Source: Desulfomonile tiedjei (lineage in GTDB: Bacteria; Desulfobacterota; Desulfomonilia; Desulfomonilales; Desulfomonilaceae). Taken from it: a stretch of DNA of 59,502 bases. A program made the position numbers and the translations under genes. Numbering within the stretch: the first letter of the stretch is position 1; each line of letters starts with the position of its first letter. Of this stretch, positions 1-59,502 are shown piece after piece. The stretch covers positions 1 through 59,502 of the forward strand of contig JACRDG010000097.1 in assembly GCA_016218715.1 (NCBI GenBank). Reading direction: 5' to 3'. The notes below the pieces were generated by a model. That model did no database searches, had not been told where the DNA came from, and worked only from the letters and a program-made list of their open reading frames with translations.

Positions 1-30
1 AGGAAAGCCGGAAAACCCAGGAAGTTAGAA

Positions 31-83
31 GTTTTTGGAGAGGGGTCTGGGGAGGAACCTTTTTTCAAAAAGGTTCTCCCCAG
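31..83. repeat. hairpin repeat (copy 1) downstream of pheA
   Basis: A GTTTTTGG stretch at 31-38 is followed by a large hairpin at 47-83. Its arms are CTGGGGAGGAACCTTTTT and AAAAAGGTTCTCCCCAG, with one extra G in the left arm. It lies 44 bases beyond the pheA stop and may end or protect that transcript. A related element, with the same GTTTTTGG lead-in and an A/T-rich hairpin top, lies at 59262-59313 downstream of the acyl-CoA ligase gene. The two therefore look like members of a dispersed intergenic hairpin family. There is no canonical T-tract after the stem, so terminator function is not certain. Confidence 0.6.
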
Positions 84-126
84 TTTCTTTCACTTGCCGG
101 CGAACTGGGATCAGGGGTGTCTAGGC

Positions 127-1323
127 TCAGTCGTTCGCCGCGCGGTCGATTTTCTCGGCAGAATCGGCACAGAACCGGGCACCGTCCGGATTCTGGCGTC
201 GCAGCAGCGTCTGAAGATCCCGTGCGCTCGATTCCGATCGTCGATCGATCAGCTCGCCCATGGGATAGCTGCCGAGGATCTTGAGTTTCTTCGCGGACGC
301 ACGCAGCGCGTCAAGCGCTTCCTCGATCCTGGTATCCGCAAGATGGCCTTCGAAATCGCAGAAGAAGACGTATTCCCAGGGCCGCTCTTTGGATGGCCGG
401 GATTCGATCCGCGTCAGGTTGATGCCTCGTTCCGCGAACGGGGTCAGGGCCTCTCGGAGTGCGCCGGGATCGTGAAGCGTCGCGAAGAGAATAGATGTCT
501 TATCACGTTCGGTGGGGCGGTTGTCAACGGTTCCGAGCACGAGGAACCGCGTCTGATTCATCGCGGAATCCTGAATATCGCGGGCAAGGACATTCAGCTG
601 GTAGATTTCCGCTAGCAATTCGCTCCCGATGGCTGCGGTGCGCTCTTCTTCGGCAGACCGCCGGGCCGCGGCCGAGGTACTGGAGACCGGCATCATGACT
701 CTTCCGGGGAGCTTGTCCGTCAACCATCCAAGGCACTGCGCCAAGGCCTGCGGGTGTGAAAAGACCGTTTCGATCCGCGAGAAATCCTTCTCGGCGGACA
801 TCAGGGCATGAGATATGCGAGACAGGATCTCACCACAGATCTTGAGTTCCGACCCGGCCAACTGGTCCAACGTCAGACCGACCGAACCTTCATTCGAGTT
901 CTCGACCGGCACCACGCCGAAATCCGCGAGGCCTCGCTCGACCTCTCGGAAGACATCTGCAATGGAATCTTTCGGGACGAACTGGCACGATCGTCCGAAG
1001 AACTCCATGGCAGCGAGGTGCGTAAAGGTGGCTTCAGGTCCAAGATACGCGATCTGCGTCGGCGCCTGGAGCGCACGGCACGCGGAAATGATCTCGGTGA
1101 AGACGTTTTGCACCGCGGGGTCGGGCAATGGCCCGCGATTACGGGCCACCAGGGCTTCGATGACTTCCCGTTCCCTGCATGCGTCGAATGCAGGGACTCC
1201 CCGCTCTTGTTTCAGCCGGCCGATGCGGAGCGCACAGTCAGCCCGCTGGTTCAAGATACGGATAAGATCATCGTCGATTCGGTCGATCTCTTCTCGGAGA
1301 CGCATAAGATCTTTCTCTTCCAT
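127..1323 (-). CDS. pheA: bifunctional chorismate mutase / prephenate dehydratase (P-protein)
   Basis: Converts chorismate to prephenate and then to phenylpyruvate, the committed branch to phenylalanine, in the cytoplasm. The 398-residue protein has an AroQ-type chorismate mutase helix bundle (about 1-85), a prephenate dehydratase domain beginning at IAYLGPEATFTH, with the catalytic TRF motif in NQTRFLVLG, and a C-terminal ACT domain with the phenylalanine-binding GAL and ESRP motifs. Feedback inhibition by Phe is therefore expected. I chose ATG at 1323 because AGAAGGA lies 7 bases upstream; an upstream in-frame GTG at 1344 lacks such a site. It follows the second DAHP synthase by 28 bases and shares its Phe/Tyr attenuator. 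Confidence 0.96.
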   Translation of the reverse strand: MEEKDLMRLREEIDRIDDDLIRILNQRADCALRIGRLKQERGVPAFDACREREVIEALVARNRGPLPDPAVQNVFTEIISACRALQAPTQIAYLGPEATFTHLAAMEFFGRSCQFVPKDSIADVFREVERGLADFGVVPVENSNEGSVGLTLDQLAGSELKICGEILSRISHALMSAEKDFSRIETVFSHPQALAQCLGWLTDKLPGRVMMPVSSTSAAARRSAEEERTAAIGSELLAEIYQLNVLARDIQDSAMNQTRFLVLGTVDNRPTERDKTSILFATLHDPGALREALTPFAERGINLTRIESRPSKERPWEYVFFCDFEGHLADTRIEEALDALRASAKKLKILGSYPMGELIDRRSESSARDLQTLLRRQNPDGARFCADSAEKIDRAAND

Positions 1324-1351
1324 GGCTCGTCCTTCTCGGTTCACGCTGGTT

Positions 1352-2266
1352 TCAGCGGCTGCTGGGTGATCTGACTTCGCGGTCGAACACCGGCGCCATG
1401 GACCGTAGATCGTCCATCAATTCGCCGAAAAGCGCGGGACCAAGAGACTGCGCTCCGTCACACAGGGCTTTTTCCGGGTCAACGTGCACCTCCACCATGA
1501 TCCCGTCAGCCCCCACTGCCAGGGCGGCTCTCACCATCGGCGCGACGTACCGGGAATTCCCCACCGCGTGACTCGGATCAACAATGATCGGAAGATGGGT
1601 GCGTTCCTGCAGAATCGGGATTGCGCTGAGGTCGAGCGTGTTGCGGGTTGCAGTTTCAAAGGTTCGAATCCCGCGTTCGCAGAGGATCACCTGTTCGTTT
1701 CCCGCGGCAAGGATGTACTCCGCAGCGAGAAGGAACTCATCGAGCGTGGTCATCAGGCCCCGCTTCAACAGAATCGGTTTGTTGACCGATCCGAGCTTTC
1801 TGAGCAGCGAAAAGTTCTGGCTGTTTCTCGTGCCCACTTGCAGGACATCCGCGTACGCGGCCACCATGCTTATGTCTTCGGAATCCATGACTTCCGTGAC
1901 CACCGGCAGGCCCGTGGCCGCGCGTGCGGCCGCCAGCAGCTTGAGACCGTGTTCTTGCAGCCCCTGCCAACTGTACGGTGAGGTCCTCGGCTTGAACGCG
2001 CCGCCCCGGAGAAAGCTCGCACCAGCCTGCTTCACCACCTGTGCGGTGGCGATGATCTGCTCTTCGCTCTCCACCGAACACGGTCCCGCGATCACGGCGA
2101 ATCTGTGTCCGCCGATCAGCGCATCTCCAACGCGGACGACCGTGGAACTCGACCTCGTCATCCGGCTGGCAAGGCGGTACGCCGGGAATCGGCGCTCCTC
2201 AAGGGGGACATCGACGATACTCGGCGCCGTTCGCTGGGCCGGAATGACTTCACAATTGGCGTTCAT
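1352..2266 (-). CDS. aroF: 3-deoxy-7-phosphoheptulonate synthase, second copy (type I-beta, no full regulatory domain)
   Basis: Condenses phosphoenolpyruvate and erythrose-4-phosphate, the first step of the shikimate pathway. The 304 residues carry the KDO8P-synthase-like core: GPCSVES with the metal-binding Cys, the [13 protein letters not shown] substrate loop, [15 protein letters not shown] and DPSHAVGN. Residues 1-50 are a short extension with no recognisable ferredoxin-like regulatory domain, unlike the copy at 7737-8786. ATG at 2266 is preceded by AAAGGAG with six bases of spacing. It is the first structural gene behind the Phe/Tyr leader and is followed by pheA. This suggests a dedicated supply of DAHP for Phe/Tyr controlled mainly by attenuation. 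The symbol could equally be aroG. Confidence 0.93.
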
Positions 2267-2272
2267 GACATG

Positions 2273-2279
2273 CTCCTTT
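2273..2279 (-). promoter_or_regulatory. ribosome binding site of the second DAHP synthase
   Basis: AAAGGAG lies 6 bases before the ATG at 2266. It sits 10 bases after the perfect hairpin at 2290-2322, so folding there could influence ribosome access. Confidence 0.8.
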
Positions 2280-2289
2280 CTGTGGAACG

Positions 2290-2322
2290 AATGAGGCCAT
2301 GGGTTGCGCCCATGGCCTCATT
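2290..2322 (-). promoter_or_regulatory. perfect 14-bp hairpin between attenuator and ribosome binding site
   Basis: On the transcribed strand, AATGAGGCCATGGG, loop CGCAA, and CCCATGGCCTCATT form a perfect 14-bp stem. It begins just after the terminator T-tract. It has no T-tract of its own, so it is not a simple terminator. Its GGCCATGGG arm is also complementary to the CCCATGGCC 3' arm of the preceding terminator, so the two hairpins could exchange strands. Its role is unknown; RNA stabilisation or translational control are both possible. Confidence 0.7.
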
Positions 2323-2324
2323 CG

Positions 2325-2370
2325 AAAACAAAAAGGGCCATGGGGACGTCCCGGCGTCTGCCCGTGGCCC
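2325..2370 (-). terminator. attenuator terminator of the aroF-pheA unit
   Basis: The transcribed strand reads GGGCCACGGG (2370-2361), a loop, then CCCCATGGCCC (2345-2335) followed by TTTTTGTTTT. This is an intrinsic terminator. Its 5' arm (2370-2354) is almost fully complementary to leader-peptide codons at 2430-2413 (one G-U pair and one bulge), giving a long antiterminator. Formation of the two structures is mutually exclusive. Confidence 0.85.
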
Positions 2371-2394
2371 GTTTTGGAGTTCAGATTGTATTGG

Positions 2395-2496
2395 CTACGC
2401 TTGGTCCTCCTCGGGCGCACAGGCAGACGCGAAGTAAAAATAATAGTAGCTAAAATACCTTGCGTTCATGTCCCTGTGTTCCGATGTGACGTTCAT
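2395..2496 (-). CDS. Phe/Tyr leader peptide of the aroF-pheA attenuator
   Basis: A 33-codon frame starts at ATG 2496 with GGAAGGA nine bases upstream and ends at TAG 2397-2395. The peptide contains YFSYYYFYF, eight aromatic residues in nine, as expected for a pathway end-product sensor. The codons right after this run (2430-2413, A-S-A-C-A-P) form the antiterminator strand that pairs with the 5' arm of the terminator at 2325-2370. A ribosome stalled on uncharged tRNA-Phe or tRNA-Tyr would leave this strand free to pair. A ribosome reaching the stop would let the terminator fold. In-frame ATGs at 2469, 2505 and 2514 are less likely starts. Confidence 0.88.
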   Translation of the reverse strand: MNVTSEHRDMNARYFSYYYFYFASACAPEEDQA

Positions 2497-2526
2497 AACG
2501 TGCATTCCTTCCATAGCCGAAAGATA

Positions 2527-2555
2527 CTTTTACCGCGGCCCAAAGAAGGTGTCAA
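2527..2555 (-). promoter_or_regulatory. sigma-70-type promoter for the leader-aroF-pheA unit
   Basis: TTGACA (2555-2550), 17 bases, then TAAAAG (2532-2527). The predicted start near 2520 puts the leader-peptide ATG about 24 bases downstream. The unit therefore has its own transcription start after the trp-aro operon. Confidence 0.65.
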
Positions 2556-2624
2556 CCAAAATCGACCGATTGCGACTGCGAGGGGCTTCAGCAGACGATT
2601 TAGGACGACTGTTCCGCCCGCGGT

Positions 2625-3065
2625 TCACGCCGGCTGGTCGGACTTCCGCGCAAACCAGATGAGCGCGAGTGCGTAGGATTCAGCCCCGAATCCCGAGATG
2701 GACCCAGCGGAGACGCCTGCAAGGAGCGAAGTCTTGCGAAATACCTCTCTCGCGAGAGGGTTGCTCAGATGCACTTCCACCACAGGAACGGAGATGCCGG
2801 ATACCGCGTCCCGTATCGCGACGCTCGTGTGAGTGTACGCCCCGGCGTTGAGGATGACCCCCTGGCAGCTCGCGTCGGCCTCCTGGAGTGCATCGACCAG
2901 TTCTCCTTCCCGGTTCGATTGAACGCACACGATCTCGAGGCCCAACTCCGCGCCGAGCACCTTCAGCGATTCCTCGATCTCGCTCAGCGTCTGCTTGCCG
3001 TAAATCGCGGGCTCTCGACGGCCCAGCAGATTCAGGTTCGGTCCATTCATCACCATGATCTTCAT
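2625..3065 (-). CDS. aroQ: type II 3-dehydroquinate dehydratase
   Basis: Dehydrates 3-dehydroquinate to 3-dehydroshikimate. The 146 residues match the usual size of the dodecameric type II enzyme: NGPNLNLLGRREP at the N-terminus with the active-site loop, the QSNREGELVD segment, LNAGAYTHTS, and EVHLSNPLAREVFR with the catalytic His. ATG at 3065 overlaps the aroC stop as ATGA, with AAAGGTG just upstream; the longer frame to 3164 lies inside aroC and was rejected. It is the last gene of the main trp-aro run. The stop is followed by about 70 bases before the promoter of the next unit. Confidence 0.96.
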   Translation of the reverse strand: MKIMVMNGPNLNLLGRREPAIYGKQTLSEIEESLKVLGAELGLEIVCVQSNREGELVDALQEADASCQGVILNAGAYTHTSVAIRDAVSGISVPVVEVHLSNPLAREVFRKTSLLAGVSAGSISGFGAESYALALIWFARKSDQPA

Positions 3066-4123
3066 GGGACACCTTTCGAGCAGGAAATGTGCTGGAGCAG
3101 CGCGTCCGCGAGGACGAGCGCGGCCATGGCCTCGGCCACCACCGCGATTCGCGGGCACAGGCAAGGATCGTGGCGCCCCTTGATCTCGATGGTCCTGTCC
3201 TGGCCGTAAATATCCACCGTCTTCTGGGGCTTGGCGATCGATGCAGTGGGTTTCACCGCGAGGCGCATGACGATCGGCTGGCCCGTCGATATTCCGCCAA
3301 GGATACCGCCGGCATTGTTGGAGAGGAACCCCTGTGAGGAGATTGGATCGTTGGCTTCGGACCCCTGCATCTGAGTGACAGCGAAGCCCGCGCCGAATTC
3401 GATCCCCTTCACCGCGCCGATAGAAAGCATGGCCCCAGCGAGAACTCCATCGAGCTTGTGAAAGACCGGATCGCCCAATCCCGCGGGGACACCATCTGTC
3501 ACAACCTCGACAACTCCTCCGATGGAATCATTCTCGGAACGAACCCGATCTACCAGAGCGGCCATCTCTTCGGCCCGGTCGGGGTCCGCGCATCTGAGTG
3601 GATTCGTCTCCGCGAAGTCGGTATCGACACGATTTGCTTGCACGTGGCCGATGGCGACGGTGTACGCTCGGATGCTCGTTCTGTGGAGCCCCAGCAGTGC
3701 TTTAGCAACCGCTCCGGCAGCCACTCGCCCCACCGTTTCTCGACCCGACGCCCTGCCGCCGCCTGACTGAGGCGGCAAACCGTACTTCTTCAGGTACGTG
3801 TAATCCGCGTGGCCCGGACGGATCAGCTCGCGTATCGCCTGGTAATCCGACGACCTCGCATCTTTGTTCCGGACGAGCAAGGCAATAGGCGACCCTAGTG
3901 TCTTTTCCTGAGAAACGCCCGACAGAATTTCCACCTGATCCAGCTCCTGTCGCGGGGAAACAAAACGCGAAGTGCCGGGTCGGCGACGGTCCAGCTCCCG
4001 CTGGATGACAGAAGCATCAAGAGGGATTCCAGGCGGCACCGCGTCGATCACCACCCCTACCGCGGGGCCGTGCGACTCGCCAAAGGTAACCACCTGAAAC
4101 GAGCGCCCAAACACGCTACCCAT
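3062..4123 (-). CDS. aroC: chorismate synthase
   Basis: Converts EPSP to chorismate using reduced FMN. The 353-residue protein has the family signatures GESHGPAVGVVIDAVPPG at the N-terminus, RRPGTSRFVSPRQE, HADYTYLKKYG, SGGGRASGRETVGRVAAGAVAK, and a C-terminal GRHDPCLCPRIAVVAEAM. Length is typical of the bacterial enzyme. It overlaps the 3' end of the aroK/aroB fusion by 8 bases and aroQ by 4, consistent with translational coupling. Confidence 0.97.
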   Translation of the reverse strand: MGSVFGRSFQVVTFGESHGPAVGVVIDAVPPGIPLDASVIQRELDRRRPGTSRFVSPRQELDQVEILSGVSQEKTLGSPIALLVRNKDARSSDYQAIRELIRPGHADYTYLKKYGLPPQSGGGRASGRETVGRVAAGAVAKALLGLHRTSIRAYTVAIGHVQANRVDTDFAETNPLRCADPDRAEEMAALVDRVRSENDSIGGVVEVVTDGVPAGLGDPVFHKLDGVLAGAMLSIGAVKGIEFGAGFAVTQMQGSEANDPISSQGFLSNNAGGILGGISTGQPIVMRLAVKPTASIAKPQKTVDIYGQDRTIEIKGRHDPCLCPRIAVVAEAMAALVLADALLQHISCSKGVP

Positions 4124-5684
4124 CCTTCTTCTCCTCCAGCAATTTCAGCACTTTGGCCACTTCTTTCCGGGAGACGTCGTTCACGCAGACCGCCTCCCCG
4201 ACAGCCTTGAGAAGCACAAAGACCATTCGCCCGCCTCTGATTTTCTTGTCATGGGTCATGATTTCCCAGGCCTCGTCGAGGTTCGGCCATTCCAGCCGGT
4301 ACGGTGATATGGCCCGCAGAGTGGCATGGATCTTTTCCGCGTCCTCGTCGCCGATCAAACCGCGCGACTGGGACAACTCCACCGCAACTCGCATGCCGAG
4401 CGCCACCGCCTGCCCATGGCTGACCTTGAACTTGTGCGCGCCCTCGACTCCATGCCCGAACGTATGGCCCAGATTGAGGATTCGACGCAGCCCGCTCTCA
4501 CGAAAGTCCTTCGCGACCACTTCCGCCTTTGTCCGTGCGGACATGCCCACCACTTCGGCCAACAGGGGCAAATCGCCGGAGAGCAGCGGCTTGTATTCCC
4601 GTTGCACCAACAGAGCCAATTCGGGACATGCGACCAGCCCTGTTTTGTACGACTCGACCAATCCTTCGCTGATCTGGCGCCTGCCGAGGGTTCGCAATGC
4701 GCCAACATCCAGGAGCACCGCTTCCGGGACGGTGAAACTCCCCACGCTGTTCTTGGCTTGACCGATGTTCACCGCGGCCTTTCCTCCGATGGCTGCGTCC
4801 ACACACCCGAGGAGCGTCGTGGAGACAAGGCAGAGCCCCATACCGCGCTTGTACGTGCTCGCGACGAATGCACCCAGATCGGTGATCACTCCGCCACCAA
4901 GCGCTACCAGCAGGTCGTCCCGGTCAAATTTGTGGGCGAGGAGTCGCTCGTAAATCCGTTGCGCGGTATCGAGGCTCTTGGATCGCTCACCCGACGGGAC
5001 CACGATCGCCAGCGCCGCTTTCAAGTGGGGTTGGAATCTCTCCAGATGCAGTTGTGCGACTCTCCGTTCGGTCAGAAGCGCGACGCGACGGTCGCGAATC
5101 AATTCACCAAGCACTGTGGGAGCCGAATAGGTTATCCTGACCTGAGACCGGTCTCCGCCCATCTCTGCTGAAAACGACTGATCTCGATACAGGTGGCGGA
5201 TTATTTCTTGCGCGATCTCTCCCGGCTTCCTTCCATCGACCGTAACCGCTAGATCCGATTCTTCGTACAGGTTTCCGCGCCGCTGATATAGGCTTTGGAT
5301 AAATTGACTTTCTTTCCAAAGGGGACGAGCTTTTCTTTCCGTCGCGCCCAGGCGTTTTATGCAGGAAGCGAGATCCGACTGAAGGTGAACCACGGTGCCT
5401 GACCCACGCATAAGCCACCGATTTTCCTTCTTCTCAGGCACACCACCACCGGTGGCCACCACCTGTCTCCTGCCTCGAGACACAGTCAGGAGCAACTGAT
5501 GCTCGCGGGCTCGGAAATACTCTTCGCCGGCTGTGGCAAAAACCTCCGCTATGGGCTTACCAAGCCGCTTCTCCAGGACCGCATCCATGTCGACAAACGT
5601 CCGATTGAGCCCCTGAGCGAGCATCTTTCCAACGGTGGTCTTGCCGGAGCCCATAAAGCCGACGAGGTAGATATTCTGCTTCAT
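4116..5684 (-). CDS. aroKB: shikimate kinase / 3-dehydroquinate synthase fusion
   Basis: One 522-residue protein carries two shikimate-pathway enzymes. Residues 1 to about 165 are shikimate kinase: Walker A GFMGSGKTT, the shikimate-binding DMD motif, and the GGGVPEKKENR loop. From about 180 onward is 3-dehydroquinate synthase: PSGERSKS, the NAD-binding GGGVITDLGAFVAS loop, STTLLGCVDAAIGGKAAVN, and the metal-binding NLGHTFGHGVE. No stop or frameshift separates the domains. ATG at 5684 overlaps the aroE stop as ATGA; an upstream in-frame start at 5741 adds non-homologous residues. The fusion joins non-consecutive steps (2 and 5). Confidence 0.95.
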   Translation of the reverse strand: MKQNIYLVGFMGSGKTTVGKMLAQGLNRTFVDMDAVLEKRLGKPIAEVFATAGEEYFRAREHQLLLTVSRGRRQVVATGGGVPEKKENRWLMRGSGTVVHLQSDLASCIKRLGATERKARPLWKESQFIQSLYQRRGNLYEESDLAVTVDGRKPGEIAQEIIRHLYRDQSFSAEMGGDRSQVRITYSAPTVLGELIRDRRVALLTERRVAQLHLERFQPHLKAALAIVVPSGERSKSLDTAQRIYERLLAHKFDRDDLLVALGGGVITDLGAFVASTYKRGMGLCLVSTTLLGCVDAAIGGKAAVNIGQAKNSVGSFTVPEAVLLDVGALRTLGRRQISEGLVESYKTGLVACPELALLVQREYKPLLSGDLPLLAEVVGMSARTKAEVVAKDFRESGLRRILNLGHTFGHGVEGAHKFKVSHGQAVALGMRVAVELSQSRGLIGDEDAEKIHATLRAISPYRLEWPNLDEAWEIMTHDKKIRGGRMVFVLLKAVGEAVCVNDVSRKEVAKVLKLLEEKKDG

Positions 5685-6499
5685 GCGCCTTCCCCGAGGG
5701 CGTCGACGAATTCCCCCACTTCCACATCGACTCCGGTCCACAGCAGGAAACTCCGGCGGGCTTGATACGCGAGCATCGGCAAGCCATCCATGAAATCAGC
5801 GTGCACCCTCTTGGCGAGTCGCTTCCAGAAGTTGTATTTACGGCCGTAGTTGAGGTCCACCACGAGACGGCACCCTTCGACTCGCAGGTGTGACACCAGG
5901 TCCGCGGCCTCAGGAGACTCCCCCCGGTTAGAGACCGATGTTGCGTTGACCACCAGGTCCACGGAAAAGGCCTCCCGACGGAGAGCATCGAGCGGAACCG
6001 GCTCCCCTCCGACACGGCGTGTCAGTTCTTGTGTTTTGCGAGGATCGCGACCCGCCACCAGAACGTTTGCCCGGCACATCTTGCTCAGCCCATATACCAC
6101 GCCTCTGGCAGCTCCGCCTGTGCCGAAGACCAGCGCCGACGCGCCCCGCGGATCGAGGCATTGAGCATCGAGCGCATCGACGAAACCGCCGCAATCGGTG
6201 TTGTGACCTTCCAATATCCCGTTCCGGAGAACGATCGTGTTCACCGCGCCGATTTCCTTCGCATCCGCGGACAGGGTGTCGAGAAACGGCACCACGGTCT
6301 CTTTGTACGGCACGGTCACGTTCGCTCCCGCAATGTTGAGCGCCCGAAGCCCGCGCACCGCGTCCCCCACCCGGTCGGCCTCGACCATGAAGGGAACGTA
6401 CACGCCAGGGATGCCGACCCGAGCGAGCACGGTGGTATGCATCACGGGCGACTTCGAACGGAAGGCCCGCTCATCGCTGAGAATACAAAAAACCTTCAT
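5681..6499 (-). CDS. aroE: shikimate dehydrogenase (NADP-dependent)
   Basis: Reduces 3-dehydroshikimate to shikimate. In the 272-residue protein I see the shikimate-binding SKSPVMH and NVTVPYKE motifs, catalytic Lys and Asp in the latter and in GHNTDCGGF, and a Rossmann segment VFGTGGAARGVVYGL. ATG at 6499 forms an ATGA overlap with the aroA stop. The frame also allows an earlier start at 6514, inside aroA, which is less likely. It is typical in length. Confidence 0.95.
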   Translation of the reverse strand: MKVFCILSDERAFRSKSPVMHTTVLARVGIPGVYVPFMVEADRVGDAVRGLRALNIAGANVTVPYKETVVPFLDTLSADAKEIGAVNTIVLRNGILEGHNTDCGGFVDALDAQCLDPRGASALVFGTGGAARGVVYGLSKMCRANVLVAGRDPRKTQELTRRVGGEPVPLDALRREAFSVDLVVNATSVSNRGESPEAADLVSHLRVEGCRLVVDLNYGRKYNFWKRLAKRVHADFMDGLPMLAYQARRSFLLWTGVDVEVGEFVDALGEGA

Positions 6500-7746
6500 C
6501 GCGTCAGCTCCCAAAGGGTATCGTGAAACCCCGGGTATGATATCGCCGTGGATTCTTCTCCTTCGATAACCGGATCCGCGCCAACCATCAGAGCGGCCAG
6601 TCTCAGAGTCATGGCGATACGATGGTCCGAGTAGGACTGCAGCAATTCAGGAGCCTTCAGCGTACTCGGCCCCTCGACGATCAGGACATCACCATCGACG
6701 GTGATTCGTGCACCCATAAGCCCAAGCTGGCTTGCGACCGCGGCGAGCCGATCCGACTCCTTCAGTCTCAGTTCGCCAACCCCTTCCAGGACCGTGGTCC
6801 CGCGGGACTGCGTAGCCACGAGTGCCAGGATGGGAACCTCGTCAACCAGTGCGGGTATTTCTCCCGGGCTCACCCGGCAGGCTGCCAGGTTTGGGGTGAA
6901 CCGCACGGTGACGGAGCCTCGAGGCTCGGGCTCTGTTCCCTGAAGTTGCACCTCTATCTGCGCTCCCATACGCTTCAGCACTTCGAGGAAGCCTGTTCTC
7001 GTGGGATTCAGGAGCATCTGTTCGGCCGTCACTTCACTGCCCGGGATTATGGCTGCCGCGCAGAGAAAAAAGGCTGCCGAAGAGGCATCACCGGGCACGT
7101 ACAGGCTTGGGGGAAGCGACAGAGCTGAGTTCTCGACCAGCAATCGGCCCGACACGTGGGAAATCCGCGCACCCCAGGACTGCAGGAGCCTTTCCGTGTG
7201 ATCGCGGCTGGCACTCGGTTCGCGCACCGATGTGACACCAGCCCCTTGAATGCCCGCCAGGAGTACCGCGCTCTTGAGCTGTGCGCTGGCAACCGGGAGA
7301 TCGTACTCGATCCCTTGCAGCGCGCCGCCACTCACAGTCACCGGCAACCGGCCCTCCGTGCAGTCAATCACCGCTCCCATGGCCCTCAAGGGGATGGCCA
7401 CCCGCTCCATCGGGCGCTTGCGGAGAGAAGCGTCACCGTCGAGCACAAAATCGCCCTGGCGACCTGCCAGGATGCCCATGAGAAGTCTCGTGGTGGTTCC
7501 GGAGTTGCCGCAATCTATCCGCGCGCTCTTGCTGATGTTGCCTGCCGCACCGTTCACCGTGAGACCGTTCTCATCCACCCGCGCGCCCACGCCGATCAGC
7601 TTCACCGCGTCCAGACTCGATCCCACGTCCGCGCACGGGGAGAAATTGGTCACGCTGCATTCACCCGACGCCAGGAGTGCCATCAACGCTATGCGATGCG
7701 AGATGGACTTGTCCCCCGGGGGATGAAACGCTCCCTTCAGGGACAC
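6496..7746 (-). CDS. aroA: 3-phosphoshikimate 1-carboxyvinyltransferase (EPSP synthase)
   Basis: Transfers the enolpyruvyl group of PEP to shikimate-3-phosphate. The 416 residues include [10 protein letters not shown] with the catalytic Lys, the [12 protein letters not shown] substrate loop, [14 protein letters not shown], and the C-terminal LRLKESDRL and YSDHRIAM motifs. The start is GTG at 7746, giving a 10-base overlap with the upstream aroF. The glyphosate-relevant GNSGTTTR loop has Thr-Thr rather than the GNAGTAMR of class I enzymes, so it resembles class II-type loops; this is a sequence observation only. Confidence 0.95.
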
Positions 7747-8786
7747 AGGACACCTCCACTATTGTACGCATCGCACACCGCTTCCCTCACCGACCCCACG
7801 AGGCGCATCAGATCGCGAAACGCTTCGAGCGTCATGCTCTGCCTCCCGTCTGAAAGCGCATAATCCGGGTCAGGATGGACTTCGATCATGAGGCCGTCCG
7901 CTCCCGCTGCTATGGCAGCCAGTGCCACCGCAGGGACCAGTTCCCGCTTTCCGACCGCGTGGCTCGGGTCCACGATGACCGGCAAGTGGGAGAGTTGCTT
8001 GAGAAGCGGCACGGCTGAAATGTCCAGAGTATTACGGGTCTCTTTTTCGAAGGTCCTAATGCCCCGTTCACAGAGAATGACCTGAGAGTTCCCTTTGGCG
8101 AGGATGTATTCCGCTGAGAGGAGCAGTTCTTTCACCGTGGCCATGAGCCCGCGCTTGAGGAGCACCGGCTTGTCCAGTTCACCCACGGCTTCCAGCAGCG
8201 CGAAGTTCTGCATGTTCCGTGCGCCGATCTGGAGAATGCCCGCATATTCCGCTACAAGCGGGAGATCCCGTCGGGTGATGACTTCGGTCACGACCGGAAG
8301 CCCGGTCAGGCGGGATGCTTCCGCCAGGTACTTGAGCCCTTCTTCCCCGAGTCCTCGGAAGGAATAGGGCGAGGTTCGCGGCTTGAACGCTCCGCCCCTG
8401 AGGAAGGTGGCACCGGCCTCTTTGACCGACGCAGCGATCTCGAGAATGTTTTCCAGCGACTCCACCGCGCACGGGCCTGCTATGACCGCTTGTTCCCGGC
8501 CGCCGATGACCTGACCGGCCACATTGATCGTCGTGCGTTCCGGTCGAAAACTCCGTGAGACCAGCTTCCACGAGGTTCCAAACATTTCGACGGCATCCAC
8601 CCCCTCCATTTCGGAGACGGCCCTGGTGAGCTGGTCAAAGAGCTTCTTGTCCAGATCCTCCACCACCCCCACGATGACCCTGGGAGCGGGAGATATGATT
8701 CGGGGGTTGAGATCGTACTGGCGAATCACGGCCAGGACCTCTCCCACCTGCCTTTTCGGGCAATTCTCCTTCATCACGATGACCAT
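7737..8786 (-). CDS. aroF: 3-deoxy-7-phosphoheptulonate synthase with N-terminal regulatory domain
   Basis: A 349-residue type I-beta DAHP synthase. Residues 1 to about 70 ([20 protein letters not shown] and onward) are the ferredoxin-like domain that mediates Tyr/Phe feedback in the Thermotoga-type enzyme. The catalytic barrel follows, with [38 protein letters not shown] and DPSHAVGK. It lies 46 bases after trpG, and its end overlaps aroA. Two in-frame ATGs (8786, 8774) are possible starts. Together with the copy at 1352-2266, the locus encodes two differently regulated entry enzymes. Confidence 0.94.
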
Positions 8787-8832
8787 ATGCAGTACCCCCG
8801 AGCTTTCCCAAGCGACCGATTTTCTCTATCCA

Positions 8833-9420
8833 TCACGCTGCTGACCGCATCTCCACGTAGTGATCGATGAAGTTCCGGAAGATCATCATCCCTTGCGGCG
8901 TTGCGATGGATTCGGGATGGAATTGTACTCCCTCGATCTTGAGCCCGGGACACCGCAAGCCCATCACCTCGCCCGCCATGGTGTACGCCGAAACCTCCAG
9001 TGCCGGAGTGATCGTCTCTTCGGCCGCTATCAGCGAGTGATACCGCGTCGCGCGGAACGGATTCCGGACACCGGCAAATATCGTTCGCCCGTCGTGGAAC
9101 ACCTCCGAGGTCATGCCGTGCACGAGCCGTTCCGCACGCACCACTTTGGCCCCGAAAACCTCCGCGATGCACTGGTGTCCGAGACAGATCCCCAGCATGG
9201 GAATTCGCCCCGCAAATCGCTCGATGATCGCGCAACTGTTTCCCGCGTCCCGAGGTCCACCCGGGCCCGGCGAAATCACGATCGCTTCAGGCCTCATGGA
9301 TTCCACCTCTGCCGGACCGATCAGGTCCGAGCGAACCACGTTCAACTCCTTGCCCAAACATCCGAGTGCATGGGCTATGTTGTAAGTGAACGAATCGTAA
9401 TTGTCGAGCAATAGAATCAT
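8833..9420 (-). CDS. trpG: anthranilate synthase component II (glutamine amidotransferase)
   Basis: Supplies ammonia from glutamine to TrpE. The 195 residues are a class I glutamine amidotransferase: LLDNYDSFTYNI at the start, oxyanion loop SPGPGGPRDAG, nucleophile in GICLGHQCI, and the His-Glu pair in EGVQFHPESI. MTSEVFHDG is typical of TrpG/PabA. I chose ATG 9420 because GAGGAG lies 8 bases upstream; GTG at 9429 overlaps that region. trpG sits after trpA, at the opposite end of the trp block from trpE, which is an uncommon arrangement. It might also serve a PabB elsewhere. Confidence 0.95.
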   Translation of the reverse strand: MILLLDNYDSFTYNIAHALGCLGKELNVVRSDLIGPAEVESMRPEAIVISPGPGGPRDAGNSCAIIERFAGRIPMLGICLGHQCIAEVFGAKVVRAERLVHGMTSEVFHDGRTIFAGVRNPFRATRYHSLIAAEETITPALEVSAYTMAGEVMGLRCPGLKIEGVQFHPESIATPQGMMIFRNFIDHYVEMRSAA

Positions 9421-9466
9421 GGTTCTCACTCCTCTTTCTCTCGGGCCCCGTTCTCTGAGAGGCCTG

Positions 9467-10291
9467 TCAGTTTGTCACGTTGCCGCCGTTCGGCCTATAC
9501 AGGGCAGCACTCAGTGAAGCGGCCAACCGGCCCGCGGCCAGCACCGCGTCACCAGGTTCCTGCCGGGATTGCACTTCTCGAATCAACGCACTCCCCACGA
9601 TAACGCCGTCGGCGGCTTCGGACAGCGTGCGTGCATGCTCGGGAGTCGAGACCCCGAACCCCACGGCGACGGGTACCCGGGAAAGCCTGCGAACCTGTCC
9701 CATATGTGCGAGCACCTCGTTGGATACCACGAGAGCCGATCCGGTCACGCCGGTCATGGAAACGTAGTACAGGAAGCCGCTCGTCTTGGCGGCAATGCCG
9801 GCGACTCGATCGAGCGGCGTGGTCGGCGCGATCATGAAGGTCGTGTCCAACCCATGTTTTGCCGCAGCATCCAACCAGTCGTCCGCCTCTTCCGGAGGGA
9901 GGTCTGGGACGATCACGCCGGAGACTCCGGCTTTCCGAGCGCGAGCGGCGAAGGTCTCGGTGCCGGCCCGTAGGATCGGATTGAGATAGGTCATCAGAAC
10001 CATCGGCGCACTCATGCGCTTTTTCGCGGCAGCTACGATTTCAAGGACCACCTCAGGGGTCACCCCGTTGTCCAGGGCTTGCTTCCCTGCACTCTGTATC
10101 GTCGGCCCATCTGCGAGCGGATCCGAAAACGGAAGGCCCACTTCGATCACGTCCGCGCCGCTCCCCGCGAGCTCCACGAGGATCTCGACACAGGTCGAGC
10201 GGTCCGGAAAACCGGCAGTCAGAAAGGGTATGAACGCGCAGCGCCCCTGCTGGTTGGCGCGGCGAATAGCTGCTTCAATTGCTGATTTCAA
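9467..10291 (-). CDS. trpA: tryptophan synthase alpha chain
   Basis: Cleaves indole-3-glycerol phosphate to indole and glyceraldehyde-3-phosphate, in complex with TrpB. The 274 residues show PFLTAGFPD with the region of catalytic Glu, [17 protein letters not shown] with catalytic Asp, [11 protein letters not shown] and [10 protein letters not shown]. The start codon is TTG at 10291, supported by GGAGGTG five bases upstream and by a TTGA overlap with the trpB stop. Confidence 0.95.
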
Positions 10292-11517
10292 GGTGCCACC
10301 TCCGTTTGCTCGTCAACCTGTGCCACGTCTTTGTCTCCGCGGCCAGACAGACAGACGACAATCAGGCTGTCTTTCGACATTTGTGGCGCCAGCTGTTCCA
10401 CGAAAGCCAGCGCGTGAGCGCTCTCCAGGGCCGGAATGATCCCCTCGGTTCTGGCAAGGAGATAGAAGCCCCTCAACGCCTCGCGATCGGTGGCGGTGAC
10501 ATAGCGCACTCGGCCGATGTCCTTGAGATGGCTGTGCTCAGGTCCGACCCCGGGATAATCGAGACCCGCGGCCACCGAATGGGCTTCGATGATCTGCCCG
10601 TCGTCGTCCTGGAGCAGATAGCTCAACGCACCGTGCAACACGCCGACGCTCCCGGCATTCAGCGTTGCCGCATGTTTGCCCGTTTCCAGTCCCAGTCCTG
10701 CGGCCTCCACGCCGATCATTTCGACGGGGTCGTCCAGGAAGGAGTGGAAGAAACCGATGGCATTGCTGCCAGCTCCGACACAGGCAACCAGCACGTCCGG
10801 CAGGCGGCCTTCGCGGTCGAGGATCTGCCTTCGGGTTTCGCTTCCGATCACGGACTGAAATTCCCTGACCATCCAGGGGTACGGATGCGGGCCCACCACT
10901 GAACCAAGGATATAGTGCGTGTCACGCACGTTGGTGACCCAGTCCCGAACGGCTTCGTTGACCGAATCCTTCAGGGAGCAGCTCCCCGAAGCCACCGGCC
11001 GCACCTCAGCGCCCAGCATCTTCATCCGGGTAACATTGAGAGCCTGCCGTTTTATGTCCAGCGTGCCCATATACACCACGCACTCCATGCCCAGCAGCGC
11101 TGCTGCCGTGGCAGCGGCCACGCCGTGCTGACCCGCGCCCGTCTCCGCGATGATGCGTTTCTTCCCCATGCGCTGGGCAAGCAGCGCCTGCCCGAGGGTG
11201 TTGTTGATCTTGTGTGCGCCGGTATGAGCCAGGTCTTCCCGCTTGAGGAATATTCGCGCTCCTCCCAAACGGCGGCTGAACCGTACAGCCTCATACAGAG
11301 GGGTCTCGCGTCCCACGTAATTCCGGAGTAGGTCGTCCAGTTCCGAGCGAAACGTGGAGTCCGCGAGAGCTCCCTCGAATGCGGCATCCAACTCGAGAAG
11401 GGCCGGAACGAGGGTCTCCGGAACGAACTTTCCTCCATAAGCGCCGAAGCGTCCGCGGACGTCAGGCCGGCCGGTCAGCGGTTTTGGCTCTTCTGATAAA
11501 GCGGGCCAACTTTTCAT
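10288..11517 (-). CDS. trpB: tryptophan synthase beta chain
   Basis: PLP enzyme joining indole and serine to make tryptophan. The 409-residue TrpB1-type protein has [13 protein letters not shown], the PLP Lys in HTGAHKINN, the [10 protein letters not shown] catalytic Glu motif, the phosphate loop [10 protein letters not shown] and a C-terminal [12 protein letters not shown] at 11517 has GGGAG eight bases upstream. This start lies 56 bases inside the trpF gene, and conserved TrpB sequence begins soon after, so the two genes truly overlap in different frames. The longer open frame to 11769 is not homologous. Confidence 0.94.
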
Positions 11518-12079
11518 GGTCTTTTCTCCCAGGTTCACTTTCCACACCGCTGGAAACGTCCACCGCGTACGGATTGACGATTCTGACGGCATCGGTAACA
11601 TTTTCCGGTGTGAGCCCTCCGGCGAGGATAATCGGCCGACATTTGGCAGGCCCCGTCGCAAGGCTCCAATCGAATGCCTTCCCCGTGCCGCCTCGGGCCG
11701 TCGGGCTGTACGTATCGAGGAGCAAGGTAGCAGTCGGGTACGCGTCGGTTGAAATCGCATCCGCCCCACCTACCCTCACGACTTTGATCACTCCCGTCTC
11801 CAACCGGTTTACCTCCTCCTCCGTCTCGTCACCGTGCAACTGAACGAGATGGAGGCCGCAATACTCCCTGATCTCGGCAATCCGTTCGACGGCTTCGTTC
11901 ACGAAGAGGCCGACTCTCAGGACAAACGGCGGGAGCTTGCCAACAATTGACCGCGCGTGGTCCGGATTGACTCGCCTCGGGCTCTCGGCAAAGATGAATC
12001 CGAGAGCATCCGCACCGAAACTCGCAGCGGCCAGGGCATCGTCGATCGAGGTGATTCCGCATATCTTTACCCGAACCAT
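11462..12079 (-). CDS. trpF: phosphoribosylanthranilate isomerase
   Basis: Amadori isomerisation of phosphoribosylanthranilate. The 205 residues are the usual size, with catalytic Cys in [32 protein letters not shown], catalytic Asp in LLLDTYS, and [20 protein letters not shown] site precedes ATG 12079, and only one base separates it from the trpC stop. The last 56 bases are shared with the start of trpB. Confidence 0.95.
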
Positions 12080-12080
12080 T

Positions 12081-12866
12081 TCACCCTCCCGCCCGGCAGA
12101 GTGTCGCCAGAGTTGCGCCCGGATCGGGGGATTTCATCAAGGTTGTCCCGATGAGGAAAGCGTTTATCCCGGCCCTCCGGAGCCTTGCCACGTCTTCACT
12201 CCCGCGTATCCCACTCTCGGCAACGACGGTCACGCCGGAGGGGATCAGCGGCCGGAGCCGTGCGCACGTCTCCAGATCGACGTTCAAGGTGCCAAGATCT
12301 CGGTTGTTGATCCCCACTAGGGAGGGATCGAGTTTCAGAGCACTGTGCAATTCGTCTTCATCGTGGACCTCGATGAGGGGTAACATCCCGAGAGCCAGCG
12401 CCTCGTGGTACAGTTCCTCCAGCCGGAACTGGTCCAAGGCCGCGACAATGAGGAGGACTGCGTCCGCACCGGCCACCCTTGACTCATAGAGCTGCACCGG
12501 TTCCAGAATGAAGTCCTTCCGGAGGATCGGAATATGGGTTGCGTCCTTGGCGCTCTTCAAGTCTTCGAGCTTGCCGGAGAAGAAGGGGCTGTCCGTCAGC
12601 ACTGACAAGCAGGCAGCTCCTGCGCTCTCGTAGCTCCGGGCAAGAACGGTCACGTCTTGAACTTCTCGGATCTTTCCTAAAGACGGCGATGACCGTTTGA
12701 TTTCAGCGATAATGGGAACGCAATCGTTTGTCCGTAACGCGTGGAGAAAATCCCGGCACAAAGCGGCGGTCTCGGCAAGGCTCCGTAGCCGCGACTCACC
12801 CCCGTCAGCTTTGAGGAGGCGGATCTCCTCCCGCTTGGAGGATAGGATGTGGTCAAGGACCGTCAT
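12081..12866 (-). CDS. trpC: indole-3-glycerol phosphate synthase
   Basis: Forms indole-3-glycerol phosphate from CdRP. The 261-residue TIM barrel has IIAEIKRSSPSLG with the catalytic Lys, the SVLTDSPFFSG loop, PILRKDFILEPVQ, a GINNRDLGTLNVD segment and VAESGIRGSEDV. It is monofunctional, since trpF is a separate gene. Spacing to trpD is 12 bases. Confidence 0.95.
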   Translation of the reverse strand: MTVLDHILSSKREEIRLLKADGGESRLRSLAETAALCRDFLHALRTNDCVPIIAEIKRSSPSLGKIREVQDVTVLARSYESAGAACLSVLTDSPFFSGKLEDLKSAKDATHIPILRKDFILEPVQLYESRVAGADAVLLIVAALDQFRLEELYHEALALGMLPLIEVHDEDELHSALKLDPSLVGINNRDLGTLNVDLETCARLRPLIPSGVTVVAESGIRGSEDVARLRRAGINAFLIGTTLMKSPDPGATLATLCRAGG

Positions 12867-12878
12867 GGTTCTCGCCCC

Positions 12879-13961
12879 TCATGCCGACACGGCGCAGTTT
12901 TTCGCCGAAAGCTCGCTTGCCACGGAAACGAGCCGGTGAAGTTTCTCCTTTGCCTGGAGAGAATCTATGGACTGAGCCGCCAGGCGGACTCCTTCGGCGA
13001 GCGTCTCCACGAGATCGGCAGCCACCAGAGCCGCCGAAGAGTTGAGCAGCACCATGTCTCTCTGGGGGCCGCGTTCCCCAGAAAGCACGGACAGGGTTAT
13101 GGCCGCGTTCTGCGTTGCGTCGCCCCCAAGAATGTCTTCCGGCCGCGCCCGGTTCAAGCCCACGTCTTCGGGACAGACGGTCTCGGTCTTGACCTTCCCG
13201 TTCAGCAGTCTCGTGACGGTGGTCGGGCCGGAGATACTTATCTCATCGTAACTCCCTGCGCCGTATACGACAAAGGCGCTCCGGCAACCGAGTTTGCCGA
13301 GAACTCTCGCCAGGGTCTCGGTGAGGTCCTGTCTGTACACGCCGAGCACTTGCACGGTGGCTCCGGCAGGATTCGTCAGTGGGCCCAGCACATTGAAGAT
13401 CGTGCGTAGACCGATTTCCCGACGCGGCCCGATCACATGCCGCATCGCACCATGAAGCAGGGGCGCATAGAGGAAACCGATGCCTACACGGTCGATGCAC
13501 TCGCCGACCTGTTGCGGTGTCAGGTCGAGCGGAACTCCGAGCGCCTCCACCACGTCCGCACTGCCGCAGCGGCTGGACACCGACCTGTTGCCGTGCTTGG
13601 CAACTTTCAACCCAGCGCCTGCGACCACGAAGGCGGTGGTGGTGGAAACGTTGAACGTTCGGGTGCCGTCACCGCCGGTGCCGCAGGTATCCACGATGGT
13701 TTCCCGGTCCACGTTGATTTCGTCCCGGTCCAGGCAGACCTCGGACTGTCCGATGGGGACCCGAATGCTCTTGCTCCTCATCACGTGCGCGGCCGCGGAA
13801 ATCTCCTCGACCGACTCGCCCTTCATACGCAGTCCGATCAAAAGCGCTCCGATCTGAGCCTGAGTGGCTTTGCCCTCGGTGATTTGCTCCATGACCTCCA
13901 TCATTTCCCGTTCCGGGAGGTCCTTTCCTTCCACGACGCGTGCTATGGCAGACTGAATCAT
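12879..13961 (-). CDS. trpD: anthranilate phosphoribosyltransferase
   Basis: Adds phosphoribosyl to anthranilate. The 360 residues have the PRPP-binding CGTGGDGTRTFNVST loop, KHGNRSVSSRCGSADVVEALG, the catalytic region HGAMRHVIGPRREIGLRTIFNVLGPLTNP (seen as spaced motifs), and GAGSYDEIS. It is not fused to TrpG. ATG at 13961 shares its A with the trpE stop (TAATG), a translational-coupling arrangement. Confidence 0.95.
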   Translation of the reverse strand: MIQSAIARVVEGKDLPEREMMEVMEQITEGKATQAQIGALLIGLRMKGESVEEISAAAHVMRSKSIRVPIGQSEVCLDRDEINVDRETIVDTCGTGGDGTRTFNVSTTTAFVVAGAGLKVAKHGNRSVSSRCGSADVVEALGVPLDLTPQQVGECIDRVGIGFLYAPLLHGAMRHVIGPRREIGLRTIFNVLGPLTNPAGATVQVLGVYRQDLTETLARVLGKLGCRSAFVVYGAGSYDEISISGPTTVTRLLNGKVKTETVCPEDVGLNRARPEDILGGDATQNAAITLSVLSGERGPQRDMVLLNSSAALVAADLVETLAEGVRLAAQSIDSLQAKEKLHRLVSVASELSAKNCAVSA

Positions 13962-15349
13962 TATTGTTCTCCCTTTGCCGCCGTTTCCAGCGCTGCCAGG
14001 CTCTGCCCGGCTTTGTTGTGAATCTCCTTGTATTCCATCTCGGGGATCGAATCAGCCACGATCCCCGCTCCTACCCTCACGATGAACCGGTCGCCGTGAA
14101 AAGCGACCGTCCGAATGGCGATGCAGGTGTCGGTCACGCCGTTGGGTCCGAAATAGCCGACCGCTCCTGCGTACGGTCCCCGGGAAATCCCTTCCAATTC
14201 GTCGATAATCTCCATGGCTCTTACCTTTGGGGCTCCAGAGACCGTCCCCGCAGGAAAGCAGGCGGTGAATGCATCCACCACGTCTGCATCCTTGCGGAGG
14301 ACCCCTTGAACTTGTGAAACGATGTGCATGACATGACTGAAGCGCTCGACGCTGCGGAAAGGCTCCACTGTGACGGAACCGTACTCCGCGACCCGACCGA
14401 CATCGTTGCGGGCCAGATCGACCAACATCAGGTGTTCCGCGGACTCCTTCTCCGAATTGAGCAGCTCCTGCTCCAGTTCTCGGTCACGCCGAGGGCTCTG
14501 CGACCGCCCGCGAGTCCCGGCAATCGGCTTGACCGTCACGATGCCGTCGTCGACTTTCACCATGGTTTCCGGGGACGCACCCAGGATCTGATACCCCCCG
14601 AAATCCAGGAAAAACATGTACGGAGACGGACTGGTGACCCTGAGACGGCGATACACCTCGAAGGGATTCAGATCCGTTTCCCCTTCAAAACTGTCGGAAA
14701 GAACCACCTGGAAGATGTCTCCCGCGCGGATGTATTCCTTCGCCTTGCGCACGGCATCGTAGAACCGCTCCCGCGGCGGTGGAGAAACCTGGACGTGCGC
14801 GGTGGGGGATGCCATGCGGAGCGGCCGATCCAGCTCGTCTTCCATCTCCCGGATCTTCGCGGAGCAACCTGCATCATCGGAATCGATGGCGACAAGGATC
14901 ATCACGCGGCGCAGGTGATCGAAGACAAGGAATCGAGAGGGGAAGAGCAGCCGGGCAACTGGGAGCACGTGAGGCCGCATGGGAGGTAGTTTCTCTATGA
15001 GACCGACCGCATCGTAGCCCACGAACCCCAACAGGGACCCGACGCACGGGAGTCCGGGGAGCGCCTCGAGGCAGAGTTCCCGCAAGGTCTCTTTCATGAA
15101 CGGAAAGAAACGCTCCGTCCCCTGTTCGGACCGGCCATTCCCGTTCCACGACACCAGCCGGTCTCTTCCCAATTCCATGCCGAAAATCGGGTCAAAGGCC
15201 ACAATGGAGAAACGTCCGGTGATTTCGCGGGTCTCAGCACTCTCCAACAGGAATGAATCGGACCGGCCGCGCGCCAGCTTGAGGTACGCGGAAACGGGAG
15301 TCTCGGTATCAGCGAGTCTTTCTCTTCTCATCACGCGCAATGTCGTCAT
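13961..15349 (-). CDS. trpE: anthranilate synthase component I
   Basis: Converts chorismate to anthranilate with TrpG-derived ammonia. The 462-residue protein carries the tryptophan feedback motif LLES (residues 34-37), the [11 protein letters not shown] segment, [28 protein letters not shown], and the C-terminal [18 protein letters not shown] and GRGVG-like [10 protein letters not shown] signatures. ATG at 15349 has GGAGG five bases upstream; the open frame to 15385 would run through the attenuator terminator. It is the first structural gene after the trp leader. Confidence 0.95.
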
Positions 15350-15374
15350 CTCGACCTCCAGGCAAAAAGAACGC

Positions 15375-15406
15375 AAAAAGCCCACCGTTGTTCGTCGGTG
15401 GGCTTT
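15375..15406 (-). terminator. trp operon attenuator terminator
   Basis: Transcribed strand: AAAGCCCACCG (15406-15396), loop ACGAACAA, CGGTGGGCTTT (15387-15377), running into TTTTT. The leader segment CGGTGGG at 15455-15449 can pair with CCCACCG at 15402-15396, giving the competing antiterminator. Confidence 0.92.
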
Positions 15407-15423
15407 AGGATTCGGGTTATTCC

Positions 15424-15600
15424 TTATGTTATGACGTTATAAGCGCCTCCCACCGTCGATCGGTCGTACCACCACCACCAGCCAAGATAGGAGGTAGAAT
15501 CGAACGTCAGACCGTATCGAGTGGAAACAGGCGCAGAACCTGCGTTTTGAAAGGGTAGCGGCCTTCGAAGACCGGTTTGATGTGAAATACGAGTTGCCAT
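15424..15600 (-). CDS. trpL: tryptophan leader peptide with four consecutive Trp codons
   Basis: A 58-codon frame from ATG 15600 to TAA 15424 contains TGG-TGG-TGG-TGG at 15480-15469, inside the peptide segment GWWWWYDRS. The antiterminator strand (15455-15449) lies 14 bases after the last Trp codon. This is the spacing expected if a ribosome stalled at Trp leaves it free. An ACCTCC/GGAGG pairing (15495-15490 with 15450-15446) could act as the 1:2 hairpin. The ATG has no ribosome binding site and lies about two bases after the predicted transcription start, so translation may be leaderless, as described for trpL in Sinorhizobium. At 58 residues it is long for a trp leader. Confidence 0.88.
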   Translation of the reverse strand: MATRISHQTGLRRPLPFQNAGSAPVSTRYGLTFDSTSYLGWWWWYDRSTVGGAYNVIT

Positions 15601-15608
15601 AGTTTGCC

Positions 15609-15638
15609 AGTATGATGGGAAACGAGATCGACTGTCAA
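15609..15638 (-). promoter_or_regulatory. trp operon promoter
   Basis: TTGACA (15638-15633), 18 bases, then CATACT (15614-15609). The predicted start near 15602 almost coincides with the ATG of the leader peptide. The promoter lies only 25 bases downstream of the zinc-ribbon gene stop. Confidence 0.75.
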
Positions 15639-15662
15639 GAAAAAACGCGAAAGTGGACCGCT

Positions 15663-16124
15663 CTAGCGGATCCGATAGGTTTCGTCGTCGTCGATCGGAC
15701 TGAAGGGCGGCGGAACACCAACCGGTGTCCGGGCGCTTTTGTCGAATATTTTACGCCCCTTGCGGTACAAGCATGTCCGATAGAGGGCCTTGTCCCGATC
15801 GAGCCTCATGATGAGTCGCTGATTCGGGCACCGCCCTTTGTTTTCAACCTCGCAGTCCAGGCCGCGCCCTTTTTCCGGACAAGGCTGGGTCGCCTGCACG
15901 ACGCGCCACAGTTCGCCGGGTTCGCAATATTCCTCGCAGAGTCCTGACCCGTCTGCCATGAAGCGAATACCGACCAGATTCGTGACGAGCGCGCCAGGCT
16001 GTAACCCCTTGAAAATATTGATTCTGGACTGGCAACTAGGACACAGGAAATACGATCGCCCGAGTGGAATCTCCCACTCTGCGATCGTGGATACGGTCTT
16101 GCACGTGCAGCAGGTCACATCCAT
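15663..16124 (-). CDS. zinc-ribbon protein of unknown function
   Basis: A 153-residue protein. It begins with a treble of Cys pairs, CCTC near residues 5-8 and CPSC near 28-31, resembling the MJ0042-type zinc ribbon. A second Cys-rich part follows (CEEYC, CPEKGRGLDC, GRCPNQ, YRTCLYRKG). I see no signal peptide or membrane segment. The C-terminus is short and proline-rich. It is transcribed toward the trp promoter but ends before it. The function is not recognised; a nucleic-acid or protein-binding role is a guess from the Cys clusters only. Confidence 0.72.
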   Translation of the reverse strand: MDVTCCTCKTVSTIAEWEIPLGRSYFLCPSCQSRINIFKGLQPGALVTNLVGIRFMADGSGLCEEYCEPGELWRVVQATQPCPEKGRGLDCEVENKGRCPNQRLIMRLDRDKALYRTCLYRKGRKIFDKSARTPVGVPPPFSPIDDDETYRIR

Positions 16125-16327
16125 GGCGATACCCTAGCACAATAGTAGAGCATTACGCCACTGATGGCAAACCCCTCGCGCAGGAGGTCGGGGGAAACTG
16201 AGACGAGAGATGATATTGTCCGAGAGGGGTTTGTCGAGTCAACCAAGGTGATCTTGCAGAGACGACGGCGTCGACGGTAGAGCGCGACGCTGCCGCCTCG
16301 GTTTGCACGTATTCGAATTGCAGCCTG

Positions 16328-17125
16328 TTAGTGAGACGCCCCTCCAGTGGCCATGGGGTTCTTGGCTCGGTTCGGAGAGGCTTCCACCTTTTTCAGGATC
16401 TGTTCCACGTTCGCATCAGGGAGCCACGTTACCTTACCGGTACCCACATCATACATCGCGCCCACTACTTTGATCACTCCGCCATTGACCAGATTCCGGC
16501 ACACCGGGCTCTTCATGAAGAGATCTTCAATGCTCTGCCACACGTTGGCCTCGATGGCGTGAGGTACCACCGCATCGCCGTGAACCTCCGGATGATCGGC
16601 CATCGCCCGCCTGACCGCTGGTTTTATGCCCGCAATGAGCGGAGGAATATTCCGTTCCAGGGAATGTCCGTGCCCCTGGAGTTCCTGCGTGACAGCCGTA
16701 ACCGCTCCGCACTGGGTATGCCCCAGGACCACGACGACCGGGGTATTCACATGCGCAACACCGTATTCGATCGTGCCGATCTCGTCTACGTTCGCGACAT
16801 TTCCGGCAACCCTTACGACGAAGATGTCCATGATGCCTGCGTCAAAGATCATCTCCACGGGGACCCGCGAATCCGAGCAGGAGAGCACGGTGGCATAGGC
16901 GTAGTTCGCCTGGTTCTCGGCCGCGGCTTGTTTGGCCCGAGCAAGATCGGCATGAGGGTGCAGAGGCTTTCCCGCGGCGAACCGATCGTTGCCTTCCTTG
17001 AGCAGAGCCATCACCTTCTCGGGACTGGGCTTCTTCACCGCGCTCGCTGCCAGAGCACTGGTCGATCCCACGGCAAGGACGGCAAGACACACCGTCAACG
17101 CCACCACATAGTGTACCCACTTCAT
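16328..17125 (-). CDS. secreted beta-class carbonic anhydrase
   Basis: Interconverts CO2 and bicarbonate. The 265-residue protein has a Sec-type signal peptide (about 1-26, ending in SALA), which places it in the periplasm. Beta-class zinc ligands are visible: Cys83 and the Asp85-Arg87 dyad in CSDSR, and His136 and Cys139 in GHTQCGA. The GNVANVDEIGTIEYGV segment is typical of the family. ATG 17125 is preceded by GGGGAGG. It stands alone, divergent from tatA. Periplasmic beta-type enzymes are less common than cytoplasmic ones. Confidence 0.92.
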   Translation of the reverse strand: MKWVHYVVALTVCLAVLAVGSTSALAASAVKKPSPEKVMALLKEGNDRFAAGKPLHPHADLARAKQAAAENQANYAYATVLSCSDSRVPVEMIFDAGIMDIFVVRVAGNVANVDEIGTIEYGVAHVNTPVVVVLGHTQCGAVTAVTQELQGHGHSLERNIPPLIAGIKPAVRRAMADHPEVHGDAVVPHAIEANVWQSIEDLFMKSPVCRNLVNGGVIKVVGAMYDVGTGKVTWLPDANVEQILKKVEASPNRAKNPMATGGASH

Positions 17126-17538
17126 GCGTTATCCTCCCCAACAAAAGGAAATTTTCAAGGACGATGCTGCTGCGCATACTACTACACATCGTATTTTTCT
17201 ACCACTCCTTTGAGTCTCGTACCGGCGACTGTCACAAGGCACGGTTCGAGGCAGCCCGCTGCTTGGGTGATTGGACGCACGCTTCATGCGAATTCTCTTG
17301 CAAAAGATCGGTCTTCAGTGCAGACTGAGCGTGTACGTGCGAACTTCCGGAAAACTTCAATTTTGTCGGGCGGCCCTCCGGCCAAGCCTAATCTCCCATC
17401 GGCATTTCGAGGGACGGCGTTTGTCCGGGTGAACGGGTACCGCAGAACTATTGAGTGCATCCGGGTGTCGAAACTAGTTAGTCCCGGACGACTTCAAGTA
17501 CCGCTCGACGGGAGTTCACCGCCACAGGAGGAATGACC
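17126..17538. other. divergent intergenic region, carbonic anhydrase / tatA
   Basis: About 410 bases between two divergent genes, so it must hold both promoters. I see no clear consensus promoter. The ribosome binding sites GGGGAGG (for the minus-strand gene) and AGGAGG (for tatA) are clear. A short GC-rich hairpin GGCCCTCCGGCC is present near 17370. No RNA gene was recognised. Confidence 0.5.
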
Positions 17539-17790
17539 ATGATCCCAGGCCCGACCGAACTGATCCTGATCCTACTCATCGTCGTGGTTATTTTCGGCGC
17601 CAAACGTATTCCCGAAATCATGGGTGGTGTCGGTAAAGGAATAAAAAGCTTCAAGAAATCAATGGAAGGTGAGGACGAACCCGAGACACCTCAATCCCTG
17701 CCACCTTCTTCCCCCGGGACCCCGCCCGCCGCTCAGTCTCAGCCTCCCGCAACCGGAGGTGAGGCTTCGAAGGACAAGCCTGGAGCATAG
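17539..17790 (+). CDS. tatA: Sec-independent protein translocase TatA/E
   Basis: An 83-residue TatA family protein: a short periplasmic N-terminus, one membrane helix (LILILLIVVVIFGAKRIPE), the conserved FGAKRIPE hinge, then an amphipathic helix (GGVGKGIKSFKKSM) and a Pro/Ser-rich acidic tail. It forms the pore-like part of the twin-arginine exporter with TatC, which is not in this window. ATG at 17539 is chosen because AGGAGG lies 7 bases upstream; the ATG at 17533 is too close to that site. Confidence 0.93.
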   Translation: MIPGPTELILILLIVVVIFGAKRIPEIMGGVGKGIKSFKKSMEGEDEPETPQSLPPSSPGTPPAAQSQPPATGGEASKDKPGA

Positions 17791-18047
17791 TGAGGCACCC
17801 GTCTCAGGTCGTCCCGCGGCCCAACCTTCTCAATCTTGTCGCATCGGATAGCCGCTCCGTGAAAGGCTGCGACGCACGGCGGCCCTGTGTCGCAGGTTGT
17901 CGGCAAGTCGGCCCGTATCCCAACGGGTGGAGCGAACCGTTTTCTCAAAAGCATGACAGTCGATCTCAATCCATGGTAAAGAGCACTGGAGGGCGACGGT
18001 GATCCACGCCGTCTTTCATCTTCCGATGCGCCGTGAGGTATCTCTTC

Positions 18048-21000
18048 ATGCCTTCCACTCAGGATCGTTCCAGCGTCAGTGAAAGACTTTTCAGAAATCA
18101 TGCGCTCGCCGCGTTTGCTGCGGGCCTCCTCGTTGTGGCTGGAACGTCTTATCGCGCCGAAGCCGGCCTCTTCGACGGCCGCAGCTCCAACAGTGGCAGC
18201 TCTGCCGCAGCCGGAGCGGCTCCGGCCACGCCGGAAAGGGTGTACGAGGCGGTATCAGCCTACCTGGAGGGTATCCACGGTAAACCCGAAACTCGCAAGC
18301 AAAAGCCGTCCGGCGAGAAGCGGGAACAGCTCAGGCAAGGAGGGTCGCCCCTGCCGCTCAAGACAAGCGCAGTCCAGGAATCGGCTGACCAGCGGCTGGC
18401 CGCTCTACGCATGGACCGACACGAGTGGGAGCTGGCGATTCCGGCGATCGAGCGTGCATTGACCGAAGCCCGGCGAGCGGGAGCCTCCACGGATGCGGTA
18501 CGGCTGGAAGAAATGCTCAGGACCGCCCAGCAGAAAGCGGCCGATCCGGCGGCAGTACGATTGAGCGTCCCAGGCGAGAGCGTCAACACCATCGGCATGA
18601 GGCTGGTACAGATCCCCGCGGGCAAGTTCCTCATGGGGAGCGCCGAGGCGGAAATGCGCCGCGTTCAGGGTGAATGGAACGTCCAGGAGGCTCAGCTCCG
18701 TCCGGAGTCGCCGTCCCACAGCGTTCGCCTCACCAGTGCATTCCTCATGGGGAAATATCCCGTGACGGCAGGCCAATTCGCCGCATTCGTCAGCGAGACC
18801 GGATATCGGACCGTTGCCGAAAAACAGGGATGGGGCTGGGTTTACGACGAACGCGAACAACACTGGGCCAAGACTTTTGGGGCCTCGTGGCGCAATCCGG
18901 GATCCGAGGTCCGGGAAGACGATCCGGTCACACTGGTGTGTCACCAGGATGCTGAGGCATTTTGCGATTGGCTGAGCAGAAAGGAGAACCGCCGCTACTC
19001 CCTCCCGACCGAAGCCGAATGGGAATACGCAGCCCGCGGAGGACTCGCGGAAAAGCGGTTCCCATGGGGTGACGACTATCCGGACGGCGGGAAATTGAAC
19101 ATGGCCGATCGGTGTTCGCCGGTCCCATGGAAAGATTCGACAACCGACGACGGGTACCCGCGGGTCTCGCCCGTGGGAAGCTTCTCGGCCAACGGCTATT
19201 GGCTGTACGACATGGCAGGCAGTGTCTGGCAGCCCTGTTCCGACTTCTACGACTCCAGGACGTACGATGAGGGGAAGTCCGGACCGCGCGTGGATCCGAC
19301 CGGCCCTCGTCGCGGCAAGAGAAAGGTCGTCAGGGGCGGCAACTGGGCTTTCGGAGCCGGAATTGCCCGGAATGCCTTCCGGTACGGCGTCGACCCTGAC
19401 TTCACCGTGGACATCGCGGGGTTCCGAGTGGTCGCTGCCTCGGATCGATACGAGTACACTCGCGAGCAGGTTGCGGCTGAGCCTCCTGTCGACACCGAAC
19501 GTGCCCTTAAGCTCGTAGATTTGTCAAAGAGCCTCACAGAGCAAGGCAAGCGGGGCGAGGCTCGCCATCTGGCGGATAAGTCGAACGATCCCTCAGGCAA
19601 AGAAGGCGTCCGACTGGCGCAGCCTGAGCTGATGGTCAAATCAGTGCTTCGACGGTTCATCGACGTGGCCAACGACGAGGGCCTTTCGTCGTTCGACAAC
19701 GGTCTCGGGATGCAGATGGTTCGCATACCGGCTGGAGCGTTTGTCATGGGAAGCACCGAGACGGACATCTCCCGCACCATGAACGAGCTGGTCCCAGGGC
19801 AGCCGATCGATCTGTCGAATGAGCATCCTCTGCACAAAGTTCGTATCACCCGCCCGTTTCTCATGTCCGCCACGGAGGTTACCGTAGGCCAGTTCCGAAA
19901 ATTCGTGCAACAAACCGGGTACGTGACCGATGCGGAACGAGACGGTGGCGGCTACCTGTTCAACCCGCAGACTCTGCGATTCGAACGCAAATCGGGGACT
20001 TCCTGGAAGAATCCCGGGTGGCCCGTGACCGATGACGAACCTGTCACCATGGTTTCGTACGAAGATGCACAAGCATTCACGCAATGGCTCACCGCCACGG
20101 AGAAAGTCCCCTACGACTTACCCACCGAGGCACAGTGGGAATATGCGGCCAGGGGCGGATTGGCTACGGCCACGTTCCCGTGGGGCGATTCACTCCCCGA
20201 CGGAAACCAGGTCAATTACGCGGACAGGCAAAAACCTTTCTCCTGGAAAGACCATAAGGTGGAGGGGAGATTCGCGTCCGTGGCACCGGTCGGGAGCTAT
20301 CCTGCAAACAGTTACAGGCTGTACGACATGGCCGGCAATGTATCTGAGTGGGTGCGGGATCGGTATGCGGAAGACTACTACCGATATGCTCCGGAGGTCG
20401 ATCCGGAAGGGCCGCAGAAGGGCGAATACCGTGTGACCAAGGGCGGCTCCTGGTCTTCCGGTCCAGCTCATCTGAGGTGCGCGACTCGCGGCTGGGCGGC
20501 TCCTGACATGACCCTCAACAGCGTCGGCTTCAGGGTGGTCATTGAATTGAGCAATCCGGTAAGAGCGTTTCATTTCGGAGACGATTTCCTGACGAAGAAA
20601 TGGGTCCCCGGCCCAGACCAACGTATCGTGTCCCTGGCAGTCTCCAAGGAGGAGCAGCGACAGGCGCCGGCGTCGAGTACCGCTGCGGAGAGAAGCGACA
20701 CGAGGCACCCTGCACCGCCGTCCATTCCGGTGCAGGGTGTCGTCATTCTCGACTTCGGTGCCAAGTCCAGCGCTCTGAGAGCCGGCTTGACCAAAGGCGA
20801 CGTGATCGTCGAATATGACGGCGAGCGTCAGCTCACCGCCGAGCGGCTCGAAGCCCATATCGTGGCTCCCGAACGACGGAGAATCAAGCCGAGGGTCGCG
20901 TTTGTCAGGGACGGGGTGGAGTATACGGTCACGCTCCCTTCCCGATCTCTCGGCGTAATCGTCTCGGATAAGACCATCCTCGGGCCTTTCAAGAAACCTC

Positions 21001-21068
21001 GCCATCAACCGGAGGAAACCACGGACACCAACGCAAAGAGACGAACCAAGCCCCAAGAATGGATGTAA
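18048..21068 (+). CDS. exported protein with two FGE-sulfatase-like modules and a C-terminal PDZ domain
   Basis: A 1006-residue protein with a likely N-terminal signal (about residues 15-40, ending near YRAEA). Two formylglycine-generating-enzyme-like modules follow. The first opens with GMRLVQIPAGKFLMGS and closes with IAGFRVV; the second opens with GMQMVRIPAGAFVMGS and closes with VGFRVV. Each has the LPTEAEWEYAARGG-type signature. Neither has the two-cysteine active site of true FGE: copy 1 has no Cys in the GGNW-to-GFR segment, and copy 2 has a single one (LRCATR). They are therefore more likely binding modules. A PDZ domain (GVVILDFGAKSSALRAGL onward) sits near the end. ATG 18048 has GAGGT upstream; GTG 18033 is an alternative. 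Confidence 0.85.
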   Translation: MPSTQDRSSVSERLFRNHALAAFAAGLLVVAGTSYRAEAGLFDGRSSNSGSSAAAGAAPATPERVYEAVSAYLEGIHGKPETRKQKPSGEKREQLRQGGSPLPLKTSAVQESADQRLAALRMDRHEWELAIPAIERALTEARRAGASTDAVRLEEMLRTAQQKAADPAAVRLSVPGESVNTIGMRLVQIPAGKFLMGSAEAEMRRVQGEWNVQEAQLRPESPSHSVRLTSAFLMGKYPVTAGQFAAFVSETGYRTVAEKQGWGWVYDEREQHWAKTFGASWRNPGSEVREDDPVTLVCHQDAEAFCDWLSRKENRRYSLPTEAEWEYAARGGLAEKRFPWGDDYPDGGKLNMADRCSPVPWKDSTTDDGYPRVSPVGSFSANGYWLYDMAGSVWQPCSDFYDSRTYDEGKSGPRVDPTGPRRGKRKVVRGGNWAFGAGIARNAFRYGVDPDFTVDIAGFRVVAASDRYEYTREQVAAEPPVDTERALKLVDLSKSLTEQGKRGEARHLADKSNDPSGKEGVRLAQPELMVKSVLRRFIDVANDEGLSSFDNGLGMQMVRIPAGAFVMGSTETDISRTMNELVPGQPIDLSNEHPLHKVRITRPFLMSATEVTVGQFRKFVQQTGYVTDAERDGGGYLFNPQTLRFERKSGTSWKNPGWPVTDDEPVTMVSYEDAQAFTQWLTATEKVPYDLPTEAQWEYAARGGLATATFPWGDSLPDGNQVNYADRQKPFSWKDHKVEGRFASVAPVGSYPANSYRLYDMAGNVSEWVRDRYAEDYYRYAPEVDPEGPQKGEYRVTKGGSWSSGPAHLRCATRGWAAPDMTLNSVGFRVVIELSNPVRAFHFGDDFLTKKWVPGPDQRIVSLAVSKEEQRQAPASSTAAERSDTRHPAPPSIPVQGVVILDFGAKSSALRAGLTKGDVIVEYDGERQLTAERLEAHIVAPERRRIKPRVAFVRDGVEYTVTLPSRSLGVIVSDKTILGPFKKPRHQPEETTDTNAKRRTKPQEWM

Positions 21069-21726
21069 CCGACGGTCTTCCGAGATGCCGGATCAGGACT
21101 TGACGGATCTGCTAGAAGAGGATGACAGGATCAACACATGGGGGCTTAGGCCCCAGTGTTTCCGGGTATAGGTGTTTTTTCAACACGATAACATATTGAT
21201 ATAATACTGAAGCCCGTTTTCTTCACCCATTACTGGGGGGTCAACCCCCATATTCTCTCCCCTCCTCTTCGCCGTCTCGCGACGGCCGACTCGCGGGGCT
21301 CAGCTATCATCTCGTTATCCCTAAGCTTTTTGCTCACCCTTCACCACGAGGCTGATGGCACGAATGTTGCTCCCGTTTCTACAGGGCGAAACTGTGCTTT
21401 GGGGATCCCTTGATGCTGCGGGAATCCTTCATTTCGGACACCGCAGAGCCTTGAGGCTTTGATTCGAGAGTCCCCCGGACTGGCGTGGTGAAACGGTCAG
21501 AGAATTGGGCAGCCGCTAAAATCTTGCGGCACGACAGCGTGGGTGCTCTCCTCGTCAGTCCTTCCAATGGCACAGGCCACACGTGACAGAAAACCATGCA
21601 GTCGATCGCGGGCGCTACGAAGGTCTCTTCGTTTTCTCTACGTGCCGATCCGGCAACTTCCCGAATCCTGGCCTCGTGTCGGCTGCTTTCGCCCACCCGA
21701 ACCTGACTGTCAGAGGAATTTGCGCA
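21069..21726. other. intergenic region with hairpins and a sigma-54 promoter
   Basis: About 660 bases. After the FGE-like gene come hairpins GGGGGCTTAGGCCCC (near 21140) and GGGGGTCAACCCCC (21235-21250), possible terminators. A TATAAT-like box is at about 21199. A consensus sigma-54 site lies at 21356-21371. The rest, up to the ankyrin gene, shows nothing I can name. Confidence 0.6.
21356..21371 (+). promoter_or_regulatory. sigma-54 (RpoN) promoter
   Basis: TGGCAC, five bases (GAATG), TTGCT: an exact match to the sigma-54 consensus, with GG and GC ten bases apart. It points to the ankyrin-repeat gene starting at 21727, leaving a 5' leader of about 345 bases. Activation by an NtrC-type enhancer-binding protein is expected; no such gene is in the window. 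Confidence 0.75.
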
Positions 21727-24333
21727 GTGCATCTCGTCAACGGAAAACTCGCCTCTTCGCTGTTTGAGGCCGCTCAGAAAGGGATCCCGGAAAAGCTTCG
21801 GTCTATTTTGGAATCGGGGGTGAATGTCGATCTCCGAGACCAACACGGCAGGACTGCCCTGATGCATGCTGCGCTCAAGGGCCAGGCCGAGGGGGCTCGG
21901 GTCCTGATCAGATTGGGCGCGGATCCGGACGTGGCGGGGAATGACGGCAGGACCGCCCTCATCCATGCTGCCTCGAAAGGGCACGAACCGCTTGTGGAAT
22001 TGCTTCTGCAGCACGGTGCGGACAGCCATGTCAAGGATAATGGCGGCCGGACTGCACTCATGGAGGCAGCGCTGTGGAATTGCGCAGGCGTGGTCGACCT
22101 GTTCCTTGAAAACCGGTTCGTCGTTTGTGCGCGGGATAACACGGGCAAGACCGCACTTATCGAATGTTCGTCCTGGGGGTACGCCTCCGCGGCGCAACTG
22201 CTCATTCAGGCTGGCGCGGACGTTGACGCCCAAGACAACCATGGGAACACGGCGCTCATCTGGGCTGCCGCTCGGGGTCACCTCCGCGTCGTTGAACTCC
22301 TCTTGAATGGCGGGGCAGAGATTGACGCCACAAACAACCGCGGGGAAACCGCGTTGATGAAAGCCTGTACAGAGGGACACGTCGCGGTAATCGAGCACTT
22401 GCTTTCACAGGGAGCTCGTCTTGCCCTCACGGACCATCTCGGCCACTCCGTTCTCATGCAGGCCGCGACTGTGGGCCAGACCGCGGTTGTCGAAAGGCTG
22501 ATCGCTTTCGGGGCCGAGATCGAGGGGCGAGGTTGCCATGGCGACACCCCCTTGATCGTTGCGTCTTATGCAGGTCACCTGCCCCTCGTGGAGCTGTTGC
22601 TGGCATCCGGAGCCGACCTGAACGCCGTGTCGGACTACGGTAACTCCGCGCTCATGAGGGCCGCGTACCGAGGGCATTATGAGATTGCCCTCCTCCTCCT
22701 CGAACGCGGAGCCGACCTAGCAGTCCGGAACAAGTACGGCAATTGCGCCCTCCTGGAGGCCTGCCTGGGAGGGAACACCGAGATCGTCAGGCAACTCCTC
22801 CATCGGGGTGCTGACGCTGAATCCGCGGATAACGAGGGAAGGACCGCTCTAATCTTCGCGAGCTTTTCTCGATTTCCCGCGATCGTTGAACTGCTCCTGG
22901 ACAGCGGCGCAAACGTCACGGCCAAGGACAAGAGCGGCAAGACCGCCTTGGGTTGGGCCCTCGTGGAATACGATCCTGAAGTAGTCGGCTTGCTGATGGC
23001 GCGTGAGCCGAGTCTCGATGAAGATGAGGAACAAACGAGTTTGACGCTCGTGGAAGCTTGCAAGAAAGGCCGTACCGAAGTGGTCAAGGTGCTTCTCGAT
23101 CGCGGGATCGGGACGGAATCGACTGACTCGGAGGGAGAGACGCCGTTGATCATAGCCGCGGCGTCAGGTCACCTGGAACTCCTGCAGCTTGCGCTGCGAC
23201 GCGGCGCGGCAGTCGACGCGGCGGACAATTCAGGAGACACCGCTCTCATGAAGGCCTCTTCCAGGGGCCATGCCCAACTGATCAAGCTGCTGCTGGACGC
23301 CGGTTCTCAGGTCAATGCGGCTAATCGCTATGGAAACACGGCTTTGATGAGGGCTGCTAACAAGGGACACACCGAAGTACTCACGATGTTGCTCGATGCA
23401 GGTGCCGAAATCAACAGGAGCAACCGGTACGGCAATGGAGCACTGTCGTTTGCCGCTTTCAAGGGTCACTTGGCCGCGGCCCAGTTGTTGATCGACAGGG
23501 GAGCGGATCTCCACTCGTCCGATATGTACGGAGAAAACCCGTTGATGAAGGCTGCCGTCGCCAATCACCCCGCCATGGTCAGAGCGTTACTGGAACGGGG
23601 AGCCGATCTCGATGCACAGAACATCCACGGCAACGGAGCCTTGATGGGGGCTGCCGCGAAAGGATATGCGGACGTGGTGAGGGTTCTACTGGAAAGCGGG
23701 GTGGACACGGGGACAGCCAACCGGCACGGGAACAGCGCCATGGCCAAGGCGTGTGCGAACGGTCATCTGGAAGTGACCGAGTTGCTTCTTGCCAGTGGGG
23801 CCTCCTTCAACGGTCACCAGCGGTTGAGAGACGTGACTCTCGTGCGAGCCTCGCGTGAAGGAAGACCGGGACTGTTGAAGATGATGTTGCCGGCCGATAC
23901 GGCGTACAATCTTGAGGTCGGAGTCCTGAACGCCGCCTTGATGGAAGCCTGCGGAGCCGGCCATATTGCGCTGGTCGAGTACCTCCTGGATCGCGGGGCT
24001 TCGGTCAATGCCCGCAACAAATCGGGCAAGACTGCACTCATGAAAGCGGGTGGCGCCGGCCATAGCGACGTGGTCAGGCTCCTCCTGAGGCAAGGGGCGG
24101 ACGTCAACTGTCGCACGCGACACGGGAACACCGCTTTAATGCGAGCCGCGTTCAGAGGCCACCAAGAGGTTGTGGAGATGCTCCTTCGTTCAGGAGCGGA
24201 CAAACGAGTGCAGAATGTTCATGGATATTCTGCTGCCAGACTGGCTCTGAAGTCAGGTCGTCGAGATCTTGCCAGGCTGTTGCTCGAGAGAGACCTGCGC
24301 GGCGAGGCCGCGGCAAATGCTCCGGCAGACTGA
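21727..24333 (+). CDS. large ankyrin-repeat protein (26 repeats)
   Basis: An 868-residue protein built almost entirely of about 26 ankyrin repeats of 33 residues (pattern G-TALM-AA--GH--VV-LLL--GAD). Repeats 13-14 and 22 are degenerate and may be hinge points. There is no signal peptide, membrane helix or added enzymatic domain, so it is a cytoplasmic solenoid for protein binding. I chose GTG 21727, which has AGAGGAA eight bases upstream and starts right before repeat 1. An in-frame GTG at 21583 would add 48 residues of unrelated sequence. The sensor kinase gene follows 63 bases later, so the two are probably co-transcribed from the sigma-54 promoter. Confidence 0.88.
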   Translation: MHLVNGKLASSLFEAAQKGIPEKLRSILESGVNVDLRDQHGRTALMHAALKGQAEGARVLIRLGADPDVAGNDGRTALIHAASKGHEPLVELLLQHGADSHVKDNGGRTALMEAALWNCAGVVDLFLENRFVVCARDNTGKTALIECSSWGYASAAQLLIQAGADVDAQDNHGNTALIWAAARGHLRVVELLLNGGAEIDATNNRGETALMKACTEGHVAVIEHLLSQGARLALTDHLGHSVLMQAATVGQTAVVERLIAFGAEIEGRGCHGDTPLIVASYAGHLPLVELLLASGADLNAVSDYGNSALMRAAYRGHYEIALLLLERGADLAVRNKYGNCALLEACLGGNTEIVRQLLHRGADAESADNEGRTALIFASFSRFPAIVELLLDSGANVTAKDKSGKTALGWALVEYDPEVVGLLMAREPSLDEDEEQTSLTLVEACKKGRTEVVKVLLDRGIGTESTDSEGETPLIIAAASGHLELLQLALRRGAAVDAADNSGDTALMKASSRGHAQLIKLLLDAGSQVNAANRYGNTALMRAANKGHTEVLTMLLDAGAEINRSNRYGNGALSFAAFKGHLAAAQLLIDRGADLHSSDMYGENPLMKAAVANHPAMVRALLERGADLDAQNIHGNGALMGAAAKGYADVVRVLLESGVDTGTANRHGNSAMAKACANGHLEVTELLLASGASFNGHQRLRDVTLVRASREGRPGLLKMMLPADTAYNLEVGVLNAALMEACGAGHIALVEYLLDRGASVNARNKSGKTALMKAGGAGHSDVVRLLLRQGADVNCRTRHGNTALMRAAFRGHQEVVEMLLRSGADKRVQNVHGYSAARLALKSGRRDLARLLLERDLRGEAAANAPAD

Positions 24334-24396
24334 GTCGAGAGACCGACCGACAGATCCGGTGAACGGACCGGTTCCATCGCGGAGTTAGGAGAAGGA

Positions 24397-26520
24397 ATGC
24401 CGCACGACGACAAATCCGGACCTTCGATGCAGACTGACGGGAGGACGTCTATGCGACCGCATGAGAACGACCCTACTGAAGGGCGCGAGGCTCCGTACTC
24501 CTTCTCCGCCCAACTTGCAGCGGAAGACGAAATCACCGAAACCATAGACATCAACAACATCTTCTATGAGTACCAAGAGGAAGAAGATTCCACGGGCAAT
24601 TTCGACCCTCAGCGCCTCAGTCTGGCTCCCTTCGGAAAACTGCTGCACGCAATCCCCGTTCCGACCTTGCTCATCGGTCGCTCCCACGCCATTGAGTTCG
24701 CCAATGCTTCGTTTCTGGAGCTGTCGAAGGACAAATTCAGCATGCGCGGGACTACGTTTTCCTCGCTCTTTCCCAACCCCGTCGAAGCGAGAAAGGCCCA
24801 ATTGGAGCTTGAGGATGTCTTCGTAAAACGGAAGCCGCTGGTTGAGGAAAAAGTGCTCAAGATTCACAAAACCAAGATCTGGGGCCGAGTCCACCTCCGA
24901 ACTATCAGGTTGGGGGATTCGCCGAAGGTCCTGGTTCAGGTGGAAAACCTGACCGCAGAGAAACGGTTTCTCAGCATACAGAAGTATAAGAAATTGATGA
25001 AGATGTTCCCCATCGGCATCGCAGAGTTTGGTGTAACCTCGCCACTCCCCCCCAAAGCGCCTCACGCTGAATTGCTGGACGCGGCCTTGGATGCCCGAGT
25101 CGTGGACGGTAATGATGAATTTTCGGGCATATACAGGCGCGGGGATATCTCGCAACTGCTGGGGGTTTCCCTGCGCCAGCTTTACCCGGACGAGGGGAAT
25201 GCACGCTCCATATACGCCAAGTGGGTCGCGCGGGGCTTTCCCATTGTGTCCTTCAACACAAGTGAAAGCGGTTTTGCCGGTGGGACGCGTCGCTTCGAGA
25301 ACACGCTGATCGCCAATATAAATAACGAACTCTTTCTCGGATTCTGGTGGTTGAAGAAGGACGTTTCGGACAAGAAGCGGACGGAAGAGGAACTCCTGAA
25401 AACGCAGAAACTCGAGTCCCTCGGCATTCTTGCAGGCGGTATCGCTCACGATTTCAATAACTTGTTAACTGCCATTCTGGGTAACATCTCGCTCGGCGAA
25501 GGATATTCGCAGTTGAGCGAGAAATCGGTCGAGCGATTCGAGGCCGCATCCCGTGCTGCATCGAGGGCGCAGGACCTCACCTACCAATTGCTCACGTTTT
25601 CAAAGGGGGGTGCGCCCATAAAGAAGACCGCACCTATCTCCCATCTGCTTCGGGATTGCGCCACATTTGTCTTAAGAGGATCGAACGTCCGCTGCGAATT
25701 CATCATTCCCGATGAGCTGTGGCCCGTGCAAATCGACGAGGGCCAGATCAGCCAAGTGGTGAACAACCTGGTCATCAACGCGGCGCAAGCCATGGCCGAC
25801 GGTGGGACGATTACAGTACAGGCCGAGAACGTAACGGTGGAGAAGGATCCGTCGCGGACGCTCAGGAAAGGAAAATACGTCAAGGTGTCTATCACCGACC
25901 GGGGTGTGGGCATTCTCAACGAGCACATGCGGAAGATATTCGACCCGTACTTCACCACCAAAGAAAAGGGGAGCGGCCTGGGACTTGCCGTGTCCTATTC
26001 GATCATCAAGAGGCACGGCGGGGTGATCAAGGTTTCGTCGCGAGTCGATGTCGGGTCCACGTTTGATTTCTTCCTACCGGCCAACGAGTCGGACATCCCG
26101 GCTGAAGAGACGAAGGAAGTTCGCGTCTTCAGAGGAAAAGGCAGAATCCTCGTCATGGACGACGACGAAATGATTCTCGATGTGGCGTCGGAGTTGTTGA
26201 CCACGCTCGGATACCAGGTGGAGGCGGCCCGGGACGGAGCTGAGGCCATAAGACTTTACGCCGAAGCAATGAAGGCTGGCAACAGGTTTGACGCAGTTAT
26301 CATGGATCTGACGGTGCCGGGAGGAATGAGCGGGAAGGACGCCATCGCGGTATTGCTCAAGATGGACCCACTCGTCAAAGCCATTGTGTCCAGCGGCTAC
26401 TCCAACAGTCCCGTGATGTCCGACCACGCGGCATACGGCTTCAGGGCGGTTCTTACCAAGCCGTACGACGCACAGCAAATGAGCCAACGACTCGAGGAAT
26501 TGCTCAATTTGCCTACCTGA
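24397..26520 (+). CDS. PAS hybrid histidine kinase with C-terminal receiver
   Basis: A 707-residue, apparently soluble sensor kinase. It has two PAS-like regions (about 70-200 and 200-330), then a dimerisation/phosphoacceptor helix with His351 in GGIAHDFNNLLTAI. An HATPase domain follows, with N box NNLVINAAQAM, DRGVGI and GSGLGLAVSY. The C-terminal receiver has the phosphoacceptor Asp637 in AVIMDLTVPG and a TKPYD lysine. The HDFNN motif is the subclass found in many deltaproteobacterial kinases. ATG 24397 has AGGAG five bases upstream. It is probably co-transcribed with the ankyrin gene, which may act as its scaffold or partner (inference). Confidence 0.93.
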   Translation: MPHDDKSGPSMQTDGRTSMRPHENDPTEGREAPYSFSAQLAAEDEITETIDINNIFYEYQEEEDSTGNFDPQRLSLAPFGKLLHAIPVPTLLIGRSHAIEFANASFLELSKDKFSMRGTTFSSLFPNPVEARKAQLELEDVFVKRKPLVEEKVLKIHKTKIWGRVHLRTIRLGDSPKVLVQVENLTAEKRFLSIQKYKKLMKMFPIGIAEFGVTSPLPPKAPHAELLDAALDARVVDGNDEFSGIYRRGDISQLLGVSLRQLYPDEGNARSIYAKWVARGFPIVSFNTSESGFAGGTRRFENTLIANINNELFLGFWWLKKDVSDKKRTEEELLKTQKLESLGILAGGIAHDFNNLLTAILGNISLGEGYSQLSEKSVERFEAASRAASRAQDLTYQLLTFSKGGAPIKKTAPISHLLRDCATFVLRGSNVRCEFIIPDELWPVQIDEGQISQVVNNLVINAAQAMADGGTITVQAENVTVEKDPSRTLRKGKYVKVSITDRGVGILNEHMRKIFDPYFTTKEKGSGLGLAVSYSIIKRHGGVIKVSSRVDVGSTFDFFLPANESDIPAEETKEVRVFRGKGRILVMDDDEMILDVASELLTTLGYQVEAARDGAEAIRLYAEAMKAGNRFDAVIMDLTVPGGMSGKDAIAVLLKMDPLVKAIVSSGYSNSPVMSDHAAYGFRAVLTKPYDAQQMSQRLEELLNLPT

Positions 26521-26591
26521 ACAGCCTGGCCCCAGACCGCGGCGTTTCATGCTATTCAGTCATTGACAACCTCTTTGAAAGCGAAGCGGTA

Positions 26592-27482
26592 CTAGTTCCG
26601 CCGGAAGGTTGCCCCTTCTCTAGTCACGAGCCCGCGCTCGGCCAATTCTTCAAGGTGAAGCTCGATCATCAGCCCTTCCCAGTATCGGAGCAGTTCGGGC
26701 GCGTACGGGTGGCGTCCGTAGATGGGCGCGGCATCGACAAGCTGGGTCAAGGAGACGCTGCCGTTCAGCAGGTTCAGGATCGTCCGGCTCCGGTCATCCA
26801 GGACGCGGGCGTACCGATCCAGGGCGTCGTCAATCCCGTCCTCGAGCACGTCCAAATGACTGGAAGCGAGCACCTTGGCGTCCAGAGCACGAACGAGGTC
26901 GATGGACCGTCTGAATTCCTTCAGGCTCGATTCACGGTGCCCGTACCACGGCCCGAAAGGGGTCAGGTCGATGTCGGAACTCAAGAGGATCTTCTGCTCG
27001 GCCTGGAAGAAGCAGTAGTGGTCCGCTGTATGGCCCGGAGTGTGAATCGCCTGAAGTTTGAGATGCCCGAAGTCGAACACGTGGCCGTGATCGTAGAATG
27101 AAGTCGGAACACGATCGCGAAATCCCATCGCATCAGAGACCCATCGGCGCCACCGATCCGCAAGCGGGCCGGCTTCGACGAGACGATGGGAGAGCGGCTC
27201 AAGCCTTCCATGACTGTTCGCGCCCTCTATCGGCGCATGAAGCGGGACGTCCGGAAAGAGCCAGTTCCCTGAAGAGTGGTCTGGATGGCCGTGGGAGTTG
27301 ATGATCAGATCCAGGCGATAGGATTCCCTGATCAGCTCCAGAATGTCGGGGCCGCACCCCGTATCGATAAGCGCGGTGGTGGTGTCCAGGACGAGAAACG
27401 AATGCGAGGAAGGGAACCTTCCCTGGTTGCGACCCACCACCTGAAACAAACGATCCGTGACTGGAACCAGCTTCAGCTCCAT
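26592..27482 (-). CDS. metallo-beta-lactamase-fold hydrolase
   Basis: A 296-residue protein of the MBL superfamily, glyoxalase II-like group. Metal-binding residues are visible: His-X-His-X-Asp-His in NSHGHPDHSSG, a His in HTPGHTADH, an Asp in LSSDIDL and a late His in ASSHLDV. The C-terminal third (about 215-296) is helical and resembles the winged-helix extension of the beta-lactamase-like 2 family. The substrate is unknown. It is convergent with the hybrid kinase and transcribed away from the NIL ferredoxin hairpin. Confidence 0.88.
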   Translation of the reverse strand: MELKLVPVTDRLFQVVGRNQGRFPSSHSFLVLDTTTALIDTGCGPDILELIRESYRLDLIINSHGHPDHSSGNWLFPDVPLHAPIEGANSHGRLEPLSHRLVEAGPLADRWRRWVSDAMGFRDRVPTSFYDHGHVFDFGHLKLQAIHTPGHTADHYCFFQAEQKILLSSDIDLTPFGPWYGHRESSLKEFRRSIDLVRALDAKVLASSHLDVLEDGIDDALDRYARVLDDRSRTILNLLNGSVSLTQLVDAAPIYGRHPYAPELLRYWEGLMIELHLEELAERGLVTREGATFRRN

Positions 27483-27523
27483 ACACCAGCCTCCACGCGT
27501 TCACTGGCAGAGGGGTCAAACAA

Positions 27524-27559
27524 CCGGGGAGGCCTTTCTTGGAGAAAGAGCCTCCCCGG
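27524..27559. terminator. strong hairpin after the NIL ferredoxin gene
   Basis: CCGGGGAGGC (27524-27533) pairs with GCCTCCCCGG (27550-27559), with an inner CTTTCT/AGAAAG stem and a 3-base loop. On the minus strand it is followed by TTGTTT. It lies between two minus-strand genes and probably terminates the DUF39-ferredoxin transcript. Confidence 0.7.
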
Positions 27560-27609
27560 ATTTCCGTCAAGCCCCCGAATGCCTTGACTGCAGATGTCGT
27601 TCGGTTCTC

Positions 27610-28065
27610 CTAATCGCCGGACTCGGCAGCAGTGCGGCCCTCCGCGAACGGATCGAACAGGGTAATATCTTTCATTGCGCCGAAGGGACAGACCAGACCG
27701 CACACGCCGCAGGCAACGCACTTGTCGACATCAAAGGACACCTTCAGCTCGGGACGAACGAGGCTCAAGGCCCCGGTCGGACACAGCCCGGTGCACGCGC
27801 CGCAATGGACGCAGTAATCTTCCTCTCTGCGTATCCGGTCCTTGAGCGGTTCGACCACCACCTGATGATCGCGAAGGAACTGTATCCCCTTTTCCATCAG
27901 TTCGTCGTCACCTCGAAGTTCCAGAATCAATCGGCCTTCCCGACGAGGCATGATCTTGGCTTCCAGGATGTTGAAGACCAGGTCGAAATCGCGAGCGAGC
28001 CGATAAATTACGGGCTTGTACATAATGCTCGATTTGAATATCAGCAGGACATTGCGTGAAGCCAT
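27610..28065 (-). CDS. NIL-domain 4Fe-4S ferredoxin, partner of the DUF39 protein
   Basis: A 151-residue protein: an N-terminal NIL domain (about 1-75, ligand-binding ACT-like fold also found in MetN), then two 4Fe-4S motifs, CVHCGACTGLCPTGAL and CVACGVCGLVCPFGAM. In methanogens the homologous DUF39 and NIL-ferredoxin pair is required for making homocysteine from aspartate semialdehyde and sulfide (Methanosarcina MA1821-MA1822). Here the two genes are adjacent in the same order. ATG 28065 has AAAGGTG five bases upstream; the longer frame to 28164 has no support. Confidence 0.92.
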   Translation of the reverse strand: MASRNVLLIFKSSIMYKPVIYRLARDFDLVFNILEAKIMPRREGRLILELRGDDELMEKGIQFLRDHQVVVEPLKDRIRREEDYCVHCGACTGLCPTGALSLVRPELKVSFDVDKCVACGVCGLVCPFGAMKDITLFDPFAEGRTAAESGD

Positions 28066-28197
28066 GTGCTCACCTTTCCAATTGCACGGCCTATCCGGCC
28101 GGTTGTTAGACCCTGTTCTCTCGGAACGGATTTCCGAGGCATTCCGCAGGCGACTCTTCAACACAGCAGTCGGCCTCGTTATACTTTACTGCTTTTC

Positions 28198-29400
28198 TCA
28201 ACTTTTCGCCAGGTTCGGGAATCCCGCGAAGGGCACCGACGGGAGCGTCTCCTGCGCCTCTCCCAACAGGAACTGGCCTGACTGAATCCACTCCTTCAAG
28301 ATCGTCGCGATCTCCAGCGCCGCGGAATAGCTGGACAAAGGCGCCGTGACCACCTCGCGGCCGTCAAAGGTTATCGTGCCGCTCTTGAGCTGGGCGTAGG
28401 TGACGTACGCCAGAGGCCCTCCGGCCATGTTCGGGTAATCGTTCCCATAATCTACCACGGGAACCGAAATCTCCGCATCCGATACCGCGGTGAACTGGGC
28501 CATCTCCTCGTTCAGGATCGGGATCGGTATGCCGATCCCCACGTTCAACGAGCACCCGTATCCGGTGAGTGAAGCGCCCCTGAGAAATCGTGATGACATG
28601 CCCTTGAGGTCGCCTTTGACCGCGAGGGTGCCGGCCCCTCCCATCACCACCCCGTTTTCGGAACGTCTCACACCTGGATTGTGTTGCGTCCCCGCGCCAA
28701 TAACGTATCCGACACCTCCGCCGAGGAAGATGCGCGTCCCCATGCCGATGGTCTTGTACAGAGGATCGTTGAGCAGCGGACTCAACTGCCCGGCCGTGGA
28801 GAAGTTCGCGTTCGAGCACTCTGGTCTGATCATCCCCATGTAGGTGTAGATGGTCTTCTTGGAGAAGTTTACCGCGCAATTGTAGTTCTGGTACGCGTTC
28901 CTCGGATTGAGCAAGACCGCGTCGGGGAAGTCCTTGAGAGTCATGGTTCGCTCGTAGGATCGCCGCGGGTAGCAGTCCGTCCCGTACGAGATCGCCTGCA
29001 ATTGGACCTCACGGCCCGCGACGAGATCCTCGATGACATGCCCTCCACCGTAGCGGAATCTGCCCGGAAATACCTTGTTCAGTGGGTCGTCTTCCTTCAC
29101 CTGAGTGGCCCCGATGTAAACGTCCACCGCGGCGAGCCCTGCGTAAGCTTCCACACCGTTGAGGTACACCTTCTGCGCTTTCATCCGCGGATTGGAGTGA
29201 CCGAAATTGAGAAACGCGCCGGATGAACACATGATTCCAAACGTCCCGGTCGTGACCACGTCGATCTTGCGGGCCGCCTCCACTGCGCCGTGCTCTCTGG
29301 TAATATCGATCATCTCTTCAGCAGTCACCACTACTGCACGGCCTTGCTTGATCTTCTCATTGATTTCCGCGAACGTCTTGTTCACCTGAAATTCCGCCAT
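28198..29400 (-). CDS. DUF39 homocysteine biosynthesis protein (aspartate semialdehyde sulfurtransferase type)
   Basis: A 400-residue member of the DUF39/HcyBio family, recognised from TFGIMCSSGAFLNFGHSNP, GGGHVIEDLVAGREV, ARNSYERT-like RRSYERTMTLKD, LNPRNAYQNYNCA, and GMGTRIFLGGGVGYV. With the adjacent NIL ferredoxin it is expected to insert sulfide-derived sulfur into aspartate semialdehyde to form homocysteine, the precursor of methionine and SAM. AAGGAGG precedes ATG 29400 with five-base spacing. Its long leader carries a SAM-II-like riboswitch and terminator, an independent sign that it belongs to methionine metabolism. Confidence 0.93.
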   Translation of the reverse strand: MAEFQVNKTFAEINEKIKQGRAVVVTAEEMIDITREHGAVEAARKIDVVTTGTFGIMCSSGAFLNFGHSNPRMKAQKVYLNGVEAYAGLAAVDVYIGATQVKEDDPLNKVFPGRFRYGGGHVIEDLVAGREVQLQAISYGTDCYPRRSYERTMTLKDFPDAVLLNPRNAYQNYNCAVNFSKKTIYTYMGMIRPECSNANFSTAGQLSPLLNDPLYKTIGMGTRIFLGGGVGYVIGAGTQHNPGVRRSENGVVMGGAGTLAVKGDLKGMSSRFLRGASLTGYGCSLNVGIGIPIPILNEEMAQFTAVSDAEISVPVVDYGNDYPNMAGGPLAYVTYAQLKSGTITFDGREVVTAPLSSYSAALEIATILKEWIQSGQFLLGEAQETLPSVPFAGFPNLAKS

Positions 29401-29640
29401 CGTTTCCTCCTTGGGGCGTTTGTTCGGTCAATTCCCGGGGTAGCCCGGCATCATGTTGACAAGAACAGTCAAGATCATCAGCCGACCATCCCCTTTTCCT
29501 CGCTCGTCTTACCCACTTTGGGTCTCATCGATCATTCAACCGTGATGAAGATCGATCTCTGCCGTCTCGTGCCGGACGGGCCACGGCAAACCGGGACGCA
29601 CTGTTTCAAAACACCCTACGACGCTTCGTCGCAGAGCTCC

Positions 29641-29656
29641 CTTGACCTGGGTCAAG
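29641..29656. promoter_or_regulatory. TTGACC-N2-GGTCAA dyad, possible CRP/FNR-family site
   Basis: CTTGACC, TG, GGTCAAG: a near-perfect palindrome resembling binding sites of CRP/FNR-family regulators. It lies just beyond the attenuator T-tract, 240 bases before the DUF39 start codon. No regulator gene is nearby, so this is only a candidate. Confidence 0.4.
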
Positions 29657-29659
29657 AGC

Positions 29660-29690
29660 AAAAAAAAACCGTCGCAGCTAAGCTCGACGG
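29660..29690 (-). terminator. intrinsic terminator of the SAM-II riboswitch leader
   Basis: Transcribed strand: CCGTCGAGC, TTA, GCTGCGACGG (29690-29669) with a bulged G, then nine T residues (29668-29660). The strand TTAGCTGC (29681-29674) inside it is complementary to GCAGCTAA (29717-29710) of the upstream aptamer, giving an antiterminator when SAM is absent. Confidence 0.9.
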
Positions 29691-29700
29691 GTTCAATCGA

Positions 29701-29757
29701 TCCCACGCTTTAGCTGCATTTCTTACGCGCCCGCAAGCTGTGTGCTCAAATCGGCGC
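29701..29757 (-). ncRNA. SAM-II (metA/SAM-alpha) riboswitch aptamer
   Basis: The transcribed strand carries the SAM-II core in order: GCGCC, GATTTGAG, CAGCTTGCG, GGCGC, GTAAGAAATGCAGCTAAAG. P1 is GCGCC/GGCGC (29757-29753 with 29731-29727). The invariant GATTTG loop, the CTTGC segment and the 3' GCTAAA pseudoknot strand match the SAM-II family as I know it. Pairing AGCT(T)GC with GCAGCT would form the P2 pseudoknot. SAM binding would sequester GCAGCTAA and allow the downstream terminator to form, switching off homocysteine synthesis. The family is mainly known from alphaproteobacteria, upstream of metA, metX or metC. Confidence 0.85.
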
Positions 29758-29831
29758 TTCTTTCTATGAACTCATATAGCTGCGTTCTTGTCAAGAAAAA
29801 AAGTCGTCGTCGCAAGCATTCAGTTCGGCGC

Positions 29832-29926
29832 GGGCAAAATCCCCCTGCCCCCTGTTAGAAAAGGGAGGTGAAAGGGAAATGCAAAATTCCCTATCAGCAA
29901 GGGGGGGGTTAGGGCCGATTTTGCCC
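29832..29926. repeat. MITE-like palindromic repeat
   Basis: About 95 bases with inverted ends: GGGCAAAATCCCCCTGCCCCC on the left and GGGGGGTTAGGGCCGATTTTGCCC on the right (24 bases, read as the two complementary arms with a short mismatch). It lies 18 bases after the stop of the next minus-strand kinase gene. CCCCCTAACCCCC-type elements of this kind are common in many bacterial genomes. Confidence 0.65.
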
Positions 29927-29944
29927 TGGACATGAAAACCTCTC

Positions 29945-32044
29945 TCACGCTCCCAGGCGACGGATCACGTCGAGGAGTTGCGACAGGTCGAGCGGCTTCT
30001 CCACGACTGCGTCGACGCCCGATCCCGACGTCCGTCCCTCCGCGCGCTCTCCGTCCCCAACTCCTACGGTCAACACGAACGGCGTCTTCGGAATGCCGAG
30101 GGATTCGCAGCGCGCCTTGATCCTGCCGGACATTTCCCAACCACCTAATCCCGGCAGCCCGTAGTCGCACACAATCATGTCCGGAGGGTGGCTCTCAAAC
30201 AGTTCGAGCCCTTCCGGACCGGAGAGTGCGGTCATCACCGTGTGGCCTGCTTTGGCGAGTTCGCGCCTGAGAAGTTTCAGCAGAGGCTGCCCGCGGTCCA
30301 TGACCAGAATGTTGAGCTTGCGATCCGGGGTGCGCGTGGCCTCTTTCCGACCCATGGGGAGCCATACCGTGAAGAGCGTGCCCTGCTCACTGGATTTCAC
30401 GGAAATGGACCCCCTGTGATCCTCGATGATTTTCTTCGAGAGCGTGAGGCCCAGGCCGGTCCCATAGCTCTTGGTGGTGTAAAACGGGTTGAAGATCTTC
30501 TCAAGTTCCTCGCTCGATATGGGCTCTCCCCGGTTCTGGATTTTAAGCTGAAAGTAGGCTTCCGACGTCAGGTCCGCGGATTCCCTCACCGCGTCGCTCG
30601 GCAGAGAGATTCGAGTTTCCACGATGACGACCTCTCGCACCGGGGAGGCCTCGATCGCGTTGGCAACGAGATTGCGCACTACATGCCCGAAGAGGTCAGG
30701 GTCGAGCAGGATCTCGCCCACTGCTGGATCGAGATCCAGTGCGATGAGAAGCTCCTTTTCTTGTGTTCGCGGGGCATTGACGCGCACTACCTCTTCGATG
30801 AGCGCGTTTGGATTGACACACTGGAGCCCGATACTTTCGCGCCGGCTAAACTCGATGAGCCCCCCCAGGATTCTCTCCAGTCGTTCCACTTCACTTGCGA
30901 TGAGGGCAAATTCGTCCTGGGCTCCCGGATCGCTCGCACCACCAGTCCCGAGCCGTCGAGCGAGTCTGCGAGCAAATCCGCCGATGATCGCAAGAGGCTG
31001 GCGTAGCTCGTGCGCCACCTCAGCCGTGTGCTCGGCTATCACCTTGGCCTTGGTCGATTGAAGCACGTGTTCGTACAGCTGATCGATCGTACTGATCTTT
31101 TCTTTGAGGAGTTCGTTCGCTTCCCGGAGTTCACCGGTTCGCTCGCGGACCCGAGTCTCCAGTTCGTCCCGGGCTTTCCGGAGTTCCTCTTCTGCGGTCT
31201 TTCGGTCGGTGATATCCCGTGCCACGTGGACACTGCCAGTCAGCCTCCCGCGCTCGTCATAGACCGGCGAGGCCGTCACCATGAAGGTTCCGCCCATTCG
31301 CGGCTCGAATATCTCCACGGCATGTTCTTCCCCATCTTCCAGGAGTCGGCCGAGGGGGCAGAAAGGAGGCGGCTCGTCTCGTCCATGGACGAGTTCGTAG
31401 CAGTGCTTTCCGATGGCATCTCTGATATCCACGCCGAGTCTGGCAGCCATCGTCTTGTTCATCCGGACGACCCGGAAGTCTTCGTCCAATATGGCCACCA
31501 AATCAGGGACCGCATCAAATGCGTATTCCCATTCTCTCTTGGCCCGTTCTATGGACCGTTGAATCCGTTTGTCCTCCGTAATGTCCCGTAAGGTCAGCAG
31601 TAAGTACTCGGACGCGTCGGTTTCCCCAGGGACTCTGTTCCCGGACACAGCCGCGCTGAACTGGGCGCCTTCCTTCCTGACCAATTCCAATTCCTGCCCG
31701 ACGATCGGCTCACTGAACGTCAGCCGCCGGAACTGCTCTTGGAAAGCGCTCTTGGAGCCGGGGGTTACGAAGTTGAGGAAAGAGGTGCCGATGACTTCTT
31801 CCCGTGCGTATCCGAAAAGCCTGAGCCACTCCCTGCTCACTGCCACTAAACGCGCCTGGTCATCCAGGAGTTGATAACTTACCGGAGCATCTTCGCAGAA
31901 GAGCACAAATGCTTTCCTGGCCTCTTCAAGCGCGCTCAGGGTCTCCGCACCCTGGCCCAGGGATCCTTGCAACCCGAAGAGGCCTCTATGAAGCTCAGCC
32001 GCTGCTTCACCGGTCTTCGGTCTAGGCTGATTCGGCTCTTTCAT
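29945..32044 (-). CDS. PAS hybrid histidine kinase with atypical receiver
   Basis: A 699-residue soluble kinase. Two PAS domains (about 40-160 and 165-285) precede a coiled coil (RKARDELETRVRERTGELRE). HisKA has the phosphoacceptor in AEVAHELRQPLAI. HATPase_c has the N box NLVANAIEAS and the YGTGLGLTLSKKI lid. A C-terminal receiver has the phospho-Asp in MIVCDYGLPG and Lys in EKPLD. The receiver's usual Asp-Asp pair is changed to Asp-Arg (ILVMDRGQP), so Mg2+ binding may be weakened. AAGGAC precedes ATG 32044. It is divergent from the small Cys-containing gene at 32444. Confidence 0.92.
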   Translation of the reverse strand: MKEPNQPRPKTGEAAAELHRGLFGLQGSLGQGAETLSALEEARKAFVLFCEDAPVSYQLLDDQARLVAVSREWLRLFGYAREEVIGTSFLNFVTPGSKSAFQEQFRRLTFSEPIVGQELELVRKEGAQFSAAVSGNRVPGETDASEYLLLTLRDITEDKRIQRSIERAKREWEYAFDAVPDLVAILDEDFRVVRMNKTMAARLGVDIRDAIGKHCYELVHGRDEPPPFCPLGRLLEDGEEHAVEIFEPRMGGTFMVTASPVYDERGRLTGSVHVARDITDRKTAEEELRKARDELETRVRERTGELREANELLKEKISTIDQLYEHVLQSTKAKVIAEHTAEVAHELRQPLAIIGGFARRLARRLGTGGASDPGAQDEFALIASEVERLERILGGLIEFSRRESIGLQCVNPNALIEEVVRVNAPRTQEKELLIALDLDPAVGEILLDPDLFGHVVRNLVANAIEASPVREVVIVETRISLPSDAVRESADLTSEAYFQLKIQNRGEPISSEELEKIFNPFYTTKSYGTGLGLTLSKKIIEDHRGSISVKSSEQGTLFTVWLPMGRKEATRTPDRKLNILVMDRGQPLLKLLRRELAKAGHTVMTALSGPEGLELFESHPPDMIVCDYGLPGLGGWEMSGRIKARCESLGIPKTPFVLTVGVGDGERAEGRTSGSGVDAVVEKPLDLSQLLDVIRRLGA

Positions 32045-32443
32045 GTGTCCTTACCTGGAAGGATCGATCTTCGCGAAGTTGCTCGGGCTCACGACGGATA
32101 CAAGTCTTCATTCTCTAGTATATTTCAATAGTACGTGCTTGGCGAACAAGAACTTCGTCCACGACGCCTCTCATCGTGGACTTCATTGAGAATTGCCCTT
32201 ATCCCTGCAAATCCGGCGCCACTTCATCAGCCAGGCACCCCGTGGCGGTAGCGATCCCTCCGACAGACGACGACAATCCCTTCACCCTATGTTGTGATAT
32301 TAGACTGTTAATAGTCTTTCCCCGAGTAATTACATGAGGTTTTTTCTTTATCGTACGAACATTCAATCATAAAATTTACTATTTTGTTTGGCATGGAGGC
32401 CCGAGTATGCTAAAGGCATGGGAGCGCCATCAAGGAGTCGATT
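32045..32443. other. divergent intergenic region
   Basis: About 400 AT-richer bases between the hybrid kinase and the small gene at 32444. It holds a weak hairpin AGACTGTTAATAGTCTTT near 32303 and a T/A-rich tract at 32335-32390. No RNA gene or clear promoter was recognised. Confidence 0.5.
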
Positions 32444-32728
32444 ATGAGTGTCTGTACAATGTGGGCTGCCTTCAGGAGACGTTGCGAAGAAGATCCTGAC
32501 TACCTCAGCCGCAAGCGCAGAGAATGGGAACACGCCGCGGACTTGAGAATCAGAATGGAGAGCTGGGGTTGTTACAACTGCGCGTTTCTCCAAAACATGG
32601 TTGGCCCGGTTGGAGAGCTGACCGATGGTTGCTATGCCATCGAGGTCAAGGGTGCTTTGATCAGCGGGCTCGTCGGGTGTCCCATCGGAAGACCGAAAAG
32701 AGGCAGGAATCGCAGGAGAATCGGGTAG
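32444..32728 (+). CDS. small Cys-containing protein of unknown function
   Basis: A 94-residue basic protein, with charged N-terminal half (RRRCEEDPDYLSRKRREWEH) and Cys residues at CTMW, CEED, CYNC, CYAI and CPIG. CYNC plus the later cysteines could bind metal. Support for a real gene is the AAGGAG site six bases before ATG 32444 and normal base composition. I do not recognise the family. It lies alone between divergent and downstream repeat-containing DNA. Confidence 0.6.
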   Translation: MSVCTMWAAFRRRCEEDPDYLSRKRREWEHAADLRIRMESWGCYNCAFLQNMVGPVGELTDGCYAIEVKGALISGLVGCPIGRPKRGRNRRRIG

Positions 32729-33512
32729 GACTAGGCGGGCCGGGCCGCTCTGGTAGAAAAACCATCATCGGCACAGAATGATATCCATGCGCGCTCACGC
32801 ACGTGGCTCATGCGGGACCGGCACGCCATGGGCCACACTCAACCCAATTACGTGCGCGCATCCGTGAAACCGGGCGGTTTTTAAGTACACGTTTGCGCAG
32901 CTTCGGTATCTTATCGCGAGCGAGCTGCGGTGCACGCGTAGGATGCCGGGGAACACGGCGGTGGCGCCCGAACCTCACCACTCGCCGTCAATGTTGCTGA
33001 GTTGCCTGCTGCGAATACCTCGAACCTGTGGTTCGCATCCCTCACCCCACCCTTCGAAGGCTTCCGCGAGTACGTCACACTATTTGCGCCATCGGGTTCC
33101 ATATTATCCGTTTCCCAAATCCGGTCGCGTATTCCTGTGGAACGCGGTATCGGTCCATCACTGCTTCGTCACTGGCTGTGTGGGTGGGACAGGCCAGATG
33201 CCGCGCCACCATGTGTCATGAACGGCGGACAGAAGTCGGCAAGAGAGGCGCCAAGGACCTCGCCCACCACGAACGATCCTGTTGAATCCACCGGCAATCT
33301 CAATTAACCTACAGGACAAAAAGGGGGGGGAACCTCTTCCTCCGGGTCCTGGATGACCACGGGCAGCTCCCCGCGTTGGGGGTGTCTTGCTTCAACATCG
33401 GCTTGTTCCGTCCGGGCCCCTCGGACGCGATTGCCCTGGGACATCGAATCCGCTGGACGAACGCACGTCCGGAACAGGCTGCCGGCAGCACGAGGTGCCG
33501 GGAGAGGTCGAC
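32729..33512. other. long non-coding stretch with a MITE-like repeat
   Basis: About 780 bases with no convincing gene. It holds the repeat copy at 32938-33055, a GGGGGGGG run near 33320, and otherwise no recognised signals. Several short open frames here lack ribosome binding sites. Confidence 0.5.
32938..33055 (-). mobile_element. MITE-like repeat, copy A
   Basis: A 118-base element, read on the minus strand from GAAGGGTGGGG to GGCATCCTAC. It aligns along its length with copy B at 55991-56109 (119 bases, plus strand). Shared blocks include GCGAA-CACA, CG-G-TATTC, GCAGGCAACTC, CATTGAC, GGTTCG, CCGTG and CCTACG. Copy B has perfect 8-base inverted ends; here the ends are slightly diverged (GAAGGGTG and CATCCTAC). 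There is no transposase, so a non-autonomous element is likely. Confidence 0.75.
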
Positions 33513-34943
33513 ATGACAGAAGGACGCGGCGACTATCGACTACCCAGACTCTCTGAAGCGGACTTCCACTGGTTCATGCAAAACCCCTTCTTCAGCGGCA
33601 TACCGGACGAAGCCAAGTATCACCTCTTCACGAAAATTCGTGTCGTCAGGACAATCCGGGGGGAGCGAGTCATCACGCAGGGAAGGCCAGGCAACGAGCT
33701 GTACATTATCCGTGACGGTCAATGTCTGGTCAGCCTGGAACAGGGCGGGATGACTCACGTTATCGGGCTCCTGGGACCTGGTGAAATCGTCGGGGAGATG
33801 GCCGTAGTCACCGGGGCTGCGCGGCGTGCGCACGTCGACGCGGAAAGCGATCTCATCCTATGGGCGATCGGCCGTGAGTCCTTCGACAAAACCTGTGACG
33901 AATTCCCCGAGTTACGACAATTCCTCACCAAGGTAGTGGCCACGCGACTGGCAGGTTCGCTACTGGCGGCAGAGCGGACCATAGGCAAGTACGTGATCGA
34001 AAAAATGGTTGCGGAGGGCGGGTGCAGTTACGTCTACAAGGGGTATCACTCCAGCCTGAACATGCCGGTCGCCGTGAAGATGCTCAAACACGACATGGCA
34101 ATGGACCCTGCCTTCGTGGAGCAATTCCGCGAAGAAGGCCGAGTCATCGCGCACCTGAATCACGAAAACATCGTCAAGGTTTATGACGTCGAGGAGATGT
34201 ACCGAACGTTCTTCATAATCATGGAGTTCGTAGAAGGCCGCTCCCTCGCCGCGCTGCTCAGGGAATCGGAGCCGCTGCCATTGTCGACGCGTCTGAGCCT
34301 GATCATGCAGATCTGCCACGGCCTCGGACACGCTCACGACGGAGGCATGGTGCACGGAGACGTCAAACCGGGGAATATCCTGATCCAGAGCGACTACCGA
34401 GCGAAAATCGTTGATTTCGGCTGCGCAGGACCCCCCGGGACCGCGGATCGGGTCGCGGTGGCAACCGTGCGGTACATGCCCCCGGAACAGATCACGGGGG
34501 GCACCTTTGACGAGCGGTCAGACATCTATTCCCTCGGTATCATGGCCTACGAGCTCTTCACCGGCAAGAGCCCCTGTCCCGAGACCGAACTCGAGGAGAT
34601 ACTCTCCTGGCATCTCGACCGGGACTTGAAGGACCCGCGAGCGGCAGCACCCGATCTCCCCGAGGAACTGTGCGGTGCCATTACGCGGGCGACCCGGCGG
34701 GATCCCGCGGCAAGATACTCGAATGTGGGTGAGATCCTTCGCGACCTCGCCCCGCTAGCGGAAAAGCTTGGCGCTGTGACAAGCCCTCGATCGACCGGAA
34801 GGCTGGGTATGACCAGCCTGTTCGTTTTCTACCGTGAAGAGCAGAAACCTGTGATTGAGCAACTCTTTCGTGACTTCAGCCGCGAACTGAAGAAGGTCGG
34901 GGCCCAGTTGCGGGGCGTCAGTTTCAGCAACCTTGACGAATAG
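33513..34943 (+). CDS. cyclic nucleotide-binding domain / Ser-Thr protein kinase fusion
   Basis: A 476-residue cytoplasmic protein. Residues about 25-145 are a cNMP-binding domain (RGERVITQGRPGNELYIIRDG, LGPGEIVGEMAVV, ARRAHVDA). Residues about 158-430 are a Hanks-type kinase: glycine loop AEGGCSYVYKG (168-177), catalytic Lys189 in VAVKML, HGD at 281-283 in HGDVKPGN, and DFG at 301-303. The HRD arginine is Gly, as in several bacterial kinases. The C-terminal 50 residues are unassigned. ATG 33513 has GGAGAGGT four bases upstream; the frame to 33387 lacks support. Direct gating of a kinase by a cyclic nucleotide is suggested. Confidence 0.92.
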   Translation: MTEGRGDYRLPRLSEADFHWFMQNPFFSGIPDEAKYHLFTKIRVVRTIRGERVITQGRPGNELYIIRDGQCLVSLEQGGMTHVIGLLGPGEIVGEMAVVTGAARRAHVDAESDLILWAIGRESFDKTCDEFPELRQFLTKVVATRLAGSLLAAERTIGKYVIEKMVAEGGCSYVYKGYHSSLNMPVAVKMLKHDMAMDPAFVEQFREEGRVIAHLNHENIVKVYDVEEMYRTFFIIMEFVEGRSLAALLRESEPLPLSTRLSLIMQICHGLGHAHDGGMVHGDVKPGNILIQSDYRAKIVDFGCAGPPGTADRVAVATVRYMPPEQITGGTFDERSDIYSLGIMAYELFTGKSPCPETELEEILSWHLDRDLKDPRAAAPDLPEELCGAITRATRRDPAARYSNVGEILRDLAPLAEKLGAVTSPRSTGRLGMTSLFVFYREEQKPVIEQLFRDFSRELKKVGAQLRGVSFSNLDE

Positions 34944-35196
34944 GGAACGTGCTGGGGCTTTACAAGGTGTCAAAAATCTTGACAGAGCCTTCGAGGGCCG
35001 GCGGTGCTGCCATTGCCCGTACGGTATGAAGCCGGCAGGTTTTCTCCGAAGAGCACGAGTCGAAGCCTGCCGAGGGCCGCTGGCACATCCATTGCAAGCT
35101 CAGTTCTCGGTTCGCTCAAAACGGGCATGGTCCGCCTGGCCTTTACGGTCTCGCTGGGTCCTTGGCGGAGATAGCGGGTGCACCCGGAGGAACGGA

Positions 35197-36855
35197 ATGG
35201 ATACCAGACACTTCCAAGTGCTGCGGGTGAAAATAGTCGCCGTGACTCTCTTCTTCTCTCTCGTGCCTCTCTTTGCTCTGGGCATCACCATCTACCACGA
35301 GTTCTCGGCATCTTACCGGAGCAAGATCGCCGCAGCGGCCCGGTCGCTCGCCCAGAACCGGCGGAACTCTCTGGAACTGTTCTTCAGAGAGCGGATTTCT
35401 CAACTTACTACCGTGGCGAGGACCGATACGTTGGGCCAGTTACGGGACGAGAACTACCTGACCAAAGTGTTCAACGTCATGCAGGCACAATCCAAATCCT
35501 ACATAGATCTCGGAGTGATAGATCAGGACGGGAACCACGTGGCTTACGTCGGACCGTACCACGAGAAACTGAAATCGGTCAACTATGCGGAGGCTGATTG
35601 GTTTCATGCAGTCATGGCGGCCGGTGTGTACGTCAGCGACGTGTTTCTCGGTTTTCGCAAAAGCCCCCACTTGATCCTTGCGGTCACAGTCGTGGAAGGA
35701 AACACTACCTGGATTCTCCGCGCCACGATCAATTCCGAGATCATCGAGGAAGTCGTAAAGGAAGCTCAGGTGGGCAGGCAGGGTGATGCCTTCTTGATTA
35801 ACAAGAACAACATCTTGCAGACAGCGAGCCGTTTCAGCGGATCAATCCTGGATCGACCCAGCACGCCCGACTTTTCCGCGGCGGTGGGAACACGCGTGGA
35901 GGAGATTGAATACGCCGGCCAGGAGTTCCTCTTTGCGACGACCCCCTTGACTTACCCCAAGTGGGTCCTGGTCATTAAAGAGGACACGCGAGAAGAACTC
36001 ACCCCCCTCTTGCACGCACGTTACATGGCTGCCTTAATCCTCGCCGGTGGCGTTCTGCTCGTCGTGGTCGCAAGCATACTCACTTCGCGCTCCATGACCA
36101 ATGAACTGATGCGGGTCGAACGAGAAAAAGCCTCGGCCGACGAGCTTCTGATGCATTCTGGCAAGATGGCTGCACTGGGTAAAATGGCCGCCGGAGTGGC
36201 ACACGAAATCAACAACCCGCTTCAGGTCATCAGCGAGAAGGCGGGTTGGATGAGCGACCTCCTCAAATCCGAGGAAATTGCGGCGAGCGAGAACTTCGAA
36301 GAATTTCAGGACTGCATCAAAAAGATCGAACGGCAGGTGGAGCGCTGCAGGTCCATTACTCACCGCATGCTGCGCTTCGGGCGACGCATGGAACCGACCC
36401 AGGATATGGTTGACGTCAATCTTGTGCTGAGCGAGACGGTTTCCTTTCTGGAGAACGAAGCCCACCACCGAGACATCACGATTAACGTCGAATACGAAAA
36501 CGATATTCCCCGTGTCACCACTGATGCGTCACAACTTCAACAGGTTTTCCTTAATATCATCGATAATGCGATTGACGCGGTGGGCGATTTCGGCATTATC
36601 AATGTCAGGACGGGAGTTTCCAACGGATCCGGCCGAGAACTGTTCGTAGAGATCGCCGACAACGGCCCCGGAATCCCGAAAGAGACCTTGAAGAAGATCT
36701 TCGATCCTTTTTTCACCACGAAAAGTACCAATTCCGGCACGGGGCTCGGTTTGTCCATAAGTCACAGCATCATGCAGAAGCTGGGTGGAAGAATCACGGT
36801 CGAGAGCGAGACAGGACAAGGCACCACGTTCACTCTGTACGTTCCGGTGCTCTGA
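35197..36855 (+). CDS. membrane sensor histidine kinase with extracytoplasmic cache domain
   Basis: A 552-residue kinase: a first membrane helix (about 11-34, VKIVAVTLFFSLVPLFALGI), a periplasmic double-cache domain (about 35-280), a second helix (YMAALILAGGVLLVVVASIL), then HisKA with His in AAGVAHEINNPLQV, and HATPase_c with NIIDNAIDAV, DNGPGIP and GTGLGLSIS. ATG 35197 has GGAGG six bases upstream. The long upstream frame (to 34933) has no homology. It is followed by a receiver gene 57 bases downstream, its likely partner. Confidence 0.94.
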   Translation: MDTRHFQVLRVKIVAVTLFFSLVPLFALGITIYHEFSASYRSKIAAAARSLAQNRRNSLELFFRERISQLTTVARTDTLGQLRDENYLTKVFNVMQAQSKSYIDLGVIDQDGNHVAYVGPYHEKLKSVNYAEADWFHAVMAAGVYVSDVFLGFRKSPHLILAVTVVEGNTTWILRATINSEIIEEVVKEAQVGRQGDAFLINKNNILQTASRFSGSILDRPSTPDFSAAVGTRVEEIEYAGQEFLFATTPLTYPKWVLVIKEDTREELTPLLHARYMAALILAGGVLLVVVASILTSRSMTNELMRVEREKASADELLMHSGKMAALGKMAAGVAHEINNPLQVISEKAGWMSDLLKSEEIAASENFEEFQDCIKKIERQVERCRSITHRMLRFGRRMEPTQDMVDVNLVLSETVSFLENEAHHRDITINVEYENDIPRVTTDASQLQQVFLNIIDNAIDAVGDFGIINVRTGVSNGSGRELFVEIADNGPGIPKETLKKIFDPFFTTKSTNSGTGLGLSISHSIMQKLGGRITVESETGQGTTFTLYVPVL

Positions 36856-36912
36856 CCAGCCTCGGCACCAAGACCAAGCCGGCACTGAGACGGAACCACC
36901 GAGGAGGAAGAT

Positions 36913-37326
36913 ATGGAAAACCTCAGGGTGCTCGTCGTTGACGACGAGGAGGATTTCGTTGAGACGATCGTCAAACGTCTCAAGGGGCGAGGCCTGCAGG
37001 CAGCCGGAGTTACGAGTGGACAGGATGCCCTCGACCTCCTGGAAACCAGAGACTTCGATGTGATTGTCCTTGACGTCAAGATGCCGCGCATGGACGGCAT
37101 ACAAACACTCAAAGAAATTAAGAAGAGAAAACCGCTGACCGAGGTGATCATGCTCACCGGGCACGGTTCGGTGGACTCCGGGATCAAAGGGCTCCAGCTT
37201 GGGGCCTACAACTACATTATGAAGCCGGTCCCTCTCGATGAATTGCTCAAACAGGTCGGCCAGGCGTACGAAAGGAAGTTGATCGAAGAGGGGAGACTGG
37301 GCTCGACGGGTACAGTAAGCGAGTAG
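36913..37326 (+). CDS. single-domain response regulator (receiver only)
   Basis: A 137-residue CheY-like receiver with acidic pair VVDDEEDF, phosphoacceptor Asp in VIVLDVKMPRMDG, Thr in MLTGHG and Lys in MKPVPLDE. It has no output domain. GAGGAGGAAG precedes the ATG. It sits between two kinase genes and could relay phosphate between them. Confidence 0.95.
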   Translation: MENLRVLVVDDEEDFVETIVKRLKGRGLQAAGVTSGQDALDLLETRDFDVIVLDVKMPRMDGIQTLKEIKKRKPLTEVIMLTGHGSVDSGIKGLQLGAYNYIMKPVPLDELLKQVGQAYERKLIEEGRLGSTGTVSE

Positions 37327-37374
37327 AGAGAGGTAGATCGGATTCCGTCAACCCTCCGGTCGAGTGAACGAGCC

Positions 37375-38313
37375 ATGCCTGAACCGGTCCATCCAGGCCC
37401 CATGAGCCGTCTGCGTCCCTATTCCGCAAGCGTTCTGATCGCACTCTTCGCGGTGTTGCTGGCTCCCACAGCCGGGGTTGTCTATGCTGCCGGAGCTGCG
37501 GCACTTGCCGCAATGAGTGCCATCACCGTCAGAAAACTCCTCGATCAGGTTGAAGTGGCTGCCCGTGAAGCACGGATTGCGGACGAACAACTCTCGACCG
37601 CCCGTGTCTTCTCTTCGGTAGATGAACTCTCCGCTGGCATTGCTCATGAAATAAACAATCCTCTGGGAATAATAGCGCAGGAAGCTCAGTGGATACAGCA
37701 CCTATTCAGGGGCCCAGCATTCCACGGCCTCCGTGAGACGGAAGAATGCGCTGATTCGCTCACGGAGATTTGCAGACAGGTGGACCGGTGCAAAGAAATT
37801 GTGCAGAAGCTCCTCGGCCTGGCTCGCCAAATGGAACCCGTCGTCCAGGGAGTTGATATCCGCAATCTCGTACGGGACATGACGGTTCTCGTTGAGCGAG
37901 AAGCGACCGCCAGGAATATCAAGGTTGTTACCACGTGGGCAAAGGACCTGCCTGTCATTTACTCGGACCCGCAGCTCCTGCGTCAGGTGCTGCTCAACCT
38001 TCTGCTCAACGCGACGCAGGCAATCGAGAAAGACGGGGTCATAAGCGTCACGACAAGTCCGGGGAAAGACGACGGGCTGGAGATCGTGGTGGAAGACACA
38101 GGATGCGGCATTCCCAAAGAATCTTTGGGCAAGATCTTTACCCCTTTCTTCTCGACCAAGCCTGAAGGAAAGGGAACCGGCCTCGGGCTCGCCCTGTGCC
38201 GGGGGATCGTGGAGACGCTCGGAGGCAGTATTTCGGTGACGAGCGAATTGGGCAAGTGCACGACGTTTCGCGTGCATCTCCCGCTCAGGCGGCCGTTGCG
38301 GAAGGAGAGATAG
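37375..38313 (+). CDS. membrane-anchored histidine kinase without sensor domain
   Basis: A 312-residue kinase. An N-terminal hydrophobic hairpin (about 18-50, ASVLIALFAVLLAPTAG onward) is followed by a short linker, HisKA with His in SAGIAHEINNPLGI, and HATPase_c (NLLLNATQAI, DTGCGIP, GKGTGLGLALC). There is no recognisable ligand-binding domain, so it may take its signal from the membrane or from the neighbouring cache kinase. The ribosome binding site at ATG 37375 is weak; ATG 37402 is an alternative start. The receiver gene follows at once. Confidence 0.9.
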   Translation: MPEPVHPGPMSRLRPYSASVLIALFAVLLAPTAGVVYAAGAAALAAMSAITVRKLLDQVEVAAREARIADEQLSTARVFSSVDELSAGIAHEINNPLGIIAQEAQWIQHLFRGPAFHGLRETEECADSLTEICRQVDRCKEIVQKLLGLARQMEPVVQGVDIRNLVRDMTVLVEREATARNIKVVTTWAKDLPVIYSDPQLLRQVLLNLLLNATQAIEKDGVISVTTSPGKDDGLEIVVEDTGCGIPKESLGKIFTPFFSTKPEGKGTGLGLALCRGIVETLGGSISVTSELGKCTTFRVHLPLRRPLRKER

Positions 38314-38315
38314 CC

Positions 38316-38723
38316 ATGGATGCCAAACCGAATGTGCTCATCGTCGATGATGAGGAACGTTTCCGACACACCATGCGCAAGTTGCTCACCGTCAGGGGAC
38401 TCGACCCGACCACGGCCGGGAGTGGAAAGGAAGCTCTCGAACTGCTTAGAACGCATTCATACGACGTCGCCATCGTGGATGTCCGCATGCCTGAGATGAC
38501 CGGGGTAGAGCTGCTCGCCGCAATGAAGAAGATCGACCCACAGATCGAAGTGATCGTTCTGACCGGGTACGCTTCAGTGGACACAGCCAAAGCCATCATC
38601 GATCTGGGCGCGTACGACTACCTCATAAAACCGTATGCCGTGGACGAATTGATGGAGAAGATCGACTCAGCCTACGACCGCAAACTCGCCCGAATCCGCC
38701 TCACAGGAACTCCGCAGCCCTGA
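38316..38723 (+). CDS. single-domain response regulator (receiver only)
   Basis: A 135-residue receiver: LIVDDEERFR, phosphoacceptor Asp in AIVDVRMPEMTG, Thr in VLTGYAS, Lys in LIKPYAVDE. It closely resembles the receiver at 36913, so the kinase-receiver pair may have arisen by duplication. AAGGAGAG lies six bases before ATG 38316, and the gene starts 3 bases after the kinase stop. Confidence 0.95.
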   Translation: MDAKPNVLIVDDEERFRHTMRKLLTVRGLDPTTAGSGKEALELLRTHSYDVAIVDVRMPEMTGVELLAAMKKIDPQIEVIVLTGYASVDTAKAIIDLGAYDYLIKPYAVDELMEKIDSAYDRKLARIRLTGTPQP

Positions 38724-39044
38724 TAGGATTTCTCACGCGGACGGTGAAGTTGGCCACCCCACACCCTGGCCTCTTCCACGGTGAGAGGAGACTCTCGCTG
38801 GAGCCGGCATCTTGCCGGCAGTTTCCCTTTTCCGGGGAGGGAGAGAGTTGAAGCAGGGTTTCAGGGTTCCTTGTTCCCCTTCCCAATTGGCACTCGTCTT
38901 TGGTACTCATGAGTGCCGTGCTGCCGGTTCCACCGGATGAGAAACGAGCCTGGAATCGTATCATTGCCCTTGCCCACGCGGAGGAAACTGATTATACTAT
39001 GATAGTTTCCTGGGTATTAGTCCGCGGTGGGAGTTCTTGCACAC
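38724..39044. other. intergenic region with hairpin and TetR promoter/operator
   Basis: About 320 bases. The hairpin GCCGGCATCTTGCCGGC at 38803-38819 recurs, almost complete, at 56227-56242. The promoter and operator of the TetR gene occupy the last 80 bases. Confidence 0.6.
38970..39010 (+). promoter_or_regulatory. promoter and TetR-type operator
   Basis: -35 TTGCCC (38970-38975), 17 bases, -10 TATACT (38993-38998). A 28-base inverted repeat GGAAACT-N14-AGTTTCC (38983-39010) covers the -10 box. This is the expected layout for autorepression by the TetR protein encoded just downstream. Confidence 0.75.
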
Positions 39045-39692
39045 ATGGCAACCAGATCGATGACGGATCGTGACAAAGAGGGACCGAAACAGTCCCAAGC
39101 CTGGAGTTCGGCAAGCCGGCGGATTGTCACGCAGGCGCGGCGCCACTTTTTCGCCTATGGCTTCCGCGGAGTCACCATGGATGATCTCGCGGGAGAACTC
39201 GGGATGAGCAAGAAGACACTCTACGCACACTTTCCGAGCAAGACCGCCCTCCTGGAGGCCGTGTTCCTGGACAAGTTTCACAGCGTCGAGGATGACCTGG
39301 ACCAAATCATACCAGGATGCAGCTCCGATTTCCTCGCCACGCTGCATCAGTTGCTCGCGTGCATGCAGCGGCATACACAAGAGATCCAGCCGCCGTTCGT
39401 ACGAGACGTCCAGCGGGAAGCGCCGGAGATATTCCGGTTGGTGGAGACCCGGCGTCGTGCGATGATTCATCGCTATTTCGGCCGACTCTTTGGCGAAGGC
39501 CAGCGGGCTGGAATTATTCGCCAGGACATTTCCACCGAACTGCTGATCGAGATCCTTCTTGCAGCGGTGCAGGCAATCATGAACCCGGAAAAACTGGCAC
39601 AGCTCGGTCTCACGCCGGCGACCGGCTTTTCTGCAATCATCGCGGTGATCCTCGACGGAGTGATCACCGAGACAGGGCGGTCTAAACTATGA
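39045..39692 (+). CDS. TetR-family transcriptional regulator
   Basis: A 215-residue repressor with an N-terminal helix-turn-helix (about residues 40-62, GVTMDDLAGELGMSKKTLYAHF) and a helical ligand-binding domain. It is the first gene of an efflux operon and overlaps the HlyD gene by ATGA. It likely represses itself and the pump through the inverted repeat over its promoter. The start could be GTG 39027, ATG 39045 or ATG 39060; GGTGGGAG upstream favours 39045. Confidence 0.93.
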   Translation: MATRSMTDRDKEGPKQSQAWSSASRRIVTQARRHFFAYGFRGVTMDDLAGELGMSKKTLYAHFPSKTALLEAVFLDKFHSVEDDLDQIIPGCSSDFLATLHQLLACMQRHTQEIQPPFVRDVQREAPEIFRLVETRRRAMIHRYFGRLFGEGQRAGIIRQDISTELLIEILLAAVQAIMNPEKLAQLGLTPATGFSAIIAVILDGVITETGRSKL

Positions 39693-40672
39693 TCGGCTCT
39701 CCCGCGGGCCACCGATGGGTGCTCTTGTGCATTGGCTGCGCTCTCGCGGCGCTGTGCGGCATCTCGGGTTGCAGCAGTTCCTCGGGTAATACCGTGCAGG
39801 GTTACGTTGAGGGCGAGTTCGTGTACGTCGCGTCTCCACTGGGGGGCCAGCTTCAGTCTTTGTACGTGGATCGAGGGGCTAGGGTGAAGGACGGTGATCC
39901 GCTGTTCACCCTGGACGAAACGCCGGAAAAGGCCACGCGGGACGAAGCGGAACGCCGTCTCGCACAGGGTCGGGCGAATTTGGAAGACGCGAAAAAGGGG
40001 AAACGACCAACGGAGATCGAATCCATCGAGGCGCAACTGAAACAGGCCCGGGCCGCGCTGGGGTTTTCAAGCATCGAGTACGACCGGCAGAAGAAACTGG
40101 CCCAGACCGGGGCGCGGTCGCAGGAAGACCTCGACCGCTCCCGTTCGATCCGAGACCAGGATCATCAGCGAGTTGCGCAACTCGAAGCTGATTTGGCCAC
40201 CGCGCTGCTCGGCTCCCGACACGACCAGATAGTAGCAGCGGAAGACAATGTGCGGGCACTACAGGCTGCCCTGGACAGAGCGGAATGGAACCTCGCGCAA
40301 AAACGCCAGGCCGCGCCCCAAGCCGGCTTGGTCTCCGACGTCCTTTACCGCGAAGGGGACTGGGTCGCTGCGGGCCGTCCGGTCGTGGTGTTACTGCCAC
40401 CGCAGAACACCCGCGTTCGCTCGTTCGTGTCTGAGACGCGGATTGGCGCGATTCATCCCGGTGACCCGGTGAAAGTTACCGTAGACGGCTTGCCCGAGCC
40501 GCTGGACGGCAAGGTGAGCTTCATTTCGCCCCAGGCGGAATACACTCCGCCGGTGATCTACAGTCGTGAAAGCCGCTCCAAACTGGTCTTCATGGTTGAG
40601 GTGGTTTTCGATCCAAAGATAGCGGCCAACTTGCATCCGGGCCAACCCGTGGATGTGCGATTCGGTTCTTGA
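39689..40672 (+). CDS. HlyD-family periplasmic adaptor (YbhG-like lipoprotein)
   Basis: A 327-residue membrane fusion protein. It has an N-terminal export signal with a lipobox-like ISGC, lipoyl half-motifs (VQGYVEGEFVYVASPLGGQL and the matching GLVSDVLYREGDWV), and a long coiled-coil hairpin (about 85-200, AERRLAQGRANLEDA onward). It links an ABC-2 inner-membrane pump to an outer-membrane channel. It is translationally coupled to tetR and precedes the ATPase gene by three bases. The best analogue I recognise is E. coli YbhG. Confidence 0.92.
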   Translation: MIGSPAGHRWVLLCIGCALAALCGISGCSSSSGNTVQGYVEGEFVYVASPLGGQLQSLYVDRGARVKDGDPLFTLDETPEKATRDEAERRLAQGRANLEDAKKGKRPTEIESIEAQLKQARAALGFSSIEYDRQKKLAQTGARSQEDLDRSRSIRDQDHQRVAQLEADLATALLGSRHDQIVAAEDNVRALQAALDRAEWNLAQKRQAAPQAGLVSDVLYREGDWVAAGRPVVVLLPPQNTRVRSFVSETRIGAIHPGDPVKVTVDGLPEPLDGKVSFISPQAEYTPPVIYSRESRSKLVFMVEVVFDPKIAANLHPGQPVDVRFGS

Positions 40673-40675
40673 TCG

Positions 40676-41602
40676 ATGAATGACGAGCTTGCCATCGACG
40701 TGCGCGGAATGACGAAGCGGTTCGGTAACCGCACGGTGGTGAACCATATCGACCTGCAGGTTCACACAGGGGAAATCTGCGGCTTTCTCGGGCCAAACGG
40801 CAGTGGAAAGACCACCTTCATTCGCATGCTCTGCGGGCTGCTCCGTGCAGAAGCGGGGAGCGGTACCGTCCTCGGCTACGACGTCATCACCGAAAGCGAC
40901 GCCATCAAACTGCGGGCCGGGTACATGACCCAGAAGTTCAGTTTCTACGAGGACTTGAGCATTTTCGAGAACCTCGACTTTGTCGCACGCATGTATTCCA
41001 TCGAAGATCGACGCGAAGCCGTGGCTGAAAGCGTCGAACGCCTCGGGCTGGGCGAACGCAAGGACCAGCTTGCCGGCGAGCTTTCCGGCGGCTGGAAGCA
41101 GCGCCTGGCTCTGGCCGCGTGCATGATTCATCGGCCGAAGCTGCTCCTGCTGGATGAGCCCACGGCAGGTGTGGACCCGCAAGCGCGGCGCGACTTCTGG
41201 GAACAGATTCATCAACTCGCAGGGCAGGGGCTGACATTCCTCATCGCCACCCATTACATGGACGAGGCCGAGCGGTGTCACAGGCTCGCTTTCATTCTGA
41301 ACGGCAATCTGCTCGCTCAGGGAACGGTGGCTGAAATTCTGGAACAGACTCACCTCACGACATGGTCGGTGAGCGGCTCGAAGTTGCTCGAGCTTGCCGA
41401 GCAGCTCCGCGGGCAGCCCGGAACGCAGCAGGCAGTGGCCTTCGGGAATACGCTCCACGTGAGCGGTGATGACTCAGACGCACTGGAAAGAATCATCGCA
41501 CCGTTCCGCACGGAGCACTATGAATGGAGGCGAATCGATGCCGGTCTCGAAGACGTGTTCATTCATTTGATGGAAAGATCGAAGGAGCGTGAGTCTTCAT
41601 GA
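40676..41602 (+). CDS. ABC-2 type exporter ATPase (YbhF/CcmA-like)
   Basis: A 308-residue nucleotide-binding subunit: Walker A GPNGSGKTT, Q loop YMTQKFSFYEDL, signature LSGGWKQRLALA, Walker B LLLLDEPTAGVDP and the H-loop His in ATHYMDE. The signature uses GGWKQ as in drug/Na+ exporters of the DrrA group. A single ATPase domain is present, unlike the tandem YbhF of E. coli. It overlaps the permease by ATGA. Confidence 0.95.
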   Translation: MNDELAIDVRGMTKRFGNRTVVNHIDLQVHTGEICGFLGPNGSGKTTFIRMLCGLLRAEAGSGTVLGYDVITESDAIKLRAGYMTQKFSFYEDLSIFENLDFVARMYSIEDRREAVAESVERLGLGERKDQLAGELSGGWKQRLALAACMIHRPKLLLLDEPTAGVDPQARRDFWEQIHQLAGQGLTFLIATHYMDEAERCHRLAFILNGNLLAQGTVAEILEQTHLTTWSVSGSKLLELAEQLRGQPGTQQAVAFGNTLHVSGDDSDALERIIAPFRTEHYEWRRIDAGLEDVFIHLMERSKERESS

Positions 41603-42738
41603 CAGGATGGGACTTTTCACCGGCTCGATTTTGGGCAATGGTCGTAAAGGAATTTGTCCAGATGCGCCGGGACCGCCTGACCTTCGCGATGATGGTGGGC
41701 ATCCCGCTGCTGCAGCTCATCCTTTTCGGCTATGCCATCAATTCCGACCCGAGGCATTTGCCGACCGCGGTCATCCTGGCCGACAACGGACGGCAGGGCC
41801 GGACTCTGCTGAATGCCATGCAGAACACCACGTACTTTGATTTCGTGCGGCAGTTCAAGACTGAATCCGAAGGGCACGAGGCGCTCGCGAGAGGTGATGT
41901 TCAGTTTGTCATCAACATCCCGGAGAACTTCACGCGGGATCTCCTTCGCGGCGATCGCCCTTCGATTCTTGTCGAGGCGGACGCGACCGATCCCGGCACG
42001 ACCAGTAACGCCATCGGCTCATTGAACGTGCTGCTGAACACAGCCCTGCAGAACGATCTCAAAGGTCCCCTCGCCTTTCTCGCGGGCACTCCCGGGCCGA
42101 TCGATCTGCGGGTCCACGCTCTCTACAACCCAGAAGCGATTACGCAATATAACATCGTGCCGGGCCTCATTGGTGTGGTTCTTACCATGACCATGGTTAT
42201 GATCACCGCGCTCGCCATTACGCGTGAACGCGAGAGCGGAACCATGGAAAACCTGCTCTCCATGCCGGTGCGCCCCCTCGAAGTGCTGATCGGCAAGATC
42301 ATCCCGTACATTCTCGTCGGGTACATCCAGATAGGGCTGATCCTTTTTGCAGCGCACTTCCTCTTTCGCGTGCCCATGGCAGGGAGTCTCCCCTTGCTGC
42401 TGATCATCACGTTCGTGTTCATCATCGCGAATCTCGCGATGGGGGTCACCTTCTCGACCGTGGCCGAGAATCAGCGCCAGGCCATACAGATGGGATTCTT
42501 TTTCTTTCTGCCGAACATCTTGCTGTCGGGGTTCGCGTTTTCTTTTCGCGGCATGCCCGACTGGGCCCAGGCAATCGGCGAACTCCTGCCGCTCACTCAC
42601 TTCCTGCGCATCGTTCGCGGCATTCTGCTCAAAGGCAACGGCCTCGCTGAAGTCGCACCGGAGATCTGGCCCATCGCGCTCTTCACGGTGGTCGCGCTGG
42701 CCATCGGAGTGAAACGTTACCGCCAGACCCTGGACTAG
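41599..42738 (+). CDS. ABC-2 type exporter permease (YbhS/YbhR-like)
   Basis: A 379-residue inner-membrane protein. One N-terminal helix (about 28-48), a large periplasmic domain (about 50-170), then five hydrophobic segments from VPGLIGVVLTMTMVMITALA to the C-terminus. The conserved RERESGTMENLLSMPVRPLEVLIGK ABC-2 signature is present. Only one permease gene is found, so a homodimer is likely. Together with TetR, HlyD and ATPase it makes a complete inner-membrane efflux system. The outer-membrane partner is not here. Confidence 0.94.
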   Translation: MTGWDFSPARFWAMVVKEFVQMRRDRLTFAMMVGIPLLQLILFGYAINSDPRHLPTAVILADNGRQGRTLLNAMQNTTYFDFVRQFKTESEGHEALARGDVQFVINIPENFTRDLLRGDRPSILVEADATDPGTTSNAIGSLNVLLNTALQNDLKGPLAFLAGTPGPIDLRVHALYNPEAITQYNIVPGLIGVVLTMTMVMITALAITRERESGTMENLLSMPVRPLEVLIGKIIPYILVGYIQIGLILFAAHFLFRVPMAGSLPLLLIITFVFIIANLAMGVTFSTVAENQRQAIQMGFFFFLPNILLSGFAFSFRGMPDWAQAIGELLPLTHFLRIVRGILLKGNGLAEVAPEIWPIALFTVVALAIGVKRYRQTLD

Positions 42739-42863
42739 GGGCTGTAGAAGTCTTACATGTACAGTGGTACCGTCGAAAACAGGAGTCCTGCAATTTGCAC
42801 CCTTGAGTGTTAGGTCGAGCTGCAGGTCATCGTGTGCATAACTGATTACCGGGAGTAACCTTC

Positions 42864-43496
42864 ATGAGTGATGACAAGCGGGATTTTGACGCAGGCGCGG
42901 CGTCGTGGGACGAGGAGCCCCGGCGGGTGAAGCTGGCAAACGATGTCGCGGATGCCATATCAGCGGAAATCGCGTTGGGCCCCAGCATGGACGTTTTGGA
43001 CTTCGGTTGCGGAACCGGGCTGGTGGCCGTTCAATTGAGCCCGTTGGTTCGTTCCGTGACGGGTGTTGACACCTCTCGAGGAATGCTCGACATCTTCAAA
43101 ACGAAGGTCGAACAGCAGCATCTGACGAACGTATCTACTCGATTTCTCGATCTTGACCGGGGCGATGTTCTCCAAGGGAGCTATCATCTGATCGTGAGCA
43201 CCATGACGCTCCATCATGTCAAAGACATAGGACCACTCCTCGAGCAATTCCACGAGATAATGGTTCCGGGAGGATATCTCTGCATTGTGGATCTGGACCT
43301 CGAGGACGGGCAATTTCATAGCGACAACGAAGGCGTCTTTCATCACGGATTCGATCGAGCGGAACTGCGGATGGATTTCATTAATGCGGGATTTGAAGAC
43401 GTCCGTGACACGACAGCGGCGACCATGACCAAACCGATCGCCAGTGGTGAAGAGAGACGCTTTACCGTGTTTCTCATGAGCGCCCGGAAGAAATAG
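42864..43496 (+). CDS. class I SAM-dependent methyltransferase
   Basis: A 210-residue Rossmann-fold methyltransferase of the Methyltransf_11/25 type. Motif I VLDFGCGTGLVAVQL, acidic residue in VTGVDTSRGML, and the LIVSTMTLHHVKD segment are visible. GGGAG precedes ATG 42864. It stands 125 bases after the efflux operon and ends before a bidirectional terminator. The substrate is unknown. Confidence 0.9.
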   Translation: MSDDKRDFDAGAASWDEEPRRVKLANDVADAISAEIALGPSMDVLDFGCGTGLVAVQLSPLVRSVTGVDTSRGMLDIFKTKVEQQHLTNVSTRFLDLDRGDVLQGSYHLIVSTMTLHHVKDIGPLLEQFHEIMVPGGYLCIVDLDLEDGQFHSDNEGVFHHGFDRAELRMDFINAGFEDVRDTTAATMTKPIASGEERRFTVFLMSARKK

Positions 43497-43505
43497 CACG
43501 GACTT

Positions 43506-43536
43506 CGAGGGGAACAAAACAATAAAGTTCCCCTCG
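43506..43536. terminator. bidirectional terminator hairpin
   Basis: CGAGGGGAAC (43506-43515) pairs with GTTCCCCTCG (43527-43536) over an A/T-rich loop. It lies between the convergent methyltransferase and binding-protein genes. Confidence 0.75.
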
Positions 43537-43583
43537 CTGTGCTCATTCCGAGCCCTTCGTCGAGAAACTCGTGGACAGGTCTC

Positions 43584-44849
43584 TCAGTACCCGAGTTCCT
43601 TGAGCGTCGGCACGAAGGCCTCACCAGAGACGGAATCGACTATCTTTCCGAAATCGTATTTGGCGTCGAAGGTTCCGCTCTTACGCTCACCCGGCGCCTT
43701 CCCTTCCACGATAAAGACGAAGTATTTGTATATGCAGCGTCCGTCCTGGCGCCATTTCCCTTCACCCTTCGGGCTAGTCCATGCCGGATTGGCCATGAGT
43801 GCTTCATACATCTTAATGGGATCGGTGGACTGCGCCAGTTCTGCGGCTCTTGCTATCTCCTTGACCGAGAAATATGCCGGCACGGTAAACGGATCCGGCG
43901 GCTCGCCGTATGCCTTGGCATACTTGGAAGCAAACTCATTGGAGGCTTGCACAAGGGCGTCATCCTGGAACCCGGCCGTGTCGTGATACCAAAACATCTG
44001 CGTCCGTACGCCCTTCATTGCATCGGGGGGTATGGACAGAGCAAATGAGTCGAGAAACCACAAGTGGAACAGTTTTGCGTCCTTGCCCAAGCCCATAAGG
44101 AACGCTTGAGTAAGTGCGCTGACGGCATCTTTGCCAAACGAGCCAATAACGATCACGTCCGGTTTGTAGTCTCGTACCGCTTCCAGATCCCGTTTGATGT
44201 CAGAGCTGCCCAAAGGATGCCAGAAAACCTTGTACGTGATGTCGGGATGTTTCTTCATCTCTGCCTCGAATCCGGCAGCCAAGGCGTTGCCGAACGCGTA
44301 ACCAGGCAGGAAGCACGCAATCTTCTTCGGCTTCATCTTGTCAGTTACATAAGCGGCTCCCGTACGCCCAACATCAGTGGCTCCGCCCAACATACCGAGC
44401 ACAGTCGGAGCCTTGCCCCCAGCCTGGTAGTACGCGTCCGGGACCGCGCACGTGGCAATATACAGCGCAGGATCTTTCTTGGCAGCCGTGCTCACCGCCA
44501 TGGGGATGTGGGCCAGTGTGCCGCCTACCAGCGCCTTAACGCCTTGCTTCTTCACAAGGTCTTCGTACAAGGCCGTTGCCGTCTCCGCTTTGGACTGATC
44601 GTCGCAGATCACAGCCTCGACCTTCATTTTCTTCCCACCGACTTGTATGCCGCCGGCCTCGTTCAGGTCCTTTATTGCCAGTTCTGTCGCGTTCTTCTGC
44701 GTTTTGGCCACCGCGGAGGCGGGGCCGGTCAGCGAGTACATTACCCCGATCTTGAACACGTCTTGGGCCATTGCCGGGACGGTGAACAACAGGACGACCA
44801 GCCCGAGGCTCACGACCAAACAAGATAGAGACTTGGGTTTTTCCTTCAC
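43584..44849 (-). CDS. branched-chain amino acid type periplasmic binding protein
   Basis: A 421-residue LivK/Peripla_BP_6 family protein with a Sec signal (about 1-28, ending in PAMA). The mature part starts with the family pattern FKIGVMYSLTGPAS, followed by ATELAIKDLNEAGGI, VICDDQSKAETA and VKALVGG. The start is GTG at 44849 with AAAGGAG seven bases upstream. No ABC permease or ATPase genes accompany it. The gene just upstream on the same strand encodes a chemoreceptor, so this protein may present ligand to it (inference). Confidence 0.92.
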   Translation of the reverse strand: MKEKPKSLSCLVVSLGLVVLLFTVPAMAQDVFKIGVMYSLTGPASAVAKTQKNATELAIKDLNEAGGIQVGGKKMKVEAVICDDQSKAETATALYEDLVKKQGVKALVGGTLAHIPMAVSTAAKKDPALYIATCAVPDAYYQAGGKAPTVLGMLGGATDVGRTGAAYVTDKMKPKKIACFLPGYAFGNALAAGFEAEMKKHPDITYKVFWHPLGSSDIKRDLEAVRDYKPDVIVIGSFGKDAVSALTQAFLMGLGKDAKLFHLWFLDSFALSIPPDAMKGVRTQMFWYHDTAGFQDDALVQASNEFASKYAKAYGEPPDPFTVPAYFSVKEIARAAELAQSTDPIKMYEALMANPAWTSPKGEGKWRQDGRCIYKYFVFIVEGKAPGERKSGTFDAKYDFGKIVDSVSGEAFVPTLKELGY

Positions 44850-44958
44850 GTGTACGCTCCTTTCTTTGCATAAGATTCACGGGAACTGCGCTTCAGAGCA
44901 CACACAGTCCCTCGCAATCAAGACTCACAGTATCTTGGTCCATACCTGAACTTCGGAA

Positions 44959-47022
44959 TCAGATTCGGTATCGTTCGACCAGTTCCTTGAGTTGCTCTCC
45001 CAGTTCCGCCAGCCGCCTGGCCGCAGTTTCCAACTGCGAGGTACTGGCCACGTTTTGCCTCATTGCAACCTCGATACTGGTCATACCGCCGGAAACCTGG
45101 TCTATGGCGACCGCCTGTTGGTCGCTGGAGGATTGAATTTCAATCGCTGCTCGCGAAGAGTCTTCCACGCTGGCATAGAGATCTTCTATGGATTTGCCGG
45201 CCACTGCAGATTGATCCACGCCTGCTTCCACAGCTTTACTCCCTTGCTCTGCCGCCATTACCACGGCATTGACCCATTTCCTTGTCTCATCAAGAATCGT
45301 TCGCACTTGTTCTGTGGCTTGTTTGGACTGGTCTGCCAGCGTCTTGATTTCTTGGGCCACCACCGCAAATCCCTTGCCATGCTCGCCGGCCCTCGCAGCC
45401 TCGATTGAGGCGTTCACCGCCAGGAGATTCGACTGATCTGCAAGGTCCTGCACTGAAGCAATTATTCTTTCTATGGCCGCGCTGTGTTCGCTGAGTCGAA
45501 CCACCGTTTCCCCGATGGATTCCATCTGCTCCCTGATCACGCCCATTATACGCGCGGCGTCATCGGTGGCTTGCCGGCCGGCCCCCGACGTTTTTACCGC
45601 CTCTTCAGCACTCTTTGCTACACCCTTCGCCCGGTCGCGTGCGCGATCCGCTGCCTGTCGAAGCTGCTCCACGGTCACCGTGGTTTCGGTCATCGCAGAA
45701 GAGGTTTGAGCCGAACTTGCCGCCACCTCCGCGACCGTCGTGGAGATCTCCGACGCCGAGGTACTCAGAATACTGATGCCTTCCATTAGGCTGCGGATCT
45801 GCTCACGCAGGTTGCCCACCATCTTGCTCGTGGCTGTCGCCAGGGTTCCGATCTCATCGATCCTGTCTTGGGCAGGGATTTGGGCAGTCAGATCGCCTTC
45901 CCCAATCTGTGCGACGGTGTTAGATAGCGCTACGACGGGTTTCGATATGGTTCTGCCAACCACGAAGGCGATCAACACGGACAAAGCTGCCATGATCAGC
46001 CCGATAATCGTCACTCGATCCCTTAGCGCACGAACCGCCTCAAACGCCTCGTCCACACCGATCTCGGCTACCAAGGCCCAATCGAAATCCGCTCCAAGCT
46101 CCTTGTCCTCACTCAGGCCCGCCGGCGAATACGACGTCAGCACGACAGCGTTCCCGTCATTGTGGAGAATGCCCGTTCCGGATTTGCCCTGTAGCGCATT
46201 CTTTGTCGCATCGGTGTCAACTTTCTTTCGGAGCACTGAGGCATCTTTCTCCATCCGCGATTGGGATCGCATCAGCAGGTCGCGGCCGACCAAATAGGCC
46301 TCAGAGGACTTTCCCATCGAACTGGTGGAACCGAAAATCGCATTGACTTTCTCGGGGCCTATTCGCATCGCGAGCATCCCCTCCACAGCGTCTTTCTCCC
46401 CCTTCATCGGGACTCCCATGAACAGATCGGGCCGACCGGTCGCCTGGTATGTCTCGAAATCGACCATCGCGGGTTTTCGGGTGCTGATCACCTTTTCGAA
46501 AAGCCTCCCCAGAGGCGAGCCTTTAAGATCACCGCTTCTGAGGTCCCCTCCGAGTTCCTTCGATTTCATCGCGGTCAACATGACGATCCCGCTGGCGGCA
46601 CCGACGAGATATACGTCTTCGTAGCCGGAGAACTTCACATCGTGGGTTTCAAGGAAGCTCTTGAAGAACGGATTCGTCGAGGAGTAAATCTGCGAGTAAA
46701 GGTCGGACGTTGCATCGAAGGCGTTATTTGTCGAAGATTTGTTGTATTCATAATATGATTCGAGCGTTTCCACGGCAGATCTTGCCGTCGAGGTCTGAGC
46801 CATGAACTTGAGGTTCTGAACCGTATCGAAGAAATAGGCAAGGAGTTCGTTTTTCCTGAGTTCTCGCTCGGAATCGAGCTTGTTTAGCGCAGCCTGCTCC
46901 ATGCCCGACCTTGCGCTTTCGAAAGAAAGATACCCCACGATCACTATCTGGATCGCGGACAACGCTACGAAACAGACCACCAGCTTACCCATCAGACTTC
47001 CGGCAATGAGTCTCTTCAGCAC
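44959..47022 (-). CDS. methyl-accepting chemotaxis protein
   Basis: A 687-residue chemoreceptor: first membrane helix (about 11-33), a large periplasmic dCache-like domain (about 35-330), second helix ([20 protein letters not shown]), a HAMP domain beginning at [17 protein letters not shown], and the cytoplasmic signalling coiled coil with hairpin tip [39 protein letters not shown] (seen as the family's E-A-A-R-A-G-E-x-G-x-G-F-A-V-V core). The start is GTG 47022 with GAGGAG upstream. No pentapeptide CheR tether is visible at the C-terminus (ERYRI). Confidence 0.95.
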
Positions 47023-47636
47023 AATGCTCTCCTCTCTTTCCTCTTCCCTGAAACCAACATCTTCCTAGACCACTCCGAACTTGTCAGAGAGCGCCTGTCG
47101 ATTCTTTAGCGGAATCGCGTAAACTGGCCGAGAAGGAGTCCCGAAGTCCCCTGATCCTCTCGCGTGATCGACATGTTCCGTCCGCTGAACAAACAGAAGC
47201 GCGCCTCTTGCACAATGAGTTGTGGCTAAGCAAATGTCATGCCAGGCAAGACTCCCGGATCCATTATATTGAGCTATATGTAACCATAGTGATCTCAATT
47301 AGTTATAAGCACACCCATCCGCCCCATTTCGAGCCGCCCAGATCGGGTGCACCCGCAGTGGGGGTTCAATACCCAGTGTCCTCGGTCTGCTGCGTGATTC
47401 TCAATCGTTCCCGATTCCTCTAACGGCATCGTGTTGTTTTCTCGAGGTAATTAATCTCGGCCGCATGTGTAATATCCACACCACGGCCCCAGATGCTGCA
47501 GGCATGGGGTTACTGTACGGGGGCCAGCGTCTTTCAGTAGGCTATCGGTATTTTTCGAGATCAGGCGTTAGATCCAGTCTCGCCCTGGCGGCATTGTGGA
47601 AAGCTGCCGGCATATGCGCGACCACGAGAGTGCAGC
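47023..47636. other. long intergenic region
   Basis: About 610 bases upstream of the chemoreceptor and downstream of the methyltransferase. On the minus strand a TATAAT box lies at 47268-47263 inside an ATTGAG/CTCAAT inverted repeat, a possible chemoreceptor promoter. A hairpin with CCCCAGATGC/GGCATGGGG arms lies near 47485. Nothing else was recognised. Confidence 0.45.
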
Positions 47637-48245
47637 CTATCGGAGAGTTGCAAGAAGAAGGTACCCTTGTTCATCATCCTGAACCACATCGATCCGAAAC
47701 CCGGCGGCTGAAAGGATGCGTTCCATTTCCTCTGACCCAGGAATGAGGTCGTTGAGCACTGACGGATGGGTCTTTCGGTGCAAATCATTGATCCATGCGG
47801 AGTTCATAAAATGAGACACAACGAGTTTCCCCGACGATCGCAGCAAAGATGCGAGCTTCTTCGTCACCTCCCGCTTGTTGTCAAAGTGCGGATATACATT
47901 GTGACAGATGACCAGGTCAAAATCGTCTCGATCGTCGTCGAGATCCTCGATCGCGGTGTTCATGAGTCGCACGTTGGAGCGTCCTGCAATACGCCTGAGG
48001 CAGGCTGCGACCATTTCCGGGCTGATGTCCGGAGCCACCACGAGCCCGGCGGGTCCCAAGAGATCGGCAAGTATCACCGTGAGGCGTCCCGTTCCGCATC
48101 CCGGCTGAAGAACCCGCATGCCTGGCCTGACCCCGGCTGCGTCGATCATGCGGGCGATCTTTCTTCGCTCCTCGGCCGTGTACTCAGCCGCGGCCCACGG
48201 TTCGCCGACCTGAGAATTGAAGAACTGCGCTTTACTACGATTCAC
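47637..48245 (-). CDS. class I SAM-dependent methyltransferase
   Basis: A 202-residue methyltransferase with motif I VLQPGCGTGRLTVIL, acidic residue in VVAPDISPEM, DFDLVICHNVYPHF and a C-terminal FRIDVVQDDEQGYLL. I chose GTG 48245 (MNRSKAQFF) because AGGGGAG lies eight bases upstream. ATG 48263 and GTG 48287 are alternatives. The substrate is unknown. Confidence 0.85.
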   Translation of the reverse strand: MNRSKAQFFNSQVGEPWAAAEYTAEERRKIARMIDAAGVRPGMRVLQPGCGTGRLTVILADLLGPAGLVVAPDISPEMVAACLRRIAGRSNVRLMNTAIEDLDDDRDDFDLVICHNVYPHFDNKREVTKKLASLLRSSGKLVVSHFMNSAWINDLHRKTHPSVLNDLIPGSEEMERILSAAGFRIDVVQDDEQGYLLLATLR

Positions 48246-48397
48246 CGCCCACACTCCCCTCATTATGAATCCGAACCTGTCCGCCACCGATGCTATCGCG
48301 GTTTTGAATCGGCAACAATAGGTCCGACACCTCAGGTTTCAATCGATCGTACTTGATACCAATGCGCGATTAAAGAAGTAGTACGGCCGATGGGCGT

Positions 48398-48461
48398 TCC
48401 TGGGAGGTCTCCGGAGCGCAGTCAGGCTGTGCCGTCCGTAGCGGAGGAGACCTCCCAGGAA
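48398..48461. repeat. long inverted repeat near the porin 3' end
   Basis: TCCTGGGAGGTCTCC at the left and GGAGACCTCCCAGGA at the right form a stem of about 15 bp around a GC-rich loop of some 30 bases. It lies about 65 bases beyond the stop of the minus-strand beta-barrel gene and may stop its transcript. There is no T-tract. Confidence 0.65.
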
Positions 48462-48525
48462 AAGCTCTCAACAGGCTTCTCGAGCATCACCCTTTTAGAA
48501 GCGCATGGTATGACACGAGGGTTTT

Positions 48526-50229
48526 CTAGAAGTCCACGGTCAACGAGATGGATGCGCCCATCATGGGATCGATCCGTCTGTCGGGATTTGCACCGAACGG
48601 ATAAAAAGGAGTTGCGTCGGTCTGGGTGTCCCACGCTGCCATTGCTCGGTCGATGCACGCGTGATTGAACCATCTTCCGGGCTGCCAATAGGCGAACAGA
48701 CCTTCCAACGTGTACTTTTCCAGGAGCTTCCAGTCCAGGCCCGCAGTGACCTCCCAGCCCAAAGCGGTATCAGGAATGTTGGGAGCACCTGCATATTGCC
48801 GGTACGTGAGAGACGGGGTCCACGTTACGTTGTCTACCAGAGCACCAGCGGCATTCACACCCCTCGTCACGGTCGCCGCCTGATTTGGCCGAAGATGACC
48901 CCAGGGATATCCGTGGGAACTGCGTTCCGCCCAAAGAAACGTGCCGAAGAGGTTCAAGTTCGCAGCGAGGGCGTAATCGATCCGGGTCGCCAGCACCGAA
49001 GCTGCGTTGATGTACCCGTCCCCATTTATGTTGAAGGCGTTGACTCCGGAGCCGTACGCATAACCTATGAGGTAGCTGTAAGGACGAAAGACGTCGTAAG
49101 CGCCCTGCCCTGCTCCCTGGGTGAATGGTTGCTTGTTGATAAGTGCCCCTCCCCGTCTGTCTGCACCTGGCATAAACGCGTAAAGGAAGCTGATCTTTGC
49201 AGGGCCCGCGAACAGACCCGTCTCGGCCATGTATCGCCAGGATTCCTTGTACCGAGGCCCTGGAACAGCCGCGTCGAGTGTGGTGGTACATTCGTTGTAA
49301 TAGGCCAGCTCTGTGTTAAAGAAGGCCCAGCCGTTGTTGAACTTGACGTAGAACGTCCCGAGGTTCAGGACCACGTCGTACGGGTGAAAGACGGTCCTGG
49401 TACCCGGCGGAACGGTGGCAGTGGGGCTCTGTGTCTCTTTGCCCGCATGCCATCGCATGCCTGCCCAGAAGATCCCCGCGTCGATAGGGCCGCTCTGGTA
49501 GGTTGTAAAGAACCGGACGCTGAGCTGCCGCACGTTGTTCTTGTCAAGGATGTTGTAAAAGGCATTCCGCGTGTTGATCTCAAAATCCGGCTGAAGAAAC
49601 CATTGAGGTCGGAATGCCAAGCTTATCCTCAGCGGTCCGTACGGCGCAACCAACGCGACTCCTTCAGTGGTATTGTTGCTCTCTCCATTGAACTGAAGGC
49701 CGGTCCCAAAGGCCTCGGGTCGCTTGCCAACCACGATTATTCCCACCGGAGTGTGGGCGGTCACCCACCACATGGTCCACTGACCGTCGGATGTGGCCAC
49801 GTTGACCCCCGGCCTGGTGTTGGTAAGGTAATCCGAGTTGATGGGATCTCCGTATTGGCCAAGGCGATACTTGGCTCTGAATCTCACAGCCCTGTTCAAC
49901 TGGAAGTCGGGCCATAGTTCCAGGTTCTGGTAATGCTTGACCCCGTCTGCGCCGGCGGCAAAATCATTGGCCGATCTTCCCACCTGCCGCCCTGCCCACA
50001 GGTTGAGAGCGGCATAATCGCCTGCCAAAGGACCGACACCTCCGACGCCGACACTCCTGTCTACGTCAAACACGCCAAAGAACCCCTTTGCGCCCTGTTG
50101 CCCATAGAATTCGTAAACGTAGTTGAAAGTGCCTTCCATGCGGAACTCCCAGGCAAGCGCATTCGAGACCAGAAGAGTCGCCGCCAGGGCAGCACTCAGC
50201 CACAAGCATAGGAAACGTGAACGCCCCAT
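48526..50229 (-). CDS. outer-membrane beta-barrel (porin-like) protein
   Basis: A 567-residue exported protein. It has a signal peptide of about 26 residues ending in SNALA. Amphipathic beta-strand patterns rich in Tyr/Trp/Phe follow (FRMEGTFNYVYEFYG, WTMWWVTAHTP, LRISLAFRPQWF, KISFLYAFMPG), with a C-terminal aromatic F in SISLTVDF, the usual assembly signal. No TonB box or plug is visible. ATG 50229 has GAGGAG nine bases upstream; ATG 50253 is too close to its GAAGG. Similar large barrels of unknown cargo occur in deltaproteobacteria. Confidence 0.85.
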   Translation of the reverse strand: MGRSRFLCLWLSAALAATLLVSNALAWEFRMEGTFNYVYEFYGQQGAKGFFGVFDVDRSVGVGGVGPLAGDYAALNLWAGRQVGRSANDFAAGADGVKHYQNLELWPDFQLNRAVRFRAKYRLGQYGDPINSDYLTNTRPGVNVATSDGQWTMWWVTAHTPVGIIVVGKRPEAFGTGLQFNGESNNTTEGVALVAPYGPLRISLAFRPQWFLQPDFEINTRNAFYNILDKNNVRQLSVRFFTTYQSGPIDAGIFWAGMRWHAGKETQSPTATVPPGTRTVFHPYDVVLNLGTFYVKFNNGWAFFNTELAYYNECTTTLDAAVPGPRYKESWRYMAETGLFAGPAKISFLYAFMPGADRRGGALINKQPFTQGAGQGAYDVFRPYSYLIGYAYGSGVNAFNINGDGYINAASVLATRIDYALAANLNLFGTFLWAERSSHGYPWGHLRPNQAATVTRGVNAAGALVDNVTWTPSLTYRQYAGAPNIPDTALGWEVTAGLDWKLLEKYTLEGLFAYWQPGRWFNHACIDRAMAAWDTQTDATPFYPFGANPDRRIDPMMGASISLTVDF

Positions 50230-50637
50230 ATCCCACTTCTCCTCAATTCGCATCCTTCAACTACTGTGATTCAAGCTGCCCGATCATGATGCGGACAGGC
50301 TCCGCCTCTCCTCCCCACGCGCCGGGAAATGCGTGGGAAAGGTACTTGACGACCGGATCGACGTGAGAGGACGGTGATATTACGAATTGATACTACGTGC
50401 CACCGAGATGGCTGTCAAGATATTTGTGGTACGCTTCCCTGGAAAGTGGCACGGCCTTCTGCACGGGGATCACGGGGAAGGACGCAGCAAGCAGCACCTC
50501 TACCCACCGTCTTGCACGCACCGGGGTCACTCTCGCCATCGAGGAGGGCCAGCGTGAGCGGCGGCCGATGGCAGGACACTTCTGTCGTAGAAGATTCTTT
50601 CTGACATGGTTCCATTTCCGTAACGCGAGCACTCACC
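50230..50637. other. intergenic region upstream of the beta-barrel gene
   Basis: About 400 bases between two minus-strand genes. It should contain the promoter of the beta-barrel gene and the end of the FecB-type transcript, but I see no clear consensus element or RNA gene. Confidence 0.45.
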
Positions 50638-51753
50638 TTAGGGCCGCATCCCTTCCAGGGGAAATTCACCTCCCCTTCCGAGTGCGCCGAAGTCCTTCTC
50701 CATTTGCTCGTAAACCGGCTTGCCCACCAGAACGGCGTATATCTCGTCTGACTTGTTTCTCAGCTCGATGTCGGAGAACTTCTCCGGATACAGGATCTTC
50801 CCGACCGCATACGCGTCCGCCATGGCAGTGTCGATGTTGGTGACGTAAAAATTGAATGGAAAGATTATGTACACTCCCTTTTCTCGAAACGCCTTAAGTT
50901 CTCTGTAGAATTCAGGTCTTTTCGCAAAGTCCTGCCTCACCAGCGTGAGCCCTCCTCCGTCGATGAAGATGATGTCGGGGTTCCACTGGAGGAGTTTTTC
51001 CTTGTCGATGAAGAGATGGGCTTTCTGTGAAGCCTGCTGGGCCACATTCCGCGCCCCGACCCATTCCAGAGGGGTGTAGGCCGCGTCGGTGCTCTCTATC
51101 GCCTGGATTCCCTTGTACCCGACTCCTCCGACGTAAACTGTAGGTTTCTTGCCTTCTTCGACTCCGGCAGTCCGCTTCCGCAGGTCCTTCCTGACACCCT
51201 CGACAAAGGTCACGACTTCTTCCGCCCTTTTCTCCGCGTTGAGGATCTTCCCCGCGACCCGCAGCGAGTCGTACATAAGCTCGTCAAAACCTGCAAAACG
51301 GCCGTGGGTCAGCACCACCACCGGGATGCCGAGCTTCTTCTGCAGAGCGTCAGCGTTGCCCCGTTCCATGTAGGAGATGAAAATCACGTCGGGCCGAACT
51401 CTGAGCACAGCCTCGAGGTCCGGCTCGCTGTTGATGCTCCCCGGTCCGCCCGGACCGATGGTGGGGAGCTTGGTCAGCTCGGGGTGAGCCAATATGTACG
51501 GTCTTGCAGTCGGCCGCGTCTTTTCAAAGTCCTCCACCCCCACGACCTTCTGAGTTGCTCCGAGGAATGTAATGAGACGGAGCGTCCCGGGACTAAGACA
51601 GACTATCCGCTGCGGATCGCTGGGGACTTCGACCACGCGCTGGGCCGCGTCCGTGACCACGACCCTTTCCTGCGCATCGCAGGAGCAAACCGTACCGCAC
51701 AGGTTGCCAACGAGCAGCGCAAAGAGTGTCGTCAGGAATGCCGTTGTTCTCAT
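50638..51753 (-). CDS. ABC importer periplasmic binding protein (FecB/BtuF family)
   Basis: A 371-residue cluster A-II binding protein with a signal peptide (about 1-27). The mature domain has VTDAAQRVVEVPSDPQRIVCLSPG, a linker helix and the second lobe with NPDIIFIDGGG. Such proteins bind iron-siderophores, haem, cobalamin or, in MolA-like cases, molybdate; the sequence does not decide. It is the last gene of the permease-ATPase-binding protein operon, 13 bases after the ATPase stop. Confidence 0.92.
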   Translation of the reverse strand: MRTTAFLTTLFALLVGNLCGTVCSCDAQERVVVTDAAQRVVEVPSDPQRIVCLSPGTLRLITFLGATQKVVGVEDFEKTRPTARPYILAHPELTKLPTIGPGGPGSINSEPDLEAVLRVRPDVIFISYMERGNADALQKKLGIPVVVLTHGRFAGFDELMYDSLRVAGKILNAEKRAEEVVTFVEGVRKDLRKRTAGVEEGKKPTVYVGGVGYKGIQAIESTDAAYTPLEWVGARNVAQQASQKAHLFIDKEKLLQWNPDIIFIDGGGLTLVRQDFAKRPEFYRELKAFREKGVYIIFPFNFYVTNIDTAMADAYAVGKILYPEKFSDIELRNKSDEIYAVLVGKPVYEQMEKDFGALGRGGEFPLEGMRP

Positions 51754-51766
51754 GCCATTTTTTCTC

Positions 51767-52540
51767 TCAGATCGCGGGTTCCTCCGCGGTGGTCGGTATT
51801 ACCACGGGATATCCCGCAATTTCGCCAACGATGACGTCAATCCCATAGACCTCTCGTATTACAGAAGGCTTCAGCGCTGTTCTGTCACCATAAGCGTGAA
51901 TGGTTCCGCCCTTGAGCATGAGGAACCTGTCGGCAAACCTCACGGCCAAGTTAAGGTCGTGGACGCAGATGATTGCTGAGACTCCTTGCTCCTCGACCAC
52001 GCGCCTTATCAGGGTCATCACCTCGATCTGGTTCCTGATGTCCAGGTTGCTCGTGGGCTCGTCCAACAAGAGCGCCTCGGGTTCCTGCGCAAGAGCCCTG
52101 GCAATGATGACCTTCTGGGTCTCTCCACCGCTGAGGGTGGAAACTGGCCGAAGCGAGCATCTTTCCAGGCCCATCATACGGAGGACCCGCTCCACCACTT
52201 GCAAGTCTCTCTCTGCAGCCCCCCATTTCATATGCGGTTTGCGCCCGAGCAGCACCGCATCGAAGACGGTGAGTTGTTCCTCCAGGTACCTCTGCGGCAC
52301 GTACCCCAGGCGCTTCGCGATCTCTTCTCGCCTCAGGTTGAGAACATCGTCGCCGTTCAACAAAACCGAGCCGCGCTCGGGGTGAAGAATCCGGTTGATG
52401 CACTTGAGGAGCGTGGACTTGCCCGCGCCGTTGACGCCAAGGATGGCGAGAATCTGCCCCCTGTCGAGACGAAAGCTCACGTCTTCGAGCACCGGATGGC
52501 TGTTGTAGCTGAAATGAATGCCGTGGACGGAGAGAATCAC
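51767..52540 (-). CDS. FecE/BtuD-type ABC importer ATPase
   Basis: A 257-residue ATPase: Walker A GVNGAGKST, Q loop YVPQRYLEE, signature LSGGETQKVIIARAL, Walker B ALLLDEPTSNLD and H loop CVHDLNLA. GTG at 52540 overlaps the permease stop as GTGA; the open frame to 52684 lies inside the permease gene and is not homologous. Confidence 0.95.
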   Translation of the reverse strand: MILSVHGIHFSYNSHPVLEDVSFRLDRGQILAILGVNGAGKSTLLKCINRILHPERGSVLLNGDDVLNLRREEIAKRLGYVPQRYLEEQLTVFDAVLLGRKPHMKWGAAERDLQVVERVLRMMGLERCSLRPVSTLSGGETQKVIIARALAQEPEALLLDEPTSNLDIRNQIEVMTLIRRVVEEQGVSAIICVHDLNLAVRFADRFLMLKGGTIHAYGDRTALKPSVIREVYGIDVIVGEIAGYPVVIPTTAEEPAI

Positions 52541-53646
52541 TTGGAATACCCTCGTACCAGCAGATAGAGAAAGAGAGGAGCGCCGAGGAATGAGGTCAGT
52601 ACGCCGACCGGGAGCGCACCTGAAGCCACTAGGGTTCGTCCCGCGGTGTCTGCCGCGAGAACCAGGACTGCCCCGATAATGCACGAGTGGAGAATGAGAA
52701 ACCGATGATCCGCTCCGACCAATCGCCTACCGATATGGGGAGCGAGGAGTCCTACAAACGCGATCACGCCGAGAAACGCGGTCACCAGCGATGCCAGGAG
52801 CGCAGTCCACAACATTCCCCACAGGCGGCTTCCGTCCACATTGACCCCCAGGCCGCGGGCAGCGTCTTCGCCTGCTTCCAGCGCGTTGAGGTCCCACCTT
52901 TTCATGACGAAGTACGCGGTGACCAGGGCCGCTGCCGGGAACATGACGGCAATCTCTCGCCAGGTGGACCTCCCGACATCCCCGAACGCCCAGAAGACCA
53001 CTGACGCAATCTCCACCTCGGTGGCAAAATACTGAATGAGAATGGTTCCGGAAACGAACAGAGACGAGAGCGCCACTCCCGCCAGGATGATCGTTTCAGC
53101 GGTCATTTTCTTGAGCCTGGCGAGCGCCAGGATCACGCCGGTGGCTGACAGCGCTCCCAGGAATGCGCAGAGCGTCACGGAATAGACATCCCCGATCGTC
53201 AAGGGACCGGCAGCGCTCGTGGTCTGAGCCACCTTCGCGTGAGCCGCGGCGCCGGCAGCACCTCCGGCCCCCAGGATCACGATGGCGAACGCCGCGCCGA
53301 ACGCCGCCGCGTGACTGATTCCCAGCGTGAAAGGAGAGCCGAGCGGATTCCTCAGCAAGCATTGTATGACAGCCCCGGACAGGCCAAGTGACCACCCCGC
53401 GAGAATGGCCGCCACGATCCGGGGGAGTCTGATCTGCCATACCACCACATTCGCGGCAGCCTCTCCTCCTCCCCACAGAGCCGACACAATCTTGAGCACG
53501 GAGAGATCGTATCGGCCGGCAGCCAAGGAGTAAACGATGAGAAGAACCAGAAGCCCAAGAAACAAGAAGAACAGCCGGACCCTGTTCCTCATGCGTTTCC
53601 GGTAGAAAGGGAGGACCTTTCCGGGTTCCGGTTGCGGGCATGACAT
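52537..53646 (-). CDS. FecCD-type ABC importer permease
   Basis: A 369-residue permease with about ten membrane helices. Family motifs are QIRLPRIVAAILAGWSLGLSGAVIQCLLRNPLGSPFTLGIS near the N-terminus (seen as LPR, G-GAVIQ, NPL--P--LG), and the coupling region FVGLLAPHIGRRLVGADHR. ATG 53646 is chosen (AGGAG ten bases upstream); the open frame extends to 53724. It is the first gene of the importer operon and divergent from the FmdE-like gene. Confidence 0.93.
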   Translation of the reverse strand: MSCPQPEPGKVLPFYRKRMRNRVRLFFLFLGLLVLLIVYSLAAGRYDLSVLKIVSALWGGGEAAANVVVWQIRLPRIVAAILAGWSLGLSGAVIQCLLRNPLGSPFTLGISHAAAFGAAFAIVILGAGGAAGAAAHAKVAQTTSAAGPLTIGDVYSVTLCAFLGALSATGVILALARLKKMTAETIILAGVALSSLFVSGTILIQYFATEVEIASVVFWAFGDVGRSTWREIAVMFPAAALVTAYFVMKRWDLNALEAGEDAARGLGVNVDGSRLWGMLWTALLASLVTAFLGVIAFVGLLAPHIGRRLVGADHRFLILHSCIIGAVLVLAADTAGRTLVASGALPVGVLTSFLGAPLFLYLLVRGYSK

Positions 53647-53910
53647 TCTTTGGCAGCTCCTCTCGTTCCCTTCCATGAGTCGGAGGACCGATTCCCCCTC
53701 CCTCATCGGAGAGCCTGGATGCAAAACACAGCTTCAGGGGCCTTTCCGACCTGCTTTACCTCAGCAGAACGGTGCCATCTTTTTCGTGTTCAGACTTACA
53801 TCGTGCCACGTTATCAAACTTCAGGTGCGCTTTCAAGTTGCTCCTCGTACTTTTTTCTTCTAGTATGTTCGGAGAAGTTCAGGACATTACAATTACCGGC
53901 GGAGGCAACC

Positions 53911-54528
53911 ATGAAGACCGATAAAACTCTCTCCGAAGCGCATCTCCAGAGATGCCTCGATTTCCACGGCCATCTTTGCCCAGGCTTGGCCATCGGTTAT
54001 CGGGCATCCGAAGCAGCCCTCGAGCGCCTGAGAGAAACACGGGCAGAAGATGAGGAGATGGTGGCGATCCTGGAAACCGACGCTTGTGGTGCCGATGCGG
54101 TCCAGGTCCTCACAGGCTGCACCTTCGGAAAGGGGAACCTCTTTCACAAGGACTACGGCAAGCAGGTGTACACGTTTGCCAGCCGGCGATCTGGGAAAGG
54201 CCTGCGGATAGCTCTGAATTCGGGCGCATTCCAACTGTCGCCCAGGCACGCGGAGCTTATTCAGAAGATCCGTAATGATGAGGCCACCGACGGGGAAAGG
54301 TCGGAATTCAAAGAGTTCCACACGCGAAAAAGCCACGAGCTGTTGGACATGGATCTGAAACAGCTCTTCAGCATAGAGCCGGTGACGGTCGCCATCCCTG
54401 AAAAGGCCCGCATGGAACCGTCAATCCTCTGTGCACGATGCGGAGAGCCGACCATGGCGGGAAAGCTGGAGAAAGTGGGAGAGAGATTGCTCTGCAAGCC
54501 TTGCTTCGAGCAAGAGCAGATCCGGTAA
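53911..54528 (+). CDS. FmdE-family protein with C-terminal zinc ribbon
   Basis: A 205-residue protein. Residues about 10-140 are the FmdE domain: CLDFHGHLCPGLAIGYRAS, ETDACGADAVQVLTGCTFGKGNLF. The C-terminus is a four-Cys ribbon (CARCGEP, CKPCFEQ), probably binding zinc. FmdE was named from the molybdenum formylmethanofuran dehydrogenase operon; its biochemical role is not established. GGAGG lies 6 bases before ATG 53911. It is divergent from a FecCD-type importer, which suggests a link to a metal or metal-chelate substrate, possibly molybdenum (inference). Confidence 0.92.
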   Translation: MKTDKTLSEAHLQRCLDFHGHLCPGLAIGYRASEAALERLRETRAEDEEMVAILETDACGADAVQVLTGCTFGKGNLFHKDYGKQVYTFASRRSGKGLRIALNSGAFQLSPRHAELIQKIRNDEATDGERSEFKEFHTRKSHELLDMDLKQLFSIEPVTVAIPEKARMEPSILCARCGEPTMAGKLEKVGERLLCKPCFEQEQIR

Positions 54529-54628
54529 TGGCTCGCGAGAAGCAAGCACAACCATTTGCCATCACAACAGAACTGCCCCGGAACCTGGTGATTGAGATCG
54601 CGCGAGGTTGCCGGGAACACCAGTAGCA

Positions 54629-54682
54629 TTGACGAAGAGCGAACCATTGGTTATACTCTTAAGAGATTGGAGGTATAACCAA
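54629..54682 (+). promoter_or_regulatory. toxin-antitoxin promoter and operator
   Basis: -35 TTGACG (54629-54634), 17 bases, -10 TATACT (54652-54657). A perfect 10-bp inverted repeat TTGGTTATAC-N16-GTATAACCAA (54647-54682) covers the -10 box and the ribosome binding site GGAGGT. A second palindrome CTCTTAAGAG sits in its centre. It is a typical autoregulatory operator for a ribbon-helix-helix antitoxin. Confidence 0.85.
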
Positions 54683-54937
54683 GTGGACACCGTAAAGACC
54701 GCTGTTTCTATTCAAAAGCCCCTCTTCGAACAAGCCGAAGACCTCGCCCGAAAGCTCAAGATCTCTCGCAGTCGCCTGTTCGGCCTTGCTCTGGAGGAGT
54801 TCATCCGCCGCAGCGAGAACCGCGACCTGCTCGAACAGATCAATGCCGCCTATGCGGATGAACCGGACACCGCGGAACGGACCGTGCACCGCAAAGCCCG
54901 ACAATCCCACCGCCGCACGCTGGAGGGTGAGTGGTGA
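54683..54937 (+). CDS. antitoxin of a MazEF/PemIK-type module (ribbon-helix-helix)
   Basis: An 84-residue protein with an N-terminal ribbon-helix-helix pattern (KTAVSIQKPLFEQAEDLARKLKISRSRLFGLALEEFI, here described as strand-helix-helix) and a charged C-terminal tail that would bind the toxin. GTG 54683 follows GGAGGT by eight bases. It overlaps the toxin gene by GTGA. It should neutralise the toxin and repress the promoter through the upstream palindrome. Confidence 0.88.
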   Translation: MDTVKTAVSIQKPLFEQAEDLARKLKISRSRLFGLALEEFIRRSENRDLLEQINAAYADEPDTAERTVHRKARQSHRRTLEGEW

Positions 54938-55287
54938 TCGGCCAAGGCGACATTTTCTGGGTCGACCTCGACGATCCGCGAGGCTCTGAACCAGGCTTTC
55001 GGTATCCTCACGTGGTTGTCCAAAACAATGTATTCAACCGCAGCCAGATTCGCACGGTGCTCGTGTGCCCTCTGACCTCCAACCTGAAACGTGCAGTCGC
55101 GCCGGGCAATGTGCTGCTGGAATCCGACGAGGCCAACCTCCCCAAACCGAGTGTCGTCAATGTGTCGCAGGTATTCACAGTCGACAAGATGCAGCTCAGC
55201 GAATACGTCGGTACGCTGTCTCCCAGGCGCGTGCGTCAAATCCTCGACGGCATCAAGTTGGTTATCGAGCCACGCGAACCGGAGTGA
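54934..55287 (+). CDS. mazF: MazF/PemK-family toxin
   Basis: A 117-residue endoribonuclease-fold toxin: IGQGDIFWVDLDDPRGSEPGFRYPHVVVQN at the start, with the family pattern G-I-W-V-L-P-GSE-RP-VV. VCPLTSNLKRA and SVVNVSQVFTVDK follow, covering the catalytic Arg/Thr region. It is expected to cleave mRNA when free of the antitoxin. GTG 54934 (or 54931) is preceded by GGAGGG. Translation is coupled to the antitoxin. Confidence 0.92.
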   Translation: MIGQGDIFWVDLDDPRGSEPGFRYPHVVVQNNVFNRSQIRTVLVCPLTSNLKRAVAPGNVLLESDEANLPKPSVVNVSQVFTVDKMQLSEYVGTLSPRRVRQILDGIKLVIEPREPE

Positions 55288-55423
55288 TCTAAGCAGATTT
55301 GTGGTAGACTTTTGAAGTCCCTTTGTGCTGACGCGATGGAACCGGTGTGAGACGCGGATCGTTCCACGGCGTGCCTCGGCTGGGAGTCATAAAGATGTAT
55401 CGCAATGAGAAGGAGATGCACTC

Positions 55424-55642
55424 ATGATCAAGACCGTCGAGGCGACAATCGACGAGCACGGCAATGTCCGCCTGCTTGAACCCGTTCAGCTATCCTCGGT
55501 ACGGCGGGCGCTCGTGACAATCCTGGAGGACGCGCCGGCTCTCTCGGCTGACGAGACCGCTCTGCTGAGTGAGCCCGCTCTCGGAGAGGACTGGAATCGC
55601 CCGGAGGAGGATGCCGCGTGGTCACACCTGCAGCAGGAGTAG
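55424..55642 (+). CDS. antitoxin of a second toxin-antitoxin module (AF2212-like)
   Basis: A 72-residue protein beginning TVEATIDEHGNVRLLEPVQL, the pattern of AF2212-like antitoxins, with an acidic C-terminus (LSEPALGEDWNRPEEDAAW). AAGGAG lies eight bases before ATG 55424. It overlaps the following toxin gene by 25 bases. Confidence 0.85.
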   Translation: MIKTVEATIDEHGNVRLLEPVQLSSVRRALVTILEDAPALSADETALLSEPALGEDWNRPEEDAAWSHLQQE

Positions 55643-55971
55643 TGGTACTTGTCCCTTTCCCCTTCTCCAACTTGGCCCAGGCGAAACTGCTACCCGCCGT
55701 GGTACTGGCCGATGCTGGCCGCGGGGACTGGATATTGTGTCAGGTGACAAGCAATCCTTACGGCGACCCCAGAGCCGTCGAACTCACAGAAGGTTGCTTC
55801 GAAGAAGGTTCTCTTCGTGTCACGAGCTATGCTCGGCCAGGGAAGCTCTTCACCGCAAGCCGAGACCTTATCCTCTCTACGGTGGCGGTTCTGAGGTCAT
55901 CCGCGTTCCACGAGATCATTGAAGCAGTGATTGCCCTTTTCCGTGGCAGCCTTGCCCACGACAAACAGTAA
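55618..55971 (+). CDS. PemK/MazF-like toxin
   Basis: A 117-residue protein with GVVVLVPFPFSNLAQAKLLPAVVL and DWILCQVTSNPYGD, the PemK-type core (V-LV-FPFSD---K-RPA-VL). The C-terminus is LIEAVIALF-like and helical. GTG 55618 follows GAGGAGG by seven bases, inside the antitoxin gene, so translation is coupled. It is a second mRNA-interferase-fold toxin next to the first but clearly diverged from it. Confidence 0.88.
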   Translation: MVTPAAGVVVLVPFPFSNLAQAKLLPAVVLADAGRGDWILCQVTSNPYGDPRAVELTEGCFEEGSLRVTSYARPGKLFTASRDLILSTVAVLRSSAFHEIIEAVIALFRGSLAHDKQ

Positions 55972-56378
55972 GCTCTGAAGGGGAGCCAGCGTAGGGTGTG
56001 CTGAGCTCAGCGAAGCACACCGATCGCGATATTCATGGCAGGCAACTCGGTCACATTGACATCAAGCGGTGCGGTTCGCACGAAACTGCCGTGCTCACCG
56101 GCACCCTACGATTGCAGCCCAGGTTGCTCTCAACACCGCGGCATGGCCTTGCCAATGAGCACCCAGTCGTTCCTTTCGCAAGCCTGCCACCTCACTCGGA
56201 GCCGCTCTTCCAGGCTGTTCAGTGGGGCCGGCATCTTGCCGGTCCTCGTCCTGCCAAGACACTGCTGGGCAAGCCAGCAGTGCCACCCTGAACTGCGACC
56301 CGAAGAAGAGAGGGACAAGTGGCCGATTGTTCTTGCGGGAACAGGTGTTAAGCTATAGCCTCGGAGGCAAGGAAGAAC
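55972..56378. other. non-coding stretch with repeats
   Basis: About 400 bases between the second toxin and hicB. It holds MITE-like copy B (55991-56109), then the hairpin GCCGGCATCTTGCCGG (56227-56242, shared with 38803) and another hairpin CTGCTGGGCAAGCCAGCAG (56263-56281). No gene was seen. Confidence 0.6.
55991..56109 (+). mobile_element. MITE-like repeat, copy B
   Basis: A 119-base element with perfect 8-base inverted ends GTAGGGTG (55991-55998) and CACCCTAC (56102-56109). An internal hairpin GGTGTGCTGAGCTCAGCGAAGCACACC-type stem lies near the left end. It aligns over its whole length with copy A at 32938-33055 on the other strand. No coding capacity for a transposase. Confidence 0.78.
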
Positions 56379-56597
56379 ATGGCTAGTGGGTTTCGTTACG
56401 AGGTGATCATCTATTGGAGCGACGAAGACCAGGCTTTCATAGCCGAGGTCCAGGAACTGCCCGGCTGCGCTGCGGATGGAGCAACCTATCAAGAGGTAGT
56501 CGCGAACGTCGAAGTCATTATCCAGGAATGGATCGATACTGCCCGAGAGCTGAGGCGCCCTGTCCCGGAGCCCAAAGGGCGGCTTCTGTATGCTTGA
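56379..56597 (+). CDS. hicB: HicB-family antitoxin (orphan)
   Basis: A 72-residue HicB-like protein: RYEVIIYWSDEDQAFIAEVQELPGCAADGATYQEVVANVEVIIQEWIDTA matches the partial RNase H-like fold of HicB (Y-V-I-W--ED--F-A-V-ELPGC---G-T--EA). There is no helix-turn-helix extension. AAGGAAG precedes ATG 56379. No hicA gene is found upstream or downstream, so it is either an orphan or a stand-alone HicB-like protein. Confidence 0.87.
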   Translation: MASGFRYEVIIYWSDEDQAFIAEVQELPGCAADGATYQEVVANVEVIIQEWIDTARELRRPVPEPKGRLLYA

Positions 56598-56631
56598 ATC
56601 CGGCAGAGTTGGCCATCTGATGGCTTTGAGC

Positions 56632-59010
56632 TCAGTCGTCCGAAGGCTTGTCGGTCTTGGGATATCGCTTATTCCGTATCGCAGTTCTTGCGCTTTCTTC
56701 CCATCGATCCTTTTCCGAACGGGAAAGGTCATCGTAGTCAGTGAGGAATGGTTCCGTCTCTACCTCCTTGAACTTCTTGTAGGTTTTCTTGGCCAGGCAG
56801 CGTCCAAGCGAGTTTTCCACTTTTCCCAGTGTGTTAGCGTATCGTTCGACTCCCTTTGGTCCATAACGCCGCCACAATAGCTCTAACGGTTCGTCTTCCA
56901 CTCCCCTGAGATAGCCTAGAACTTCGCCCACATCTGGTTCTTTCACGTGTGATTCGAGCACCTCCTTAGGCGGAAGATGCAAGACTCCGAATATTGTGGT
57001 TTTGTCCAGTGCGCTCCCCTCAATGATCTTCTTGAGGCTTCGCACACCGTGGCGAAAAGTCACATGCAAGAGATAGGCAAGAACCCCTGGTGCGATCCTT
57101 TTGATATTCTGGCATCGGGCTTCACCGAGGAAACGCCTAATCAAAATCGCGCGATTCAGCTTGTGTTCATCGGCCTTGTGAATAGACGTTCTTCCCTCCC
57201 GGGTTAGGACTACCGATGGAAGCTCAAGCGTTCCTTCTAGTCGGCTGTGGAAGTCCGGGGCCTTCAGAAGCTTCGCCTCTTCATACGTCTGCCAGCCTTC
57301 CATCCATTCCAGGAAACTCGTCTCGTCCTCGTGAATGCCACCCATGAACACAAAGACACATCTGCCTAGTTGTCGATTTTCGTTTCCATCGTTGAATTCG
57401 GCCTCTTCCATGGGCATCAAGAATTCCTGGAGCCAACCACACTTTTGCTGGTTAAGGGCACAGTCGAACTCGTCCCACAGCACGAAAGGAGTTTTCTCTT
57501 GCAAGCTGATCCGAGATATGGCCTTGAACGCAGCGACCAACCGCTCGCGACTGCCTCCGAATTGAGAGAGATTATAGGATATAGTCTCAAATTTCTGGCC
57601 ATTCGGATCGATTGCTTTCTGAAGGGACTTCGCCACGAATGACTTCCCAGACCCAGGCTCTCCGAAAATTGCGAATGACAGAACCTTCTCTCCCGTGTCT
57701 GCATGTTGTTTGAGTCTACGTTCCAGGTTAAGCAAGGCACTCGCGAATTTCATATTGGCACTAACGAGCCCCCCGATATTCAGAACTGTACTATACCGGA
57801 ACTCAGAATCGTTGCCGCAGACTACCTTCTGGACGGTTTCCCAATCGCCGACTGGCGGACTCCACGGAACCACCGACCGATCATCTACATGTCCTACCAC
57901 ATTGAGAAGCGACTGGTAACCGGATCTGGCCTCCGTCAATTTACGGCGATCCTTTCCATCTTCTGGATCAAGGTATCCCTTTTCCATAACCTCCCTGGAA
58001 CGTGCCAGTCCTTGCTTAGCGCACGCATGCAAGAGTTCTCGCCACTTGTCGAAATCAATGATCTTTTTGTCCTTTGCCTTTGGATCGGGAACCGTCGGGA
58101 GGTTGAGAGCCTGGACGAAAGATGCTACGAAAGCTATCCCACCTCCTACCACGTGACCGGGGTGCGTACGCAGAAACGATCCTGGCTGATCTCCCGGAAA
58201 TATGAGCAGGTCGCCTTTTTCGCGCGATCCTGGAGCAAGAACTAAGGCACCATCATAGTCGATGCGAATGACCACAACGTGCTGCCACCCGAGTCCTTTT
58301 TTCCATAAGGTCTCGTCTCCCTGTAGGTACTCGACAATTCGATCACGATAGTCATCCCAGATACCTGCTCTTCGTAGAGCCCCGTCAGCGAGGTCCTCCG
58401 CCACCCCCACCCAGATGCCTGGTCGTGCGCCGTGCTTCTTGGCTTGTGCACGGAATTGCTGCCACTCGCACTTCAAAGGATCGTGGGAGCGGATCAAGTA
58501 TGGCTTGTCTCTGATTCCAGCAGCCAGTTTCTCCCAATTCGCTTCACCACCAAGCGGTTTGTTTCCCCGCCATCCTCCGTCAAAATCCATGACGATCACG
58601 CATTGAGCGTCCTTAAGCTCTTCCGTTTCAAGGCAGGTCGAGCCCTTGTGCTCGCGTGCGTCCCCCCAAGGCAGGGACCCCCTGTCCTTGTCCACCCGCC
58701 ACACCGGCCCTGTTTCTTCTTCTATCCGTGTAAGTAGATAGAGACTCTCGAGATATTCCTTGTGAGAGTTCTTGTCGCTCTCCTTCTTCGCCTTCTTCTC
58801 CTCCTCTTTGGGGAGCCTTACGCCGTGGCTGCACGCCTGCAAATAGGCAGTAAGGGCACCAGCCCCGCCCGGCACCCGGATGAGTGTAAACGGATAATCC
58901 TTGCGGGGCGCTTCCCGGATGTAAAGGGACTTTTCTCGCCACTTCTCAGCGTAGAGAAAAATGTCAGTGGTGTAGTCTCCGAGGATCAGGAGGTCTTTGT
59001 CGTTCGCCAT
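56632..59010 (-). CDS. fusion of a degenerate PfkB/ribokinase-like domain with an AAA+ ATPase
   Basis: A 792-residue cytoplasmic protein. Residues 6 to about 305 follow the PfkB pattern: LLILGDYTTDIF at the start, RVPGGAGALTAYL at 45-57 and HPGHVVGGGIAFVASF at 283-298. In the last motif the family GAGD anion hole and catalytic Asp read GGGI (289-292), so kinase activity is doubtful. Residues about 440-660 are an AAA+ domain: Walker A GEPGSGKS (450-457), Walker B VLWDEFD (510-516), sensor-1-like VFVFMGG and Arg590 in FHSRLEG. The C-terminus (about 755-778, DYDDLSRSEKDRW) faintly recalls a RyR domain. ATG 59010 has GAGGAG seven bases upstream. It is beside toxin-antitoxin genes; a sensor role in stress or defence is my inference. 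Confidence 0.8.
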   Translation of the reverse strand: MANDKDLLILGDYTTDIFLYAEKWREKSLYIREAPRKDYPFTLIRVPGGAGALTAYLQACSHGVRLPKEEEKKAKKESDKNSHKEYLESLYLLTRIEEETGPVWRVDKDRGSLPWGDAREHKGSTCLETEELKDAQCVIVMDFDGGWRGNKPLGGEANWEKLAAGIRDKPYLIRSHDPLKCEWQQFRAQAKKHGARPGIWVGVAEDLADGALRRAGIWDDYRDRIVEYLQGDETLWKKGLGWQHVVVIRIDYDGALVLAPGSREKGDLLIFPGDQPGSFLRTHPGHVVGGGIAFVASFVQALNLPTVPDPKAKDKKIIDFDKWRELLHACAKQGLARSREVMEKGYLDPEDGKDRRKLTEARSGYQSLLNVVGHVDDRSVVPWSPPVGDWETVQKVVCGNDSEFRYSTVLNIGGLVSANMKFASALLNLERRLKQHADTGEKVLSFAIFGEPGSGKSFVAKSLQKAIDPNGQKFETISYNLSQFGGSRERLVAAFKAISRISLQEKTPFVLWDEFDCALNQQKCGWLQEFLMPMEEAEFNDGNENRQLGRCVFVFMGGIHEDETSFLEWMEGWQTYEEAKLLKAPDFHSRLEGTLELPSVVLTREGRTSIHKADEHKLNRAILIRRFLGEARCQNIKRIAPGVLAYLLHVTFRHGVRSLKKIIEGSALDKTTIFGVLHLPPKEVLESHVKEPDVGEVLGYLRGVEDEPLELLWRRYGPKGVERYANTLGKVENSLGRCLAKKTYKKFKEVETEPFLTDYDDLSRSEKDRWEESARTAIRNKRYPKTDKPSDD

Positions 59011-59350
59011 GGGCACGCTCCTCGTGAATGACGAATTGCAGGTTTGTGAGAATATCACACATACGATTCAACGACGGAGCGGAAACCGCGGGGCAATACA
59101 AGGCAAGTGCTATCCTGGGCAAGTCGCGACAAATCGGGGGCTCTCTCCGCTCTGCGAGAGACGACCGTGGCCAAGATCGCACCACCCATTGCTGGACCTG
59201 ACCCCTACCCAGAGCGCGTGTGAATGGCGATCGTGATCGTATAACGAGCCAATATATGGGAGTTTTTGGGGAAGGGTCCGGGAAACCACTTTTTGCAAAA
59301 AGGGGTTTCCCGGCAAACCATTGTCTTCGGACCGTACCTCGCCTGCACCC
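59011..59350. other. intergenic region with hairpin repeat copy 2
   Basis: About 340 bases between two minus-strand genes. It holds the hairpin at 59278-59313 and must hold the promoter of the fusion gene, which I cannot identify. Confidence 0.5.
59262..59313. repeat. hairpin repeat (copy 2) downstream of the acyl-CoA ligase gene
   Basis: GTTTTTGGGG at 59262 is followed by the hairpin CCGGGAAACC-ac-TTTTT-gc-AAAAA-gg-GGTTTCCCGG (59278-59313). Layout, A/T-rich top and position just after a minus-strand gene match copy 1 at 31-83. Confidence 0.6.
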
Positions 59351-59502
59351 TCACGAGCCGGTCTTTCCCTTTTCCATTCTTCTGCGTTCTTCTTCGCGGA
59401 TTTCACGGCGGAGGAGTTTGCCGACCTTGGATTTGGGGAGCATGTCGCGGAATTCGATGTACGACGGGACCTTGTACGGCGCGAGGCGTTCTCTGCAGAA
59501 GC
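59351..59502 (-). CDS. long-chain fatty acyl-CoA ligase, 3' end only
   Basis: The frame is open from the window edge to TGA at 59353-59351. The 50 C-terminal residues visible include [17 protein letters not shown], then [19 protein letters not shown]. This is the C-terminal subdomain of AMP-forming acyl-CoA synthetases, with the catalytic Lys in KVGKLLRR. A basic tail ends in KTGS. The 5' part lies beyond the window, so the substrate range is unknown. Confidence 0.9.

Follow-up and report, generated by a model that had tools for sequence, protein, structure and literature searches.

Organization of the DUF39 locus

The window, that is, the whole 59,502-nt stretch of Desulfomonile tiedjei DNA analyzed here, carries on its minus strand a DUF39 (HcyBio) homocysteine synthesis gene of 400 aa (28198-29400), which has AAGGAGG before its ATG and was recognized by PF01837 at 521.8 bits. 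PF01837 gave no other match in the genome, so that DUF39 is present as a single copy. Downstream on the same strand lies a gene for a protein with a NIL domain and a 4Fe-4S ferredoxin (27610-28065; PF09383 and Fer4 models), the start of which was re-read at an internal ATG. In 12 of 80 related loci a relative of this gene follows DUF39 on the same strand at a distance of 69-1141 nt; the gene is the probable partner of DUF39. The next gene on the strand (26592-27482; PF00753) codes for a metallo-beta-lactamase-fold protein, a relative of which was found in 0 of the 80 related DUF39 loci within the available flanks; it is only a candidate member of the DUF39 operon. The upstream neighbor is a PAS/histidine kinase/receiver gene, also on the minus strand, whose ORF (29945-32044) ends at 29945 according to the ORF list and domain models. 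The nearest DUF39 records, at 80 and 81% identity, were labelled Desulfomonilaceae and Deltaproteobacteria. On the plus strand at 21583-24333 a 916-aa protein with a long ankyrin-repeat array was noted by eye.

The MetB/MetC/MetY/MetZ family gave ten partial, weak matches in the genome, the best of which scored 32.9 bits and covered 134 of the 381 positions, and two of them were just over the cut-off of 27. Full-length enzymes of this family score far higher. Because the genome has one DUF39 gene and only such partial matches, homocysteine is likely made through DUF39, and likely by no other route. DUF39, the NIL/ferredoxin protein and COG2122 are needed for homocysteine synthesis in Desulfovibrio, as determined by genetics in the accessible part of PMC5764234. 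The initial annotation had proposed that a SAM riboswitch at this site would be independent evidence for a part of DUF39 in methionine synthesis; this would not be new, the role being already known from that work. With that role, the region described below is the 5' leader of a methionine gene, the usual position of SAM-II.

Identification of the SAM-II aptamer

When the sequence was read directly, minus-strand positions 29757-29704 had the appearance of a SAM-II aptamer, followed at 29690-29660 by a terminator with a T9 tract, and the coordinates and strand given for the core in the initial annotation were right. From 29757 the minus strand runs GCGCC-GATTTG-AGCACACA-GCTTGC-G-GGCGC-GTAAGAAATGCA-GCTAAAGCGTG, then, after 13 nt, CCGTCG-AGCTTAGCTG-CGACGG-T9, ending at 29660. 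The P1 stem is formed by GCGCC (29753-29757; direct reading, RF00521 and the leave-one-out model described below) and GGCGC (29727-29731; direct reading and the leave-one-out model). It encloses the conserved GATTTG of loop 1 (29747-29752; direct reading and alignments), which by analogy with known structures we take to be the third strand of the ligand triplex, and the CTTGC core block (29737-29733); the GCTAAA block lies at 29714-29709. The 5' strand of the pseudoknot P2 (29733-29742) consists of CAC (29742-29740) followed by GCTTGC (29738-29733), and its 3' strand is GCTAAAGCGTG (29704-29714), so that P2 joins the loop of P1 to the strand after GCTAAA. There is one copy of the aptamer in the window, compared with tandem copies in some relatives.

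The Rfam SAM-II model (RF00521, gathering score 36) gave no match in a default scan of the window. In a permissive scan of 561 nt it matched 29692-29767 over all 79 model positions at 30.6 bits (E 4.9e-5), under the gathering score, and over the 5.55-Mb genome the same element was its sole match at E <= 0.001 (E 1.1e-4). RF00521 scores of 28-33 bits are not safe alone as proof. Among 148 relatives the model matched in four genomes, one match being judged false (33.4 bits, inside a def gene of G067, record L003); among 395 genomes of the phylum it matched in seven, of which three were judged false, namely G067 again and, by eye, G386 (L090) and G263 (L091). Since the def-gene match outranks the 30.6 bits of the window, the Rfam score by itself was rejected as proof.

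Because Rfam scores in this range can mislead, a leave-one-out model (R2) was built from better copies, nine in all, from G017, G004, G214, G407 and G299, with nothing from the genome of the window; one of them (G017a) clears the Rfam cut-off by itself at 40.4 bits. With filters off, R2 matched the window at 29697-29762 on the minus strand with 61.3 bits (E 1.9e-17; next match 9.6 bits). Over the whole genome the score was 61.3 bits (E 1.8e-15) and that of the runner-up 11.6 bits; the E-values of such home-made covariance models are rough and the gap to the runner-up is wide, and R2 is not fully independent of the window, its nine sequences including copies from the same family. The search with the Rfam model that the initial annotation had proposed as a check came out below threshold with an empty default scan. 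The lack of a covariance-model hit, which the initial annotation had named as a refutation, thus formally occurred at the Rfam cut-off, and the better-suited nine-copy model overturned that result.

SAM-I (RF00162) had no match in the window at gathering level nor in the genome at E <= 0.001, and no SAM-V match was listed in the permissive Rfam scan. SAM-V, including SAM-II/SAM-V tandems, is closely similar in core fold and SAM site, at least in the part of PMC6061858 that was available, and acts on translation, whereas the element in the window has a terminator after it. The presence of a SAM-II aptamer with a terminator upstream of DUF39 was confirmed.

Pairing of P1 was kept despite letter changes in alignments inspected by eye, one C-G pair being replaced by T-A in G004 and a G-C pair by T-A in G214b and G299. 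In P2 of the window CAC pairs with GUG (29706-29704) and GCUU with AAGC, all three cells of the fixed register being paired; the three-pair part is GGC/GCC in G313 and GAC/GUC in G214b. In ten sequences 25 of 30 cells were paired in this register (P2b) against a shuffle mean of 19.9 (p 0.005), and sliding the register left 8 to 14 cells paired. Free-register duplex energies with swapped partners gave no significant P2 covariation (p 0.22). The redundant rows G407a, G407b and G313b were excluded from both counts. The fixed register was picked post hoc, after the sequences had been seen and the freer test had failed, and for that reason its result is taken as support and not as proof.

Upstream of the aptamer a possible -35 box, TTGACA (29789-29794, minus strand), was noted by eye, with a poor -10 region, GTTCAT (29771-29766), at 17-nt spacing. 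A promoter ahead of the aptamer is only suggested by these motifs, and a consensus scan of 29380-29960 found no promoter site, neither before the aptamer nor in the gap preceding DUF39. Known SAM-II elements, many of which have terminators, usually have a promoter just before P1 (PMC1273637, as far as its accessible text goes); in the window only the -35 box is good.

Terminator and antiterminator

The terminator hairpin (29669-29690, minus strand; direct reading and folding) pairs CCGTCG (29690-29685) with CGACGG (29674-29669) around a 10-nt loop and is followed by the T9 tract (29660-29668). It was not listed by the terminator scan; its loop exceeds the limit of 8 nt of that scan. The antiterminator consists of a 5' strand, GCAGCTAA (29717-29710), and an exactly complementary 3' strand, TTAGCTGC (29681-29674), which occupies the loop and inner edge of the terminator, with 28 bases between them; both strands lie on the minus strand and were defined by direct reading, folding and shuffle tests. 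This complement and the T9 terminator had been reported in the initial annotation and withstood direct reading, the complement also shuffling. The shuffle probability of an 8-nt complement of a 12-nt strand within the next 60 nt was 0.005. With bulges allowed, the pseudoknot strand paired with the terminator region at -16.0 kcal/mol; shuffles averaged -7.1 kcal/mol, and 0 of 400 were as good.

The same pairing test was applied to six other SAM-II leaders. The fraction of shuffles as good was 0.015 in G017a, 0.035 in G004, 0.0025 in G214a, 0 in G503, 0.005 in G012 and 0.08 in G501; five of the six were thus better than at least 96% of shuffles, and G501 is the weak case. The letters of the antiterminator strand vary between lineages while its complementarity to the terminator stays, which is the pattern expected of a terminator/antiterminator switch.

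Folding gave -36.8 kcal/mol for P1 with the antiterminator and -31.7 kcal/mol for P1 with the terminator, and when the P2 strands were held away to mimic the SAM-bound form, the best fold was the terminator. The folding energy of the whole leader was unremarkable (z -0.86) and gave no support. The 8-bp helix overlaps the terminator stem by one base (C29674), plus its loop, and exclusion of the terminator would require the longer antiterminator seen in the predicted fold. Of the complete on/off mechanism proposed in the initial annotation, the terminator switch is accordingly supported and the sufficiency of the 8-bp helix is not. The platform, a terminator with an antiterminator, is of the kind usual for SAM-II (terminator control in the accessible parts of PMC1273637 and PMC9373788).

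SAM-II elsewhere in the phylum

In the 18 genomes of the family of the window four had a match, one of them degenerate. G004 has a single copy and G017 a tandem of two, one of which exceeds the Rfam cut-off with 40.4 bits. Elsewhere in the phylum copies were found in G214, G407, G299 and G313. Our own model R1 matched in six of 395 genomes of the phylum; in the six genomes found by our own model, RF00521 passes its cut-off in one, stays below it in three and finds nothing in two. R2 matched in five of 136 genomes of the order of G214.

Several of these copies have distinctive arrangements. In G313 a SAM-I aptamer is followed directly by SAM-II at two sites, L096:4512-4750 on the plus strand (63.2 and 37.9 bits) and L095:7335-7098 on the minus strand (54.2 and 38.6 bits), with all four scores above the Rfam cut-offs. 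Both pairs precede a protein of about 300 aa (one copy was checked and had no Pfam match), and SAM synthetase (metK) follows in one of the two. Tandem SAM-II pairs occur at L097:5405-5219 (-), L110:3881-4068 (+) and L098:3248-2944 (-), the first copy having a terminator and the second lying near the start of a small or uncharacterized gene. The gene behind the tandem codes for 58 aa in G214, and in G017 for a protein 80% identical to a 185-aa protein of G004 that has no Pfam match. The available part of PMC9481103 already describes SAM-II in tandem as well as combined with SAM-I/IV; such tandem or mixed leaders are seen in the relatives G017, G214, G407 and G313, and the window has a single copy.

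In G503 (L122:1565-531, minus strand) SAM-II and a terminator precede a methionine sulfoxide reductase (PF01625, 140.8 bits). Its reading frame has a UGA codon in place of the catalytic residue of GCFWG, which we take to be the catalytic motif of MsrA; the reductase is likely a selenoprotein MsrA. In G501 (L123:1565-396, minus strand) SAM-II and a terminator precede a zinc-type dehydrogenase (PF08240/PF00107), presumably a threonine 3-dehydrogenase, and the next ORF looks to us like a 2-amino-3-ketobutyrate ligase. In G299 (L104:1566-420) a SAM-II variant lies directly before a protein of about 343 aa with no Pfam match. GAGTTA replaces GATTTG, near the ligand site, at L097:5283-5219, L110:4004-4068 and L111:3795-3860, and on the letters the ligand of these copies might be different. 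The degenerate copy in G012 (L113, same family as the window; 34.1 bits) has a hairpin that keeps CTAGCTG at its loop edge, followed by a tRNA with no evident protein gene, and is either a remnant or a stand-alone RNA.

Leaders of other DUF39 genes

The DUF39 comparison set was the best 80 of 557 candidate loci; in 78 of these 80 the sequence ahead of the DUF39 match is longer than 400 nt. No credible SAM-II was found in the 80 loci with default filters, the best chance-level matches being 12.2 bits (L036) and 10.6 bits (L027). The closest DUF39 relatives (L005, L006 and L007) had no Rfam match at gathering level. Among the SAM-II genomes whose downstream genes were read, the pairing of SAM-II with DUF39 occurs in one genome only.

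SAM-I was found upstream of DUF39 on the same strand in 6 of the 80 loci (L017, L037, L046, L053, L058 and L081) in a gathering-level Rfam scan, with scores of 81 to 97 bits and at distances of 97 to 391 nt from the DUF39 match. By eye, CTTATC in the terminator is the complement of the closing GATAAG of the SAM-I aptamer in five of the six, and in L081, a record labelled Desulfotomaculum, the terminator has ACCTCTT against AAGAGGT at the end of the aptamer. Between the SAM-I terminator and DUF39, L017, L037, L046, L053 and L058 have an ORF of 40-55 aa with a good ribosome site; the five begin alike (MDRESDM..., ...NIHPP), and the ORF is absent in L081 and in the window. SAM-I was found in 0 of the 18 genomes of the family of the window.

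These SAM-I (S-box) leaders resemble that of the window in target gene and ligand class and differ in having an unrelated aptamer fold. SAM feedback on DUF39 is thereby seen independently. With SAM-I in six loci and SAM-II without SAM-I here, it seems that two aptamer classes, unrelated to each other, serve for SAM feedback on DUF39.

Discussion

With the identity of the aptamer, the terminator, the mutually exclusive pairing and the gene order established by computation, the DUF39 leader very probably contains a SAM-II riboswitch acting as an OFF switch at the level of transcription. At low SAM the strand GCAGCUAAAGC downstream of P1 would pair with the terminator region as an antiterminator, and RNA polymerase, starting at the putative promoter ahead of the aptamer, would read through into DUF39, and probably also into the NIL-ferredoxin gene, allowing homocysteine, methionine and SAM to be made. 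At high SAM, bound SAM would keep GCAGCUAAAGC in the pseudoknot P2, the terminator CCGUCG/CGACGG-U9 would form, and transcription in the cell would end about 260 nt before DUF39. The points against such a switch are the Rfam score below the gathering threshold, the pairing of SAM-II with DUF39 in a single genome, a gap of 259 nt before the gene, the lack of a good -10 box and of a promoter site in the scan, the non-significant free-register test of P2 with the post hoc choice of the fixed register, the unremarkable folding energy of the whole leader and the incomplete independence of R2 from the window.

DUF39 is the next gene on the strand of the aptamer, with its start 259 nt after the T tract. 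This long distance from terminator to start codon would suit a true SAM-II riboswitch that mainly yields a short terminated RNA, DUF39 having a separate promoter of its own within the gap; SAM-II leaders of S. meliloti release stable small RNAs, according to the accessible part of PMC9373788, and the degenerate copy in G012 has no evident protein gene behind it. The consensus scan returned no promoter site in the gap, though none before the aptamer either. The minus-strand ORFs in the gap (24, 25 and 56 aa) have no convincing ribosome site, and a small protein gene there was rejected on that ground. The six SAM-I/DUF39 leaders likewise leave 97-391 nt before the DUF39 match, a space that holds a short ORF in five of the six. 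Separate transcription of DUF39 from the gap is on this evidence unlikely.

A SAM-II-like fold whose ligand binding has changed or been lost, as in a decayed or repurposed aptamer, would agree with the sub-threshold Rfam score and with the variant GAGTTA cores of G214 and G407 in the same phylum. Decay should hit both core and expression platform, and in the window GATTTG, CTTGC and GCTAAA are intact, as is the platform; we regard such a loss as improbable. Still less probable is that the hairpin merely ends transcription of the upstream histidine kinase gene and is unrelated to DUF39 control: it does follow the kinase gene on the same strand, but at about 255 nt from the kinase stop codon and immediately behind the aptamer, and it is complementary to an aptamer strand beyond 400 of 400 shuffles. 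Chance resemblance to SAM-II, which the false 33.4-bit RF00521 match in another genome might bring to mind, has a negligible probability and is refuted as far as computation can go, the leave-one-out E-value in the genome being 1.8e-15 and the false match lying in coding sequence.

The switch in the DUF39 leader thus belongs to a known class. It shares with the RF00521 exemplars, A. tumefaciens metA and S. meliloti metZ, the P1 stem and pseudoknot, the GATTTG/CTTGC/GCTAAA core, the terminator platform and a target in methionine synthesis, as far as the accessible sources describe them. The exemplars are alphaproteobacterial and control metA, metX, metY, metZ or metC, whereas the window is from Desulfobacterota, its aptamer is divergent enough to fall below the Rfam cut-off, and the target is DUF39. 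In the available text of PMC1273637 SAM-II is described from alphaproteobacteria with a few cases in other proteobacteria and Bacteroides. A survey of proteobacterial genomes, about 200 in number and including Desulfovibrionales and Desulfuromonadales, recorded SAM_alpha in no orders other than Rhizobiales and Rhodobacterales, where its targets were metY, metA, metX, metC, hom and metW (accessible part of PMC4239095). For Oleidesulfovibrio alaskensis one SAM-I riboswitch is listed, ahead of a gene annotated as hypothetical (PMC11124144, in the portion available). No SAM-II or SAM-I leader of DUF39 was found in the open literature, subscription papers and Rfam/RegPrecise records being outside the scope of the search. 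The class is little recorded in the phylum, and both the phylum and the target DUF39 seem new for SAM-II as far as we looked. The new regulon member announced in the initial annotation lies outside the SAM-II regulons in the accessible published text and is on the same strand downstream of the aptamer, and it is known from one genome; that interpretation was on the whole partly supported, being right in part and in part overstated.

Taken jointly, the data make it probable that the DUF39 route is under SAM feedback by SAM-I in several lineages and by SAM-II here, through the same device of an aptamer strand complementary to the terminator. On that reading, SAM-II in the phylum would form a small, unrecognized and partly divergent branch, often below the Rfam cut-off, and its own regulon would comprise DUF39, an operon with metK, genes for a methionine sulfoxide reductase and a dehydrogenase, and several uncharacterized genes. 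If this is true, the homoserine-free DUF39 pathway would be under a defined, testable SAM signal. The findings suggest that control of this one gene has fallen to either of two unrelated SAM aptamers, depending on the lineage, indicate that SAM-II extends beyond the alphaproteobacteria in a form that the Rfam cut-off tends to miss, and provide leads for the uncharacterized genes located behind SAM-II copies.
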